This document shows positions 1 through 46,830 of a DNA stretch of 46,830 bases, in pieces; within the stretch, counting starts at the first letter, position 1, and every line of letters starts with the position of its first letter. The position numbers were made by a program, and so were the translations under genes. The stretch covers positions 1-46,830 of the forward strand of contig JAHEKM010000008.1 of NCBI GenBank assembly GCA_024638325.1, written 5' to 3'. The notes below the pieces were generated by a model. That model worked only from the letters and a program-made list of their open reading frames with translations. It did not search any database and was not told the origin of the DNA. This DNA comes from Gemmatimonadota bacterium (lineage in GTDB: Bacteria > Gemmatimonadota > Gemmatimonadetes > Longimicrobiales > Gaopeijiaceae).

Positions 1-120
1 GGCCTGGACGGAGTCACCGAGAAGCTGCACGACGGCCAGATGATCGAGGTCGACGGCTCGAACGGGGTCGTGCGCGTACTGGCGCCGCTCTCTGAGGAGC
101 CGGGAGCCCTTACCACATGA
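1..120 (+). CDS. PEP-utilising enzyme, C-terminal fragment (PEP synthase/PPDK-like mobile domain)
   Basis: Only the last 39 codons lie in the window, in frame 1 from base 1 to a TGA at 118-120. The peptide contains LHDGQMIEVDG followed by GVVRVL. This pattern is typical of the end of the swivelling phosphohistidine domain of PEP-utilising enzymes, such as phosphoenolpyruvate synthase, pyruvate phosphate dikinase and related fused proteins. The phosphorylatable histidine would lie upstream of the window, so the exact enzyme cannot be decided. The stop overlaps the ATG of the next gene (ATGA at 117-120), suggesting translational coupling. Family assignment rests on a short tail only. Confidence 0.6.
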   Translation, partial: GLDGVTEKLHDGQMIEVDGSNGVVRVLAPLSEEPGALTT

Positions 121-596
121 TGTTCCAGCGCCCCCCGAAACGTGCACTTCCTTCGTGGGTGGTCATCACCGCGCTGGTGCTGCTCAGCGCGTTGGCCTCG
201 ACGGGTCGGGACTGGCTCCCCGGGTCGGGCGCTTCCGACGACCGTGGCGCCGTCACGGTCGGTGAGGGGGAAGAACAGGTCCTCGATCTGTACGCGAACC
301 GCCGGTCGGGCGAGATGGTGCTGGTCCCAGGCATCGTGGACGCCGTGCTCTCCGACGACAATGACGGCTCGCGCCACCAGAGGTTCATCGTCCGGCTGGG
401 GTCGGGGCACACGCTGTTGATCGCGCACAACATCGACCTCGCCCCTAGGGTGCCGCTTCGAGTCGGTGATGCCGTGCGGGTTCGCGGCGAGTACGAGTGG
501 AACGAGCAGGGTGGTGTCCTCCACTGGACCCACGACGATCCGGCCGGCAGTCACCCGGGCGGCTGGATCGAGTTCGAAGGGGATCGCTACCGCTGA
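117..596 (+). CDS. DUF3465 domain protein, exported or membrane-anchored
   Basis: The protein has 159 residues. A hydrophobic stretch at about residues 14-28, after a basic N-terminus, is a signal peptide or single anchor. The remainder from about residue 62 matches the DUF3465 pattern: a small beta-rich OB-like domain with GIVDAVLSDDNDGSRHQRFI, a central LIAHNIDLAPR and a late GEYEWNEQGGVLHWTHHD-like segment (HWTHDDP here). The function of this family is unknown to me. The start is the ATG overlapping the stop of the upstream PEP-utilising enzyme, so the two are probably co-transcribed. Domain recognition is from memory of the family pattern. Confidence 0.75.
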   Translation: MMFQRPPKRALPSWVVITALVLLSALASTGRDWLPGSGASDDRGAVTVGEGEEQVLDLYANRRSGEMVLVPGIVDAVLSDDNDGSRHQRFIVRLGSGHTLLIAHNIDLAPRVPLRVGDAVRVRGEYEWNEQGGVLHWTHDDPAGSHPGGWIEFEGDRYR

Positions 597-733
597 CGAG
601 CGGGGATCGCCGCCTGAGGGAAGCCACCACAAGCGAAGAGGGCTTTCGCCGACTGCCCCGATGAGCTGCCCTGACGATACTTGGGGTAGCCGGGGTCTGC
701 TCCCCGCTCCCCGGCGACCGGAGTGGCCTGGGC

Positions 734-743
734 AAAGGAGGAG
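734..743 (+). promoter_or_regulatory. Strong ribosome binding site
   Basis: The sequence aaaggaggag lies 3 bases before the ATG at 747. It decides the start of the following gene in favour of 747 over the in-frame ATG at 723. Confidence 0.8.
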
Positions 744-746
744 CCG

Positions 747-1244
747 ATGAAACTCGCTGACACCAACTACGACGCCAGCGAAACCGGCTGCTGTGCGCGA
801 CTCGACCCGGCGTTGTGGGATGAGAAGGAGATCACGTGGCAGGACAAGCCGTTCCTGCGCGACCACATACGGGAGTTCCTGCACATCCCGCTCAACTACG
901 GCTCTGTCATCACACGCGACAACGCAGCCATCGAAGAGGCGTCAGCGTACCCGGAAGACCCCCTCTGGCTGACGGATGAGGTTTCGCCCTGGGGGAGCGA
1001 CATCTACTTGGCTGTCGAGGGTGACGTACCCGGAGCAACCGTAGTGAAGATCTCCGGTACCTTCCTCACCAAGGTGTTCGAGGGCCCGTACCGACACGTC
1101 GGCAAGTGGACGCAGGCGATGGAGGAGTACGTGCGAGGCCAGGGGCAGGAGATCGAGAAGATCTACTTCTACTACGCGACCTGCCCGAGATGCGCGAAGC
1201 AACTCGGGGAGAATCGTGTGGTCCTGTTCGCCAAGGTGGCCTGA
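747..1244 (+). CDS. Conserved hypothetical protein with CC and CxxC motifs (often annotated hydrolase)
   Basis: The protein has 165 residues and no signal peptide or membrane segment. It resembles a widespread small family often labelled simply hydrolase. Visible marks are the N-terminal SETGCC (Cys15-Cys16), the central GTFLTKVFEGPY near residues 104-115, and a C-terminal CPRC (Cys146, Cys149) in YYATCPRCAKQLG. The cysteine pairs could bind metal or act in redox chemistry, but no catalytic site is established from sequence. The start at 747 is chosen because a strong Shine-Dalgarno sits just upstream. The gene is convergent with tRNA-Lys and shares the hairpin at 1252-1284. Confidence 0.7.
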   Translation: MKLADTNYDASETGCCARLDPALWDEKEITWQDKPFLRDHIREFLHIPLNYGSVITRDNAAIEEASAYPEDPLWLTDEVSPWGSDIYLAVEGDVPGATVVKISGTFLTKVFEGPYRHVGKWTQAMEEYVRGQGQEIEKIYFYYATCPRCAKQLGENRVVLFAKVA

Positions 1245-1251
1245 CAAGAAA

Positions 1252-1284
1252 GCCGGAAACCCAGACGCTTCCTGGGTTTCCGGC
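1252..1284 (-). terminator. Rho-independent terminator of tRNA-Lys (possibly bidirectional)
   Basis: A perfect 13-bp stem (1252-1264 pairs with 1272-1284) encloses a 7-base loop. Read on the minus strand, the stem follows the tRNA 3' end by three bases and is followed by TTTCTTGT. On the plus strand it lies 7 bases after the stop of the 747-1244 gene but has no T-run, so termination in that direction would be weaker. Confidence 0.85.
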
Positions 1285-1287
1285 CTA

Positions 1288-1360
<73 letters not shown>

Positions 1361-1431
1361 GTGCCCTCCCATCGGGAGAAGCGAGACTAGAAGCTACGGG
1401 GTGCTGGGATGCGGTCAACCTACCGAGCACA

Positions 1432-2442
1432 TCAGATCTCACCCTGCCGGATGCATGCCGCGAAATGCTCCGCCTGGCCGTCCACTACCTTCGCCCCCAC
1501 AGGCTCGAGGGCGGGGACAGCGGCTTTGCATGCCTCGATCGCGAACGGGCAACGGGGATGGAAGGGACACCCGGCCGGCGGAGATACGGGGCTGGGAGCC
1601 TCACCCTCCAAAGGTACGCTCACCCGCCGCTGCTTGGGGTCGGGCACGGGCACGGCCTCGAGCAGAGCCCGCGTATACGGATGTGCGGGCCTCCCATAGA
1701 TGGCATCGACCGGCCCGTGCTCCACGATGCGGCCGAGGTACATGATGGCCAGCGTGTCACTGACGTGCTCCACAACGGACAGATCGTGGCTCACGAAGAT
1801 GTAGGTCAGGCCACGCTCCTTCTGGAGCCGCATCATGAGGTTGAGCACCTGGCTCTGGACCGAAACGTCCAGGGCGGACACGGGCTCGTCCGCCACCACG
1901 AGCTTGGGCTCCAGTGCGAGAGCCCGCGCGATTCCCACGCGCTGCCGCTGCCCTCCTGAGAACTCGTGCGGATAGCGCTCGATCACGTCGCCGGACAAGC
2001 CGACGGTCTCCAGCAGGTCGCGCACCTTCCGGACTTGCTCCTCCTTGCTTCCCACTCCATGCACGAGGAGCGGCTCGCGCACGATCTCCCCCACGGTCAT
2101 GCGCGGATTCAGAGAGGAGTACGGGTCCTGGAAGATGATCTGGAGGTCCCGCCGCAGCTGGAAGAGATCCTGCTTGGAGGCCGTGGCGATGTCGTTTCCC
2201 TCGAACAGCACGGTGCCGTCGGTAGGATCTTCGAGACGGAGCAGAGCACGCGCGAGAGTCGACTTGCCGCAGCCGGACTCACCGACGAGCCCCATGGTCT
2301 CACCCTCACGGACCGAGAAGCTCACGCCGTCCACGGCGCGGACGTCGCCGATCTTGCGACCCATGACCCCGCCGCGGACGGGGTAGTACTTCTTGAGATT
2401 CTCGACCTGGAGGATGGGGACCGCGCCGTTCCCGTCGCTCAA
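1432..2442 (-). CDS. Oligopeptide/dipeptide ABC transporter ATPase, DppF/OppF-like
   Basis: This is the second ATPase of a peptide importer. It contains Walker A ([12 protein letters not shown]), the Q-loop IIFQDPYSSLNPR, the signature FSGGQRQRVG, Walker B LVVADEPVSALD, the switch histidine in IFVSHDL, and a C-terminal oligo/dipeptide extension with cysteines (AGCPFHPRCPF). The chosen start is a TTG at 2442 whose TTGA overlaps the upstream stop at 2439-2441, giving 336 residues and leading straight into AVPILQVENLKK. An in-frame start at 2490 would add 16 residues that look unlike the family. It is the last gene of the five-gene operon. Confidence 0.9.
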   Translation of the reverse strand: MSDGNGAVPILQVENLKKYYPVRGGVMGRKIGDVRAVDGVSFSVREGETMGLVGESGCGKSTLARALLRLEDPTDGTVLFEGNDIATASKQDLFQLRRDLQIIFQDPYSSLNPRMTVGEIVREPLLVHGVGSKEEQVRKVRDLLETVGLSGDVIERYPHEFSGGQRQRVGIARALALEPKLVVADEPVSALDVSVQSQVLNLMMRLQKERGLTYIFVSHDLSVVEHVSDTLAIMYLGRIVEHGPVDAIYGRPAHPYTRALLEAVPVPDPKQRRVSVPLEGEAPSPVSPPAGCPFHPRCPFAIEACKAAVPALEPVGAKVVDGQAEHFAACIRQGEI

Positions 2443-3464
2443 GAGGTCATCTCCTCGGGGCGGACTGTGCCTTCGACCGGGAAGTGGCACGCCACCTCTC
2501 CGCCTGCGAAGGCACGGAGTGCAGGATCTTCAGAGGCACAGCGGGCGGCGTCGGCCGCACCCAGAGTCCGCCGCTTCCAGCAGCGGCCGGCGAAGCGGCA
2601 ACCCTCGATCGGGGCCGTGAGCGAGGGTACGATGCCCTCGATGGTCGGAAGCTCGGCCTTGCGGCCCTGCCCTCTGCGCGGAATGCTCGCGAGCAGTCCG
2701 CGGGTGTAGGGGTGCCTGGCGGAGTCGAACACCTCGACGATGCCACCCGTCTCCACGATCCGGCCTGCGTACATCACCGCGACGTCATCGCACGTCTCGG
2801 CGACCACCCCCATGTCATGCGTGATGAGGATGACCGCAGTCCCCGTCCGCTGCTGAAGGTCCTTGATGAGGTGGAGAATCTGCGCCTGGATCGTCACGTC
2901 GAGGGCCGTCGTGGGCTCGTCGGCGATGAGCACGCGCGGCTCGCAGAGGAGCGCCATGGCGATCATCACCCGCTGCTTCATCCCGCCCGAAAGCTCATGC
3001 GGATACGCTCGTAGCCGGGACTCCGGCTCGGCGATGCCCACCGTGCGCAGCATCTCGACGGACCGTGCGTGAGCCTGCTGGCGCGACATCCCGAATCTCA
3101 TGGCGAGGACCTCGAAGAGCTGCCTCTCCACGGTGAACACCGGGTTGAGGGACGTCATGGGGTCCTGGAAGATCATCGAGATCTCGTTCCCGCGAATTCC
3201 GGGCAAGTCGTCGCTCGGCAGCGTCAGGACGTCCTGCTCGCCGAGCCACACCTCGCCACCCAGGATCCGGCCGGGCGGTCTGGGGACGAGTCGCAGGACG
3301 GTGGAGGCCGTGACGCTCTTGCCGCATCCCGACTCTCCCACGATGCCCAACGTCCGACCGGCGTGGACGTCGAAAGAGACGCCGTCGACCGCCCGCAGGA
3401 ACCCCGCTGGGGTGTCGAAGCCCACCGCCAGGTCGCGCACCCGAAGCACCGGCTCTGCCCCCAC
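2439..3464 (-). CDS. Oligopeptide/dipeptide ABC transporter ATPase, DppD/OppD-like
   Basis: The protein has 341 residues and is the first of the two ATPases. It carries Walker A ([12 protein letters not shown]), Q-loop ([13 protein letters not shown]), signature LSGGMKQRV, Walker B ([12 protein letters not shown]) and switch His (LITHDMG). The C-terminal extension has four cysteines in an EGCRFAGRC...C...ACHF arrangement, as in D-type subunits that bind a [4Fe-4S] cluster. The start is a GTG at 3464, about 45 bases after the stop of the binding-protein gene. In the related E. coli Yej system the two ATPases are fused as YejF; here they are separate. Confidence 0.9.
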
Positions 3465-3508
3465 CGGGCTACGGATCTCGGCCTCCCCGGGTGCCGCGTT
3501 GGACGGGC

Positions 3509-5506
3509 TCAGCGGAAGCGCTCCCGGACGCCATAGAAGTCCTTGTCGATCTCGTCGTCGAGCGGGAGCGCCTCGCCCCGCGCCATCGCCTCCTCGAGTC
3601 GGGTCCGTGCGTCAGGATCGATCCAGTACACCATCCAGTCCGAGACCTGCTCCGTTCGCAGCGGCAGGTAGAACTCGGGGAAACGGAGGTAGTCCCAATG
3701 CACTAGGCGGATGTAGGGCGCCATCCAGAATGGGATGTAGAACGCCTCGTCGTGGACGATCTCGTCGATCTGCTGCATGGCCGCCAGTCGGTCCTCGAAA
3801 TCGAGGTCCCGCTCGTAGACCTCGATGAGCGAGTCGACCTGAGGCGTTCCGAAGCCCCAGATGTCGTTGTTGTTCGTGGTCTCGAGGTTCTCGCTGTGCA
3901 GGTACTGCCGCGGGCTGGGGTAGAAGCCGGCCGTCCGCGAGGTCAGCGTCATCTCGTACTTGCGCTCCAGGCCCCGTTCGAACGCCGTGCCGGGTTCGAG
4001 CAGCTGCAGGCGCATGTCCACCCCGGCGCGACGATACTCTTGCTGCATGACCGTCAGGTGTCGACCGAGAGAGGCCTGCCCATAGATCAGCGTGAACGTT
4101 GCCCGTTCGCCGCGCTCGTTGACGAGGATGTCGTCCGTGTCCGAGCGCGTGAGTAGCAGGCCGCGCACCGTGCGTCCCACCGCGCCCAGGAACGAGCCGC
4201 CCTCACCCTGGCCGGGCCGCCGGTACCCGGCGCGCTCGAGAAGAACGCGTGCCTGAGCCGGATCGAAGGCGTAAGGCCGGACGGCCGGATTCGTGTACTG
4301 CGTACCCTCGAAGAACGACACCTGCCGGTAATACTCGTCGTACATGAGGTTCCGGTTCAGGCGCTCGAAGTTGAAGAGGTGCTGCATGGCCTGGCGGAAC
4401 TCTCTGCTGCCGAACACCGGCGCCTGCAGGTTCATGTGGAGGCCGTAGACACCCGAAGGCGTCTCGGTGAACACGCGTGCTCGCCTCAGCCAACCGTTCC
4501 GCACGGCATCGAAGGTGTATTCCTCGTTCCAGCCTCGTGCGGAGGTCTCAACGTGGAGGTCGATCTCGCCGCGGCGGAGGTAGTCGAGCGATCGCTCCGG
4601 CGCGATCACCCGAAGTTGGATACGGTCGAAGTTGTAGAGGCCGCGGAAGTACTGCTTGCCGTCACCCCACCAGTCGGGCACCCGCTCGAACGTGACCGAC
4701 TCGCCCCTCACCACATCGGACACCACGTAAGGCCCTGGAGCGACCTGGAACTCGTTGTTGGACCGGGTCACCCAGTCGTCGTCCAGGGTGATGGCGTGCG
4801 CAGGCGTCGGCCAGAGACCGGCGTAGTCGTAGAGCGGACGCCAGCTGGTGCGGGTGCCTACGATCCTGAGGGTGTAGTCGTCGATGGCGTCGACCGACTC
4901 GTAGTACTGCTCGGCGTAGTTGTTGTAGAAGGGGTCGACGATCTCGTCGGAGCGCATCATATCCCACGTGAACACGTAGTCGTGGGCTGTCACGGGTGTC
5001 CCGTCGCTGAAGCGCGCGTCCGGGTCGAGGCGGAAGTAGATCGTCCTTTGATCCTCCTGTACGCTCCACGCCGACGCCATCATCGGGATGAACCGATCCG
5101 TTACTGGGTGCAGCATGACGAGGCCGAACGCCATCGTGAACGCGCGGTTCCAACCTGCGAAGGCGTCGTTCGAGCTCGGACCCATGAGACGGAACGTGAG
5201 CGGGTACGCGGTGATCGAGTACGTGAAGGTCCCGCCCCGAATCGCCTCGTCCGACCCGATCGGCGGGTCTTCCAAGTTCGTTTCCCAGACGATGTCGGCC
5301 GGAAGAACGACGGGCGCCGACTGCGGGCTCGGCTCGGCCGCTGCCTGCGCACGCTCCTGAGGCGTGGGCGAATCCGGCACCGAAGCCGTAGCCTCCGGTC
5401 CGGCGAGCACCGGGGATTCCACCGGGGGAGCCGGAGCGAGGAGCAGGCCCAGCAAGACGAGCGTCGCGCCGCCGGCTGTCACTGTGGAGAGTCGAAGTCT
5501 ACTCAT
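3509..5506 (-). CDS. ABC transporter substrate-binding protein, family 5 (YejA/DppA-like)
   Basis: The protein has 665 residues. The N-terminus has a hydrophobic export segment at about residues 9-26, then a low-complexity Pro/Ala linker to about residue 75. The rest follows the SBP_bac_5 pattern, including GGTFTYSITAYPLTFRLMG, the DPDARFSDGTPVTAHDYVFTW block near residues 160-180, and a late YIPFWMAPYIRL. It should bind peptides in the periplasm. The size is close to YejA rather than the shorter DppA. Its ATG overlaps the end of the upstream permease (5499-5506), so the genes are coupled. Confidence 0.9.
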   Translation of the reverse strand: MSRLRLSTVTAGGATLVLLGLLLAPAPPVESPVLAGPEATASVPDSPTPQERAQAAAEPSPQSAPVVLPADIVWETNLEDPPIGSDEAIRGGTFTYSITAYPLTFRLMGPSSNDAFAGWNRAFTMAFGLVMLHPVTDRFIPMMASAWSVQEDQRTIYFRLDPDARFSDGTPVTAHDYVFTWDMMRSDEIVDPFYNNYAEQYYESVDAIDDYTLRIVGTRTSWRPLYDYAGLWPTPAHAITLDDDWVTRSNNEFQVAPGPYVVSDVVRGESVTFERVPDWWGDGKQYFRGLYNFDRIQLRVIAPERSLDYLRRGEIDLHVETSARGWNEEYTFDAVRNGWLRRARVFTETPSGVYGLHMNLQAPVFGSREFRQAMQHLFNFERLNRNLMYDEYYRQVSFFEGTQYTNPAVRPYAFDPAQARVLLERAGYRRPGQGEGGSFLGAVGRTVRGLLLTRSDTDDILVNERGERATFTLIYGQASLGRHLTVMQQEYRRAGVDMRLQLLEPGTAFERGLERKYEMTLTSRTAGFYPSPRQYLHSENLETTNNNDIWGFGTPQVDSLIEVYERDLDFEDRLAAMQQIDEIVHDEAFYIPFWMAPYIRLVHWDYLRFPEFYLPLRTEQVSDWMVYWIDPDARTRLEEAMARGEALPLDDEIDKDFYGVRERFR

Positions 5507-6863
5507 ATCGGGCGTACTCCTTGGGGTCGAACGCCTCGCGGACCGACTCCCCCACGAAGACGACGAGCACGAGCGTAACCGTCAGAGCCGTGAAGGGCGC
5601 GAGCGTCAGCCAGAGCTTGTCTCGGTTCTCGGACTGCAGCGCCTGGTCCAGTAGCTCTCCCCAACTCGGCGTGGGCGGGGGAAGGCCGTATCCGAGGTAG
5701 TCGAGGCCGGTGAGCGCGAAGATCGCCCCGACGATCGCGAACGGGGTGAAGGTCACGAGCGGGGTCAGGCAGTTCGGCAGCAGGTGCCGGAAAATGATGC
5801 GCAGGTGCGAGGCCCCGTACGACTTGGCTGCCAGACAGTATTCGCGCGTCTTCTCTCGGTACATCTCCGTGCGCATGTAGAACGTGATGGAGATCCACTG
5901 GAAGAGGGCCATGATGAGCAGCAACATCCAGAACGTCGGCGCGATCAGGGCGGCCAAGATGATGACGACGTACAGGAAGGGAATGGCCATCAGAACTTCG
6001 ATCAGGCGTTGGCTCAGGATGTCGAAGCGGCCGCCCAGGTAGCCCTGCAGGCTGCCGACGACTGTCCCGATCGCTTGGCCGGCGAGGACCAGAAACAGCG
6101 CGAAGAAGATCGAGATCCGAAAGCCGTACAGCAGTCTGGATGCCACGTCCCGCCCCTGGGAGTCGGTCCCCAGATAGTGGCGGCGGCGCAGGTCCGGCGG
6201 CGTCGGGGGCAGGACACCCAGGTCGGCGATGGACGGCAGGACACCCGAGCGCGCGAGTCCCACCACGGTGCCCGTGGCGGACGCGTCGGGATCGGACAGC
6301 AGAGCGTCGATGCGGCCCTCGTCGATCGCGTCGGCGAGCTCTCCGAGCCCGTCTCGCCGTGCGATACGGGCCGCCTCCGCAGCCTCGCCCTGCTCCAGTC
6401 TGTCCTGGATGTCGTTCAACACCTCGTTGTACCAGAAGTCGTTCTCGTACGGATTCCAGGGGATGAGCGGCATGAAGACGCGGTTGCGCCGGTTCGGGTA
6501 GCGCGCCTCGAGCGCCTCGAGCGCGGCGGGGTCGTCCCCCGCGCTCGCTCGCTCACGGGCGTAGAGCTCGCGCTCGAGGGCCCACTCCCGCTGGAGCCGG
6601 AAGTAGTCGGTCTCGACGTCGTTGGTCTCCCATCCCGCCGGAGGCTCCTGGTCGAACGTCGACATGGGCAGGAAGGAGAAGGTCGGCAGGTAGACCCTGC
6701 CCTCGTGCAGAACGAGGAGCGCGCGGCTTTCGGCCAGGTAGGGCGCGAAGAGCGAGAGCACCATCGCCGCCCCGAGTATGAGCAGCGAGTAGAATCCGCG
6801 CCGAATACTCCGGAAGCGCTCGAATCGGCGGCGCGTGATCGGGTCGAGGCGGATCCCCAGCAC
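5499..6863 (-). CDS. ABC transporter permease, YejE/DppC-like, with enlarged periplasmic insert
   Basis: The protein has 454 residues. The first membrane helix is at about residues 22-45, then a long soluble stretch to about residue 228. The conserved core starts at YLGTDSQGRDVASRLLYGFR and includes the EAA cytoplasmic loop (REYCLAAKSYGASHLRI). E. coli YejE is about 341 residues, and the excess lies between helix 1 and the GTD motif. That insert is rich in Glu, Ala and Arg, with probable helices. The gene follows the YejB-like permease by six bases and overlaps the binding-protein gene. Confidence 0.9.
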   Translation of the reverse strand: MLGIRLDPITRRRFERFRSIRRGFYSLLILGAAMVLSLFAPYLAESRALLVLHEGRVYLPTFSFLPMSTFDQEPPAGWETNDVETDYFRLQREWALERELYARERASAGDDPAALEALEARYPNRRNRVFMPLIPWNPYENDFWYNEVLNDIQDRLEQGEAAEAARIARRDGLGELADAIDEGRIDALLSDPDASATGTVVGLARSGVLPSIADLGVLPPTPPDLRRRHYLGTDSQGRDVASRLLYGFRISIFFALFLVLAGQAIGTVVGSLQGYLGGRFDILSQRLIEVLMAIPFLYVVIILAALIAPTFWMLLLIMALFQWISITFYMRTEMYREKTREYCLAAKSYGASHLRIIFRHLLPNCLTPLVTFTPFAIVGAIFALTGLDYLGYGLPPPTPSWGELLDQALQSENRDKLWLTLAPFTALTVTLVLVVFVGESVREAFDPKEYARYE

Positions 6864-6869
6864 GTCCCG

Positions 6870-7958
6870 TTACTCGAAGCGGACGCGCGGGTCGACGAAC
6901 GCGACGGCCAGGTCGGAGACCAGGTTGCCGACCATGAGCAGCACGCTGGAGATGACCAGGAAGCCCATCACGACAGGGAAGTCGCGCGCCTGGATCGCCT
7001 CGAACGACAGCAGGCCGACGCCCGGGATGCTGAATACCCGCTCGATGAGAAAGCTGCCCGCCAGGAAGATGCCGAGGAGCGTGCCGATGCTCGTCGCCAT
7101 CGGTATGAGCGAATTCCTGAGCGCGTGCACGAAAACGGCCCGACGCCAGCTCAGGCCCTTGGCAAGGGCGGTGCGCACATAGTCCGCGCTCATGTTCTCG
7201 ATGAGGCTGTTCTTCATGAGCATCGTGGTGACCGCGAAGGAGCCGGCGAGATAGGCGATGAGGGGCAGCACGGAGTGGTACCCCACGTCGAGTGCCCTCT
7301 GAAACAGAGGTAGCGCGTCGGCGCCGGCGGACTCGAACCCGCCCAGCGGAAAGATCTGATAGCGCACGGCCAGGAGATTGCTGAGGACGGCACCGAGCGC
7401 GAAGCCAGGAATCGCGTAGCCGACGAAGATCAGCACCGAGGTGGCGTTGTCGACCACGGTCCGGTGCTTGATGGCCTTGAGAATGCCGAGAGGAATACAG
7501 ATGCCGTACACGAAGAAGGCGGTGACGAGGCCGTAGTAGATCGAGACCGGCAGTCGGTCGACGATGACACGGATCACGGGCTCGTTGTACCGGAAGGAGT
7601 CCCCGAGGTCGAGACGAAGCGTGTCCCAGAGCCACGCACCGTACGCCACCGGCAGCGGCTGATCGAATCCGTAGTATTCGTTCAGAAGCTCCAGCTGATC
7701 GTCGGGGATGACGAGCTGAGCGGGGCCACGGGAAGAGCCACCGGCCACCTCCCCGGCGCCGCCCCCTCCCGCGAGCTGCAGGCGCAGCTGGTCGATCGGC
7801 CCGCCCGGCACGAACTGGATGAGCGTGAACGTCACCAGGGTGATCCCGAGAAAGGTGGGGATCATCAGTAGAAGCCGCCTGAGGACGTAGTCCCTCAGGG
7901 CCTCGCCGCGCGACTTCAAAGGCTCACCGCAGTCGGCCTCATGGGTCTCCTTGATCAC
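6870..7958 (-). CDS. ABC transporter permease, YejB/DppB-like
   Basis: This is the first gene of the peptide importer operon. The family N-terminus is recognisable as DYVLRRLLLMIPTFLGI, followed by FVPGGPIDQL. Further membrane helices and the coupling loop (TALAKGLSWRRAVFVHALRN) follow, and the end DPRVRFE is typical. The ATG at 7958 puts about 22 residues before the expected start and has no clear ribosome binding site. A TTG at about 7919 is an alternative, giving a protein closer to the family. Direction and order (B, E, A, D, F) match a single transcript. Confidence 0.88.
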   Translation of the reverse strand: MIKETHEADCGEPLKSRGEALRDYVLRRLLLMIPTFLGITLVTFTLIQFVPGGPIDQLRLQLAGGGGAGEVAGGSSRGPAQLVIPDDQLELLNEYYGFDQPLPVAYGAWLWDTLRLDLGDSFRYNEPVIRVIVDRLPVSIYYGLVTAFFVYGICIPLGILKAIKHRTVVDNATSVLIFVGYAIPGFALGAVLSNLLAVRYQIFPLGGFESAGADALPLFQRALDVGYHSVLPLIAYLAGSFAVTTMLMKNSLIENMSADYVRTALAKGLSWRRAVFVHALRNSLIPMATSIGTLLGIFLAGSFLIERVFSIPGVGLLSFEAIQARDFPVVMGFLVISSVLLMVGNLVSDLAVAFVDPRVRFE

Positions 7959-8054
7959 ATCCGTGAGCTTGCTTGCGGCCCGGATCCTAGGGCACCACGA
8001 ACGAAGCGGGCAAGCGCGTGTCCCACGCGCAGCTCGCCGCTATCCTTCAACTGG

Positions 8055-8852
8055 ATGAGCTTCGACCCCCACGACGATGCGACGTCCCGCGGCGCTCCAG
8101 ACGCCGCGGTCCCCTGGCGCGTCTTCGTCTCCGGTTTCCTCGACTGGCCTCGCGATGGGGAGGCCGCCGTCGGCTTCGACCCTTGGCGGTGCACACAGAA
8201 CTCGAGTGGCTACCTGCTCATCGGTCGCTGGCATCAAGGAGGGAGTAAGCCGGATCCTGGCCTAGGGCCCCTCTCGAGCGCGCTCAGGGCCGTCCGCCGG
8301 ACGCGGGACGGACGGCGGATCGAGTGGACTTTCGACGCGCTTCCCACGCGGTGGGGTGCGGCCGCGGGGGTCCCTGCCAGCGCGCACGACGTCGTCGTGA
8401 ATCTCGGCCTTGGCGTGTACCCGGATCGGTTCGGAGACGCCTACGAAGCGACGATTCTGGTCGAGGTGGGTGCGCGTAACCTCCGTGCGAAAGGTCCGGA
8501 CGTGGCAGGCGTGTCGATCGGGGACGCAGCAGCACCGCCGCCGGTGATCGAAGAGGGTGGGCCCGAAGTGCTCCTGCCGCCCCCGCTCGTCGCCGCGCGA
8601 GCGCGAAATGCAGCCGGAGAGGTCGCCGTCGGCGGAACCTCTTTCACCGTCATCGCCGAGGGTGCGCGCGACGAAAACGCATTCGTCTGCAACGAGACCC
8701 ACCATGCGATGCTGTCGCAGCTAGGCGCCGGAGCTCGCCCCCATCAGGCCTACTTCATTCACGTGCCGAGACCACGTGACATGCGGAGGGGCCGGCCCCT
8801 GGCCAAGGCGCTTCGCACGGTGATCGAGGGCCTCATCCAGCCCGGGTCCTAG
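8055..8852 (+). CDS. Divergent pyroglutamyl-peptidase I-like protein (peptidase C15 fold)
   Basis: The protein has 265 residues and no signal peptide. The order of motifs matches pyrrolidone-carboxylate peptidases: an early VFVSGFLDW and NSS, a central LGVYPDRFGDAYEATILVEV with a Glu followed by ARN, then AFVCNETHH carrying the Cys, then AYFIHVPRP carrying the His. These are the positions of the Glu, Cys and His of the C15 active site, so all three appear retained although the rest is divergent. The ATG at 8055 is preferred over an in-frame ATG at 7941, which would overlap the divergent permease gene. It may act on peptides brought in by the neighbouring importer; that is inference. Confidence 0.65.
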   Translation: MSFDPHDDATSRGAPDAAVPWRVFVSGFLDWPRDGEAAVGFDPWRCTQNSSGYLLIGRWHQGGSKPDPGLGPLSSALRAVRRTRDGRRIEWTFDALPTRWGAAAGVPASAHDVVVNLGLGVYPDRFGDAYEATILVEVGARNLRAKGPDVAGVSIGDAAAPPPVIEEGGPEVLLPPPLVAARARNAAGEVAVGGTSFTVIAEGARDENAFVCNETHHAMLSQLGAGARPHQAYFIHVPRPRDMRRGRPLAKALRTVIEGLIQPGS

Positions 8853-10489
8853 ACGGCGGACGGGGCTCCGACGCCGGCGTATGCCACGCCCGTGAGGTGC
8901 GCCATCTCGCGGTCCCACGTCGTGAGATCGTCGGCACAGAAGTCGCTCAAGCGCTCGTGTCCGCATGCCCGCGCCAGCACCTGCATCAACGCCACGCTCG
9001 CTTGGAGGAAGTTCGTGAGTCGGCGCGCCGATTCGTCGATGACCAGCCTCGCGCGGAGCCCCTTCTTCTGCGTGGCGATGCCCACGGGGCAGTTGTTCGT
9101 GTGGCAGGCGCGCATGCCGAGGCAACCGATCGCCTGAAGCGCGGAGTTGGCGATGGCGACCCCGTCTGCGCCGAGCGCCAGCGCTTTCACGAAGTCGGCC
9201 TCGGTGCGGAGACCGCCGGTGATGATGAGCGTGACGTCCGACGCTCCCGACGCGTCGAGGTGTCGTCGGGCACGCGGCAGTGCGGCCAGCGTCGGCACGG
9301 AGATGTTCTGCTTGAAGACGTTCGGGGCGGCGCCGGTGCCGCCACCCCTGCCGTCGAGGATGATGTAGTCGGCTCCGGCTTCGAGAGCGAAGTCGATGTC
9401 CTTCTCGATGTGCTGAGCGCTCAGCTTGAAGCCGACGGGGATCCCGCCCGTGACCTCACGCACCTCGTTGGCCACCTCGCGGAAGTCGGCCGGCGTCACC
9501 AGGTCGGGGAACGTCGGAGGGCTCACAGCCGGGGTGCCGGGCTCGAGCCCTCGCACCTCGGCGATCTTCTCGACGACCTTCTCGCCGGGAAGGTGTCCAC
9601 CCGTCCCGGTCTTGGCCCCCTGGCCTCCCTTGAAATGGAAGGCCTGGCAGCGCTTCACCTTGTCGAGGCCCCAACCGAAGCGCGCGGAGGCCAGCTCGTA
9701 GAAGTAGCGCGAGTTGGCCTCCTGCTCGTCGGGAAGCATGCCGCCCTCGCCCGAGCAGATGCCTGTGCCGGCACCCTCCGCCCCCTTCGCGAGAGCGACC
9801 TTCGCCTCCTCCGAGAGCGCACCGAAGCTCATGTCGCTGACGAATACGGGGATATCGAGCCGAAGGGGCTTCTGGGCTCTGGGGCCGACGACGAGCTCGG
9901 AGTCGACCGGAGCGTCGTCAGCGAGTGGCCTGCGGGCGAGCTGCGCAGTGAGCAGCTGCAGGTCGTCCCAGCGCGGCAGCTCGGTGAGCGGGACGCCCAT
10001 CGCCGTGACCCGACCGTGGTGGCCGATGCCCCTGGGTCCCTTCCGAGCGAGCTCCTGGATGTAGCCGTTGAACGGCTCCTCGGGCCCGCCGTGCGGGTCC
10101 TGGTACGTGCCCAGGTACTCGTCGCGCCTGAAGGGCTGCGGGTTCTCCTCGGCCCAGGCGGCGACTTCCTCTTCGTCGACGAGAACCGCGTCGTCCTCCA
10201 CCCAGGTACGGAAGCGCTCGAGTGCCTCGTCGTTGTTGTACTCGCTGATGCCCGTGTCGTAGCGGTAGTCCCAGCCGTGCACGCCGCAGATCAGGTTGGG
10301 GCCGTCGATGTGGCCGTCTGCGAGCAGCGCCCCGCGGTGATGGCAACGACCGTAGAACGCCCGCACCTGGTCGTCGAAGCGGACAATGACGAGGTCGACG
10401 TTCGCCACCAGCGCGTGGGCCGGACGCCGGTCCTCGAGCTCGCTCCAGCGCGCGACTTCGACGCCGGCGTCCTTCGCCCCGTCCGCCAT
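8849..10489 (-). CDS. Rieske [2Fe-2S] domain fused to FMN-binding glutamate synthase-like domain
   Basis: The protein has 546 residues. Residues about 10-110 form a Rieske ferredoxin domain with Cys49-x-His51 (RCHHRGALLADG) and Cys68-x2-His71 (CGVHGWDY), spaced 16 residues apart. From about 150 to the end is the glutamate synthase FMN/3Fe-4S domain, with ISVFVSDMSFGALS-like FVSDMSFGALSEEAK, GKTGTGGHLPG, KLSAQHIEKD, ILDGRGGGTGAAP and the cluster motif Cys456-x5-Cys462-x4-Cys467 (CLGMRACHTNNC). The glutaminase domain is missing, so ammonia transfer from glutamine is not implied. The ATG overlaps the stop of the metallo-beta-lactamase gene. Confidence 0.9.
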   Translation of the reverse strand: MADGAKDAGVEVARWSELEDRRPAHALVANVDLVIVRFDDQVRAFYGRCHHRGALLADGHIDGPNLICGVHGWDYRYDTGISEYNNDEALERFRTWVEDDAVLVDEEEVAAWAEENPQPFRRDEYLGTYQDPHGGPEEPFNGYIQELARKGPRGIGHHGRVTAMGVPLTELPRWDDLQLLTAQLARRPLADDAPVDSELVVGPRAQKPLRLDIPVFVSDMSFGALSEEAKVALAKGAEGAGTGICSGEGGMLPDEQEANSRYFYELASARFGWGLDKVKRCQAFHFKGGQGAKTGTGGHLPGEKVVEKIAEVRGLEPGTPAVSPPTFPDLVTPADFREVANEVREVTGGIPVGFKLSAQHIEKDIDFALEAGADYIILDGRGGGTGAAPNVFKQNISVPTLAALPRARRHLDASGASDVTLIITGGLRTEADFVKALALGADGVAIANSALQAIGCLGMRACHTNNCPVGIATQKKGLRARLVIDESARRLTNFLQASVALMQVLARACGHERLSDFCADDLTTWDREMAHLTGVAYAGVGAPSAV

Positions 10490-11379
10490 CAGCGCCCCGC
10501 CGCCGCCGCCTCGCGCTCCTGCTCGGCGAGCACGGCGAGGAAGAGCTCCTCGACCGGATCGATCTCGGCCCAGTAGCCGACCGGGTCGATGAACGGGTTC
10601 GGCGTCTCGCCGAGTCGCTCGTACTTCTCGTACATGTTGTACATCGCCGGATGGGACGCGAGCGGGATGTCGGGCGAGAGCGACCGCAGCACCGCGAAGC
10701 CCTGCTTGTACTGATCCGCGATGGTCGGGTTGGTCGGGTTGTTCACGAACTGGAAGCCCGGGTTGCTGCCCATGCTGCCGATGATGACGACCTCATAGGA
10801 CTCGCCGCCTTCCTCGACGGTCATCGTCCAAGTGGTGCAACCCGGCGTGTGTCCCGGCGTGAGCCGCGCCACGAGCGTCGTGCCGCCCAGCGTGACCTCG
10901 TCCCCGTCCTGCAGCACCCGGTCGATCGGGTGCGGTTTGTCGCCGGGCGTCATACGCTCGAGCAGCGGAACGTCCTGAGCCATCGCCATGACCTGGCCCC
11001 CAGTGAGGTCCTTCACGAGCGCGTCGCCCTGCATGTGGTCGCCGTGCGCGTGGCTGCCGAGAATGATCTCGATGTCCTCGAAGTCGAAGCCGAGATCCTC
11101 GACCGACTTCCGGAGGTTCGGGACCGCGTCCTCCCAGTTCGTGTTGATTAGGATGTGCCCCTCGGGCGTCGCCACGAGGAAGGACGACAGGCTCTGGGAG
11201 CCCACGTAGTAGAGGTTGCCGGCGATCCGGTGCGGCGGGAACTGGGCTCGTTGCTGCTCACGCGTGCCGACGTTGCGCCGGAACATGGCTTCTTGGCGCT
11301 CGAGGATGGTCTGGGCAGCCAGATCGGAGGCGGCGAGCACCGTCAGGACCATTCCGAGCGCGATTCGTCTCCAAAGCAT
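10489..11379 (-). CDS. Subclass B3 metallo-beta-lactamase family protein, exported
   Basis: The protein has 296 residues. The N-terminal signal peptide ends near AASDLAAQ (about residue 23). The zinc site follows the B3 pattern: His110-x-His112-x-Asp114-His115 (HAHGDH), His177 in the B3 signature GHTPGCTTW, and His243 in LASHPAMY. All usual ligands are present. The C-terminal helix YNMYEKYERL is also B3-like. GGAGG lies 9 bases before the ATG. The gene sits between a PQQ dehydrogenase and the Rieske-GltS gene, in what looks like one operon. Beta-lactam hydrolysis is plausible from motifs, but the native substrate is not known. Confidence 0.88.
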   Translation of the reverse strand: MLWRRIALGMVLTVLAASDLAAQTILERQEAMFRRNVGTREQQRAQFPPHRIAGNLYYVGSQSLSSFLVATPEGHILINTNWEDAVPNLRKSVEDLGFDFEDIEIILGSHAHGDHMQGDALVKDLTGGQVMAMAQDVPLLERMTPGDKPHPIDRVLQDGDEVTLGGTTLVARLTPGHTPGCTTWTMTVEEGGESYEVVIIGSMGSNPGFQFVNNPTNPTIADQYKQGFAVLRSLSPDIPLASHPAMYNMYEKYERLGETPNPFIDPVGYWAEIDPVEELFLAVLAEQEREAAAAGR

Positions 11380-11415
11380 GGTACGTAACCTCCGAAGTGT
11401 TTATGGCCCCTTGAC

Positions 11416-13482
11416 CTACCGCGGTAGCGCGAACGCGACGAGCTCCGCGACGAAGTCCTCGTCCACCGCCGCGACGACGATGTACTGCCGCCCCCCCACC
11501 TCGTAGGTGATCGGGAAGCCGATGGTGCCGCCGCCTGGCAGCGGCACGTCGTGAACAACCTCACCGGTGCGCTTGTCGAAGGCGGCGAGGACGGGGTCGC
11601 CGCGGGCGCCCTCTCCCGAGAACAACAGCGTGGCCGTCGCCAGGAGGCCCGTGCCGCGCGTCGGCCGTCCGGTCGGCGGGAGGTCGACGCCCTGGAGATC
11701 CGGATGATCGCGGATGTAGTCGGGCGTGTCGCCGTGCGGCACCTGCCAAAGGAGCTCTCCGGTGGTCAGATCGATTGCGGTGATACGGCCGTACGGCGGC
11801 TTGACCAGCGGCAACCCGCGCACGGTCGGGACCGCTCGGGACTCGGCCACGTGATAACGCACACCTGTCCGGTCGCCACCGTCGACGAGGCCGAGCCGCG
11901 TCGGCGACGTCACCGACGGCACGAAGAGGATGCCGCGGTCCGCATCCACCGCTCCGCTTGGCCAGTTCGCACCTCCACCGATGCCCGGCAGGATGATGGT
12001 GCCCTGGTTGTTCTCGTCGACGAGGGTCGGCGGTGTGTACAGCGGCCCGATCGTGTACTGGCTGACGATACTGAGCGCCTCGGCCCTCAGCTCAGGCGTG
12101 AAGTCGATGAGGTCGTCCTCGGTCAGCCCCTGCCGCTCGAACGGTGGTGGCCTCGTCGGGAAGGGCTGCGTCGCGGAGTCGCGCTCTCCCGGTACGTCCG
12201 ACCGGGGCACGGCCCGCTCCACGATGGGCCACACCGGCTCGCCGGTCTCGCGGTCGAGCACGTAGGCGAAGCCCTGTTTGGAGAGCTGCACGAGCGCCTT
12301 GATGGGTCGGCCGTCGACCGTGATGTCCACCAGGATCGGTGCCGAGGGGATGTCGTAGTCCCACAGCTCGTGGTGGGTCAGCTGGTAGTGCCACACCCGC
12401 TCGCCCGTTTCGGCGTCCAGAGCAACAACCGAGTTGGCGAAGAGGTTGTCGCCCGGCCGGTATCCCCCGAAGTAGTCGTTCGTCGCCGTCTCGGTCGGCA
12501 CGTAGAAGAGGCCGAGCTCGGGGTCGGCGCTAACGGGTGCCCAATGGCCGACGTTGCCGGTGTAGCGCCACGACGCCTCGAGTAGCTCGGGCGAGTCCTG
12601 CACCCACTCGTGCGTGCCGGACGGGACGGTCCAGAGCGACGGGTCCGCGCGTCCCCATGTGTCGACGCCGAGCTCCCCGTCGGACGGTACGGTGTGGAAC
12701 CGCCACCTCCGCGCACCGGTCCGCACGTCGTACGCGATGACGTCACCGGGCACGCTCATCGGCCACACCTCGTTCGGCGACGTACGCGTGGGGATGCTGC
12801 CCGTGTGCATGGACACGGAAGCGACGAGCACGTCACCGACGATCGCCGGCGGGGAGCTGTTCGAGACGCGCCCCTCTCTCTGGGCACCCGGGCGCTCGTC
12901 CCAGCGAAGGTCGTCGACCATGTCGACGAAGCCGCCCTCCCCGAATGAGCCGATCTGGTACCCCGTGCGCGCGTCCAGCGCGACGAGCTGATAGCTCGGC
13001 GTCACCACGAAGATGCGGTCGTCACCCGCCCCGTCGGTCCAGTAGCTCAAGCCGCGACCCGCGCTCGCCGTGAGCGGCTCGATGATGTCCGCCCAGCGTC
13101 GCAGCTCCCCTTCGGGGCGCCACGTCCAGAGCGTCTCACCAGTGGCCGCGTCGATGGCGACCACGGCCCGCTGATTTCCGGCGGTGGTGTAGAGCACGCC
13201 GTCGACGACAACGGGACTCACCTGCATGCGCGCGGCGGGCGGCTCGTTGCCGAAGTTTCTCGCGCTCCAGCGCCAGGCGACCTCCAGCTCCGACACGTTG
13301 GCCGCGTCGATCTGACTCAGGGCTGAGTAGCGCGTGGCCCCCGGGTCCCCCCCGAACGCTCTCCACTCGCCGGCAGCGGCGCCGGTTTGCGCGTCGGCCC
13401 GACCCGCGCCGGGCCCTGCGAGCAAGCACGAGACGAGGAGGGGCGCGCACCAAGGAGCCGGGGACCGGGGAAGCTTTCGCAT
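11416..13482 (-). CDS. PQQ-dependent dehydrogenase (quinoprotein glucose/alcohol dehydrogenase-like), periplasmic
   Basis: The protein has 688 residues. The signal peptide spans residues 1 to about 28 (CAPLLVSCLLAGPGAGRADA). The mature protein opens with WRAFGGDPGATRYSAL, the typical first blade of membrane-type glucose dehydrogenase-like quinoproteins, and continues with repeats such as VVALDAETGERVWHYQ and FAYVLDRETGEPVW, ending GGRQYIVVAA. No CxxCH is present, so electrons must leave by another carrier. The ATG at 13482 is chosen over an in-frame ATG at 13575 because it places the signal peptide at the N-terminus. The next gene begins 36 bases downstream. Confidence 0.9.
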   Translation of the reverse strand: MRKLPRSPAPWCAPLLVSCLLAGPGAGRADAQTGAAAGEWRAFGGDPGATRYSALSQIDAANVSELEVAWRWSARNFGNEPPAARMQVSPVVVDGVLYTTAGNQRAVVAIDAATGETLWTWRPEGELRRWADIIEPLTASAGRGLSYWTDGAGDDRIFVVTPSYQLVALDARTGYQIGSFGEGGFVDMVDDLRWDERPGAQREGRVSNSSPPAIVGDVLVASVSMHTGSIPTRTSPNEVWPMSVPGDVIAYDVRTGARRWRFHTVPSDGELGVDTWGRADPSLWTVPSGTHEWVQDSPELLEASWRYTGNVGHWAPVSADPELGLFYVPTETATNDYFGGYRPGDNLFANSVVALDAETGERVWHYQLTHHELWDYDIPSAPILVDITVDGRPIKALVQLSKQGFAYVLDRETGEPVWPIVERAVPRSDVPGERDSATQPFPTRPPPFERQGLTEDDLIDFTPELRAEALSIVSQYTIGPLYTPPTLVDENNQGTIILPGIGGGANWPSGAVDADRGILFVPSVTSPTRLGLVDGGDRTGVRYHVAESRAVPTVRGLPLVKPPYGRITAIDLTTGELLWQVPHGDTPDYIRDHPDLQGVDLPPTGRPTRGTGLLATATLLFSGEGARGDPVLAAFDKRTGEVVHDVPLPGGGTIGFPITYEVGGRQYIVVAAVDEDFVAELVAFALPR

Positions 13483-13519
13483 GGCGCCAACATGAGGGGA
13501 GCGCACGCGGATCGCGAGC

Positions 13520-14635
13520 ATGGGCAACGCGACACCCGATGGTCCCTGGGAGATCCACGCAGATCGTGCTGGCAACCGTCCTCAGGACGCCTATACCTTG
13601 GAATCAGGCACTATTCGAGTCGAAATCAGGGGTCAGCGCACCGCCTTGGCCTTGTTGAAGCCCGTCGTCTTCGTTCTCCGCGTCCTCGCCACGGTCGCCT
13701 TTGTGACCGTGGGGGTGGTCCTCGTCGTGGCGCTCCTGCCCTACTTCGAGGGATCGGGCTCGTACCCATGGGTGAGCCGCGTGGTGGCCGCAGACGCGGC
13801 CGTCATTGAACGCGTCCGCTCCATTGTGCCGACACAGATCGGAAGCCTGGACCTGGCGCGCACGTTCCTCGCCCTGGCGGTCTTGGCCGGCGCGGCAGCG
13901 ATCGATTTCGGAGCCAACAGCCTCGCATCCGCGACCTCGAAGTCAGGCTCGCGCCGGCGCCTCGGATGGCGCCAGCGGTACGCGGGGTGGAGGCAGCGCA
14001 AGGCGAGGCCCTCTACGCCCCGAGCCGTGCGAGCGCAGACCCGGGCGGAGGAGAAGAAGAGCCGAGAGGAACTCGTCGAGCTCATGGTGAAGGCGAAGCG
14101 TGAGCTGGACGCTATGACCAAGGACGTCGCGTTTCTCGCCCTGGACGTCGTCGAGTCGACGAACATGAAGCTCGGCGAGGACAAGGCGTTCATCGAGCAC
14201 GACTTCCGGGAGTTCAAGAAGATGGTCGACGCGGCCACCGCCGGAGAAAAGGCGCTGAAGTCGGCCTGGACACCGGACGGAGCGATGATCTGCTTCGACT
14301 CGGTGGAGCGGGCTGTGCGGGGCGCTCAAGCCATGCTTCGCCAGCTGCCCGCCTTCAACGCCAACACCCGAATGATGCAGACACCGTTCAAGGTGCGCTG
14401 CGGGGTCAACGCGGGTCGCGTCCAATACGACGAAGCGACGCCGATGGAGGAAATGAGCGACAACGCGATCGACGTCGCGGGTCACATGCAGAAGTACGCG
14501 CACCCCGACACGATCTTCGTCGCCACCGACCTCATCGAGAAGAGCCGCGTGAAGACGGGCTTCACACGGACCGACACCGAGGTGGACGGCTACGCGGTCT
14601 CCGTCTGGCGGGGGCCCTCAGCTCACCTGTCTTGA
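13520..14635 (+). CDS. Membrane protein with class III adenylate/guanylate cyclase-like domain
   Basis: The protein has 371 residues. Two membrane helices lie at about residues 46-75 and 112-133, then a basic, partly coiled linker, then a cyclase homology domain from about residue 202. Both metal-binding aspartates are visible (Asp209 in FLALDVVEST, Asp253 in TPDGAMICF), and VRCGVNAGRV aligns with the usual RxGI/VHxG strand. The later motif normally reading N-x3-R is here IDVAGHM, so the transition-state Asn and Arg are replaced by Asp318 and His322. Activity is therefore uncertain. The start lies 37 bases from the divergent quinoprotein gene. Confidence 0.75.
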   Translation: MGNATPDGPWEIHADRAGNRPQDAYTLESGTIRVEIRGQRTALALLKPVVFVLRVLATVAFVTVGVVLVVALLPYFEGSGSYPWVSRVVAADAAVIERVRSIVPTQIGSLDLARTFLALAVLAGAAAIDFGANSLASATSKSGSRRRLGWRQRYAGWRQRKARPSTPRAVRAQTRAEEKKSREELVELMVKAKRELDAMTKDVAFLALDVVESTNMKLGEDKAFIEHDFREFKKMVDAATAGEKALKSAWTPDGAMICFDSVERAVRGAQAMLRQLPAFNANTRMMQTPFKVRCGVNAGRVQYDEATPMEEMSDNAIDVAGHMQKYAHPDTIFVATDLIEKSRVKTGFTRTDTEVDGYAVSVWRGPSAHLS

Positions 14636-15522
14636 AGGTCGCCGAGCTCGGAGCCCTCGGTCACGACTTCGATGACCGGCACCGCAATGCGCATCGGCGG
14701 GGCCGGTAACCCGCTGGCCGGGTCGAGCCGCCCGAGAAGGAGCTCCCTCCGCCATGCCATTCTCGCGGGCTTGAAGCGCGGATTCGAGCTCAGCGGATGC
14801 GGCAGCGTGGCCGCGAGCGTCGCGGCCTGGTGCAGCGTGAGCGAAGAGGCCGAGCGACCGAAGTACTCCCGGGCGGCCGCCTCCGCGCCGAAGACGCCCG
14901 GTCCCCACTCGGCCGTGTTCAGATAGAGCTCCAGGATACGGTCTTTCCCGAGCTTACTTTCGAGACGCCCCGCGACCACGAGCTCCAACCCCTTCCGAAC
15001 GAAGGTCCGGTCCGTACCGAAGTACAGGTTCTTGGCGAGCTGCTGCGTGATGGTGCTGCGGCCCCGGAGCTCGTCCCTGTGCTGCCAGCCGTAGCGGACC
15101 GCGTGCGCGAGGGCGCCCAGGTCGGAGGCGCTGACCCAGGAGAACTCGTCGTCACCCGTCCACGCGACCTCCTCGGCGAGCGAGACCCAGTCGACACCCC
15201 GGTGCTGCCGGAAACGGTAGTCCTCGGCTACGAGGACGGCGCGCACGAGGTGCGACGAGACCTGGTCGAGTTCCACCCAGGTCTGACGGATCTCGAACGG
15301 CCGGCCGTCCTCGTTCGCCTCGGCGACGCGCTGCGCCATGAGCGCGGTCCGCTCGGGGTTCTCGTCCTCCAGCCGCCACGGATACGGGATCACGATGAAC
15401 CACACCACCAAACCCAGAACGCACACCGCGCCCGCCAAGGCGAACAGCCCCCGGCGCACGAGGCGTGCTGGGGTCGAGTGGTGATTCCGGGACGATTCGC
15501 CCGGATCAGGTGTGTCGGTCAT
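14623..15522 (-). CDS. mtgA: Monofunctional biosynthetic peptidoglycan transglycosylase MtgA
   Basis: The protein has 299 residues with one membrane anchor at about residues 22-46. The GT51 signature is complete: the catalytic Glu100 in AEDYRFRQHRGVDW, RGRSTITQQLAKNLYF at 153-168, and the second glutamate region ELYLNTAEWGPGVFG near 198-212. It polymerises lipid II into glycan strands at the outer face of the inner membrane. Compared with E. coli MtgA there are about 20 extra residues between the first two motifs (121-150). The ATG at 15522 is preferred over 15561. The end overlaps the convergent cyclase gene by 13 bases. Confidence 0.93.
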   Translation of the reverse strand: MTDTPDPGESSRNHHSTPARLVRRGLFALAGAVCVLGLVVWFIVIPYPWRLEDENPERTALMAQRVAEANEDGRPFEIRQTWVELDQVSSHLVRAVLVAEDYRFRQHRGVDWVSLAEEVAWTGDDEFSWVSASDLGALAHAVRYGWQHRDELRGRSTITQQLAKNLYFGTDRTFVRKGLELVVAGRLESKLGKDRILELYLNTAEWGPGVFGAEAAAREYFGRSASSLTLHQAATLAATLPHPLSSNPRFKPARMAWRRELLLGRLDPASGLPAPPMRIAVPVIEVVTEGSELGDLQDR

Positions 15523-15618
15523 CGGATCGGCGCGTGGTCGAGGCGACAAATCTCGGTACAACCGGGCGCACGATCCATGCCACCCGGCGCCGGAGGAGGT
15601 CCGGCGCCGGGCCGCACG

Positions 15619-16014
15619 CTACATCTGCTTCGTGGCGGTCCCGTCCATCACGAACATCCCGTCCGCGAAGTCCATCGAGGCGGTACCGTCCGGTGTCACC
15701 GTCAAGGCCACCGGGGCGATCTGCCCCTGGGCGTCGATCTCGTAGCGTAGCACGATGTTGTCGCCGGACACGCTGACGTCGGTGACCTCCTGTCCGCCCA
15801 TCATCTCGTTGTTGATGTTCGCGGCGACCTTGCCGCCACTGTCGGTCAGCGTCAGCTCCATGACGAACGCGCCCTCGGGCGACTCGAACTCGAGCTCCCA
15901 AGCGCCCATGAAGGCGCCGGCTGCAGAGGTATCGAGGCTGGACTGGGCGGCGATGGCCGCCGGAATGATCAGAGCAAGCGCCACGGCGGGCAGCGCGCGA
16001 ACGATCGATTTCAT
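15619..16014 (-). CDS. Small exported hypothetical protein
   Basis: The protein has 131 residues. The signal peptide runs through LPAVALALIIPAAIAAQ with likely cleavage after about residue 23. The mature part is a small beta-rich domain with GAWELEFESPEGAF and repeated strands ending in DGMFVMDGTATKQM. No catalytic residues stand out. Similar short exported proteins that measure a beta-barrel-like fold are common in soil bacteria. The ATG at 16014 is chosen because it starts the signal peptide; an in-frame ATG at 16104 would precede it by 30 residues of untypical sequence. No function is proposed. Confidence 0.7.
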   Translation of the reverse strand: MKSIVRALPAVALALIIPAAIAAQSSLDTSAAGAFMGAWELEFESPEGAFVMELTLTDSGGKVAANINNEMMGGQEVTDVSVSGDNIVLRYEIDAQGQIAPVALTVTPDGTASMDFADGMFVMDGTATKQM

Positions 16015-16152
16015 CGTGGGTCTCCGGTGGAGAAAAGGGGTGTCGCGGGGGCGCATCGAAGGCACGAGCGCCCGACACGAGGTAAGAGTGAAGTTCCGAC
16101 CCACGTCTTACGGCTGTGTGTCGGAAAGGTTACAGAACGTTTCGGTGGCCGC

Positions 16153-17064
16153 TCACCCCACACGAAAGCAGTCGAGGTCGCTGGCCGCATCGAGCGTGCC
16201 CCGATACCTGCGCTGCACCTCGGCCACTGCCTGGGCGAGCGGCGCGTCGCCCGGCAGCAAGTGGCTGAGCACCAGGCGGCCCACCCCCGCATCGCGTGCG
16301 ATTTCACCGACGCGTGCCGGGGCGGCGTGCACGTCCAGTATCGGGCCGGTCGACCCCACGGGGATGGCCATGTGCATGACCAGGAGATCCACACCCCGCG
16401 AGAACGCGATGAAGCGTGGATCGGTACCCGTCTGATCGCTGCTGAACACGATCGAGGCGCCACCCGACTCCACGCGATAGGCGAGCGCCGGGCTGTTGGT
16501 GTGCGGCACGGAGAGTGCCTGCACCGTGAGACCGGGCAGGTCCAACACGGTAACCGGGTCAGGGACGGCCACGTCGACCGTGTTCGGCTCGAGAGGCGCG
16601 CCCCGGCCCGGTCCACCCAGGGTCCCGCTGAGCACGCGGAACGCACCCGTCGTAGCGTCGAACAGCTGGAGCAGGTGCTCATCCAGCGACGGGAAGGCTC
16701 CGTTCCCGGAGGGACCGGAGATGCGCAGCGGATCCTGGCGGGCTAGATCGCTCAGCCAGAGGAGACCAGCCAGATCCGTCACATGGTCCGGATGGAAGTG
16801 GCTGATGCCGATGAGATCCAGCGTGGCGAGTGAGGCACCGGCCTCGCCGAATCGGACGAAGGCTCCGCCCCCGACGTCGATCATCACCCTCGCTTCGCCG
16901 TCGATCCAGACGAGGTAGCTCGCCGAGGCGCGCTCCGTCCCCGCCCTTGGGCCTCCCGAGCCAAGCACCTGGAGGGAAACGCCTTGGGCCTCGCACTGAA
17001 CCTGGGCGTCGGCAGGTACGGCCGCGATGAACACCAGCGCCCCGACCGCGAGTAGGGATCTCAA
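16153..17064 (-). CDS. Exported MBL-fold hydrolase (ribonuclease Z/arylsulfatase-like)
   Basis: The protein has 303 residues. The signal peptide ends at VPADAQ (about residue 21). The metallo-beta-lactamase fold is shown by LQVLGSGGP, the metal motif HFHPDH, IVFSSDQTG and the late LSHLLPGD, which resemble periplasmic members of the RNase Z/AtsA-like branch. An export signal makes an RNA-processing role unlikely, and the substrate is unknown. The stop of the upstream 17072-19222 gene is 7 bases away, so they are probably one transcript. Confidence 0.8.
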   Translation of the reverse strand: MRSLLAVGALVFIAAVPADAQVQCEAQGVSLQVLGSGGPRAGTERASASYLVWIDGEARVMIDVGGGAFVRFGEAGASLATLDLIGISHFHPDHVTDLAGLLWLSDLARQDPLRISGPSGNGAFPSLDEHLLQLFDATTGAFRVLSGTLGGPGRGAPLEPNTVDVAVPDPVTVLDLPGLTVQALSVPHTNSPALAYRVESGGASIVFSSDQTGTDPRFIAFSRGVDLLVMHMAIPVGSTGPILDVHAAPARVGEIARDAGVGRLVLSHLLPGDAPLAQAVAEVQRRYRGTLDAASDLDCFRVG

Positions 17065-17071
17065 CGTGTCG

Positions 17072-19222
17072 CTACCGCGCCAGCGGATCGGGTCGCAGCT
17101 GGAACTTCATCACCTTGCTGGTCGTCCCCTGGCCACCCTCCATGTGGAACGGCGTACGCGTGCTGATGGTCGTCCAGATACCCCTGCCCTTCCAGCCCGC
17201 CTCGGGGTCGTCGATGCGGCCGTCCATCCACTTGGTGTAGAAGCCCATGGGATACGGCACCCGGAGCACCACCCACTCGCCGTCGTTCCAGACGAGCAGC
17301 CCCTCTGAGGCGTTACCCGTGTTGATCGGCACGTTCTCGCCGAGGCCGAGCGCGCCCCACCAGTCGACCCAGGTGTAGTAGCTGGCCTCGGCGCTACCGG
17401 GCGTATCCAAGCCGCTGAGCTGCGGCAGCGGTTCGATGAAGAACGTCCACCCCTCTGGGCAGTGCTGGCCCGTGGCCGTGGGCCCGTTGAGCGGCCCGGT
17501 GCATTGCGACCGGTCGAAACGGCCGAGGTGCCCGCTCGCCAGCGCGACCCAGGCGACGCCGTTCCGGTCGACGTCCATGCCCCGGGGCGAGAAGCCTTCG
17601 ATGGGCTCGCCATTTGCGTCGAGCGGCAGCTCGTACAGCTCCGCCAGCGCGGTCTCAGTCGGGTTCTCACCGGGCACCAGCCGGACGACGGCGCCCGGGT
17701 ATCCCAGGGACGATGCCCACACCGAGCCGTCCGGCGCGGGGGCTACGGCGTAGAAGCCGTTGGTGATGCGCTTGTCCCGTGTCGGGTCGACCGGGTCGCG
17801 CGGCTCGACGTAGTTCTCGTCCCTCACGCCGTTGCCGTTGGTGTCGAGGATGAGCGGCGTCCATCCCTGCGAGGCCTCCTCGTCGCCCGTCTCGAGGTAC
17901 TGACGGGTGTTCAGCCAGCCGACGACCTGACCACCCCCGCTCGTCCACAGGGTGTTGTCCTCGTCCATGGCGAACATGAGGTGGTGGGTGCTGAAGCAGG
18001 TGCCGATGGGCGTGTACTCCCCGGTGCTCGGGTCGATGACGCCGAGGTGCCGGCCGGCGCCGTCGAGCGGGAAGCGCCGCGCGGACGGGTGGTTCGAGCC
18101 CTCCCGGCAAAAGTCCGGGTTCTCGCGGCCCCGTACCCGGGCCGTCAGCCACACGCGCCCGTCCTGGTCGATCATCGGGTTGTGGACGTTCGTCTTGCTG
18201 TCCCACGGCGGGTTCGTGCCGAAGTAGACGGACGGCATCGCCATGTCCGGGCCCTGCGACGGGCCCGCGTTCTCATCACGCACGTGGAGAGGGATCTGCG
18301 AGGCCGCGTGCGTCTGCGGATCGAGGACCGGCGTGTAGTCCTTGCTCAGCTCGAGCGCGCCATAGACCGGGCCCCAGGCGTTCACGGTCGGGTCCCGGCG
18401 GTCCGTCGAGACCACGTCGTGCAGGTACGCCTCAGGGTCGGCCCAGTCCCAGATGGTGATGACGACGTTGCGCTCGATGCCCTCCGGGCGCGGCGGAGCG
18501 GGCGGTACGGCTCCCGCCTCGATGCGGTCGGTCCAGTCGGCCCACATCTCCAGGGCGCGTTCGGCACCCATCTGCGCGAGGCCGCCCATCATCTGGTTGC
18601 CCGCCTGCCCCGACAGGACCCGGCGCTCCCAAGCCGCGACCGACGACTCGAACTCGCCGAGCGACTCCGGGATGTAGCGGGTGCCTAGCGTACCGAGCTG
18701 GTGACACGCGGTGCACGAGCCCGACTTCATGCGACGCAGCCAATCGGCTTGCGTTCGGATATTCGGCGAGATGCCGTTGCCCTCCGGGCCCGTACCCGGG
18801 AACTCGTCGCGCCCCGGCGGCTCGATGAGCGAGAGCCATGAGCCTGCGGGATAATAGTGGGCCGCGGCGTGCGCATCGGGAGCCGCCACGGCCGTGAGGT
18901 CGAGCGAAGCGCCGGGGGCGGCCGTCGTCTTGGGCGAATCGACGAGGCCGTACCCCCGTACCCAGACGTCGTAGTCCGCGTCGGGGAGGTCGGGGACGAG
19001 GTAGCGGCCCTGGTCGTCGGTCACGACGATGCGCACGAAGGGCGTCGGCAGGTCGTCGGTCTCGGCGATGACCCACACGCCCGCTTCGGGGCCCTCGGGC
19101 CCCGTCACCGTCCCGGAGATGTCGGGGCCGTCCATGTTGGGGGCATCGGCACCGGTACAAGCGGTGAAGGAGCCGAACAGGACCGCAACGAAGAGGCTGA
19201 GCAACCGGCGCGTGATCGGCAT
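17072..19222 (-). CDS. Monoheme c lipoprotein with carboxypeptidase-regulatory-like domain and beta-propeller-like region
   Basis: The protein has 716 residues. A lipoprotein signal is likely (FTAC, Cys22). Residues about 33-112 look like a CarboxypepD regulatory/Cna-B-type beta-sandwich (ISGTVTGPEGPEAGVWVIAE, DDQGRYLVPDLPDADYDVWV). One c-heme site follows at Cys170-x2-Cys173-His174 (CTACH) within a pattern seen in cytochrome c modules. The C-terminal two thirds carries repeats like VIDPSTGEYTPIGT, DEDNTLWTSGGG and PDGSVWASS, resembling virginiamycin B lyase-type propellers, plus an EF-hand-like DTNGNGVRDE. The ATG at 19222 is preferred over 19363. The enzymatic role is unknown. Confidence 0.78.
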   Translation of the reverse strand: MPITRRLLSLFVAVLFGSFTACTGADAPNMDGPDISGTVTGPEGPEAGVWVIAETDDLPTPFVRIVVTDDQGRYLVPDLPDADYDVWVRGYGLVDSPKTTAAPGASLDLTAVAAPDAHAAAHYYPAGSWLSLIEPPGRDEFPGTGPEGNGISPNIRTQADWLRRMKSGSCTACHQLGTLGTRYIPESLGEFESSVAAWERRVLSGQAGNQMMGGLAQMGAERALEMWADWTDRIEAGAVPPAPPRPEGIERNVVITIWDWADPEAYLHDVVSTDRRDPTVNAWGPVYGALELSKDYTPVLDPQTHAASQIPLHVRDENAGPSQGPDMAMPSVYFGTNPPWDSKTNVHNPMIDQDGRVWLTARVRGRENPDFCREGSNHPSARRFPLDGAGRHLGVIDPSTGEYTPIGTCFSTHHLMFAMDEDNTLWTSGGGQVVGWLNTRQYLETGDEEASQGWTPLILDTNGNGVRDENYVEPRDPVDPTRDKRITNGFYAVAPAPDGSVWASSLGYPGAVVRLVPGENPTETALAELYELPLDANGEPIEGFSPRGMDVDRNGVAWVALASGHLGRFDRSQCTGPLNGPTATGQHCPEGWTFFIEPLPQLSGLDTPGSAEASYYTWVDWWGALGLGENVPINTGNASEGLLVWNDGEWVVLRVPYPMGFYTKWMDGRIDDPEAGWKGRGIWTTISTRTPFHMEGGQGTTSKVMKFQLRPDPLAR

Positions 19223-19382
19223 GTCGTCTCCCGGGCAGGGGTGTCGCCGTGCAACGACGGTCAACTTCCGGTGGGCCGAGCGCGCCGGCAAGCGGGAGCG
19301 GCAGCCGGCCCCTGCCCCGCCTTGCTCCGGCCCGATCGCCTCGCGATGGTACCGTTCGCCCACCGCCCGACCGCTCCAACCC

Positions 19383-19387
19383 GGAGG
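19383..19387 (+). promoter_or_regulatory. Ribosome binding site GGAGG
   Basis: GGAGG lies five bases before the ATG at 19393 and decides that start over an in-frame upstream start at 19249. Confidence 0.75.
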
Positions 19388-19392
19388 CCTCC

Positions 19393-21018
19393 ATGCGCCG
19401 CGCGCTCAGCAGAACCGCAGCCGCCGCCGTCCTCGCCACCTTGCTCGTCCCCCATGCGCTCGAGGCCCAGGCCGACCCCCGTCTCGATGCCCTCAAGGAC
19501 GAGGCCCTCGAGATGGTCGAGGCCGACGCGAAGATGGTCCAGGAGATCGTCGACATGCTGTTCAGCTTCGGCGAGCTGGGCTTCCAGGAGTTCGAGACCC
19601 AGCGGTACCTGACGGGCCTCCTCGCCGAGGCCGGCTTCGAGATCGAGCTGGGCGTCGCGGGCATGCCGAGCGCGTGGACGGCACGCTGGTCGAACGGGAC
19701 GGGCAGCCCCGTGATCGCGTTGGGCTCGGACGTGGACGGCATTCCGCAGTCGAACCAGAAGCCCGGCGTGGGCTACCGTGACCCGATCCTGCCGATGGCC
19801 CCAGGGCACGGCGAGGGCCATAACTCGGGTCAGGCCGTCAACATTGTCGCGGCGCTGAACGTGAAGGAGCTCATGGAGCGCGAGAACATCAGCGGTACGT
19901 TGCTGATCTGGCCGGGCGTCGCGGAGGAGCAGTTGGGCTCGAAGGCGTTCTTCGTGCGCGACGGCATCTTCGACGGAGTCGACGTGAACCTATTCACGCA
20001 CGTGTCGTCGAACTTCGGCGTCTCGTGGGGCCAGTCGGGCGGCAACGCGCTGGTCTCTGCGCAGTTCCGGTTCACGGGCGAGACCGCGCACTCGGCGGGG
20101 GCACCCTGGCGCGGCCGTTCCGCGCTGGACGCAGTGATGCTGATGGCGCAGGCGTGGGAGTACAAGCGCGAGCACCTGAGGCCGGCAGAGCGCTCACACT
20201 ACATCATCGTCGACGGAGGCGATCAGCCGAACGTGGTGCCGCAAACGGCCACGATCTGGTTCTTCTTCCGAGAGGTCGACTACGAGCTCACCATGGAGTC
20301 CTACGACGCGGCCAAGCTCATGGCCGAAGGCGCCGCGCTCATGACCGGTACCCAGGTCGACACCATCATGACGGTCGGCGCGGCCTGGGGCCGCCACTTC
20401 AGCAAGCCGGTGGCCGAGGTCACCCACTCGAACATCGAGCGCGTGGGGCTGCCCGAGTGGAGCGACGACGACATCGAGCTCGCCATGGCGCTGCAGCGGG
20501 AGCTCGGCAACGACGAGCCGCAGGGCCTCGCGGACGAGGTCGGCGAGCTCGGCGGACCCGTGGACCTGTCGCGTTCACTCGGCGGCGGCTCGGACGACAT
20601 CGGCGACGTGTCGTGGAACATGCCCACCGTGACCCTGCGATATCCGGCGAACATGCCGGGCCTCCCCGGTCACAACTGGGCCAACGGCATCACCATGGCC
20701 ACGCCCATCGCGCACAAGGGGACGCACGCCGGCGCGAAGGTGCAGGCGCTCACGCTGCTCGACCTGCTGCTCGACGGCCAGACCGTGCAGGCCGCCTGGA
20801 CATACTTCAACGAGGAGCAGACCGCGGAGACGCAGTACACGCCGTTCATCTCGGATACCGACCAGCCCGCGATCTGGCTCAACGAGGACATCATGGCCAC
20901 GTGGCGCGAGCGCATGCGGCCCTACTACTACAACCCGGATCTCTACGACAGCTACCTCGAACAGCTCGGCATCGAGTATCCGACCGTGCGGAACCGCCCC
21001 GTGAGCCAACAGGATTAG
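19393..21018 (+). CDS. Exported M20-family amidohydrolase (AbgB-like peptidase)
   Basis: The protein has 541 residues. The signal peptide ends near HALEAQAD (about residue 24). The M20/AbgB pattern is visible: ALGSDVDGIPQ, the metal-binding PGHGEGHNSG, GTLLIWPGVAEEQLGSKAF with the catalytic Glu-Glu pair, and the dimerisation-domain start FRFTGETAHSAGAPWRGRSALDA, then a late GHNWAN. It probably hydrolyses an N-acyl or peptide amide bond in the periplasm. The following beta-carbonic anhydrase gene starts three bases after the stop, which suggests co-transcription. Confidence 0.87.
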   Translation: MRRALSRTAAAAVLATLLVPHALEAQADPRLDALKDEALEMVEADAKMVQEIVDMLFSFGELGFQEFETQRYLTGLLAEAGFEIELGVAGMPSAWTARWSNGTGSPVIALGSDVDGIPQSNQKPGVGYRDPILPMAPGHGEGHNSGQAVNIVAALNVKELMERENISGTLLIWPGVAEEQLGSKAFFVRDGIFDGVDVNLFTHVSSNFGVSWGQSGGNALVSAQFRFTGETAHSAGAPWRGRSALDAVMLMAQAWEYKREHLRPAERSHYIIVDGGDQPNVVPQTATIWFFFREVDYELTMESYDAAKLMAEGAALMTGTQVDTIMTVGAAWGRHFSKPVAEVTHSNIERVGLPEWSDDDIELAMALQRELGNDEPQGLADEVGELGGPVDLSRSLGGGSDDIGDVSWNMPTVTLRYPANMPGLPGHNWANGITMATPIAHKGTHAGAKVQALTLLDLLLDGQTVQAAWTYFNEEQTAETQYTPFISDTDQPAIWLNEDIMATWRERMRPYYYNPDLYDSYLEQLGIEYPTVRNRPVSQQD

Positions 21019-21021
21019 CGG

Positions 21022-21654
21022 ATGATCTCATGGCAGGACGCGCTCCGGCGGCTTCAGGACGGCAACCGACGCTTCACTTCGGACGACCACGAGCCGAGCA
21101 TGCTCACGAACCAAGCGAGGCGGCGGGAGCTGACCGCGGGTCAGGCGCCGTTCGCCATCGTCTTCGGCTGCTCGGACTCGCGCGTGCCGGTCGAGCTCGT
21201 CTTCGACCAGGGGCTCGGGGACCTCTTCGTCATTCGCGTGGCCGGCAACGTCGTCGCTCCGTCGCTCGTGGGAAGTGTGGAGTTCGCAGCACACACCTTC
21301 GGCACGCCGCTGGTCGTGGTGCTCGGCCACTCGAACTGTGGCGCCGTCACGGCCACGCTCGACGAGCTCGAGCAGCCGGAGCGGGATCGATCACCCAACC
21401 TCCGCTCCATCGTCGACCGCATCCGTCCGGCCATCGAGGACCTCCGCGACACCGAGCTCCGGGACGACCGCGACGCGCTGCTCGCCCATGCGGTGCGGGC
21501 CAATATCCGCGCGTCGGCCAATCAGCTCCGGCACGGCTCCCAGATCCTGGAAGACCTGATCGACAGCGGAGGTCTCCGCGTCGTCGGGGCCGAGTACTCG
21601 CTGGAGACCGGCGTCGTGGACTTCTTCGACGGCGCGCCGGAGACCGACGGCTAG
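21022..21654 (+). CDS. Beta-class carbonic anhydrase
   Basis: The protein has 210 residues and appears cytoplasmic. Zinc ligands are Cys50 in GCSDSR, His103 and Cys106 in LGHSNCGAV, and the Asp52-Arg54 dyad is present. FVIRVAGN is also typical. It interconverts CO2 and bicarbonate. The ATG is three bases after the amidohydrolase stop. It is convergent with the ABC permease gene, with an 18-base gap in which no clear terminator was seen. Confidence 0.93.
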   Translation: MISWQDALRRLQDGNRRFTSDDHEPSMLTNQARRRELTAGQAPFAIVFGCSDSRVPVELVFDQGLGDLFVIRVAGNVVAPSLVGSVEFAAHTFGTPLVVVLGHSNCGAVTATLDELEQPERDRSPNLRSIVDRIRPAIEDLRDTELRDDRDALLAHAVRANIRASANQLRHGSQILEDLIDSGGLRVVGAEYSLETGVVDFFDGAPETDG

Positions 21655-21672
21655 TACACGCTGGAACGCGGC

Positions 21673-24123
21673 CTAGTCGCTCCTGAGCGCGCCCACCGGA
21701 TCGATGCGCGTGACCCGCCGTGCGGGCAGCCACGCGGCGGCCAAGGCCACGACACCGAGTACGACCGGGACGAGCGCGAAGGTCTGCACGTCGAGCGGTG
21801 GCACCCCGTAGAGCAGACTCGACAGCAACCGCGCCAGGACCGCGGCCAGCACGAGCCCAATGGCGCCGCCAAGTCCGACCAGCTTCATGCCCGACCCGGT
21901 GAGCATGCGCACCACGGATCCCTCGTCGGCGCCGAGCGAGAGCCGGATCCCCACCTCCTTCGCGCGTCGTGACACGGCGTAGCTCACCAACCCATACAGC
22001 CCCATGCTCGCCAGGAGGAGCGCGAGCACCGCGAAGCCGCCCACGACGAGCGCTCCCAGCTCGCGAGCCACGAACATCACGGACAGATGCCGCTCCATGG
22101 TGGTGCTGGTGACGATCATGAGCTCCGGATCCATGGAGCGGGCCTCGGCTAGCATGTCCAGCACCAGCCGGTCGGCGTCTCCAGCCGTGCGGGCGACCAC
22201 CCACACGGCCGACGAATACGACTGGCTGTGGTTCTCGTACAGGAACGGCCGCACGTCTTCGCCGATCTGGCGCACCTTTACGTCGCCTGTCACTCCGACG
22301 ATCCGCACTTCCTCGTCGTCGGAAAGAATGGTACTGCCGACCGCCCCCCCGTCCGGGAAGAACCGCCTCGCGAATTCCTGTGTGACCAGGACGACGGTCT
22401 CGCCGTCGGGCCCGTCGGCCTCGTTGAACCCGCGCCCGTCGAGAATCGGGATGCCCGCTGCCTCCAGGAAGCCGTCGTCGATCTGGGCATTGTCCACCGA
22501 GTGGAAGTCGCTCCCTGGGGGCGGGTCCACCCCGGGCACGACGATGCGATTGTCCTGGGTGCTGAGCGTATTGAGGTGGAGGTTGTCGATGAGGCCGACC
22601 CGCTCCACTCCTCTGATCTGACCGACGCGCTCGGTCAGGGTGCGCAGGAAGACACGTCCCTCGTCCGGCGTGTACCGGGTCGCCGGTACGTTGATCTGGA
22701 GGACCGCCGCGGGAGCGTCACCGAAGCCCGGGTCGATGTCGCGCGATGCGTCGAGGCTACGCAGGAAGAGACCCGCGCCGATCAGCAGCACGACCGACAC
22801 CGCGACCTGGGCGACGACCAATGCGTCTCGGAGGGAGGCGCCGCGTCCGCGCCCGCCGCTTCCGCTCTCGTCGCGCAGCGTCGGGGCGACGTCGGGCTTG
22901 GTGCCCTGCAGCGCCGGCGCCAACCCGAAGAGCACGCCGGCACCCAAGGAGACGAGAAGGGAGAAGCCGAGGACCGTCCGGTCGAGGGACAGATCGAGGG
23001 TGATCGGGAAGGGAAGGGGGAGATCTGCGCCGACGAGGGCGTTCAGCGCCTGCACCGCGAGCACGACACCCGCGAGCCCTCCCAAACCAGCGAGCAGCAC
23101 GGTCTCCGTCAGGAGTTGACCGACCAGGGTGCGTCGCGGCGCCCCGAGCGCGAGCCGCAGCGCGATCTCCTTTCGGCGGTCGGTCGCACGAGCCAGAAGG
23201 AAGCTGGCCAGGTTCGCGCATGCGATGAGGAGCACCAAACCGACGACGGCCATGAGCATTCCCGCAGCTGGTACGATGACCCGGTCCAGCATGGGGTTCA
23301 TGAGCACGTCGGTCGTGGGCACCAGAGCGAACGCCTGGGAGGGCGGCCACTGGTTCGGGTAGTCGACCCTGAGCGACTGGGTGAGTCGCTCCGCGACCGC
23401 CTCGGCTTGTGCGAACGTCGCTCCGGGCAGGAGTCTTCCTTTCGCGAACATGCTGTGGTTGCCGCGCTCGACCAGTGTGTTGCCCCCGATGCCCTGCACC
23501 TCGTTGTACATCATGATCGGGACGTACAGCGGAGGCTCCACGCCTCGGAGACTACCCCGGAAATCGGCGGGAGCAATGCCGATGATCGTGTACGGCCGGC
23601 CACCGAGCCGAATGTCGGCTCCGACGGCGCCCGGGTCTCCGGCGTAGCGGTTCTGCCAGTAGTCGTAGGAGAGAACAGTGACCGGGTGCGCACCGGGATC
23701 GATGTGGTCGCTCTCCGAGATGAGTCGGCCCAGCGCGGGCTGGACGCCGAGGAGCGAGAAGTAGTTACCGGTCACGGCCTCGGCCATCATGGTCTCGACG
23801 CCACCGTCCACGTCGGTCTGCACGAAGGCGAGCTGCGTCCCTCCCACCGCGCTGAAGACGCCGCCCGACCCCTCCACGAGGTCGACGTAGTCCGGATACG
23901 ACAGCGTGCCGTGGGAGAAGCCTTCCGAGGCCTCGAAGACGTCGACGAGCTCTTCGGGCCGCTCCAGTGCGACGTCGCGGATGATGACCGCGTTGACGAG
24001 ACTGAAGATGGCCGTGTTTGCGCCGATGCCGAGCGCGAGGGAGAGGACGGCTACGAGGGTGAAGAAGGGTGCCCGCATCAGGCGGCGCACGGCGTAGCGG
24101 ACGTTCAGCACGAACGCGTCCAT
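21673..24123 (-). CDS. ABC transporter permease, MacB/FtsX duplicated type (ADOP family)
   Basis: The protein has 816 residues. It starts NVRYAVRRLMRAPFFTLVAV, the standard opening of the duplicated orphan permeases frequent in Acidobacteriota and Gemmatimonadota. A MacB periplasmic domain, four helices with an FtsX domain near residues 280-410 (RRKEIALRLALGAPR), a second periplasmic domain, and a second FtsX domain at the end (RRAKEVGIRLSLGAD) follow. No ATPase gene is adjacent, which fits orphan status. The ATG at 24123 is preferred over 24150 by comparison with the family start. Substrate unknown. Confidence 0.9.
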   Translation of the reverse strand: MDAFVLNVRYAVRRLMRAPFFTLVAVLSLALGIGANTAIFSLVNAVIIRDVALERPEELVDVFEASEGFSHGTLSYPDYVDLVEGSGGVFSAVGGTQLAFVQTDVDGGVETMMAEAVTGNYFSLLGVQPALGRLISESDHIDPGAHPVTVLSYDYWQNRYAGDPGAVGADIRLGGRPYTIIGIAPADFRGSLRGVEPPLYVPIMMYNEVQGIGGNTLVERGNHSMFAKGRLLPGATFAQAEAVAERLTQSLRVDYPNQWPPSQAFALVPTTDVLMNPMLDRVIVPAAGMLMAVVGLVLLIACANLASFLLARATDRRKEIALRLALGAPRRTLVGQLLTETVLLAGLGGLAGVVLAVQALNALVGADLPLPFPITLDLSLDRTVLGFSLLVSLGAGVLFGLAPALQGTKPDVAPTLRDESGSGGRGRGASLRDALVVAQVAVSVVLLIGAGLFLRSLDASRDIDPGFGDAPAAVLQINVPATRYTPDEGRVFLRTLTERVGQIRGVERVGLIDNLHLNTLSTQDNRIVVPGVDPPPGSDFHSVDNAQIDDGFLEAAGIPILDGRGFNEADGPDGETVVLVTQEFARRFFPDGGAVGSTILSDDEEVRIVGVTGDVKVRQIGEDVRPFLYENHSQSYSSAVWVVARTAGDADRLVLDMLAEARSMDPELMIVTSTTMERHLSVMFVARELGALVVGGFAVLALLLASMGLYGLVSYAVSRRAKEVGIRLSLGADEGSVVRMLTGSGMKLVGLGGAIGLVLAAVLARLLSSLLYGVPPLDVQTFALVPVVLGVVALAAAWLPARRVTRIDPVGALRSD

Positions 24124-24280
24124 GGACGCTGCTCCCGGAAAGGTGACCACGCCAAACTACGGGCCCGGAGCCGAGCGAGTTTCGCCTGCCTGGCGTCATC
24201 AGCGCATCCCCCCGATGATACCCCGCCCTCTGGGACAGGCCCGGGGGCAGTGCACGCACGAGAGGCTCGAGGAGACGCGC

Positions 24281-25252
24281 ATGGAGCAGGCCACGGTCGT
24301 CGCCGGATCCACACTGCTGACGAAGGTCAACGACGCGGTCCATGACCGGGTCGTCGGCCAGAACGAGGCGGTGGAGGGACTCCTCGTCGCGCTGCTGACG
24401 GGCGGACACATCCTGCTCGAGGGCCTACCCGGGCTCGCCAAGACCCTGATGGTGCGGACCCTGGCGCAGGCGATCCACACCGGCTTCCGCAGGATCCAGT
24501 TCACCCCGGACCTCCTGCCGACGGACATCGTCGGGACGCCGGTCTTCGACCAATCCAGCGGTCAGTTCAGGGTCCAGAAGGGGCCGATCTTCTCGAACAT
24601 CATCCTCGCCGACGAGATCAATCGCGCGCCGCCCAAGGTGCAGGCCGCGCTGCTGGAGGCGATGGAGGAGCGCCAGGTGACCATCGCGGGCGACACCTAT
24701 CCGCTCGACACGCCCTTCATGGTGCTCGCGACGCAGAACCCGGTCGAGCTGCACGGCACGTACCCGCTCGCCGAGGCACAGCTCGACCGCTTCGCGCTGA
24801 AGTTGGAGATCGGTTACCCGACCAAAGCCGAAGAGAAGTTGATCATCCAGCGCGTCGCCGCGGCCGGCCAGGAGCCCATCGAGGCGGTCGCCACCGTCGA
24901 GGAGTTGGCGGAGGCTCGAGAGGCCGTCTCCAACATCCACCTGGAGGAGAAGGTCCTCGACTACATCGTCGAGCTCACCTTCGCGACGCGTGAGCCGAGC
25001 GGAGTCGGCCTCGCGGATCTGGAGGACCTCATCGAGTTCGGCACGTCTCCGCGCGCGTCGATCTTCCTGACCCGGACCGCCCGCGCCCGCGCGTATCTGC
25101 AGGGCCGGGACTACGTCATGCCGGACGACGTGAAGGCCATGGCCCCCGCGGTGCTGCGTCACCGACTCCGCACGACGTACGAGGCGGACGCCCGGGGCAT
25201 CGGCTCCGACGACATTATCCGCAGCGTCCTGGAGGCGGTGCCGTCACCGTAA
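24281..25252 (+). CDS. moxR: MoxR-family AAA+ ATPase
   Basis: The protein has 323 residues. It begins in the family fashion with VVGQNEAVEGLLVALLTGGH, then Walker A GLPGLAKT, RIQFTPDLLPTDI, Walker B IILADEINRAPPK, sensor 1 LATQNPVE, and GTYPLAEAQLDRF. It is a chaperone-like ATPase that usually acts with VWA proteins encoded downstream, as here. The ATG at 24281 follows a GGAG about ten bases upstream; an in-frame ATG at 24122 would add 53 unrelated residues. It is the first gene of a six-gene operon ending at 29989. Confidence 0.95.
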   Translation: MEQATVVAGSTLLTKVNDAVHDRVVGQNEAVEGLLVALLTGGHILLEGLPGLAKTLMVRTLAQAIHTGFRRIQFTPDLLPTDIVGTPVFDQSSGQFRVQKGPIFSNIILADEINRAPPKVQAALLEAMEERQVTIAGDTYPLDTPFMVLATQNPVELHGTYPLAEAQLDRFALKLEIGYPTKAEEKLIIQRVAAAGQEPIEAVATVEELAEAREAVSNIHLEEKVLDYIVELTFATREPSGVGLADLEDLIEFGTSPRASIFLTRTARARAYLQGRDYVMPDDVKAMAPAVLRHRLRTTYEADARGIGSDDIIRSVLEAVPSP

Positions 25253-25268
25253 GGTCTGGCCAGCAAAC

Positions 25269-26210
25269 ATGAAGCGGAAACGGCCCGGCGGCGGGCGACA
25301 CGGCGACACCTCTCACGTCTTCTCGAAGGAGATCGCGGCGCAGGTGCGCCGCATCGAGCTGCGAACGAAGGGCCTGGTCGAGTCGCTGTTCAGCGGCGAG
25401 TACCACTCGGTCTTCAAGGGGCGAGGGTTGGAGTTCGCCGACGTGCGTGAATACCAGCCGGGCGACGACGTGCGCGCCATCGACTGGAACGTCACGGCCC
25501 GGCGCGGCCACCTCTTCGTGAAGGAGTACGTGGAGGAGCGCGAGCTGACCGCCCTGCTCATCGTCGATCTGTCGGCGTCCAAGGAGTTCGGCACGGGTGA
25601 GAAGGCGAACGCGCTCATCGCGTCGGAGATCGCGGCGATCCTGGCATTCGCCGCGGCCGGCAACAACGACCGGGTGGGCCTCCTGCTCGTCACGGACCGG
25701 GTCGAGCTCTTCGTGCCGCCCGACTCGGGGCGCCGCCATGTCATGCGCCTCGTCCTCGAACTCCTGTCGTACCGCCCGAAAGGGCGCGGCACGCGGCTCT
25801 CGGTGGGACTCGAGTACGCGTCCCGCGTGCTGCACCGACGCTCCGCGGTCTTCCTGGTCAGCGACTTCCTCCTCGACGAAGAGTCGGACCCGGCGTTCGA
25901 GCGGGCCGCGCGACTCGTGAAGCGTGACCACGACCTGGTACCCATCCGGCTCAGCGACCCCGGCGGCATGGAGCTCCCCAACGTCGGGCTGCTGGCGCTG
26001 GTCGATCCGGAGACGGGCGAGCGGCTCATCGTCGACACGGGCTCGGCCCGCAAACGGAAGGCCTACGCCGAGGGCAAGCAGGCCCAGCGCGACCACATGA
26101 CGGCGCTGTTCCGCGAGCTGAAGATGGACACGGTCGAGGTGAGCACGACCGAAGACTACGTCCCTGCGCTCATCCACTTCTTCCGCCAGCGCGAGCGCGT
26201 GTCGCGATGA
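25269..26210 (+). CDS. DUF58 domain protein
   Basis: The protein has 313 residues. The DUF58 signature is visible as FKGRGLEFADVREYQPGDD then IDWNVTARRG, at about residues 49-80, followed by a VWA-like MIDAS start (IVDLSAS). No membrane helix is evident. DUF58 proteins accompany MoxR ATPases and VWA proteins. It begins 16 bases after moxR and overlaps the next gene by 4 bases (ATGA at 26207). Confidence 0.93.
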   Translation: MKRKRPGGGRHGDTSHVFSKEIAAQVRRIELRTKGLVESLFSGEYHSVFKGRGLEFADVREYQPGDDVRAIDWNVTARRGHLFVKEYVEERELTALLIVDLSASKEFGTGEKANALIASEIAAILAFAAAGNNDRVGLLLVTDRVELFVPPDSGRRHVMRLVLELLSYRPKGRGTRLSVGLEYASRVLHRRSAVFLVSDFLLDEESDPAFERAARLVKRDHDLVPIRLSDPGGMELPNVGLLALVDPETGERLIVDTGSARKRKAYAEGKQAQRDHMTALFRELKMDTVEVSTTEDYVPALIHFFRQRERVSR

Positions 26211-27196
26211 AGGTCGCGCGCCACCTCGCGCTGCTGGCGCTCGTCTCGGCACCGGCGGGTGCCCAGAGCCCCGAGCCGGTCGCGGTGCTCTCGGCCGACT
26301 CCGTCCGGATGGCCGAGGTCTTCGAGCTCCGCGTCGAGATACCCGTACCGCCCGGCAGCCTGGTCTACTTTCCGGATACGATCCCGGCGACCGCGGAGGT
26401 CGAGAGCCATGAACCCGTCCAGTGGCGGGCACGCCGCGGGCCGGACGGCGGCGCCACCCTGGAGCTCACGTACGCGCTGCTCGCGTTTGGGACAGGGAAC
26501 GTGACCCTGCCGCGGCTCGACGTCCTGACGATGCCCCTGGAGGACGAAACCGCCGGAGAGTCTATTCGGGGCGGCTCCCGCGTGGGAGTGTGGGAGGAGC
26601 GACAACCGTCGATTCGCTACACCCGCGGTGTCACGCCCCCGGACATCTGGGTGGAGCCGGTCTGGACCGCGGAGGACATCGTGGCCGGAATGGCCCCGCG
26701 CGGGCCGGACGACGTCGTGGGCTTCAGTTGGAGCTGGCCGTCCATCGCGCTCGTTCTCCTGTTCTCGACGGTCATCGTCGGCGCGGTCACGACCAGCGCC
26801 CGAGGCTGGCTCGCCGACCGCGGCGAGCCGGCTCCGACAGCGGCCGTACCGACCTCGATGGACGAGGCGAGGAGGCGGGCGATCGAGGTTCTCGACCGGC
26901 TCCTCGCTGCGGGTCCGTATCCGCCCGAGCAGGCTCAGCCGCTGTACTCGGAGAGCAGCGGAGTGGTCCGCCGCTTCGTCGAGCGGCTCGACCCCGAGTG
27001 GGGCCCCGAGCTCACCAGCACCGAACTCATGCGCAGCCTGGCGGCGCGGGCGTCCGACGGCGACGCCCTGACCCCCGAGATGAGGACCGCCGAGGCGGTG
27101 AAGTTCGGCAGACTGCGTCCAGACCCCGAGCACACCACGGCGCACCTGACGGTCCTCCGAAGTTGGTTCGAGGGGCGCGCGGGGGGCCGCGCATGA
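26207..27196 (+). CDS. BatD-like exported/membrane protein of the Bat operon
   Basis: The protein has 329 residues. The signal peptide ends at APAGAQ (about residue 20). A beta-rich periplasmic part runs to about residue 175, one membrane helix lies at about 179-200 (WPSIALVLLFSTVIVGAVTT), and a helical cytoplasmic tail with ARRRAIEVLDRLLAAG follows. The layout of beta domain, helix and helical tail is that of BatD- or DUF4381-type proteins in MoxR operons. Sequence recognition is weaker than for the neighbours. The start overlaps the DUF58 gene, and the stop overlaps the next start (27193). Confidence 0.72.
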   Translation: MKVARHLALLALVSAPAGAQSPEPVAVLSADSVRMAEVFELRVEIPVPPGSLVYFPDTIPATAEVESHEPVQWRARRGPDGGATLELTYALLAFGTGNVTLPRLDVLTMPLEDETAGESIRGGSRVGVWEERQPSIRYTRGVTPPDIWVEPVWTAEDIVAGMAPRGPDDVVGFSWSWPSIALVLLFSTVIVGAVTTSARGWLADRGEPAPTAAVPTSMDEARRRAIEVLDRLLAAGPYPPEQAQPLYSESSGVVRRFVERLDPEWGPELTSTELMRSLAARASDGDALTPEMRTAEAVKFGRLRPDPEHTTAHLTVLRSWFEGRAGGRA

Positions 27197-28143
27197 GCCT
27201 CGCCTTCGCCCAGCCGGCCTGGCTCGCGATTCTGGCGATCGTGCCCGTGTGGCTTTGGTGGGTCGTCCCGAAAGGGAGCGGCGCGATGTTGGTCGCGCGT
27301 GGCTCGGAGGCGCGAGGGGTCTCGATGCGCACCTGGGCCGGGAGGGGACTGGAGCTGGCTCCCATCCTCCTGCGGGCGCTGGGAGTCTCCGCGGTGATCG
27401 TCGCGCTCGCCCAACCGCAGATCGTCGAGACGTTCGAGGAGCCGGTGGCCGAGGGTGTCGGTATCGCCATCGCCATCGACCTGTCGACATCCATGGGTGC
27501 GCGCGACCTCTCCAGGCGCGCGTCCCGCATGCAGGCCGCCAAGGAGACGATCCTCGAGTTCCTCGAGGGTCGCACCGACGAGGTCGGCATCGTCTCGTTC
27601 GGCGGCGAGGCGCTGACCCGCGTGCCACTCACGCGTGACTACTTCGTGGTGCGCGCCGCGGTCGAGGACCTGGACTCGCGGCTCCTGCTCGACGGCACGG
27701 ACATCGCCGCGGCCATCGCCGCGGGGGCCGGGCTCCTTCGGGACGCACCGCACCGCTCGAAGATCCTGATCCTGGTGACCGACGGGGCGCACAACGGGGA
27801 GGGCATCGCACCGTCCAGGGCGGCGCGGGCCGCTGCGACGTTCGGCATCCGCATCTACCCGATCGCCATCGGCACCGACTACATGCTTCGCGATCAGCTC
27901 GCCGAAATGGAAACGGTCCTGACCCAGGCGGCGCTCGTCACCAACGGGCGCTACTTCCGCGCGACCGACGTCGAGGGCCTGGAAGCGATCTACGAGGAGA
28001 TCGATCGCCTGGCCGCGCCTTCCGAGGAGCTCGTCGAGCGCACCGAGGCGACCCCGATCGGGCTCTGGGTCATGCTCGCCGCTCTCCCCTTGCTGCTCCT
28101 CGGAGCGACCGTGCGCGGCTCGCGGTGGGGGGTGCTCCCGTGA
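27193..28143 (+). CDS. VWA domain membrane protein, BatA-like
   Basis: The protein has 316 residues. Membrane helices lie at about 8-25 and 56-73, with a C-terminal helix near 292-310. Between them is a von Willebrand A domain with an intact MIDAS motif D96-x-S98-x-S100 (IDLSTSMGARDLS) and LILVTDGAHNGEG. This is the standard BatA layout. The ATG at 27193 overlaps the previous stop (ATGA). It is expected to work at the inner membrane with MoxR, DUF58 and the second VWA protein. Confidence 0.92.
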   Translation: MSLAFAQPAWLAILAIVPVWLWWVVPKGSGAMLVARGSEARGVSMRTWAGRGLELAPILLRALGVSAVIVALAQPQIVETFEEPVAEGVGIAIAIDLSTSMGARDLSRRASRMQAAKETILEFLEGRTDEVGIVSFGGEALTRVPLTRDYFVVRAAVEDLDSRLLLDGTDIAAAIAAGAGLLRDAPHRSKILILVTDGAHNGEGIAPSRAARAAATFGIRIYPIAIGTDYMLRDQLAEMETVLTQAALVTNGRYFRATDVEGLEAIYEEIDRLAAPSEELVERTEATPIGLWVMLAALPLLLLGATVRGSRWGVLP

Positions 28144-29213
28144 TCTTCGAGCGTCCCGAGTTCCTCTCCCTCGCGCCGTTGGTCGCCATCCTGTTCGCGT
28201 TCGCGATCGCCGCGCACTGGCGACGCTCGAAGGCGCTGGCGGCGGCGTACGAGTCGACGGCCATCCGACGGTTGCTGCCGGCGAGCCTGGGGCGCTTTCC
28301 GACGCACCGCTTCCTGTCGCTGGTCGGCGCCGGCGTCCTCCTTGGACTCGCCGCTGCGGGCCCGGTCCTGTGGGAGCCCGAGCCACCCGACCCACCGCCA
28401 CCTCTCGACCTCGCCGTCGCGGTGGATCTTTCGTTGTCGATGAACGCGGCGGCCACCTCGACGAGCCGGATCGAGCGCGCCCGGCAGGCGATCGACCGCT
28501 TGACCGACGAGCTGCCCTCGGTCCGCTTCTCGCTCGTCGTCTTCGCGGGGTGGCCGTACGTCCTCGTCCCCCCGACCGACGATCCGGACGTCATCCGTTA
28601 CTTCGTCGACTCGCTGCAACCCGAAGTGGTCCAGGAGCAGGATAGGGGCAATTCGCTCGCGGCCGCGCTCGAGCTCGCGGGTGCCACGCTTCAGTCCCGC
28701 CCCTCGGACGGGGGCAGGCAGGCGATTCTGGTTCTCTCGGATGGCGACGTATTCCAAGACGAGGAGTCGCTCACGCGAGCGTCGGCGGACGCGGCGGCCC
28801 GCGGCTTCGAGGTCTGGGTCGCGGGTGTGGGCTCCGAGGAGGGCTCACCGATCGCGATCGCGGGGGAGCCGGTCATCGACGTCACGGGGCGGGCGGTGCG
28901 CACCAGTCAGAACGTCGACCTCCTGCGTGCCGTCGCCGACGCCGGCCAAGGCCGCTATGCGAACGTCACGGAGGAGGCCGGACTCGAGTCCCTCGTCGCG
29001 GACCTCCGGGACCTGAGCGGGGACTCCCGCGAAGGCCCTGCCGAGCCCTTCGACACGACCGCGCTCTTCGCGCTGCTGGCGATCCCACTCCTGCTGTGGG
29101 AAGGACTCGCCGATACACAGCGTGGGCGAATCGGACGCGGGACCGAGCGAGCCTCCGACGACCCGTCCGCCCCCGCGCGCGACGGCTCGACGGCGAGGGT
29201 CCGGGCCGCGTGA
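28140..29213 (+). CDS. VWA domain membrane protein, BatB-like
   Basis: The protein has 357 residues. Helices lie at about 8-25 and 59-75, then a VWA domain whose MIDAS D96-x-S98-x-S100 (VDLSLSMNAAA) falls at the same residue numbers as in the preceding paralogue. A further helix follows near 304-320 (ALFALLAIPLLLWEGL). The GTG at 28140 overlaps the BatA-like stop as GTGA; a GTG at 28125 in the same frame is less likely. Confidence 0.9.
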   Translation: MIFERPEFLSLAPLVAILFAFAIAAHWRRSKALAAAYESTAIRRLLPASLGRFPTHRFLSLVGAGVLLGLAAAGPVLWEPEPPDPPPPLDLAVAVDLSLSMNAAATSTSRIERARQAIDRLTDELPSVRFSLVVFAGWPYVLVPPTDDPDVIRYFVDSLQPEVVQEQDRGNSLAAALELAGATLQSRPSDGGRQAILVLSDGDVFQDEESLTRASADAAARGFEVWVAGVGSEEGSPIAIAGEPVIDVTGRAVRTSQNVDLLRAVADAGQGRYANVTEEAGLESLVADLRDLSGDSREGPAEPFDTTALFALLAIPLLLWEGLADTQRGRIGRGTERASDDPSAPARDGSTARVRAA

Positions 29214-29989
29214 GCGATTCGATCTTCCTGCGCGGATGGCGCGCGCTGCTCCTGGTGGGTCTCTCGGTCGCCGGCATCGCGCTGACGCTCAACGCGGAGC
29301 GTGAGAGCGAGTCGCGCGCCAACCGGCTGCACCGTGCCGACCAACTGGAGGAGGCGGCGGCGATCTACGGCGCGCGTGCCGCCGACGAGTCTGCTCCGGA
29401 CCGTATCCGCTACAACCTGGGGACGACGCTGCTCCGGCTGGGCGAGGCCGACGCGGCCATCGAGCTCTTCGCCGGCACCGAGTCGGACGACGAGCGGGTG
29501 CGCGCCGGGGCCCACTACAACCTCGGGCTCTGGCGTCTGATCCAGGCGCTGCTGGCGGGGAGCAACGACTCCGTGGTCTACCACGCGAGCCTGGCGCTCG
29601 AGGAGAACAAGGCGGCCCTTCGCATCGATCCCGATCATCCCGACGCGCCGTGGAACCTCGCGTTCGCGCAGATCCTGATCACGGAGGCTTCGCCCGACTT
29701 CTCGACGGGCAATATGGATCAGCCGAACGGCGCGCCGGACCTGGGAGAGATCCAGATCATCGAGGGACCCTCACCCTTCGGGCAGGACGAGGGGTTCGGC
29801 GAGCAGGCCTCGGATGCGGAGGAGGAGGCACTGGCCCAGCAGGACGTGCTTCCGCTGACGCCGGCCGAGGCCAGCGAGATCCTGGGCACCGGGCATCTCG
29901 ATCCGTCGACGATGACCGGCAAGCTGCTCCTCAGGGAGGGTCGAGAGCGTCGACGTCGACAGGACTTCTCGGTGGGCCCGCCCTGGTAG
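29210..29989 (+). CDS. TPR-repeat membrane protein, BatC-like
   Basis: The protein has 259 residues. One N-terminal helix lies at about 9-27, then TPR-like helices (RADQLEEAAAIYGARA, RYNLGTTLLRLGEADAAIELF, AHYNLGLWRL), then an acidic low-complexity tail (EQASDAEEEALAQQ) and a basic end. TPR proteins close Bat operons as BatC or BatE, which fits here. The start is a GTG overlapping the previous stop (GTGA), preferred over 29096. It ends 12 bases from the convergent DUF6265 gene. Confidence 0.85.
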   Translation: MSDSIFLRGWRALLLVGLSVAGIALTLNAERESESRANRLHRADQLEEAAAIYGARAADESAPDRIRYNLGTTLLRLGEADAAIELFAGTESDDERVRAGAHYNLGLWRLIQALLAGSNDSVVYHASLALEENKAALRIDPDHPDAPWNLAFAQILITEASPDFSTGNMDQPNGAPDLGEIQIIEGPSPFGQDEGFGEQASDAEEEALAQQDVLPLTPAEASEILGTGHLDPSTMTGKLLLREGRERRRRQDFSVGPPW

Positions 29990-30000
29990 CCTGGTAGGGC

Positions 30001-30477
30001 TCAGGGGCACGCGACCCGGCTGAGGATCCACCCGCTCCCAGCGCCGTCCCGCCCCTCGATGCGGGGCTCCAATCGGTCGGCCGTGACCCGCGCGTAGACG
30101 ATGCGCACGGGGAAGTCGTGCTCGAGGTTCTCGAACACGTACTCGCTCCCCACGCTCACCAGCGGAAAGCCGTGCTCGGAGATCGACCCGCGTGGGTAGG
30201 GCCACAGCGTGACGACGCCATCGGCCTCGTCGATACGGCTGAACTCGAAGTCGACGACCTCTCCGTCACGCAGGTAGCGCGTGGTGCCGAGCATCAGCCC
30301 GCCTTCGGGGGAGGTCCACTGTTCCTGCAGCTCCACGGTGCCGGTCTGGCCCGCCCAGCAGCCGGTGAGGAATGCCATGTCGGCGAGCGTATTGGGCGCC
30401 TGGGCGCTGGCGGCCCCGGCATCGACACCGCTCAGAACCGCGCACAGCATTACACTCGCGATTCGGGCAGTCCTCAT
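30001..30477 (-). CDS. DUF6265-like exported protein
   Basis: The protein has 158 residues. The signal peptide ends at DAGAASAQ (about residue 26). The mature domain has the pattern MAFLTGCWAG, EEQW-like LQEQWTSPEGGLMLGTTRY, FEFSRIDEADG and LEHDFPVRIVY, which matches the small beta-barrel-like DUF6265 family of unknown function. It is the last gene in the direction of the cytochrome operon, 40 bases after the cytochrome b stop, so it may be read through, but its function does not suggest a link. The ATG at 30477 begins the signal peptide. Confidence 0.78.
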   Translation of the reverse strand: MRTARIASVMLCAVLSGVDAGAASAQAPNTLADMAFLTGCWAGQTGTVELQEQWTSPEGGLMLGTTRYLRDGEVVDFEFSRIDEADGVVTLWPYPRGSISEHGFPLVSVGSEYVFENLEHDFPVRIVYARVTADRLEPRIEGRDGAGSGWILSRVACP

Positions 30478-30517
30478 GAGCCGGCTCCGATAGCTGGACG
30501 AAGGGCCATCGCGCAAC

Positions 30518-31639
30518 CTATGCGTTCGGGTCGAAGGTGTATCCCAGGTAGGAAAAAAGCAGAATATACGCCAGCGCCCCGAAGGTGAGCCACGTCCAAA
30601 GCTTTCCAGGCTTGGCGTCGGGACCCTTCGGCTTGTCCAGGAACGGCACGAAGAGCAGCACGATGCCGACCACACCGAACGCGCCGACACCGACCAGCTC
30701 TCCCTCGATCCCCATGATCTCGGCAGGCAAGTAGCGGAGGGTCTGGAACATGAACATGAAGTACCACTCCGGCTGAATGCCCGCGGGCGCCGGCGCGAAC
30801 GGATCTGCCTTCTCACCCAGGTGGGCCGGGAAGAACGCGGCGGCGGCGGCGAGCATCGCCAAGGCGGCGAGCCAACCCACCAAGTCGCGAAGCAGGAACT
30901 GCGGGAAGAACTTCATGGACCGCCTCGGGCCGCCCTCTGCTTCGATGCTCGGAGGCACACTCATGCCGTGACGCTGCACGAGAAGCACGTGCAGAGCGAC
31001 CAGCATGAAAGCCAGGGCAGGAAGCACGGACACGTGCAAAGCGTAGAAGCGCGTGAGCGTGGCACCTGAAACGTCCTCCCCACCCCTGAGCACGTCACGG
31101 ATGAACGGCCCCACGACGGGCACCACGCCGGGGATCTCTGTTCCAACTCGTGTCGCGAAGAAGGAGAGCTCGTTCCAGGGCAGCAGGTATCCCGTGAAGC
31201 CCAGGCCCATCGACACGAACAGCAGGCCGACACCGGTGATCCACGTGATCTCGCGTGGCGCGCGGTACGCCTTCAGGAGCATGACGCTGAACATGTGCAC
31301 GAACGCCATGAAGATCATGAGGTTCGCACCCCAGGAATGGATCGAGCGGATGAGCCATCCGAACTCGACCTCGGCCATGAGGAACTGGATCGACTCGTAG
31401 GCGCCCTCGGCGCTGGGCCTGTAGTAGAAGAGAAGAAGGATGCCGGTGGCGATCTGTAGGAGGAACAGGAAGAGCGCCATGCCGCCGATGTAGTACCAGA
31501 AGGAATGGCGGTGAACGGGCACCTCCTTCTTGCGCAGGACCGGCATGATGGCCGAGAGCCCGATGCGATCGTCCAGCCAGGATGCGAATCGCCCGATCGC
31601 GCCTCGCGCTCTGGAACCGGGGCCCGTCCCGTCGGTCAT
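30518..31639 (-). CDS. Cytochrome b of a bc-type quinol oxidoreductase (fused b6 and subunit-IV regions)
   Basis: The protein has 373 residues. The b6-like half has two pairs of heme-ligand histidines. The first pair (IHSWGAN...FVHMF) is spaced 14 residues and the second (LHVSVLP...ALHVLL) 15 residues, as in b6-type rather than mitochondrial bc1-type proteins. The subunit-IV-like half follows in the same chain and carries the quinol-site motif [10 protein letters not shown]. The cysteine that binds heme ci in b6f is replaced (WYYIGG). The start is the ATG at 31639, which shares one base with the Rieske stop; in-frame sequence upstream to 31819 lies inside the Rieske gene. It should oxidise quinol in the inner membrane with the Rieske protein. 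Confidence 0.92.
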
Positions 31640-32097
31640 CAGCTTCTCACGCTGACCACGATCTGCCCCCCACGCTCGTTCACGTCGAAGACCTGCAGCG
31701 GCTCGGGAGGTGGCCCGGCGATATTTCGACCATTGAGGTCGAAGTGGCCATTGTGGCAGGCGCACCAGATGTGACTTAGGTCCTCTCTGTACTGGACCGT
31801 GCAGTCGAGGTGGGTGCACCGAGCCGAGAAGGCACGCAGCTCGCCGCCCGGCGTGCGCACGAGAATCCCGGGACGGGTACCGAACTTGAAGATCCTCCCA
31901 AAGTTGCTCGGCACATCGTCCGCCGCGAAAGCGAGCGTCACGCTGTTGACGGACGCCTCCGGCACCTCCGGCGGCACGATGTAGCGCGCCACCGGATAGA
32001 AGACCGCGGCGAGGAAGCCCCCCGCGCTCGTCCCCAGGAGCCAGTCCACAAAGCGTTTGCGCGTCACCGGCTTCGTGCTCGAGTCCCCGTCCTTCAT
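31639..32097 (-). CDS. Rieske [2Fe-2S] protein of the bc-type complex
   Basis: The protein has 152 residues. The N-terminus is basic ([12 protein letters not shown]) and leads into a single membrane anchor at about residues 21-41. The cluster motifs are CTHLDC and CACHNGHFD, with the disulfide-type extra cysteines present and a GPPPEPL loop after them, as in b6f/bc Rieske proteins. It would pass electrons from quinol at cytochrome b to a c-type cytochrome. It is overlapped by the 9-heme gene upstream (32094-32097) and the cytochrome b gene downstream. Confidence 0.95.
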
Positions 32098-33350
32098 GAT
32101 GTGTCCTCCGCTCTCTCGAGCTCGCGGATCTTCATGAGTAGTCCAATAATCAACAGCAGAATGATGGACGCCGAAGCCCCGAGGCCGAGACGCCGGAACC
32201 GGTGCTCGTCGAGCGCCTCCCGTCCTCGTTCCGCCGCCCTGACGGTGATCTCCATGCCCGCCGCGACCTGCTCCCTCACGGGCGCCACCTGGAACGTGTG
32301 GATGGCGCTATGCGCGCGGGTTTGGGCGTTACCCACGTCCTCCAGCTCGAAGAGCGCCTGGCTCACCTCCATGCCGACGTTCTCGGCCTCCTCCAGAATG
32401 GCCCGGCTGGCCTCGGCGGCCCGGTTGAGCGTGTCGAGCACCGCTGCGATGCGCCGGAACTCGAGCCCCAGCGTGTCCGGGGGCTCGTGGCAGGTGAGGC
32501 AGACGTCCTCGGACCTGGCGAGCAACGCCGCGTCATCGACCGACTCGATGGCGTGATGTTCGTGGCAGAGAGCGCAGCCTGGGAGGTCGGCCTCCTCGAA
32601 GATCTGCCCGTGGGCGCTGTCGTCGAAGTAGTCGGCCATGACCGAGTGGCACTGCCCGCACACGTTGCGCACGGACGCGAGCCCCGGCGGCGCGGCACCA
32701 TGATTCCCGTGGCAGTCGTTGCAGACCGGCGCCGACAGGTCCCCTTCTTCGAGCAGGAGCTGACCGTGCACACTACCCGTGTACTCGGCGACCTGGCTCG
32801 TGCCGATCTCGCGAGCGGCCATGCGCGCAGGGTTCGCATGGCACCGGCCACACGTGCTCAGGATGTTGGAGGGGTGCACCGTCGAAGCTGGGTCGTCCGC
32901 AGGACGGATCTCATGAGCGGGGTGGCAGTCGATGCAGGTCGCGACGTCCGGGTCGTTGGAGTCTTGCAGAAGCTCGCCGTGTCGCGAGGTCCAGTACTCC
33001 TGAACCTGGTCGACCCGTAGGCCGGGATCGAACTGGCGCATGAAGACCGCGTCCGAGTGGCATCGCCCGCACATCCCCGGGATCTCACGGCGCTCAGGAG
33101 CTGCCAGAAAGCCCGCAGCGGGATTGAGCTGGTTCGTGCCACCGCTTCCGTGGCAGGCGAGGCACCCGAACCCCGTCTCCGCGTGTACGTCCCTCTCGTA
33201 GGCACGTGCAGGAGCGACGAGGCTCTCCTCCTCCAGAGCGAGGTGGCAGTCCCGACAGGCGTCCGAGGACGGGAGCGTCTGGGCGGCAGTGGGTACGAGC
33301 GGCAGCAACCACAGAAGCGTCGCCAGCCAGAGGTGACGAGCCACCCTCAT
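32094..33350 (-). CDS. Nine-heme c-type cytochrome with C-terminal membrane anchor
   Basis: The protein has 418 residues. The signal peptide ends at VPTAAQ (about residue 24). Nine CxxCH sites are counted in order: CRDCH, CLACH, CGRCH, CIDCH, CGRCH, CNDCH, CGQCH, CALCH, CLTCH. After them come a helical stretch with few hemes and a membrane helix at about residues 389-405, followed by a charged tail. Extra histidines near the motifs could be second ligands. Its place directly before the Rieske and cytochrome b genes suggests it replaces cytochrome c1/f as electron acceptor of the complex. The ATG at 33350 overlaps the previous stop. Confidence 0.92.
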
Positions 33351-34171
33351 GGGTGCCTCCAGCCCGCCAGGGCCGTGGTCCCGCCACGCATCCGGTGACA
33401 CTCGATGCAACTTCCGCCCGGCTCGTGGTCGATCTGATCCAGGTGACAGGACTCGCACACCGGGCGAGTGGTCGCGATAGCCTCGACCTCGGGCGCCCTG
33501 TGACAACCGGAGCCGCTGCAGGTCAGGTGCACCTCGACGCCGTGGGCACCGGCGGCCGGTTCAACGTGACAGGCGGCGCACGACGACTCCACCGTGTGGT
33601 GCTCCGCATGACACGACGCGCACGCCACCGCTGGGGTGAGCGCCGGAAGCGCCTGATGGCAGCTCGAGCAGTCGAGGTCGTCATGGATCGAGTGATCGAA
33701 GTCGAGCGCGCGCTCCCTCGGCCCGGCCCAGACCTCCAGCGCCAGCTCCTGCACGCTGGCGAGCGTGGGACGGCTCTCGTGGCAGGACTCACATGCGAGC
33801 AGTTGAGCGGCGTCGTGGTGGCAGGACTGACACTGCTCCGGCGACAAGGCCTGGACCGTCGCGCTCGCGGCCGCAGTATGGCAGTCGGCGCATCCCAGGT
33901 CGGTATGGGAGGCGTGCCCCCGAGGCACCTCGTGGCATACCGCACAGGTGACCTGACCGTGCGCCTCGTGCGGGAACGACTCGGGGCGCGTGGAGCGCTG
34001 CATGGCGTCCGGAAGGAAGGGCCGTAAGCCGGGCTCGGTCGTCGCGCCCTGCTCCACGGTGGCCGGTACGACCGCAATCGTCTGCGGCTGGTCCGCCTCG
34101 CTCTCCGGTTCTCCGCCACAGGACGCGGCGAGCGCCACGACGAGCAGAGCACCGGTCCAGGGGCGGCTCAT
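33347..34171 (-). CDS. Ten-heme c-type cytochrome, probable lipoprotein
   Basis: The protein has 274 residues. The signal LLVVALAASC suggests lipidation at Cys18. Heme sites are nine CxxCH (CAVCH, CADCH, CQSCH, CESCH, CSSCH, CASCH, CAACH, CESCH, CIECH) and one expanded CSGSGCH. That is one heme per about 26 residues of mature chain, typical of wire-like cytochromes. Its last 100 residues closely match the end of the 20-heme protein (CASCHAEHHT, ES, then CSGSGCH, then DHEP). It is in the middle of the operon, six bases after the monoheme gene. Confidence 0.92.
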   Translation of the reverse strand: MSRPWTGALLVVALAASCGGEPESEADQPQTIAVVPATVEQGATTEPGLRPFLPDAMQRSTRPESFPHEAHGQVTCAVCHEVPRGHASHTDLGCADCHTAAASATVQALSPEQCQSCHHDAAQLLACESCHESRPTLASVQELALEVWAGPRERALDFDHSIHDDLDCSSCHQALPALTPAVACASCHAEHHTVESSCAACHVEPAAGAHGVEVHLTCSGSGCHRAPEVEAIATTRPVCESCHLDQIDHEPGGSCIECHRMRGGTTALAGWRHP

Positions 34172-34176
34172 GGCTA

Positions 34177-34644
34177 CTACTGCTCCAACACGTCGGGTCG
34201 GAGGCTCAGCAATATATACGCCGCGGTAGCGTCGATTTGCCGGGGTGTAAGATCATGATCGCCGAACACCGGCATCCCCGACTCGTGACCGACGAAGATC
34301 ATGCGCCGTAGGGAGTCGAGGTTCGCCAGGGGCCAGTCCGGAGCGACCAGGCTCGGGACGGCGAGGTTTCGCTCGCGGGCGTATTCGGTGTCCCCCCGGC
34401 CCAACTGGCCGTGACAGCGTCGACATTCCTCCGAGTAGATCGTATTGCCCTCGAGCATCAGCGCGGACGAGTCGGGCCACGACACAGAGTCGAATACGTC
34501 CGCGGCGTACGCCGCCGCCGCTCGGTTCACCCGATCGGCACGGTCGGGAGGCTCGAAGTCGTGACTCGTGCATCCAATCAGGGCCACTGAAGCCGCGAGG
34601 ACGACTCCGGCGCACACCTTGGGGAATCCGGCTGGCGAGCTCAT
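34177..34644 (-). CDS. Monoheme cytochrome c lipoprotein
   Basis: The protein has 155 residues. The lipobox LIGC places the lipid on Cys25. The single heme site is Cys74-x2-Cys77-His78 (CRRCH), and the likely axial Met124 is in ESGMPVFG, as in class I cytochromes c. LTPRQIDATAAYILLSL is the usual C-terminal helix. His/Met ligation suggests a higher potential than the bis-His multiheme partners. The ATG at 34644 follows GAGGTATCG, and a longer frame reaching 34869 overlaps the TPR gene. Confidence 0.9.
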   Translation of the reverse strand: MSSPAGFPKVCAGVVLAASVALIGCTSHDFEPPDRADRVNRAAAAYAADVFDSVSWPDSSALMLEGNTIYSEECRRCHGQLGRGDTEYARERNLAVPSLVAPDWPLANLDSLRRMIFVGHESGMPVFGDHDLTPRQIDATAAYILLSLRPDVLEQ

Positions 34645-34651
34645 CGATACC

Positions 34652-35020
34652 TCACGGAATGCTGTCTCCATTATGCAGGAGCGTGGCTCCAGGCACGACG
34701 CTCCTGGCACGCTCCAGGGCCTCTTCGGCCAAATCCACGTCACCCAAAGCGTCCGCCGCCATGTACACGCCGAACCAGCCGGCGGCGAGATCGGGCGCGA
34801 TCTCGGTTGCTCGACTGTAGTGAAGCAACGACTGCTCGAAGTCGTCGATGCGATACGCAGCCGAACCACTGTCGAGCTGCGCCACTGCCGCCGCAGGCAT
34901 GTTCTCGCGGGCCTGCATGCCTTGGTGAGGGTCGAGGGTGTCCGTCCTCTGATCGTCGGGCCGGCAGGAAACTGCGGCGGCCAGGACGAGGAGCACTGCT
35001 AGAGCGCGTCTCTTGTTCAT
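34652..35020 (-). CDS. Small TPR-repeat lipoprotein
   Basis: The protein has 122 residues. The signal LLVLAAAVSC gives a likely lipid site at Cys19. The body holds a tetratricopeptide pair (AYRIDDFEQSLLHYSRATEI and GWFGVYMAADALGDVDLAEEAL). No heme motif is present. It lies between the 16-heme and monoheme genes with gaps of 6 and 7 bases, so it probably serves as an assembly or docking factor for the cytochromes. That role is inferred from context only. Confidence 0.83.
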   Translation of the reverse strand: MNKRRALAVLLVLAAAVSCRPDDQRTDTLDPHQGMQARENMPAAAVAQLDSGSAAYRIDDFEQSLLHYSRATEIAPDLAAGWFGVYMAADALGDVDLAEEALERARSVVPGATLLHNGDSIP

Positions 35021-35026
35021 GGCTCG

Positions 35027-36454
35027 TCACTCGTTCAAAGGGTTGCCGATATGACACGCCAGGCAGGTTCTCGGGCTCCGCCCCCAAGCTCGCTCGGCGT
35101 CGAAGCCGACCGTGTGCGGACTCACCTTGAAGGCGCCGAGCACTCCGTGGCACTGCGTGCAGTCGACCTGCTGATGACAGCTGGCACAACTCTCCAGATT
35201 CTGCCGCGCCGCCTGTCCGTGACGGATCAACCAGACCGGACCATCGTCATGATAGCCGGGCCCGAGTCGGCCGCTACTTACGAGCCCCACCTGAACATGG
35301 CATTCCCGACAGAAGACCTGAGTGCTGTGGCAGCTCGAGCATTCTGCGTCGCGGCCGAAGGCGTCTGCCGTGTGCCGGGCGAGGAAGGAGCTCGGGTGGT
35401 ATCCGTTGCCGACGGGCGCGTCGTGGCAGCTTACGCAGAAGGTCTCCTGATGGCAGGTCGCGCAGGTCTCTGCGCCGGCCGCGCCGAGGCCCGTATGCGC
35501 GTTCATGAAGAAGACGCTCTCATGGCTGTCGGGTGCTCGACCCGCGACACGGACTCCAGGTGCCACGACATCATCGCGTGACGGCATCGACAGGACGGCG
35601 GCGGGCAGGGGGATAACGTGGCAGCTCGTGCAGTCGTTCGACGTGTGGCAGGTCGCGCACTCCGCTCTGGAAGCTTCGGCGCCGTGCAGGGTGAGCCACT
35701 GACCGGCACGGTGGGTCGTCGGCTCGTTGTAATGGGCCACCGCCACAGGTAGCCGCATTCCCGGCGGCGCGGCAGGGAAGTCTGCAATGACATCGCGCTC
35801 CGTATCGACGTGGCACGACACGCATCGCTCCTGCGTGTGGCAGGTCGCACAGCGCGACGCGTTCTCTTGGACCGCCACTCCGTGATCCCTCTCCAGGAAG
35901 GAGCCCGGCTCGTGATCCGAGGGCAGCGGCAAGGCCTCGATTCGAGCGAGATCGAACGCCGTGCGAGCCAGCGGCACGTGACAGGCGTCGCAACTCGCGT
36001 CGACCTGGTGCTCGGTCGCCGCATGCGCGTGGCATCCCCAACACGTCCCCAGCTGGATCTCGTCAGCGACGGCCATGCGTTGGCCACCGGGGAGGATGTG
36101 ACAGGAGGCACAGCTCTGTGCGGGATCTCCCGACGCCTCGAGCGCCGCATCGTGCTCGAGGTGCGAATACGACACGTTGTCGACGCGTCCGGTCGGACCG
36201 CTCCAGGTAACGGCTTCCTCACGCACGCCGTCGTGACAGCCCCGGCACGAGGCCGGATCCGGATAGAAATCGGACTCGTCCCCCGCGGGCACGCCCTCGT
36301 GGCAGCCGGCGCAGAGCGGGAAGAGCCCCTGGTGCGCCTCGTGGGGGAAAGGAGCCTCCTGAACGGCGTTTGCGGAGACCGCAAGTCCGCCGAGCCCGAC
36401 AAGGGCGCCAGCAACAAGGACCCAGATCCGTGCATGGGAGGCTCTCACCATCAT
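35027..36454 (-). CDS. Sixteen-heme c-type cytochrome
   Basis: The protein has 475 residues. The signal peptide covers about residues 8-30 (VLVAGALVGLGGLAVSANA). Sixteen CxxCH sites were counted, the first CAGCH and the last CLACH, with histidine-rich spacers such as FPHEAHQ and YSHLEHD that can give second ligands. No lipobox and no C-terminal anchor are evident, so a soluble periplasmic wire is likely. Paired sites with short spacing (CATCH then CVSCH) occur several times. The ATG at 36454 (or the next codon) overlaps the stop of the beta-barrel gene. Confidence 0.92.
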   Translation of the reverse strand: MMVRASHARIWVLVAGALVGLGGLAVSANAVQEAPFPHEAHQGLFPLCAGCHEGVPAGDESDFYPDPASCRGCHDGVREEAVTWSGPTGRVDNVSYSHLEHDAALEASGDPAQSCASCHILPGGQRMAVADEIQLGTCWGCHAHAATEHQVDASCDACHVPLARTAFDLARIEALPLPSDHEPGSFLERDHGVAVQENASRCATCHTQERCVSCHVDTERDVIADFPAAPPGMRLPVAVAHYNEPTTHRAGQWLTLHGAEASRAECATCHTSNDCTSCHVIPLPAAVLSMPSRDDVVAPGVRVAGRAPDSHESVFFMNAHTGLGAAGAETCATCHQETFCVSCHDAPVGNGYHPSSFLARHTADAFGRDAECSSCHSTQVFCRECHVQVGLVSSGRLGPGYHDDGPVWLIRHGQAARQNLESCASCHQQVDCTQCHGVLGAFKVSPHTVGFDAERAWGRSPRTCLACHIGNPLNE

Positions 36455-37953
36455 CCACCGGGCCTCCTGCCCATGCCCGGATCTCCTCCGAGATCGAACC
36501 TGAGCGAAGTCCAAGCCCGCCCTTGGTTCCATGGGCTCGTGAACACGTTTCCTCCGTCGCGGTGGCGGATCATCGAGAACCCACCGGACAAGCCCACGCG
36601 ATCGGTGAGCGCGTAGTCCGCGGTCGCCCCAGCCCCGAACGCCCGGCCCTGGCCCAACCGGTACTCCTCGATCTGTTGGAACGAAAGAGCGGTGGCGGAG
36701 ACCGACACTCGATCGTTGACTCGGTACCGAGCGGTGCCGTCCACGCTGCTTAGGAATGCACCCGGGCCCCACTCCAACTGATAACGACCGTCGAGGGTCC
36801 ACCTTGGAGCCGGCGCATACTGCACGCCGACGTCGGCCCTCCAACCGTTGTCCTTCATCGGCTCGAGAATGACGGTCGCTCCGGTCGCCCCGTAGCTACG
36901 GGCGCCTCCGGCGACCCACACCCCGAGCGACGCGCTCGGTGACCAGCCTAAGCGAGCGACGGCCTCGCTGTAGGAGACCGGCTCGAAGAAGCCCCAGATG
37001 GTCGACAGGTCGAAGTAGGGCACGTAACGACGCGCGCTCAATTCGACGAGCCAACGTCCGTCGCGCAGCGGCGCGGAAGCGGTGAGCTCGGCTTTGCCTA
37101 CCTGCTCGAAAGAGAAGTCGTAGTCCACCGACCCCGTGACGCGCACGCGCGACAGCACGGTGGTGGCGTCCAGAGATGCCCGCTCGCTCACCAGGCTCGA
37201 GCGATCCCACAGGATCTCGCGATGGTAGCGAGCCGTGGTTAGGATCCCGGCCGTCCTCATGCTGGCGCTTCCGCCGACCAGCAGGACGCCGTGGTCCAGG
37301 AAGAAGTCGTCCAGGGCGCGTAGGGCAGAGCTCGACGGCTCCCGCAAACCCCGGGCCAAACTGCGCCCGCCGTAGATCTCGGCTCGCGCGGAGCCGTACG
37401 TATAGGAGGCGCTGACACCGTCGAACGCCGACAGGCCGAGTCCAGATCGCAGGTCCTGTCGGCCGGCGCGCACGCGCATCGGTCCACGCTGGAGTTGGGC
37501 GTAGGCAAGCATCGCGTCGAACTCGTCGTCCGACCGGGGCCACATCAGATCGCTCCCCGCGTGGAGGCGCACGCGTGCTAGAGCCGTGACGCTGAGCCCC
37601 TCCACCCCCAGCCCCCAGTACGTGAGGCTCAGGTCCTGCGTCGCGGCGACGGTCTGCTCCTCTGCGAGCGGGAGGTACCCGGTGCAGATCGTGGGCAAGA
37701 CGCACGACACCTCGATGCCGTTGTAGAGGAGGCGCCCGTTCGCATCGGTCACGACGTCGGCGCGCGGCACGGTGTCCAGGCCGAGGGGACGCAGCTCGAC
37801 CATCTGCACGGAGGTCGTTGCCCAGCCCCTGTAGTCCTGCGCCGTCGACATCGTCGGGACGACCGATGCGGCGAGCGCCATGAAGAGCGCCGCACAGACC
37901 GTCGCGCCCGCCCGCCGGACGCCCCATCGCCCGTGCAAGCGCGCGGAGGTCAT
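36451..37953 (-). CDS. Predicted outer-membrane beta-barrel protein in the cytochrome operon
   Basis: The protein has 500 residues. A long signal peptide ends near VPTMSTAQ (about residue 39). The mature chain has many amphipathic strands with alternating residues and aromatic ends (for example LSLTYWGLGVEGLSVTA, WTSLRFDLGG near the C-terminus) and glycine-rich turns, as in porin-type barrels. There is no CxxCH. Two cysteines sit in a loop (VSCVLPTICTG). Its position between the 20-heme and 16-heme genes, overlapping both, suggests a porin-cytochrome conduit. No similarity to a named porin is claimed. Confidence 0.78.
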   Translation of the reverse strand: MTSARLHGRWGVRRAGATVCAALFMALAASVVPTMSTAQDYRGWATTSVQMVELRPLGLDTVPRADVVTDANGRLLYNGIEVSCVLPTICTGYLPLAEEQTVAATQDLSLTYWGLGVEGLSVTALARVRLHAGSDLMWPRSDDEFDAMLAYAQLQRGPMRVRAGRQDLRSGLGLSAFDGVSASYTYGSARAEIYGGRSLARGLREPSSSALRALDDFFLDHGVLLVGGSASMRTAGILTTARYHREILWDRSSLVSERASLDATTVLSRVRVTGSVDYDFSFEQVGKAELTASAPLRDGRWLVELSARRYVPYFDLSTIWGFFEPVSYSEAVARLGWSPSASLGVWVAGGARSYGATGATVILEPMKDNGWRADVGVQYAPAPRWTLDGRYQLEWGPGAFLSSVDGTARYRVNDRVSVSATALSFQQIEEYRLGQGRAFGAGATADYALTDRVGLSGGFSMIRHRDGGNVFTSPWNQGRAWTSLRFDLGGDPGMGRRPGG

Positions 37954-39527
37954 TGGAGTGCGCCTCGTTGCGGCAACGGAGCCGGAAGCGTGTGACACTC
38001 GGCACAAGTGCGCTCGGGCTCGTGCTGCCTGAGGTCCTGGTGGCATCCGAGGCAGAACGCCCGCGTCCGCGGCACCGTTTCAAACGGAACGTCCGTGTGG
38101 CAACCCGAGCCGCTGCACGTCACGTGCGCCTGCAGCGGCGGATGGGCTTCGACCGGGGCCACACGATGGCACGACGCGCAGTCGGACTCGGCGGTGTGGT
38201 GTTCTGCATGACAGCTCGCGCAGTCGAGGCTCGCGGGGACCGCCATCGCGATGCCCTGCGTGTGGCACGACGCGCAGTCCACGGCTCCGTGTTCCTCGTG
38301 TGGGAACGTGACAGTTCGGCTCGGAACTTCGGTGCCCACCGAGAAGCTCATCGCCTGGGTGAGGCGATAGGTCTCGGCAGGGACGTCGCCGGCATCGTGG
38401 CAAAGGTCGCACGACTGCGAGACGGGCTGAGTGTGGTGGCAGCTCCGGCAGTCCTGTACGGCAGCCAGTGCCACGATGCCATGCCCCGCGGTGCTGGCGT
38501 GGCAACTCGCGCACTCCACATTCTCGTGCTGCGTGTGCGCGAACCCGAGAAGCGCGTCCGGCGCGTCGACGGCGGTCATGCCCCGGTGGCAGCTGGCGCA
38601 GTCGGATCCGTTCAGCGAGAAGTCGTGCGCCTGGTGGCAGTACAGGCAGTCCGACATCAACGACGCGTCGAGCCCGACATGGAAGGGCGTAAGCGAGCGC
38701 ATACCCTCGTGACACCCTGACGTAGCGCACGAGTTGGCCGCTTCCGCAGGTGTGGCCTGCGTATGCGGGTTGTGGCAGGCCGCGCAGCCACCCGCGTGGG
38801 GATCCGGGTCTGGAAGCTCCACGAGCGTCCGCATGACGTGACAGCTCAGGCACTCCTCGTAGTCGGGGAGGAAGGCCGCGTCGAGCTCGTTGCCGATCAG
38901 CGAGGCCTGCTGAGCCGTCGGCGCCACGAACGTGTGACAGGCGGCGCAGTGGATGGTCAGGTCGCTCATGCCGCCGAGCTGGATGATGTTGTCCGCGTGG
39001 CACTGCGACTGGGCGCACGTCTGATCGATCGGTGCGAACTCGTGGATCGACGAGGCATGACACTCGACGCACTGCAGCCCCTCGAGTACCGGGTCCTCCG
39101 ATTCGAAGTGGACCCGATGTCCGGCGGAGTTCGCGATGGAGCGCCAGCGTACGGGGTCACCCTGAATGTGACATTCCGCGCAGACTTCATTAGGGACCGG
39201 AGAATGCTCCGACACCTCGTCCGGATTCTCGATGAACGCAGTGAGACCCATGGTCGAGCGCTCGATCAGGGTCGGCCTGTGACAAGCTTTGCAGCCGAGC
39301 CCCTGGTGGGGACTCTGGGCAAAGCGCTCGAACGGCTCCGACATGAGGTGGCACTGCATGCAGAAGTCGTTGTCGTGCTGTACATAATCGTAGGCTCGAT
39401 ACGCGTAGTAGCTGCCCCCGCCTACACCCGCCGCGATCAGCACGCCCACCACCGCCAGCACGGCGGGGGACAGACGACCTAGCATATCAACCAGTCGCCT
39501 CGAGCGTGAGGACGTGTCGTCGGCCAT
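37950..39527 (-). CDS. Twenty-heme cytochrome with N-terminal NapC/NrfH-like quinol dehydrogenase domain
   Basis: The protein has 525 residues. It has one uncleaved membrane helix at about 20-43. Hemes 1-4 (C56-H60, C79-H83, C116-H120, C153-H157) follow the NapC/NrfH layout, including FCMQCHLMSEPFE, a later QSPHQGLGCKACHRP and CVECHASSIHEF. After residue 165 come sixteen more sites. In total 17 are CxxCH and 3 are Cx4CH (CAQSQCH, CATSGCH, CSGSGCH). This appears to be a quinol-oxidising domain fused to a heme wire. The C-terminal part resembles the 10-heme lipoprotein. Its stop overlaps the beta-barrel start. Confidence 0.9.
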   Translation of the reverse strand: MADDTSSRSRRLVDMLGRLSPAVLAVVGVLIAAGVGGGSYYAYRAYDYVQHDNDFCMQCHLMSEPFERFAQSPHQGLGCKACHRPTLIERSTMGLTAFIENPDEVSEHSPVPNEVCAECHIQGDPVRWRSIANSAGHRVHFESEDPVLEGLQCVECHASSIHEFAPIDQTCAQSQCHADNIIQLGGMSDLTIHCAACHTFVAPTAQQASLIGNELDAAFLPDYEECLSCHVMRTLVELPDPDPHAGGCAACHNPHTQATPAEAANSCATSGCHEGMRSLTPFHVGLDASLMSDCLYCHQAHDFSLNGSDCASCHRGMTAVDAPDALLGFAHTQHENVECASCHASTAGHGIVALAAVQDCRSCHHTQPVSQSCDLCHDAGDVPAETYRLTQAMSFSVGTEVPSRTVTFPHEEHGAVDCASCHTQGIAMAVPASLDCASCHAEHHTAESDCASCHRVAPVEAHPPLQAHVTCSGSGCHTDVPFETVPRTRAFCLGCHQDLRQHEPERTCAECHTLPAPLPQRGALQ

Positions 39528-39548
39528 GAGAGTCAGAGTGAGGGTCTA

Positions 39549-39578
39549 GCGTGCATTGGTCCAGCGTGCGTTGGTCCA
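39549..39578 (-). repeat. Tandem 15-bp direct repeat upstream of the 20-heme gene
   Basis: Two adjacent 15-base units, gcgtgcattggtcca and gcgtgcgttggtcca, differ at one base. They lie 22-51 bases before the ATG at 39527, where a regulator or internal promoter could act. No known operator is recognised. Confidence 0.7.
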
Positions 39579-39590
39579 ACCCCTGCGGAC

Positions 39591-39630
39591 GAAGCCGCGG
39601 CCGCCCGGCTGTGTGCCGGACGGCCGCTTC
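39591..39630 (-). other. Imperfect GC-rich hairpin between the 9-heme and 20-heme genes
   Basis: The segment gaagccgcggccgcccggc folds on gccggacggccgcttc with a small bulge and one weak pair. It follows the stop of the 9-heme lipoprotein gene by about 25 bases on the minus strand. No T-run follows, so it may reduce read-through or protect the transcript end rather than terminate fully. Confidence 0.4.
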
Positions 39631-39655
39631 GGTTCATGGTGCGAAGTCCTCGGTT

Positions 39656-41137
39656 TTAGTCTTCCACCGGCACGAACTGCGGCCACATGGTCCTGAGGCT
39701 GACGTTCGTCTGGGCCGGCAGGCCGTATTCGTCCCTCACCTCGTCGATGCTCGCGACGAGCAGCGCCTCGGTCATGAACGGGTTGTGGACCGCCGAGCTC
39801 CTGATCTCGCCGAGCTCCATGTTGAACTGCGCACCCTCGGCCACCGTGAAGATCGTATCGCCTCGGTTGATCTGCGTGGGATCGTTCGTGACTACCTGGG
39901 TCAACAGGGCGTCGAGCTCTGCGACCAGGTTGTCGATCCGGGTCGTAGCCGCGTTGTACGCGGACAGCGCCGCCGTGGCATCACCGTGGCAGCCGCTCGT
40001 CGTGCACGAGGCCCACGTCCGCTCCGTGGTGTTCACGGCGCACGAGTCGTCCGCGATCGGAGCGCCCGACGCATCCAGGCACGGGATCGGCTTGAACAGG
40101 TGGCCCGTCGCGGTGACCACGAAGGCTCCGGACGCGTCGTTCACGTCGTAGGAGTTCACGTGGCAGCCGACGCAGAGTCCGGCGTTCGCCGCGCTTCCGT
40201 GTGAACCGCGGATGCGGTCGATGTTGTATGCGAAGTTGGGCGGCAGCCAGCCGACGTCTCCGACGACGCCGAGCAGCAGCGGACCTTGCGGCGAGTGCGG
40301 CCCACGGGTCCCACCCGGCGAGTCCTCCAGATCTGGAACCGCGCGCTTGACGTGGCACTGCATGCACAGGTTCTTCTCCACGTCCGGGTCGTCCACGGAC
40401 ATCCTCAGCTGCCCCGGATTCGAGGCGTCGTGAGGATCGTGGCACACCGCGCACGTGATCGGCAGGTTGTTGTCCGTGTCGTCCACGACAGTGCCGAACT
40501 CGGAGTAGATCGTCTGCACGCCGAGCAACTCGAGCGCGCCCTCTCCGGTGTGGCACGACTCGCAGTCGGACCTCCCCTGTGGGTAGGCGTTCATGTCACC
40601 GTGCCGCGACTGGCTCCACTCTTCCACGAACGGGTGGTGGCTGCCCGCGTGGCACTCGCCGCACCCCACAGTGAGGTCGATGCCGACGCTCAGCGGCGCC
40701 ATCGGCACGGTGAGGTCGGTGGGGTTGGTCACGTGGGCGAGCCCCGGACCGTGGCACGACTCACACTGCACGTCGTGGTAGCGGTCCTCGAACGTGGTGT
40801 TGTAGCCGGCCTCGACGTCGATGGCGTTGCCGAGTTCGTTGACCGAGTGGCAGCCCTCGCAGAAGCCCTGCGCGGCGCCTGAGGCCTGCAGCGTCTCCCA
40901 AGCATCTGCGTGGGCCGTGCCTTCCCAGTCACCCTGCTTCTCGACGTGGCAGTTGCCACAGACGGTCAACTGGGCTGCCTGGTCCGAATAGCCGAGGAAG
41001 TTGGCCGCCTGAGCGAGCGGCTCCTCGAAGAGGTCGCGATCCCGGAAGATGATCTTCTCGTCCACGCAGCCCGCGAGGGCGGAAAGGCCGAGCACCGCCA
41101 TCGGGATGATTGCGAAAGCCCTACATGACCTTCTCAT
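39656..41137 (-). CDS. Nine-heme cytochrome c554-like lipoprotein
   Basis: The protein has 493 residues. The lipobox LAGC puts the lipid on Cys24. Sites counted are eight CxxCH (CGNCH, CEGCH, CESCH, CGECH, CESCH, CAVCH, CMQCH, CVGCH) and one CTTSGCH. The segment HADAWETLQ, then CEGCH, then VQCESCHGPGLAHV is the cytochrome c554 pattern. Its C-terminal 130 residues have no heme. It is the first gene of the cytochrome operon; GAGAGGTGG precedes the ATG at 41137. It is divergent from the hydrogenase operon across a 350-base region. Confidence 0.9.
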   Translation of the reverse strand: MRRSCRAFAIIPMAVLGLSALAGCVDEKIIFRDRDLFEEPLAQAANFLGYSDQAAQLTVCGNCHVEKQGDWEGTAHADAWETLQASGAAQGFCEGCHSVNELGNAIDVEAGYNTTFEDRYHDVQCESCHGPGLAHVTNPTDLTVPMAPLSVGIDLTVGCGECHAGSHHPFVEEWSQSRHGDMNAYPQGRSDCESCHTGEGALELLGVQTIYSEFGTVVDDTDNNLPITCAVCHDPHDASNPGQLRMSVDDPDVEKNLCMQCHVKRAVPDLEDSPGGTRGPHSPQGPLLLGVVGDVGWLPPNFAYNIDRIRGSHGSAANAGLCVGCHVNSYDVNDASGAFVVTATGHLFKPIPCLDASGAPIADDSCAVNTTERTWASCTTSGCHGDATAALSAYNAATTRIDNLVAELDALLTQVVTNDPTQINRGDTIFTVAEGAQFNMELGEIRSSAVHNPFMTEALLVASIDEVRDEYGLPAQTNVSLRTMWPQFVPVED

Positions 41138-41191
41138 GGTCCACCTCTCTTCCTTCGCCCCGTGGGCGGAACCGCCTGACTGATCGTTCAT

Positions 41192-41213
41192 TTGCACGTG
41201 AAAAGTGGTGCAA
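41192..41213. promoter_or_regulatory. Inverted repeat TTGCAC-N10-GTGCAA, possible operator
   Basis: Perfect 6-base half-sites are separated by 10 bases, 55-76 bases upstream of the ATG of the 9-heme lipoprotein. The 22-base span is compatible with a dimeric regulator. The family cannot be named from the site. Confidence 0.4.
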
Positions 41214-41264
41214 GCGTGTTATGGCGCGGTGTCAGGCAAAATCCCCTATGTGAGTAAGGTGATA

Positions 41265-41276
41265 GGTAGATCTACC
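41265..41276. promoter_or_regulatory. 12-bp perfect palindrome GGTAGATCTACC
   Basis: It is a fully symmetric site in an AT-richer patch (around gataggtagatctaccgat), midway between the divergent genes. It could be an operator shared by both operons. Confidence 0.4.
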
Positions 41277-41316
41277 GATGGGGGTTCGGGGAAAGCAAGT
41301 AGACGAAGTCGCCGCG

Positions 41317-41333
41317 GTCGGGGATTCCCCGAC
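41317..41333. promoter_or_regulatory. Palindrome GTCGGGGATTCCCCGAC
   Basis: Eight-base arms surround one central base. It could be an operator or a small stem in the hydrogenase 5' leader. It is 155-171 bases before the ATG at 41488. Confidence 0.35.
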
Positions 41334-41475
41334 TCGCCAAGGCGTGATTCGCCCCCTGGGAGCGAGGCGTGCGTCGCCGGAGATTTCAGCAAAAGACGGT
41401 GGGCTGATCAACGGCTGGACGTTGCCCTCCGCGCCGCGGACGGGCTCGACATAGATGCTGTATCCGTCTGACGGT

Positions 41476-41483
41476 GGAGGTGA
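41476..41483 (+). promoter_or_regulatory. Strong ribosome binding site GGAGGTGA
   Basis: It lies four bases before the ATG at 41488 and supports this start over an in-frame ATG at 41455. Confidence 0.8.
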
Positions 41484-41487
41484 GTCC

Positions 41488-42669
41488 ATGTTCTTTCCCA
41501 CTTCGCACGCCTGGACTCACGACGAGACGCTCGCTGAGCATTTGGAGCGCCGCGGCGTAAGCCGGCGTGACTTTCTGAAGTTCTGCGGGCAGATCTCCGT
41601 CATGCTCGGGCTCAGCGAGGCGCTGACCCCACGCGTGGTGGAGGCCCTGCAGAGCGTTCGACGACCCTCGGTGGTCTGGCTCCAGCTACAGGAGTGTACG
41701 GGGTGCGTCGAGAGCGTCCTCCGGTCGGCTGATCCGACCATCGGGGATCTGGTGCTCGACCTGGTTTCCCTGGACTACCAGCACACGTTGATGGCCGCCG
41801 CCGGTGACGCGGCCGAGGCGGCGCTGCAAGCGTCCATGGAGGAGAACTACGGCGAGTACATCCTGCTGGTCACGGGATCGGTTCCGTTGGAGGAAGACGG
41901 GATCTACCTGACCATCGGGGGACGCACGGGCCTCGAAATCCTGGAGGAAGCGGCCGCCGGAGCCGCCGCCGTAATCGGCATCGGTGCTTGCGCGCACTTC
42001 GGGTCCGTGCAAGCTGCGCGCCCGAACCCGACGGGCGCCGTCGGCATCGCAGAGATCGTTCGGGACAAGCCGGTGGTCACCATCGCGGGTTGTCCGCCCA
42101 TCGCGGACGTGGTCACTGCGACCGTGGTCCACTACCTCACGTTCGGTCGGCTGCCCGACACGGACGGCGAGGGAAGGCCCCTGTTCGCCTACGGCGCCCG
42201 CATCCACGACCAATGCCCCCGAAGAGCACACTTCGACGCTGGCCAGTATGTGGAGAGGTTCGACGATGAGGGCGCACGTCGAGGATGGTGCCTCTACCGG
42301 GTCGGCTGCAAAGGTCCGGCGACGTTCTCGCCGTGTCCCATCCTGCAGTGGAACGACCACACCGACTGGCCGATCGGGGCAGGGCACCCGTGTCTCGGGT
42401 GCACCGAGCGGTTCTTCTGGGACACCATGACGCCGTTCTACGGTCGCCTGCCCAACGTGGCGGGCTTCGGCGTCGAGCGCACCGCGGACACCATCGGCGC
42501 CGCATTGGCCGTGGGCAGCGCCGCGGGCGTCGCCGCGCACGCGATCGCGACCGGCGTCAGTCGGGCTCGCGAACGGAGGAAGGGGGCTCCGCTCCCCGTG
42601 GTACCCAACCCGGGCACGGGTCCCGCCCCCGGCACGCCGGACTCCGGCAAGGAGGGATCCGATGGCTAG
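41488..42669 (+). CDS. hyaA: [NiFe] hydrogenase small subunit, group 1 membrane-bound type
   Basis: The protein has 393 residues. A Tat signal motif is present (SRRDFLK at 25-31). The proximal cluster cysteines are Cys70 and Cys73 in ECTGCVES, with later GACAHFGS and AGCPP. The distal and medial clusters are marked by HDQCPRR, RVGCKGPATFSPC and HPCLGCTERFFWD. The two extra cysteines of oxygen-tolerant enzymes are absent (Gly72, and Ser after ACAHFG), so a standard proximal cluster is expected. A C-terminal hydrophobic helix (IGAALAVGSAAGVAAHAIA) would anchor it in the membrane. The end overlaps the large-subunit gene by 8 bases. Confidence 0.95.
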   Translation: MFFPTSHAWTHDETLAEHLERRGVSRRDFLKFCGQISVMLGLSEALTPRVVEALQSVRRPSVVWLQLQECTGCVESVLRSADPTIGDLVLDLVSLDYQHTLMAAAGDAAEAALQASMEENYGEYILLVTGSVPLEEDGIYLTIGGRTGLEILEEAAAGAAAVIGIGACAHFGSVQAARPNPTGAVGIAEIVRDKPVVTIAGCPPIADVVTATVVHYLTFGRLPDTDGEGRPLFAYGARIHDQCPRRAHFDAGQYVERFDDEGARRGWCLYRVGCKGPATFSPCPILQWNDHTDWPIGAGHPCLGCTERFFWDTMTPFYGRLPNVAGFGVERTADTIGAALAVGSAAGVAAHAIATGVSRARERRKGAPLPVVPNPGTGPAPGTPDSGKEGSDG

Positions 42670-44374
42670 AGTCGTCGTCGACCCGATCACGCGGATCGAG
42701 GGACATCTGCGGATCGAGGTCATGGAGGAGCAGGGCCGCATCACGGACGCGTGGGCCTCGTCCACGCAGTTCCGCGGCATCGAGACGATTCTCGAGGGTC
42801 GTGACCCCCGCGATGCATGGGCGTTCACGCAGAGAATCTGTGGCGTGTGCACGGTGGTGCACGCGCTCGCCTCGTGTCGCGCCGTGGAAGACGCGCTAGG
42901 GATCTTCGTCCCACCCGCGGGCGGTCTGATCCGGAATCTGGTCCACGGCATGCAGACCGTGCAGGACCACGTCATCCACTTCTACCACCTGCACGCGCTC
43001 GACTGGGTCGACGTGGTGAGCGCATTGTCTGCCGACCCGTCGGCAACGTCCAACCTGGCCAGGAGCATCTCGCCATGGCCGAACAACTCGGCGACCTACT
43101 TCGCGGAGGTCCAGAACCGGGTCCAACGCTTCGTCGAGTCCGGCCAACTCGGGATCTTCACGAACGGCTACTGGGGCCATCCGGCGTACAACCTGCCGCC
43201 CGAGGCGAACCTCATGGCGGTGGCGCACTACCTGGAGGCCCTGGACTGGCAGCGTGACGTCATCCGGGTCCACACGATCTTCGGTGGCAAGAACCCGCAT
43301 CCGAACTTCCTCGTGGGCGGCATGGCTTCCGCCATCAACCTCGAGGATACCGGGACGATCAACGCGGAGAGCTTCACCAAGATCCAGGGGATGATCCAGC
43401 GGGCCCGTCGCTTCGTCGAGGAGGTCTACTGGCCGGATCTGCAGGCCATCGCGTCGTTCTATCCCGAGTGGGCATCCATCGGCGGCGGCGTGACCAACTA
43501 CATGTCCGTGGGCGAGTACCCGGACAACGGGCAGTGGCGTGACGCCGACTCGATGTACTTCCCCAGTGGCGTGATTTTCGACCGCAACCTGTCGGAGGTG
43601 CTGCCGTACGACCACCAGCAGGTGGCCGAATACATCACGAGCTCGTGGTACGAGTACGAGGGCGGCGACGACGTGTCGCTGCATCCGTGGGAGGGCGAGA
43701 CCACGCCCCGCTACACAGGACCGCAGCCGCCGTGGCAATATCTCCAGGACTTCGACAAGTACACCTGGATGAAGGCGCCACGGTACCAGGACCGGCCCAT
43801 GGAAGTCGGGCCGCTGGCGCGGGCGCTGGTCGCCTACGCGTCGGGCCACACCGACGTGCAGGACCTGGTGAACGACACGCTCGGCCGGCTCGGCGTCGGT
43901 CCGGAAGCGCTGTTCTCGACGCTCGGCCGCACCGCGGCGCGGGGGGTCGAAACGGTTCTACTAGCACGCAAACTGCAGGATTGGTTCGACGCCCTGATCG
44001 GCCGTATTCGCGCCGGCGACACCACCACCTTCAACGGTGACTTCTGGGAGCCTGACACGTGGCCCGAGTCGGCCCGTGGCTACGGCTTTCTGGAGGCGGC
44101 GCGAGGCTCGCTGGGCCACTGGGTCCAGATCGAGAACGGCGCCATCCGACACTACCAGTGCGTGGTGCCGAGCACGTGGAACTGCTCGCCGCGTGACGCG
44201 AGTGGCGCCAACGGCCCCTACGAGGCCGCGCTCATGGACAACCACCCGTTGGTCGACCCTGCGAGGCCCATCGAGATCCTTAGAACGATCCACTCGTTCG
44301 ACCCGTGCATGGCCTGTGGAGTCCACGTGCTGGACTCGGAAGGAAAGGAGGTCATACGGGTGAGGGTGCAGTGA
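42662..44374 (+). CDS. hyaB: [NiFe] hydrogenase large subunit, group 1
   Basis: The protein has 570 residues. The N-terminus VDPITRIEGHLRIEV is typical. The active-site cysteine pairs are RICGVCTVVH near residue 60 and DPCMACGVH at the end. About 15 residues follow the final His and would be removed by the maturation protease encoded two genes downstream. With the Tat-exported small subunit it should act on the periplasmic side, oxidising H2. The stop shares one base with the start of the cytochrome b gene. Confidence 0.96.
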   Translation: MARVVVDPITRIEGHLRIEVMEEQGRITDAWASSTQFRGIETILEGRDPRDAWAFTQRICGVCTVVHALASCRAVEDALGIFVPPAGGLIRNLVHGMQTVQDHVIHFYHLHALDWVDVVSALSADPSATSNLARSISPWPNNSATYFAEVQNRVQRFVESGQLGIFTNGYWGHPAYNLPPEANLMAVAHYLEALDWQRDVIRVHTIFGGKNPHPNFLVGGMASAINLEDTGTINAESFTKIQGMIQRARRFVEEVYWPDLQAIASFYPEWASIGGGVTNYMSVGEYPDNGQWRDADSMYFPSGVIFDRNLSEVLPYDHQQVAEYITSSWYEYEGGDDVSLHPWEGETTPRYTGPQPPWQYLQDFDKYTWMKAPRYQDRPMEVGPLARALVAYASGHTDVQDLVNDTLGRLGVGPEALFSTLGRTAARGVETVLLARKLQDWFDALIGRIRAGDTTTFNGDFWEPDTWPESARGYGFLEAARGSLGHWVQIENGAIRHYQCVVPSTWNCSPRDASGANGPYEAALMDNHPLVDPARPIEILRTIHSFDPCMACGVHVLDSEGKEVIRVRVQ

Positions 44375-45102
44375 TGGACGCCCCGACGGTGACTCCGCAG
44401 GAGAGCCTGAGCCGGGACGTCCCGGTCGAGTACAAGCGCGTCTACCTCTGGCATTGGCCCATCCGGGCCATGCATTGGACGGCTGCGCTCTGCGTGCTGG
44501 TTCTGATCGTCACGGGCTTCTATATCGGCGGTCCGTACTTCATGACGTCCGGCCAGCCCAGCGACCACTTCCTGATGGGTTGGGTGCGCTTCACGCACTT
44601 CACCGCCGCGGGCGTACTGTTCGCGACCGGGATCGTGCGTCTCTACTGGCTCTTCAACGGCAACAAGTTCGAGCGCTGGCGGGCGCTCTTCCCCTGGCAC
44701 CGCACGGACTGGATACACCTCTGGCAGTTGGTGAAGAAGTATCTCTTCGTGCAGGCGGAAAAGGCGCCGCACTACCTGGGGCACAACCCGCTGCAGCAGA
44801 TCGCCTACACTGGGATCTACGTGCTGGCCTTCGTGCAGGTGCTCACAGGCTTCTACCTGTACGGGCTCGTCGACACCGGGGGCTTCTTCTTCGTCACGTT
44901 CTCATGGGTCGGGAGCGTGCTCGGTGGGGCGCAGATCGTGCGCTTCGTGCACCACGTGCTCACGTGGTTCTGGCTGATCTTCCTGCCGGTGCACGTCTAC
45001 CTGACGGTGCGGTCGGATGTGCTCCACAAGGAGAGCCGGATTACCTCGATCGTCAGCGGCGAAAGCTTCGTGCGAGCCGACATCGAGTACGTCGATGATT
45101 GA
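44374..45102 (+). CDS. hyaC: Ni/Fe-hydrogenase b-type cytochrome subunit
   Basis: The protein has 242 residues with four membrane helices. Heme-ligand histidines are in the family places: HWPIRAMHW, FTHFTAAG and FVHHVLTWFWLIFLPVHVY. HyaC/HupC-type subunits accept electrons from the small subunit and reduce the quinone pool, which ties this hydrogenase to the quinone-using complexes of the divergent operon. The ATG at 44374 overlaps the large-subunit stop; a longer frame to 44305 lies inside that gene. Confidence 0.94.
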   Translation: MDAPTVTPQESLSRDVPVEYKRVYLWHWPIRAMHWTAALCVLVLIVTGFYIGGPYFMTSGQPSDHFLMGWVRFTHFTAAGVLFATGIVRLYWLFNGNKFERWRALFPWHRTDWIHLWQLVKKYLFVQAEKAPHYLGHNPLQQIAYTGIYVLAFVQVLTGFYLYGLVDTGGFFFVTFSWVGSVLGGAQIVRFVHHVLTWFWLIFLPVHVYLTVRSDVLHKESRITSIVSGESFVRADIEYVDD

Positions 45103-45625
45103 CGGCGAGACGGTTGTGCTCGGCGTGGGGAGCCCGCTCATGGGGGACGACGGCCTCGGAGTCGAGGTCGTCGAGACGCTCCGACACCAGTGGGCGCCCG
45201 ACGCCGACCTCGTCTTCCTGGACGGGGGCACCTGGGGCATGCGCGTCCTGCCGTACATCGAGGGCGCGCGACGCCTGCTCCTGCTCGACGTCATCCGCGC
45301 CGGTCGCGAACCGGGCACGCTCATCCGACTGGAGAAGGACGAGCTTCCCCGCCACCTGAAGCAGAAGCTCTCCCCCCACCAGATCGACCTGTCGGAGGTG
45401 CTCGCACTGGCCGAGCTCAGGGGCACGTTCCCGGACGAGGCCGTGGCGTTGGGCATCGAGCCCGACGTGGTCGAGCTTCACGACGGACTGAGCGAGACCG
45501 TGCAAGCCGCGGTACCCGAGTTGCTCGAAAGGGTGCGCGCCCAGCTCGCCGCGTGGGGTCACGAGCTCGTCCCGGCCAAAGGGGGCCCTCCCGGCGATCC
45601 ACGCACGAGGGCGGCCGATGCATGA
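45095..45625 (+). CDS. hyaD: Hydrogenase maturation protease, HyaD/HupD family
   Basis: The protein has 176 residues and is cytoplasmic. The family start is seen in VLGVGSPLMGDDGLGVE, then FLDGGTWG, and SPHQIDLSEVL with the metal-binding His. It cleaves the C-terminal tail of the large subunit after nickel insertion. The tail beyond the last His in the large subunit is present as expected. The ATG overlaps the cytochrome b gene by 8 bases, and the end overlaps hypA by 8 bases. Confidence 0.93.
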   Translation: MIDGETVVLGVGSPLMGDDGLGVEVVETLRHQWAPDADLVFLDGGTWGMRVLPYIEGARRLLLLDVIRAGREPGTLIRLEKDELPRHLKQKLSPHQIDLSEVLALAELRGTFPDEAVALGIEPDVVELHDGLSETVQAAVPELLERVRAQLAAWGHELVPAKGGPPGDPRTRAADA

Positions 45626-45878
45626 GATGAGCGTGGCGCTGGAAGTCTGCCGCATCGCCGAGGACCAAGTCGGCCTCGCCGCGCTCCCGAACGTGCGGGA
45701 GGTGGGCGTCATCGTGGGCCGCGACTCCGGCGTGGAACCCGAGAGTCTCCGTTTCTGTCTCGAGACGCTGCTGGCTAGCGCGCCCTTTCGAGGCGCGCGC
45801 GCGGCGCTCGACCTCACACCCGGAGACGACCTCCGGGTCAGCTATCTGGAGATCGAAGATGACGATTCGGCGAATTGA
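45618..45878 (+). CDS. hypA: HypA-like nickel chaperone lacking the zinc-binding loop
   Basis: The protein has 86 residues; HypA is usually about 110-115. The N-terminal Met-His-Glu (MHEMSVALEVC) that binds nickel is present, and LRFCLETLLAS and ARAALDLTP match the alpha/beta core. The segment with two CxxC pairs that binds zinc is missing: the chain goes from DLTPGDD straight to [11 protein letters not shown], the normal last strand. So it looks like an internal deletion, not a truncation or frameshift. It overlaps hypB by 20 bases. Confidence 0.85.
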   Translation: MHEMSVALEVCRIAEDQVGLAALPNVREVGVIVGRDSGVEPESLRFCLETLLASAPFRGARAALDLTPGDDLRVSYLEIEDDDSAN

Positions 45879-46575
45879 GGTCCGCGAGCGGGTCATGGAG
45901 CGGAACAACTCGCTCGCCCGTGACGTGCGCGCCCGGCTCAGAGGCATCGGCGTACCGGCGTTCAACCTGGTCTCCTCTCCGGGCTCCGGTAAGACGCTCC
46001 TGCTGGAGCGCACGCTCCAGGACCTCGGAAAGGAGATGCACATCGCGGTCGTGACGGGTGACGTTCAAACGCAGAACGACGCCGACCGCATCGCGAATTG
46101 GACCGACCACCTGGTGCAGGCGGTGGTGACAGGGGGCGCTTGTCACCTCGACGCTCGACAGGTGACCCAGGCGCTCGAAGCGCTGGAGCTGAGCGCGGTC
46201 GATCTCCTGTTCATCGAGAACGTCGGCAACCTGGTCTGCCCGGCCAGCTGGGACCTCGGAGAGACCGCCAAGATCGTGCTGTTCTCGGTGACGGAGGGCG
46301 AGGACAAACCGCTCAAGTATCCGAAGATGTTCCAGCAGGCCCGCTACGCGATGCTCACCAAGACGGATCTGCTACCGCACGTTCCGTTCGATGTCGCGAA
46401 GGCGAAGGAGTTCGCGCTCGAGGTGAACCCGCGTCTCCAGTTCTTCCAGACGTCCGGGCTCACCGGAGACGGCCTCGAACCCTGGTACGACTTCCTCAGG
46501 GCTCAGGTCACGCCCAGAACCAGACCCAAGGCGCGGGCCCGTAGGTCCAACGGCCTCGCCGGTGCGGCGTCATGA
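45859..46575 (+). CDS. hypB: Hydrogenase nickel incorporation GTPase HypB
   Basis: The protein has 238 residues. P-loop SSPGSGKT is at about 39-46, [14 protein letters not shown] at 66-79, and the metal site has Cys95-His96 (GACHLDA) and Cys127 ([12 protein letters not shown]). TKTDLLPH is the guanine-specificity loop. The histidine-rich nickel-storage N-terminus of some HypB proteins is absent. It delivers nickel to the large subunit together with HypA. The stop overlaps the ATG of the FeoB-like gene (ATGA at 46572). Confidence 0.95.
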
Positions 46576-46830
46576 CCCAGGCGCGGCTCTCCCCCGCCCC
46601 GCGGCCCGACCCCGGCCGTGAGCTCCCGCGCAGGCCGCTGGACTATGAGGTCCGACGGCTCGAAGCCGGGCCGGATCCGGGCCGACCCGCTGCCGACGCG
46701 CGAGCCGTGGAGGCACGCGTGAGGGGCGTCGTTGCGGGCGTGGGCAGCGTGGTTGTCTTTCTACCCCAGATCCTCATCCTGTTCCTGTTCATCATCGTTC
46801 TCGAAGACACCGGTTACCTTGCCCGCGCGG
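46572..46830 (+). CDS. FeoB-like membrane transporter without GTPase domain (partial, runs off window)
   Basis: 86 residues are visible. After a Pro/Arg-rich, poorly conserved start of about 50 residues comes [20 protein letters not shown] then [15 protein letters not shown]. This is the gate/membrane region of the ferrous-iron transporter FeoB. In FeoB it lies hundreds of residues after the N-terminal G domain, yet here it begins near residue 51, so the G domain and first helices are missing. The start overlaps the hypB stop. Position suggests Fe or Ni supply for the hydrogenase; this is inference. Confidence 0.75.

Follow-up and report, generated by a model that had tools for sequence, protein, structure and literature searches.

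Whether electrons cross the periplasm on small diffusing cytochromes or along a fixed wire during extracellular electron transfer is still unsettled. In the pathways reported so far, the NapC-like inner-membrane proteins have 4-10 hemes and are distinct from the proteins of the outer-membrane conduit. The locus described here raises the question whether a single polypeptide could make the whole connection. It lies in the window, by which we mean the entire stretch of 46,830 nucleotides that was analyzed (contig JAHEKM010000008.1 of the Gemmatimonadota assembly GCA_024638325.1), and the source genome is a bin of 3.1 Mb, 80% complete, that also encodes cytochrome c assembly proteins. A first-pass annotation had read one of its genes as a NapC/NrfH-type quinol dehydrogenase continued by a sixteen-heme wire and encoded next to a beta-barrel. 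This gene and its parts are:

37950..39527, minus strand: 20-heme NapC-like fused cytochrome, 525 aa (ATG at 39527, stop at 37950)
39384..39470, minus strand: single N-terminal transmembrane helix, about residues 20-48 (hydropathy; helix 21-48 in the model)
39057..39362, minus strand: NapC/NrfH-like four-heme region, residues 56-157, with CxxCHxM at 56-62 (PF03264/TIGR03153)
38586..39017, minus strand: hemes 5-11, residues 171-314, the rest of an 11-heme N-terminal half (this half stands alone in genomes G014 and G016)
38544..38585, minus strand: variable linker between the halves, about residues 315-328 (homolog alignment)
37986..38543, minus strand: 9-heme c3/c7-type C-module, residues 329-514 (Pfam Cytochrome_C7/Cytochrom_CIII; paralog of mhcB; PDB nine-heme cytochrome c)

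The open reading frame, for which the annotation had given no strand, is real and conserved. Relatives at 43-65% identity were found by a genome scan in eight Gemmatimonadota MAGs, dozens of further genomes encode the N-terminal half or the entire protein, and one pattern-limited scan of named genomes returned no relatives outside the phylum. With a family profile at 1e-20, 77 of 298 genomes of the phylum are positive when either half is counted, and the table of profile matches reads as a fused form in 51 of them. A one-off fusion created by assembly is ruled out by this recurrence. Queries from this locus matched nothing in plasmids or in PHROGs.

Motif counting gives 17 CXXCH and 3 CX4CH sites. 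Residues 56-157 contain four of the 20, and the other sixteen come further along the chain, which bears out the number of extra sites that had been annotated. The total is 20 in all 39 distinct fused proteins, the one in the window included, and stays constant while CX4CH and CXXCH replace each other among homologs (17+3, 18+2, 19+1). In an alignment of nine sequences, 42 of 42 His and 40 of 40 Cys are invariant; subtracting the 20 motif histidines leaves 22, which would suffice for the 19 distal ligands needed if Met62 serves heme 1. This Met of the CxxCHxM motif is found in each of the 38 sequences that extend over the site. Hydropathy identifies one membrane segment near residues 19-45 (Kyte-Doolittle 2.1), and past residue 60 the maximum is 1.2. 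An AlphaFold model of the protein with nine homologs reached pLDDT 37 and pTM 0.19, with helix 21-48 as its only confident part, so that no quinol pocket or heme path is claimed from it. PDB sequence searches with the whole protein gave weak c3/c7 matches only, and the matches of the family profile include ActA of alternative complex III and nine-heme cytochrome c.

The annotated relationship of the N-terminus to NapC/NrfH holds for part of the domain. Searched with residues 1-167, the NapC/NirT/NrfH profile PF03264 is matched significantly (8.4e-8, 32.6 bits against a cut-off of 24.1), and the helix and the CxxCHxM motif are of the expected type; the match is, however, confined to residues 27-86, that is, to the helix and hemes 1-2. 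In the genome search the score was 25.2 bits against the same cut-off of 24.1, and a plain scan of all 525 aa reported no PF03264 match. The NrfH model TIGR03153 behaves similarly, with 1.3e-11 for residues 1-167 and its best stretch over residues 30-86. Its 34-45 bits are far below the equivalog cut-off of 134, there is no nrfA in the cluster, and a scan of the whole protein lacks a PF03264 match; the protein is therefore not an NrfH, and this identity was rejected. Genuine NrfH genes of relatives adjoin a pentaheme NrfA-like open reading frame, and these NrfH genes were used to build a control profile. The N-terminus scores 44 bits against it, compared to at most 21.5 for windows of other multiheme cytochromes, at most 23.5 for shuffles that keep the heme motifs and at most 33.9 when the helix is kept as well. 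The alignment to Desulfovibrio vulgaris NrfH is free of gaps over residues 51-86. Profile-profile comparison by hhalign assigns NrfH a probability of 98.7%, yet values of 91-97% are also obtained with unrelated multiheme families, and the NapC-like assignment thus stands on the helix, CxxCHxM and the spacing of hemes 1 and 2 instead of on this probability. Once the helix is left out, hhalign scores 76 to NrfH and 74 to an unrelated multiheme family; by this measure, hemes 3 and 4 resemble NrfH no more than they do other multiheme cytochromes.

For the quinol site, the positions compared were Lys82 of NrfH, which we take to be a quinol-site residue, and the acidic Asp89 (Glu107 in CymA). No conserved basic residue is found between hemes 2 and 3 as a counterpart of Lys82, in a region that is shorter here and where the alignment is unsure. 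The counterpart of Asp89, in an equally unsure alignment, is not conserved either: position 103 is D or E in 27 of 39 sequences, and acidic residues are loosely kept at 103/104, while the conserved residues of this stretch are Pro102 and His108. In NrfH, Met49 is the heme 1 ligand, and the role of Asp89 has been summarized as well (PMC10654088). Taken together, the N-terminal domain is NapC-like at its membrane end, and quinol oxidation by it is plausible.

The division into four and sixteen hemes fares less well than the counts themselves. Conservation, the variable linker and split genes in relatives place the natural boundary after heme 11, and an 11-heme NapC-like half joined to a 9-heme c3/c7-type half describes the protein better. 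The linker has 14 residues in the window protein and up to about 100 in homologs. Residues 330-514 are 41% identical to the product of mhcB, a paralog encoded in the same operon. Two genomes (G014, G016) encode the halves separately, the 11-heme one directly behind a cytochrome b gene and one of the C-module type immediately upstream of the barrel gene. A similar split is seen in G257, the C-module stands alone in front of the barrel in four genomes (G027, G054, G020, G005), and G010 has a stand-alone-type and a fused-type operon back to back. That the halves are fused here and separate in relatives is classic gene-fusion evidence that they work together, one at the inner-membrane end and one at the barrel end. 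The C-module tree, built on 195 columns, has long branches and contains six changes between fused and separate, at least two of them forced by supported branches; it does not settle whether the ancestral state was fused or separate.

Around the fused gene, the same strand encodes:

36451..37953, minus strand: outer-membrane beta-barrel, 500 aa (ATGA overlap; AlphaFold; Foldseek porins)
35027..36454, minus strand: mhcC, 16-heme c7-type cytochrome with signal peptide (motif count, Pfam)
39656..41197, minus strand: mhcD, 9-heme putative lipoprotein (lipobox LAGC), surface-cytochrome-like (8 CXXCH + 1 CX4CH)
34652..35020, minus strand: TPR lipoprotein-like protein, kept beside mhcC in relatives
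34177..34671, minus strand: monoheme cytochrome c (PF13442)
33347..34171, minus strand: mhcB, lipoprotein-like stand-alone C-module paralog (9 CXXCH + 1 CX4CH)
32094..33350, minus strand: mhcA, 9-heme cytochrome with C-terminal helix, encoded with Rieske protein and cytochrome b (motif count)
31639..32097, minus strand: Rieske Fe-S protein (PF00355)
30518..31639, minus strand: cytochrome b, b6/bc type (PF00033, 4e-52)

The neighboring barrel was correctly recognized. Its start codon overlaps the stop codon of the 20-heme gene in an ATGA, its AlphaFold model (pLDDT 74) has about 22 strands by our own count, and a barrel gene lies directly downstream of 37 of 39 distinct fused genes as well as of 8 of 13 stand-alone C-modules. 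Foldseek matches the model to porins in general. The core unit of mhcD (9 hemes), fusion (20), barrel and mhcC (16) recurs across several Gemmatimonadota families, often with the TPR gene next to it, and mhcC has 16 hemes in nearly all syntenic homologs. mhcD matches PF22113 (3.6e-8), and its nearest solved structures are the multiheme cytochrome cf (6qvm, 5.8e-9) and 6i5b (1.6e-6), the latter being OcwA, a nine-heme surface terminal reductase (PMC6703420). From the lipobox and the similarity to OcwA/OmcA-type cytochromes we infer an extracellular location for mhcD. The locus thus shows the general pattern of porin-cytochrome systems, a barrel gene adjoining that of a periplasmic multiheme cytochrome, together with a presumably extracellular cytochrome. 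It is improbable in our estimation that the system has nothing to do with extracellular electron transfer, its cytochromes reducing a soluble compound in the periplasm and the barrel being an ordinary porin that admits this compound. Such a function would agree with the substrate porins that are the best PDB matches of the barrel and with the kinship between OcwA-type cytochromes and enzymes that act in nitrogen and sulfur cycling (PMC6703420), but three multiheme cytochromes with 45 sites and one barrel in a fixed order form the pattern of a porin-cytochrome conduit, and mhcD carries a lipobox.

The operon in the window runs on past this core to mhcB, mhcA, Rieske and cytochrome b, which bears on the source of the electrons. 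The N-terminus could be an anchor only, with the Rieske/cytochrome b/mhcA complex or the cytochrome b of a hydrogenase oxidizing quinol and the 20-heme protein acting as a relay across the periplasm. The shared operon would fit this arrangement, as would the position of the separate 11-heme half behind cytochrome b in G014 and G016 and the lack of conservation of the NrfH quinol-site residues. However, most of the core clusters examined have no Rieske or cytochrome b gene within about 8 kb and still encode CxxCHxM; in these many core units the fused protein is the sole quinone-facing candidate, and we consider a role as mere anchor rather unlikely.

A further candidate source of electrons is encoded divergently from the cluster:

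41455..46575, plus strand, divergent: [NiFe] uptake hydrogenase with small, large and cytochrome b subunits, protease and HypB (TIGR00391, TIGR02125, TIGR00072, TIGR00073)

A hydrogenase adjoins the cluster in four other genomes, divergently in G323 and G257 and in the same direction, after mhcC and the TPR gene, in G311 and G256. Within 6 kb of the fusion it occurs in 4 of the 23 genomes that have both, the window being one of the four, and in one additional genome with split genes. Among the 298 genomes, 23 of the 51 with the fusion encode the hydrogenase, compared to 27 of the 247 that lack the fusion (Fisher 9e-8, kinship ignored). Adjacency and co-occurrence suggest that H2 is one electron source in some lineages. 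They also bear on the direction of flow. In an inward conduit, electrons from an extracellular donor would pass via mhcD, the barrel and the 20-heme protein to the quinone pool, comparable to what has been proposed for CymA in the Mto pathway, and the co-encoded bc complex could then run uphill. The uptake hydrogenase adjacent in several genomes, in contrast, suggests quinol as the source, and mhcD resembles a terminal reductase, which makes inward flow unlikely in our judgment.

Several known systems resemble parts of this arrangement. Members of the NapC/NirT/NrfH family (NrfH, CymA, TorC) have in common with the fusion the single N-terminal helix, CxxCHxM at heme 1 and hemes 1-2 that align to D. 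vulgaris NrfH without gaps, but they contain 4-5 hemes and work with a separate partner (PMC6295460; PMC12285233), whereas here 20 hemes are in one chain and hemes 3-4 are divergent. ImcH of Geobacter and its homologs, which have been reported in Gemmatimonadetes (PMC6295460), are by description similar in that a partial NapC similarity in the helix and first hemes is followed by more hemes; by description they are also set apart, with three helices, 7 hemes (6-10 in homologs) and no occurrence near mtrAB/mtoAB (PMC6295460). PCC3 systems likewise combine a porin with one cytochrome outside the cell and one of 21-27 hemes in the periplasm (PMC5566968; PMC10734462), but use a separate five-helix inner-membrane protein (PMC5566968), whereas the present fusion carries its inner-membrane module on the long cytochrome itself. 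No gene for a PCC3-type inner-membrane protein (five helices, HX13H motifs) was present among the operon reading frames examined. CbcL, MtrH and MtoC also join a quinone module and many c-hemes (3-23) in one chain (PMC6295460), although their quinone module is a C-terminal multi-helix cytochrome b and that of the fusion an N-terminal NapC-like helix. ImdcA of Thermincola ferriacetica is a long inner-membrane-anchored cytochrome of 10 hemes with a proposed function in menaquinol oxidation (PMC7911101), but belongs to a Gram-positive bacterium, has half the hemes and works without a barrel. The C-module matches c3/c7 families and the nine-heme cytochrome 19hc, which are free periplasmic proteins. 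A simple relationship to the decaheme MtrA was rejected (TIGR03508, 24.4 bits against 192), and MtrB was not among the best 50 PDB matches of the barrel, which has about 22 strands compared to about 26 in MtrB. A 2026 survey describes porin-cytochrome clusters whose cytochromes can exceed 20 hemes, some of these clusters with petB/petC, and the text consulted does not name the present fusion (PMC13264449). The limited literature searched contained no account of a 20-heme cytochrome with a fused NapC-like module. On our best reading, what is new here is the union of the inner-membrane quinone module and the periplasmic cytochrome in one protein, parts which PCC3, CymA–Mtr and ImcH keep separate.

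We therefore regard it as fairly likely that the locus encodes a Gemmatimonadota porin-cytochrome conduit for extracellular electron transfer, in which an inner-membrane quinone module is fused to a periplasmic cytochrome and menaquinol is oxidized with electrons moving outward. The N-terminal helix, visible in the sequence, would anchor the protein in the inner membrane in vivo, and the NapC/NrfH-like heme 1 with its Met ligand would accept electrons from menaquinol. Judging from heme order and conserved ligands, these electrons would move along hemes 2-11, across the flexible linker and into the 9-heme C-module, which may dock on or in the barrel of the next gene, as the near-invariant pairing of the two genes suggests; contact between barrel and fusion is read from gene order alone. 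mhcC and the putative surface lipoprotein mhcD would then pass electrons out to an external acceptor, and in some lineages the adjacent [NiFe] hydrogenase may feed the quinol pool. Given its membrane anchor, its sixteen further hemes and the adjacent genes for an outer-membrane pore and putative surface cytochromes, the 20-heme fusion is likely to conduct electrons through most of the envelope. PCC3 cytochromes of 21-27 hemes are considered long enough for the whole periplasm (PMC10734462), so that 20 hemes could cover most of it. More tentatively, and with rather more doubt than confidence, one polypeptide might lead from the quinone pool to the outer-membrane barrel with no need for free periplasmic shuttle cytochromes, its halves also existing as separate proteins and some lineages pairing it with a hydrogenase for H2-driven extracellular respiration.

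These findings point to extracellular electron transfer in the Gemmatimonadota, a phylum for which none was described in the literature searched. A phylum-wide fusion with a heme count fixed at 20 is a direct test case for wire versus shuttle, and its natural split-gene versions make fused and unfused conduits comparable.

Fusions of NapC-like domains may extend beyond the 20-heme protein of the window. Two other Gemmatimonadota genomes, G033 and G039, each encode a longer multiheme protein (714-716 aa and 22-25 heme sites across the pair):

L078:7912-10053, longer multiheme protein, G033
L084:7931-10078, longer multiheme protein, G039

Both are adjoined by genes for mhcA, cytochrome b and the Rieske protein, and the N-terminus of the G033 protein carries the CxxCHxM motif and matches PF03264; the two may be further NapC-like multiheme fusions. 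Another G033 locus (L040, G033:C11) holds a single ORF in which a NapC-type four-heme domain precedes a second domain that, judged by eye, resembles the fold of a formylglycine-generating (sulfatase-modifying) enzyme.

In G003, a genome of the window's genus, a single ORF (L079:3612-4838) runs from a NapC-like four-heme part straight into the final third of cytochrome b. The four-heme part is homologous to residues 5-163 of the 20-heme fusion, the cytochrome b portion comprises residues 273-373, and everything that separates the two in the window order is missing. Such joined ORFs, which also occur at L032 and L061, look like deletion scars of the operon, while an assembly error is a possible alternative explanation.

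The nine-heme cytochrome mhcA (window 32094-33350) has its membrane helix at the C-terminus rather than the N-terminus, and is consistently followed by the Rieske and cytochrome b genes. G010 carries, at L081, a pair of related conduit operons that adjoin each other and are read in diverging directions: one combines a stand-alone C-module (the nine-heme c3/c7-type half) with mhcA-Rieske-cytochrome b, and the other contains the 20-heme fusion. Genes for a [NiFe] uptake hydrogenase repeatedly adjoin the cluster (window 41455-46575; loci L126, L135, L136, and L137), and, depending on the genome, they are either divergent from it or run in the same direction.
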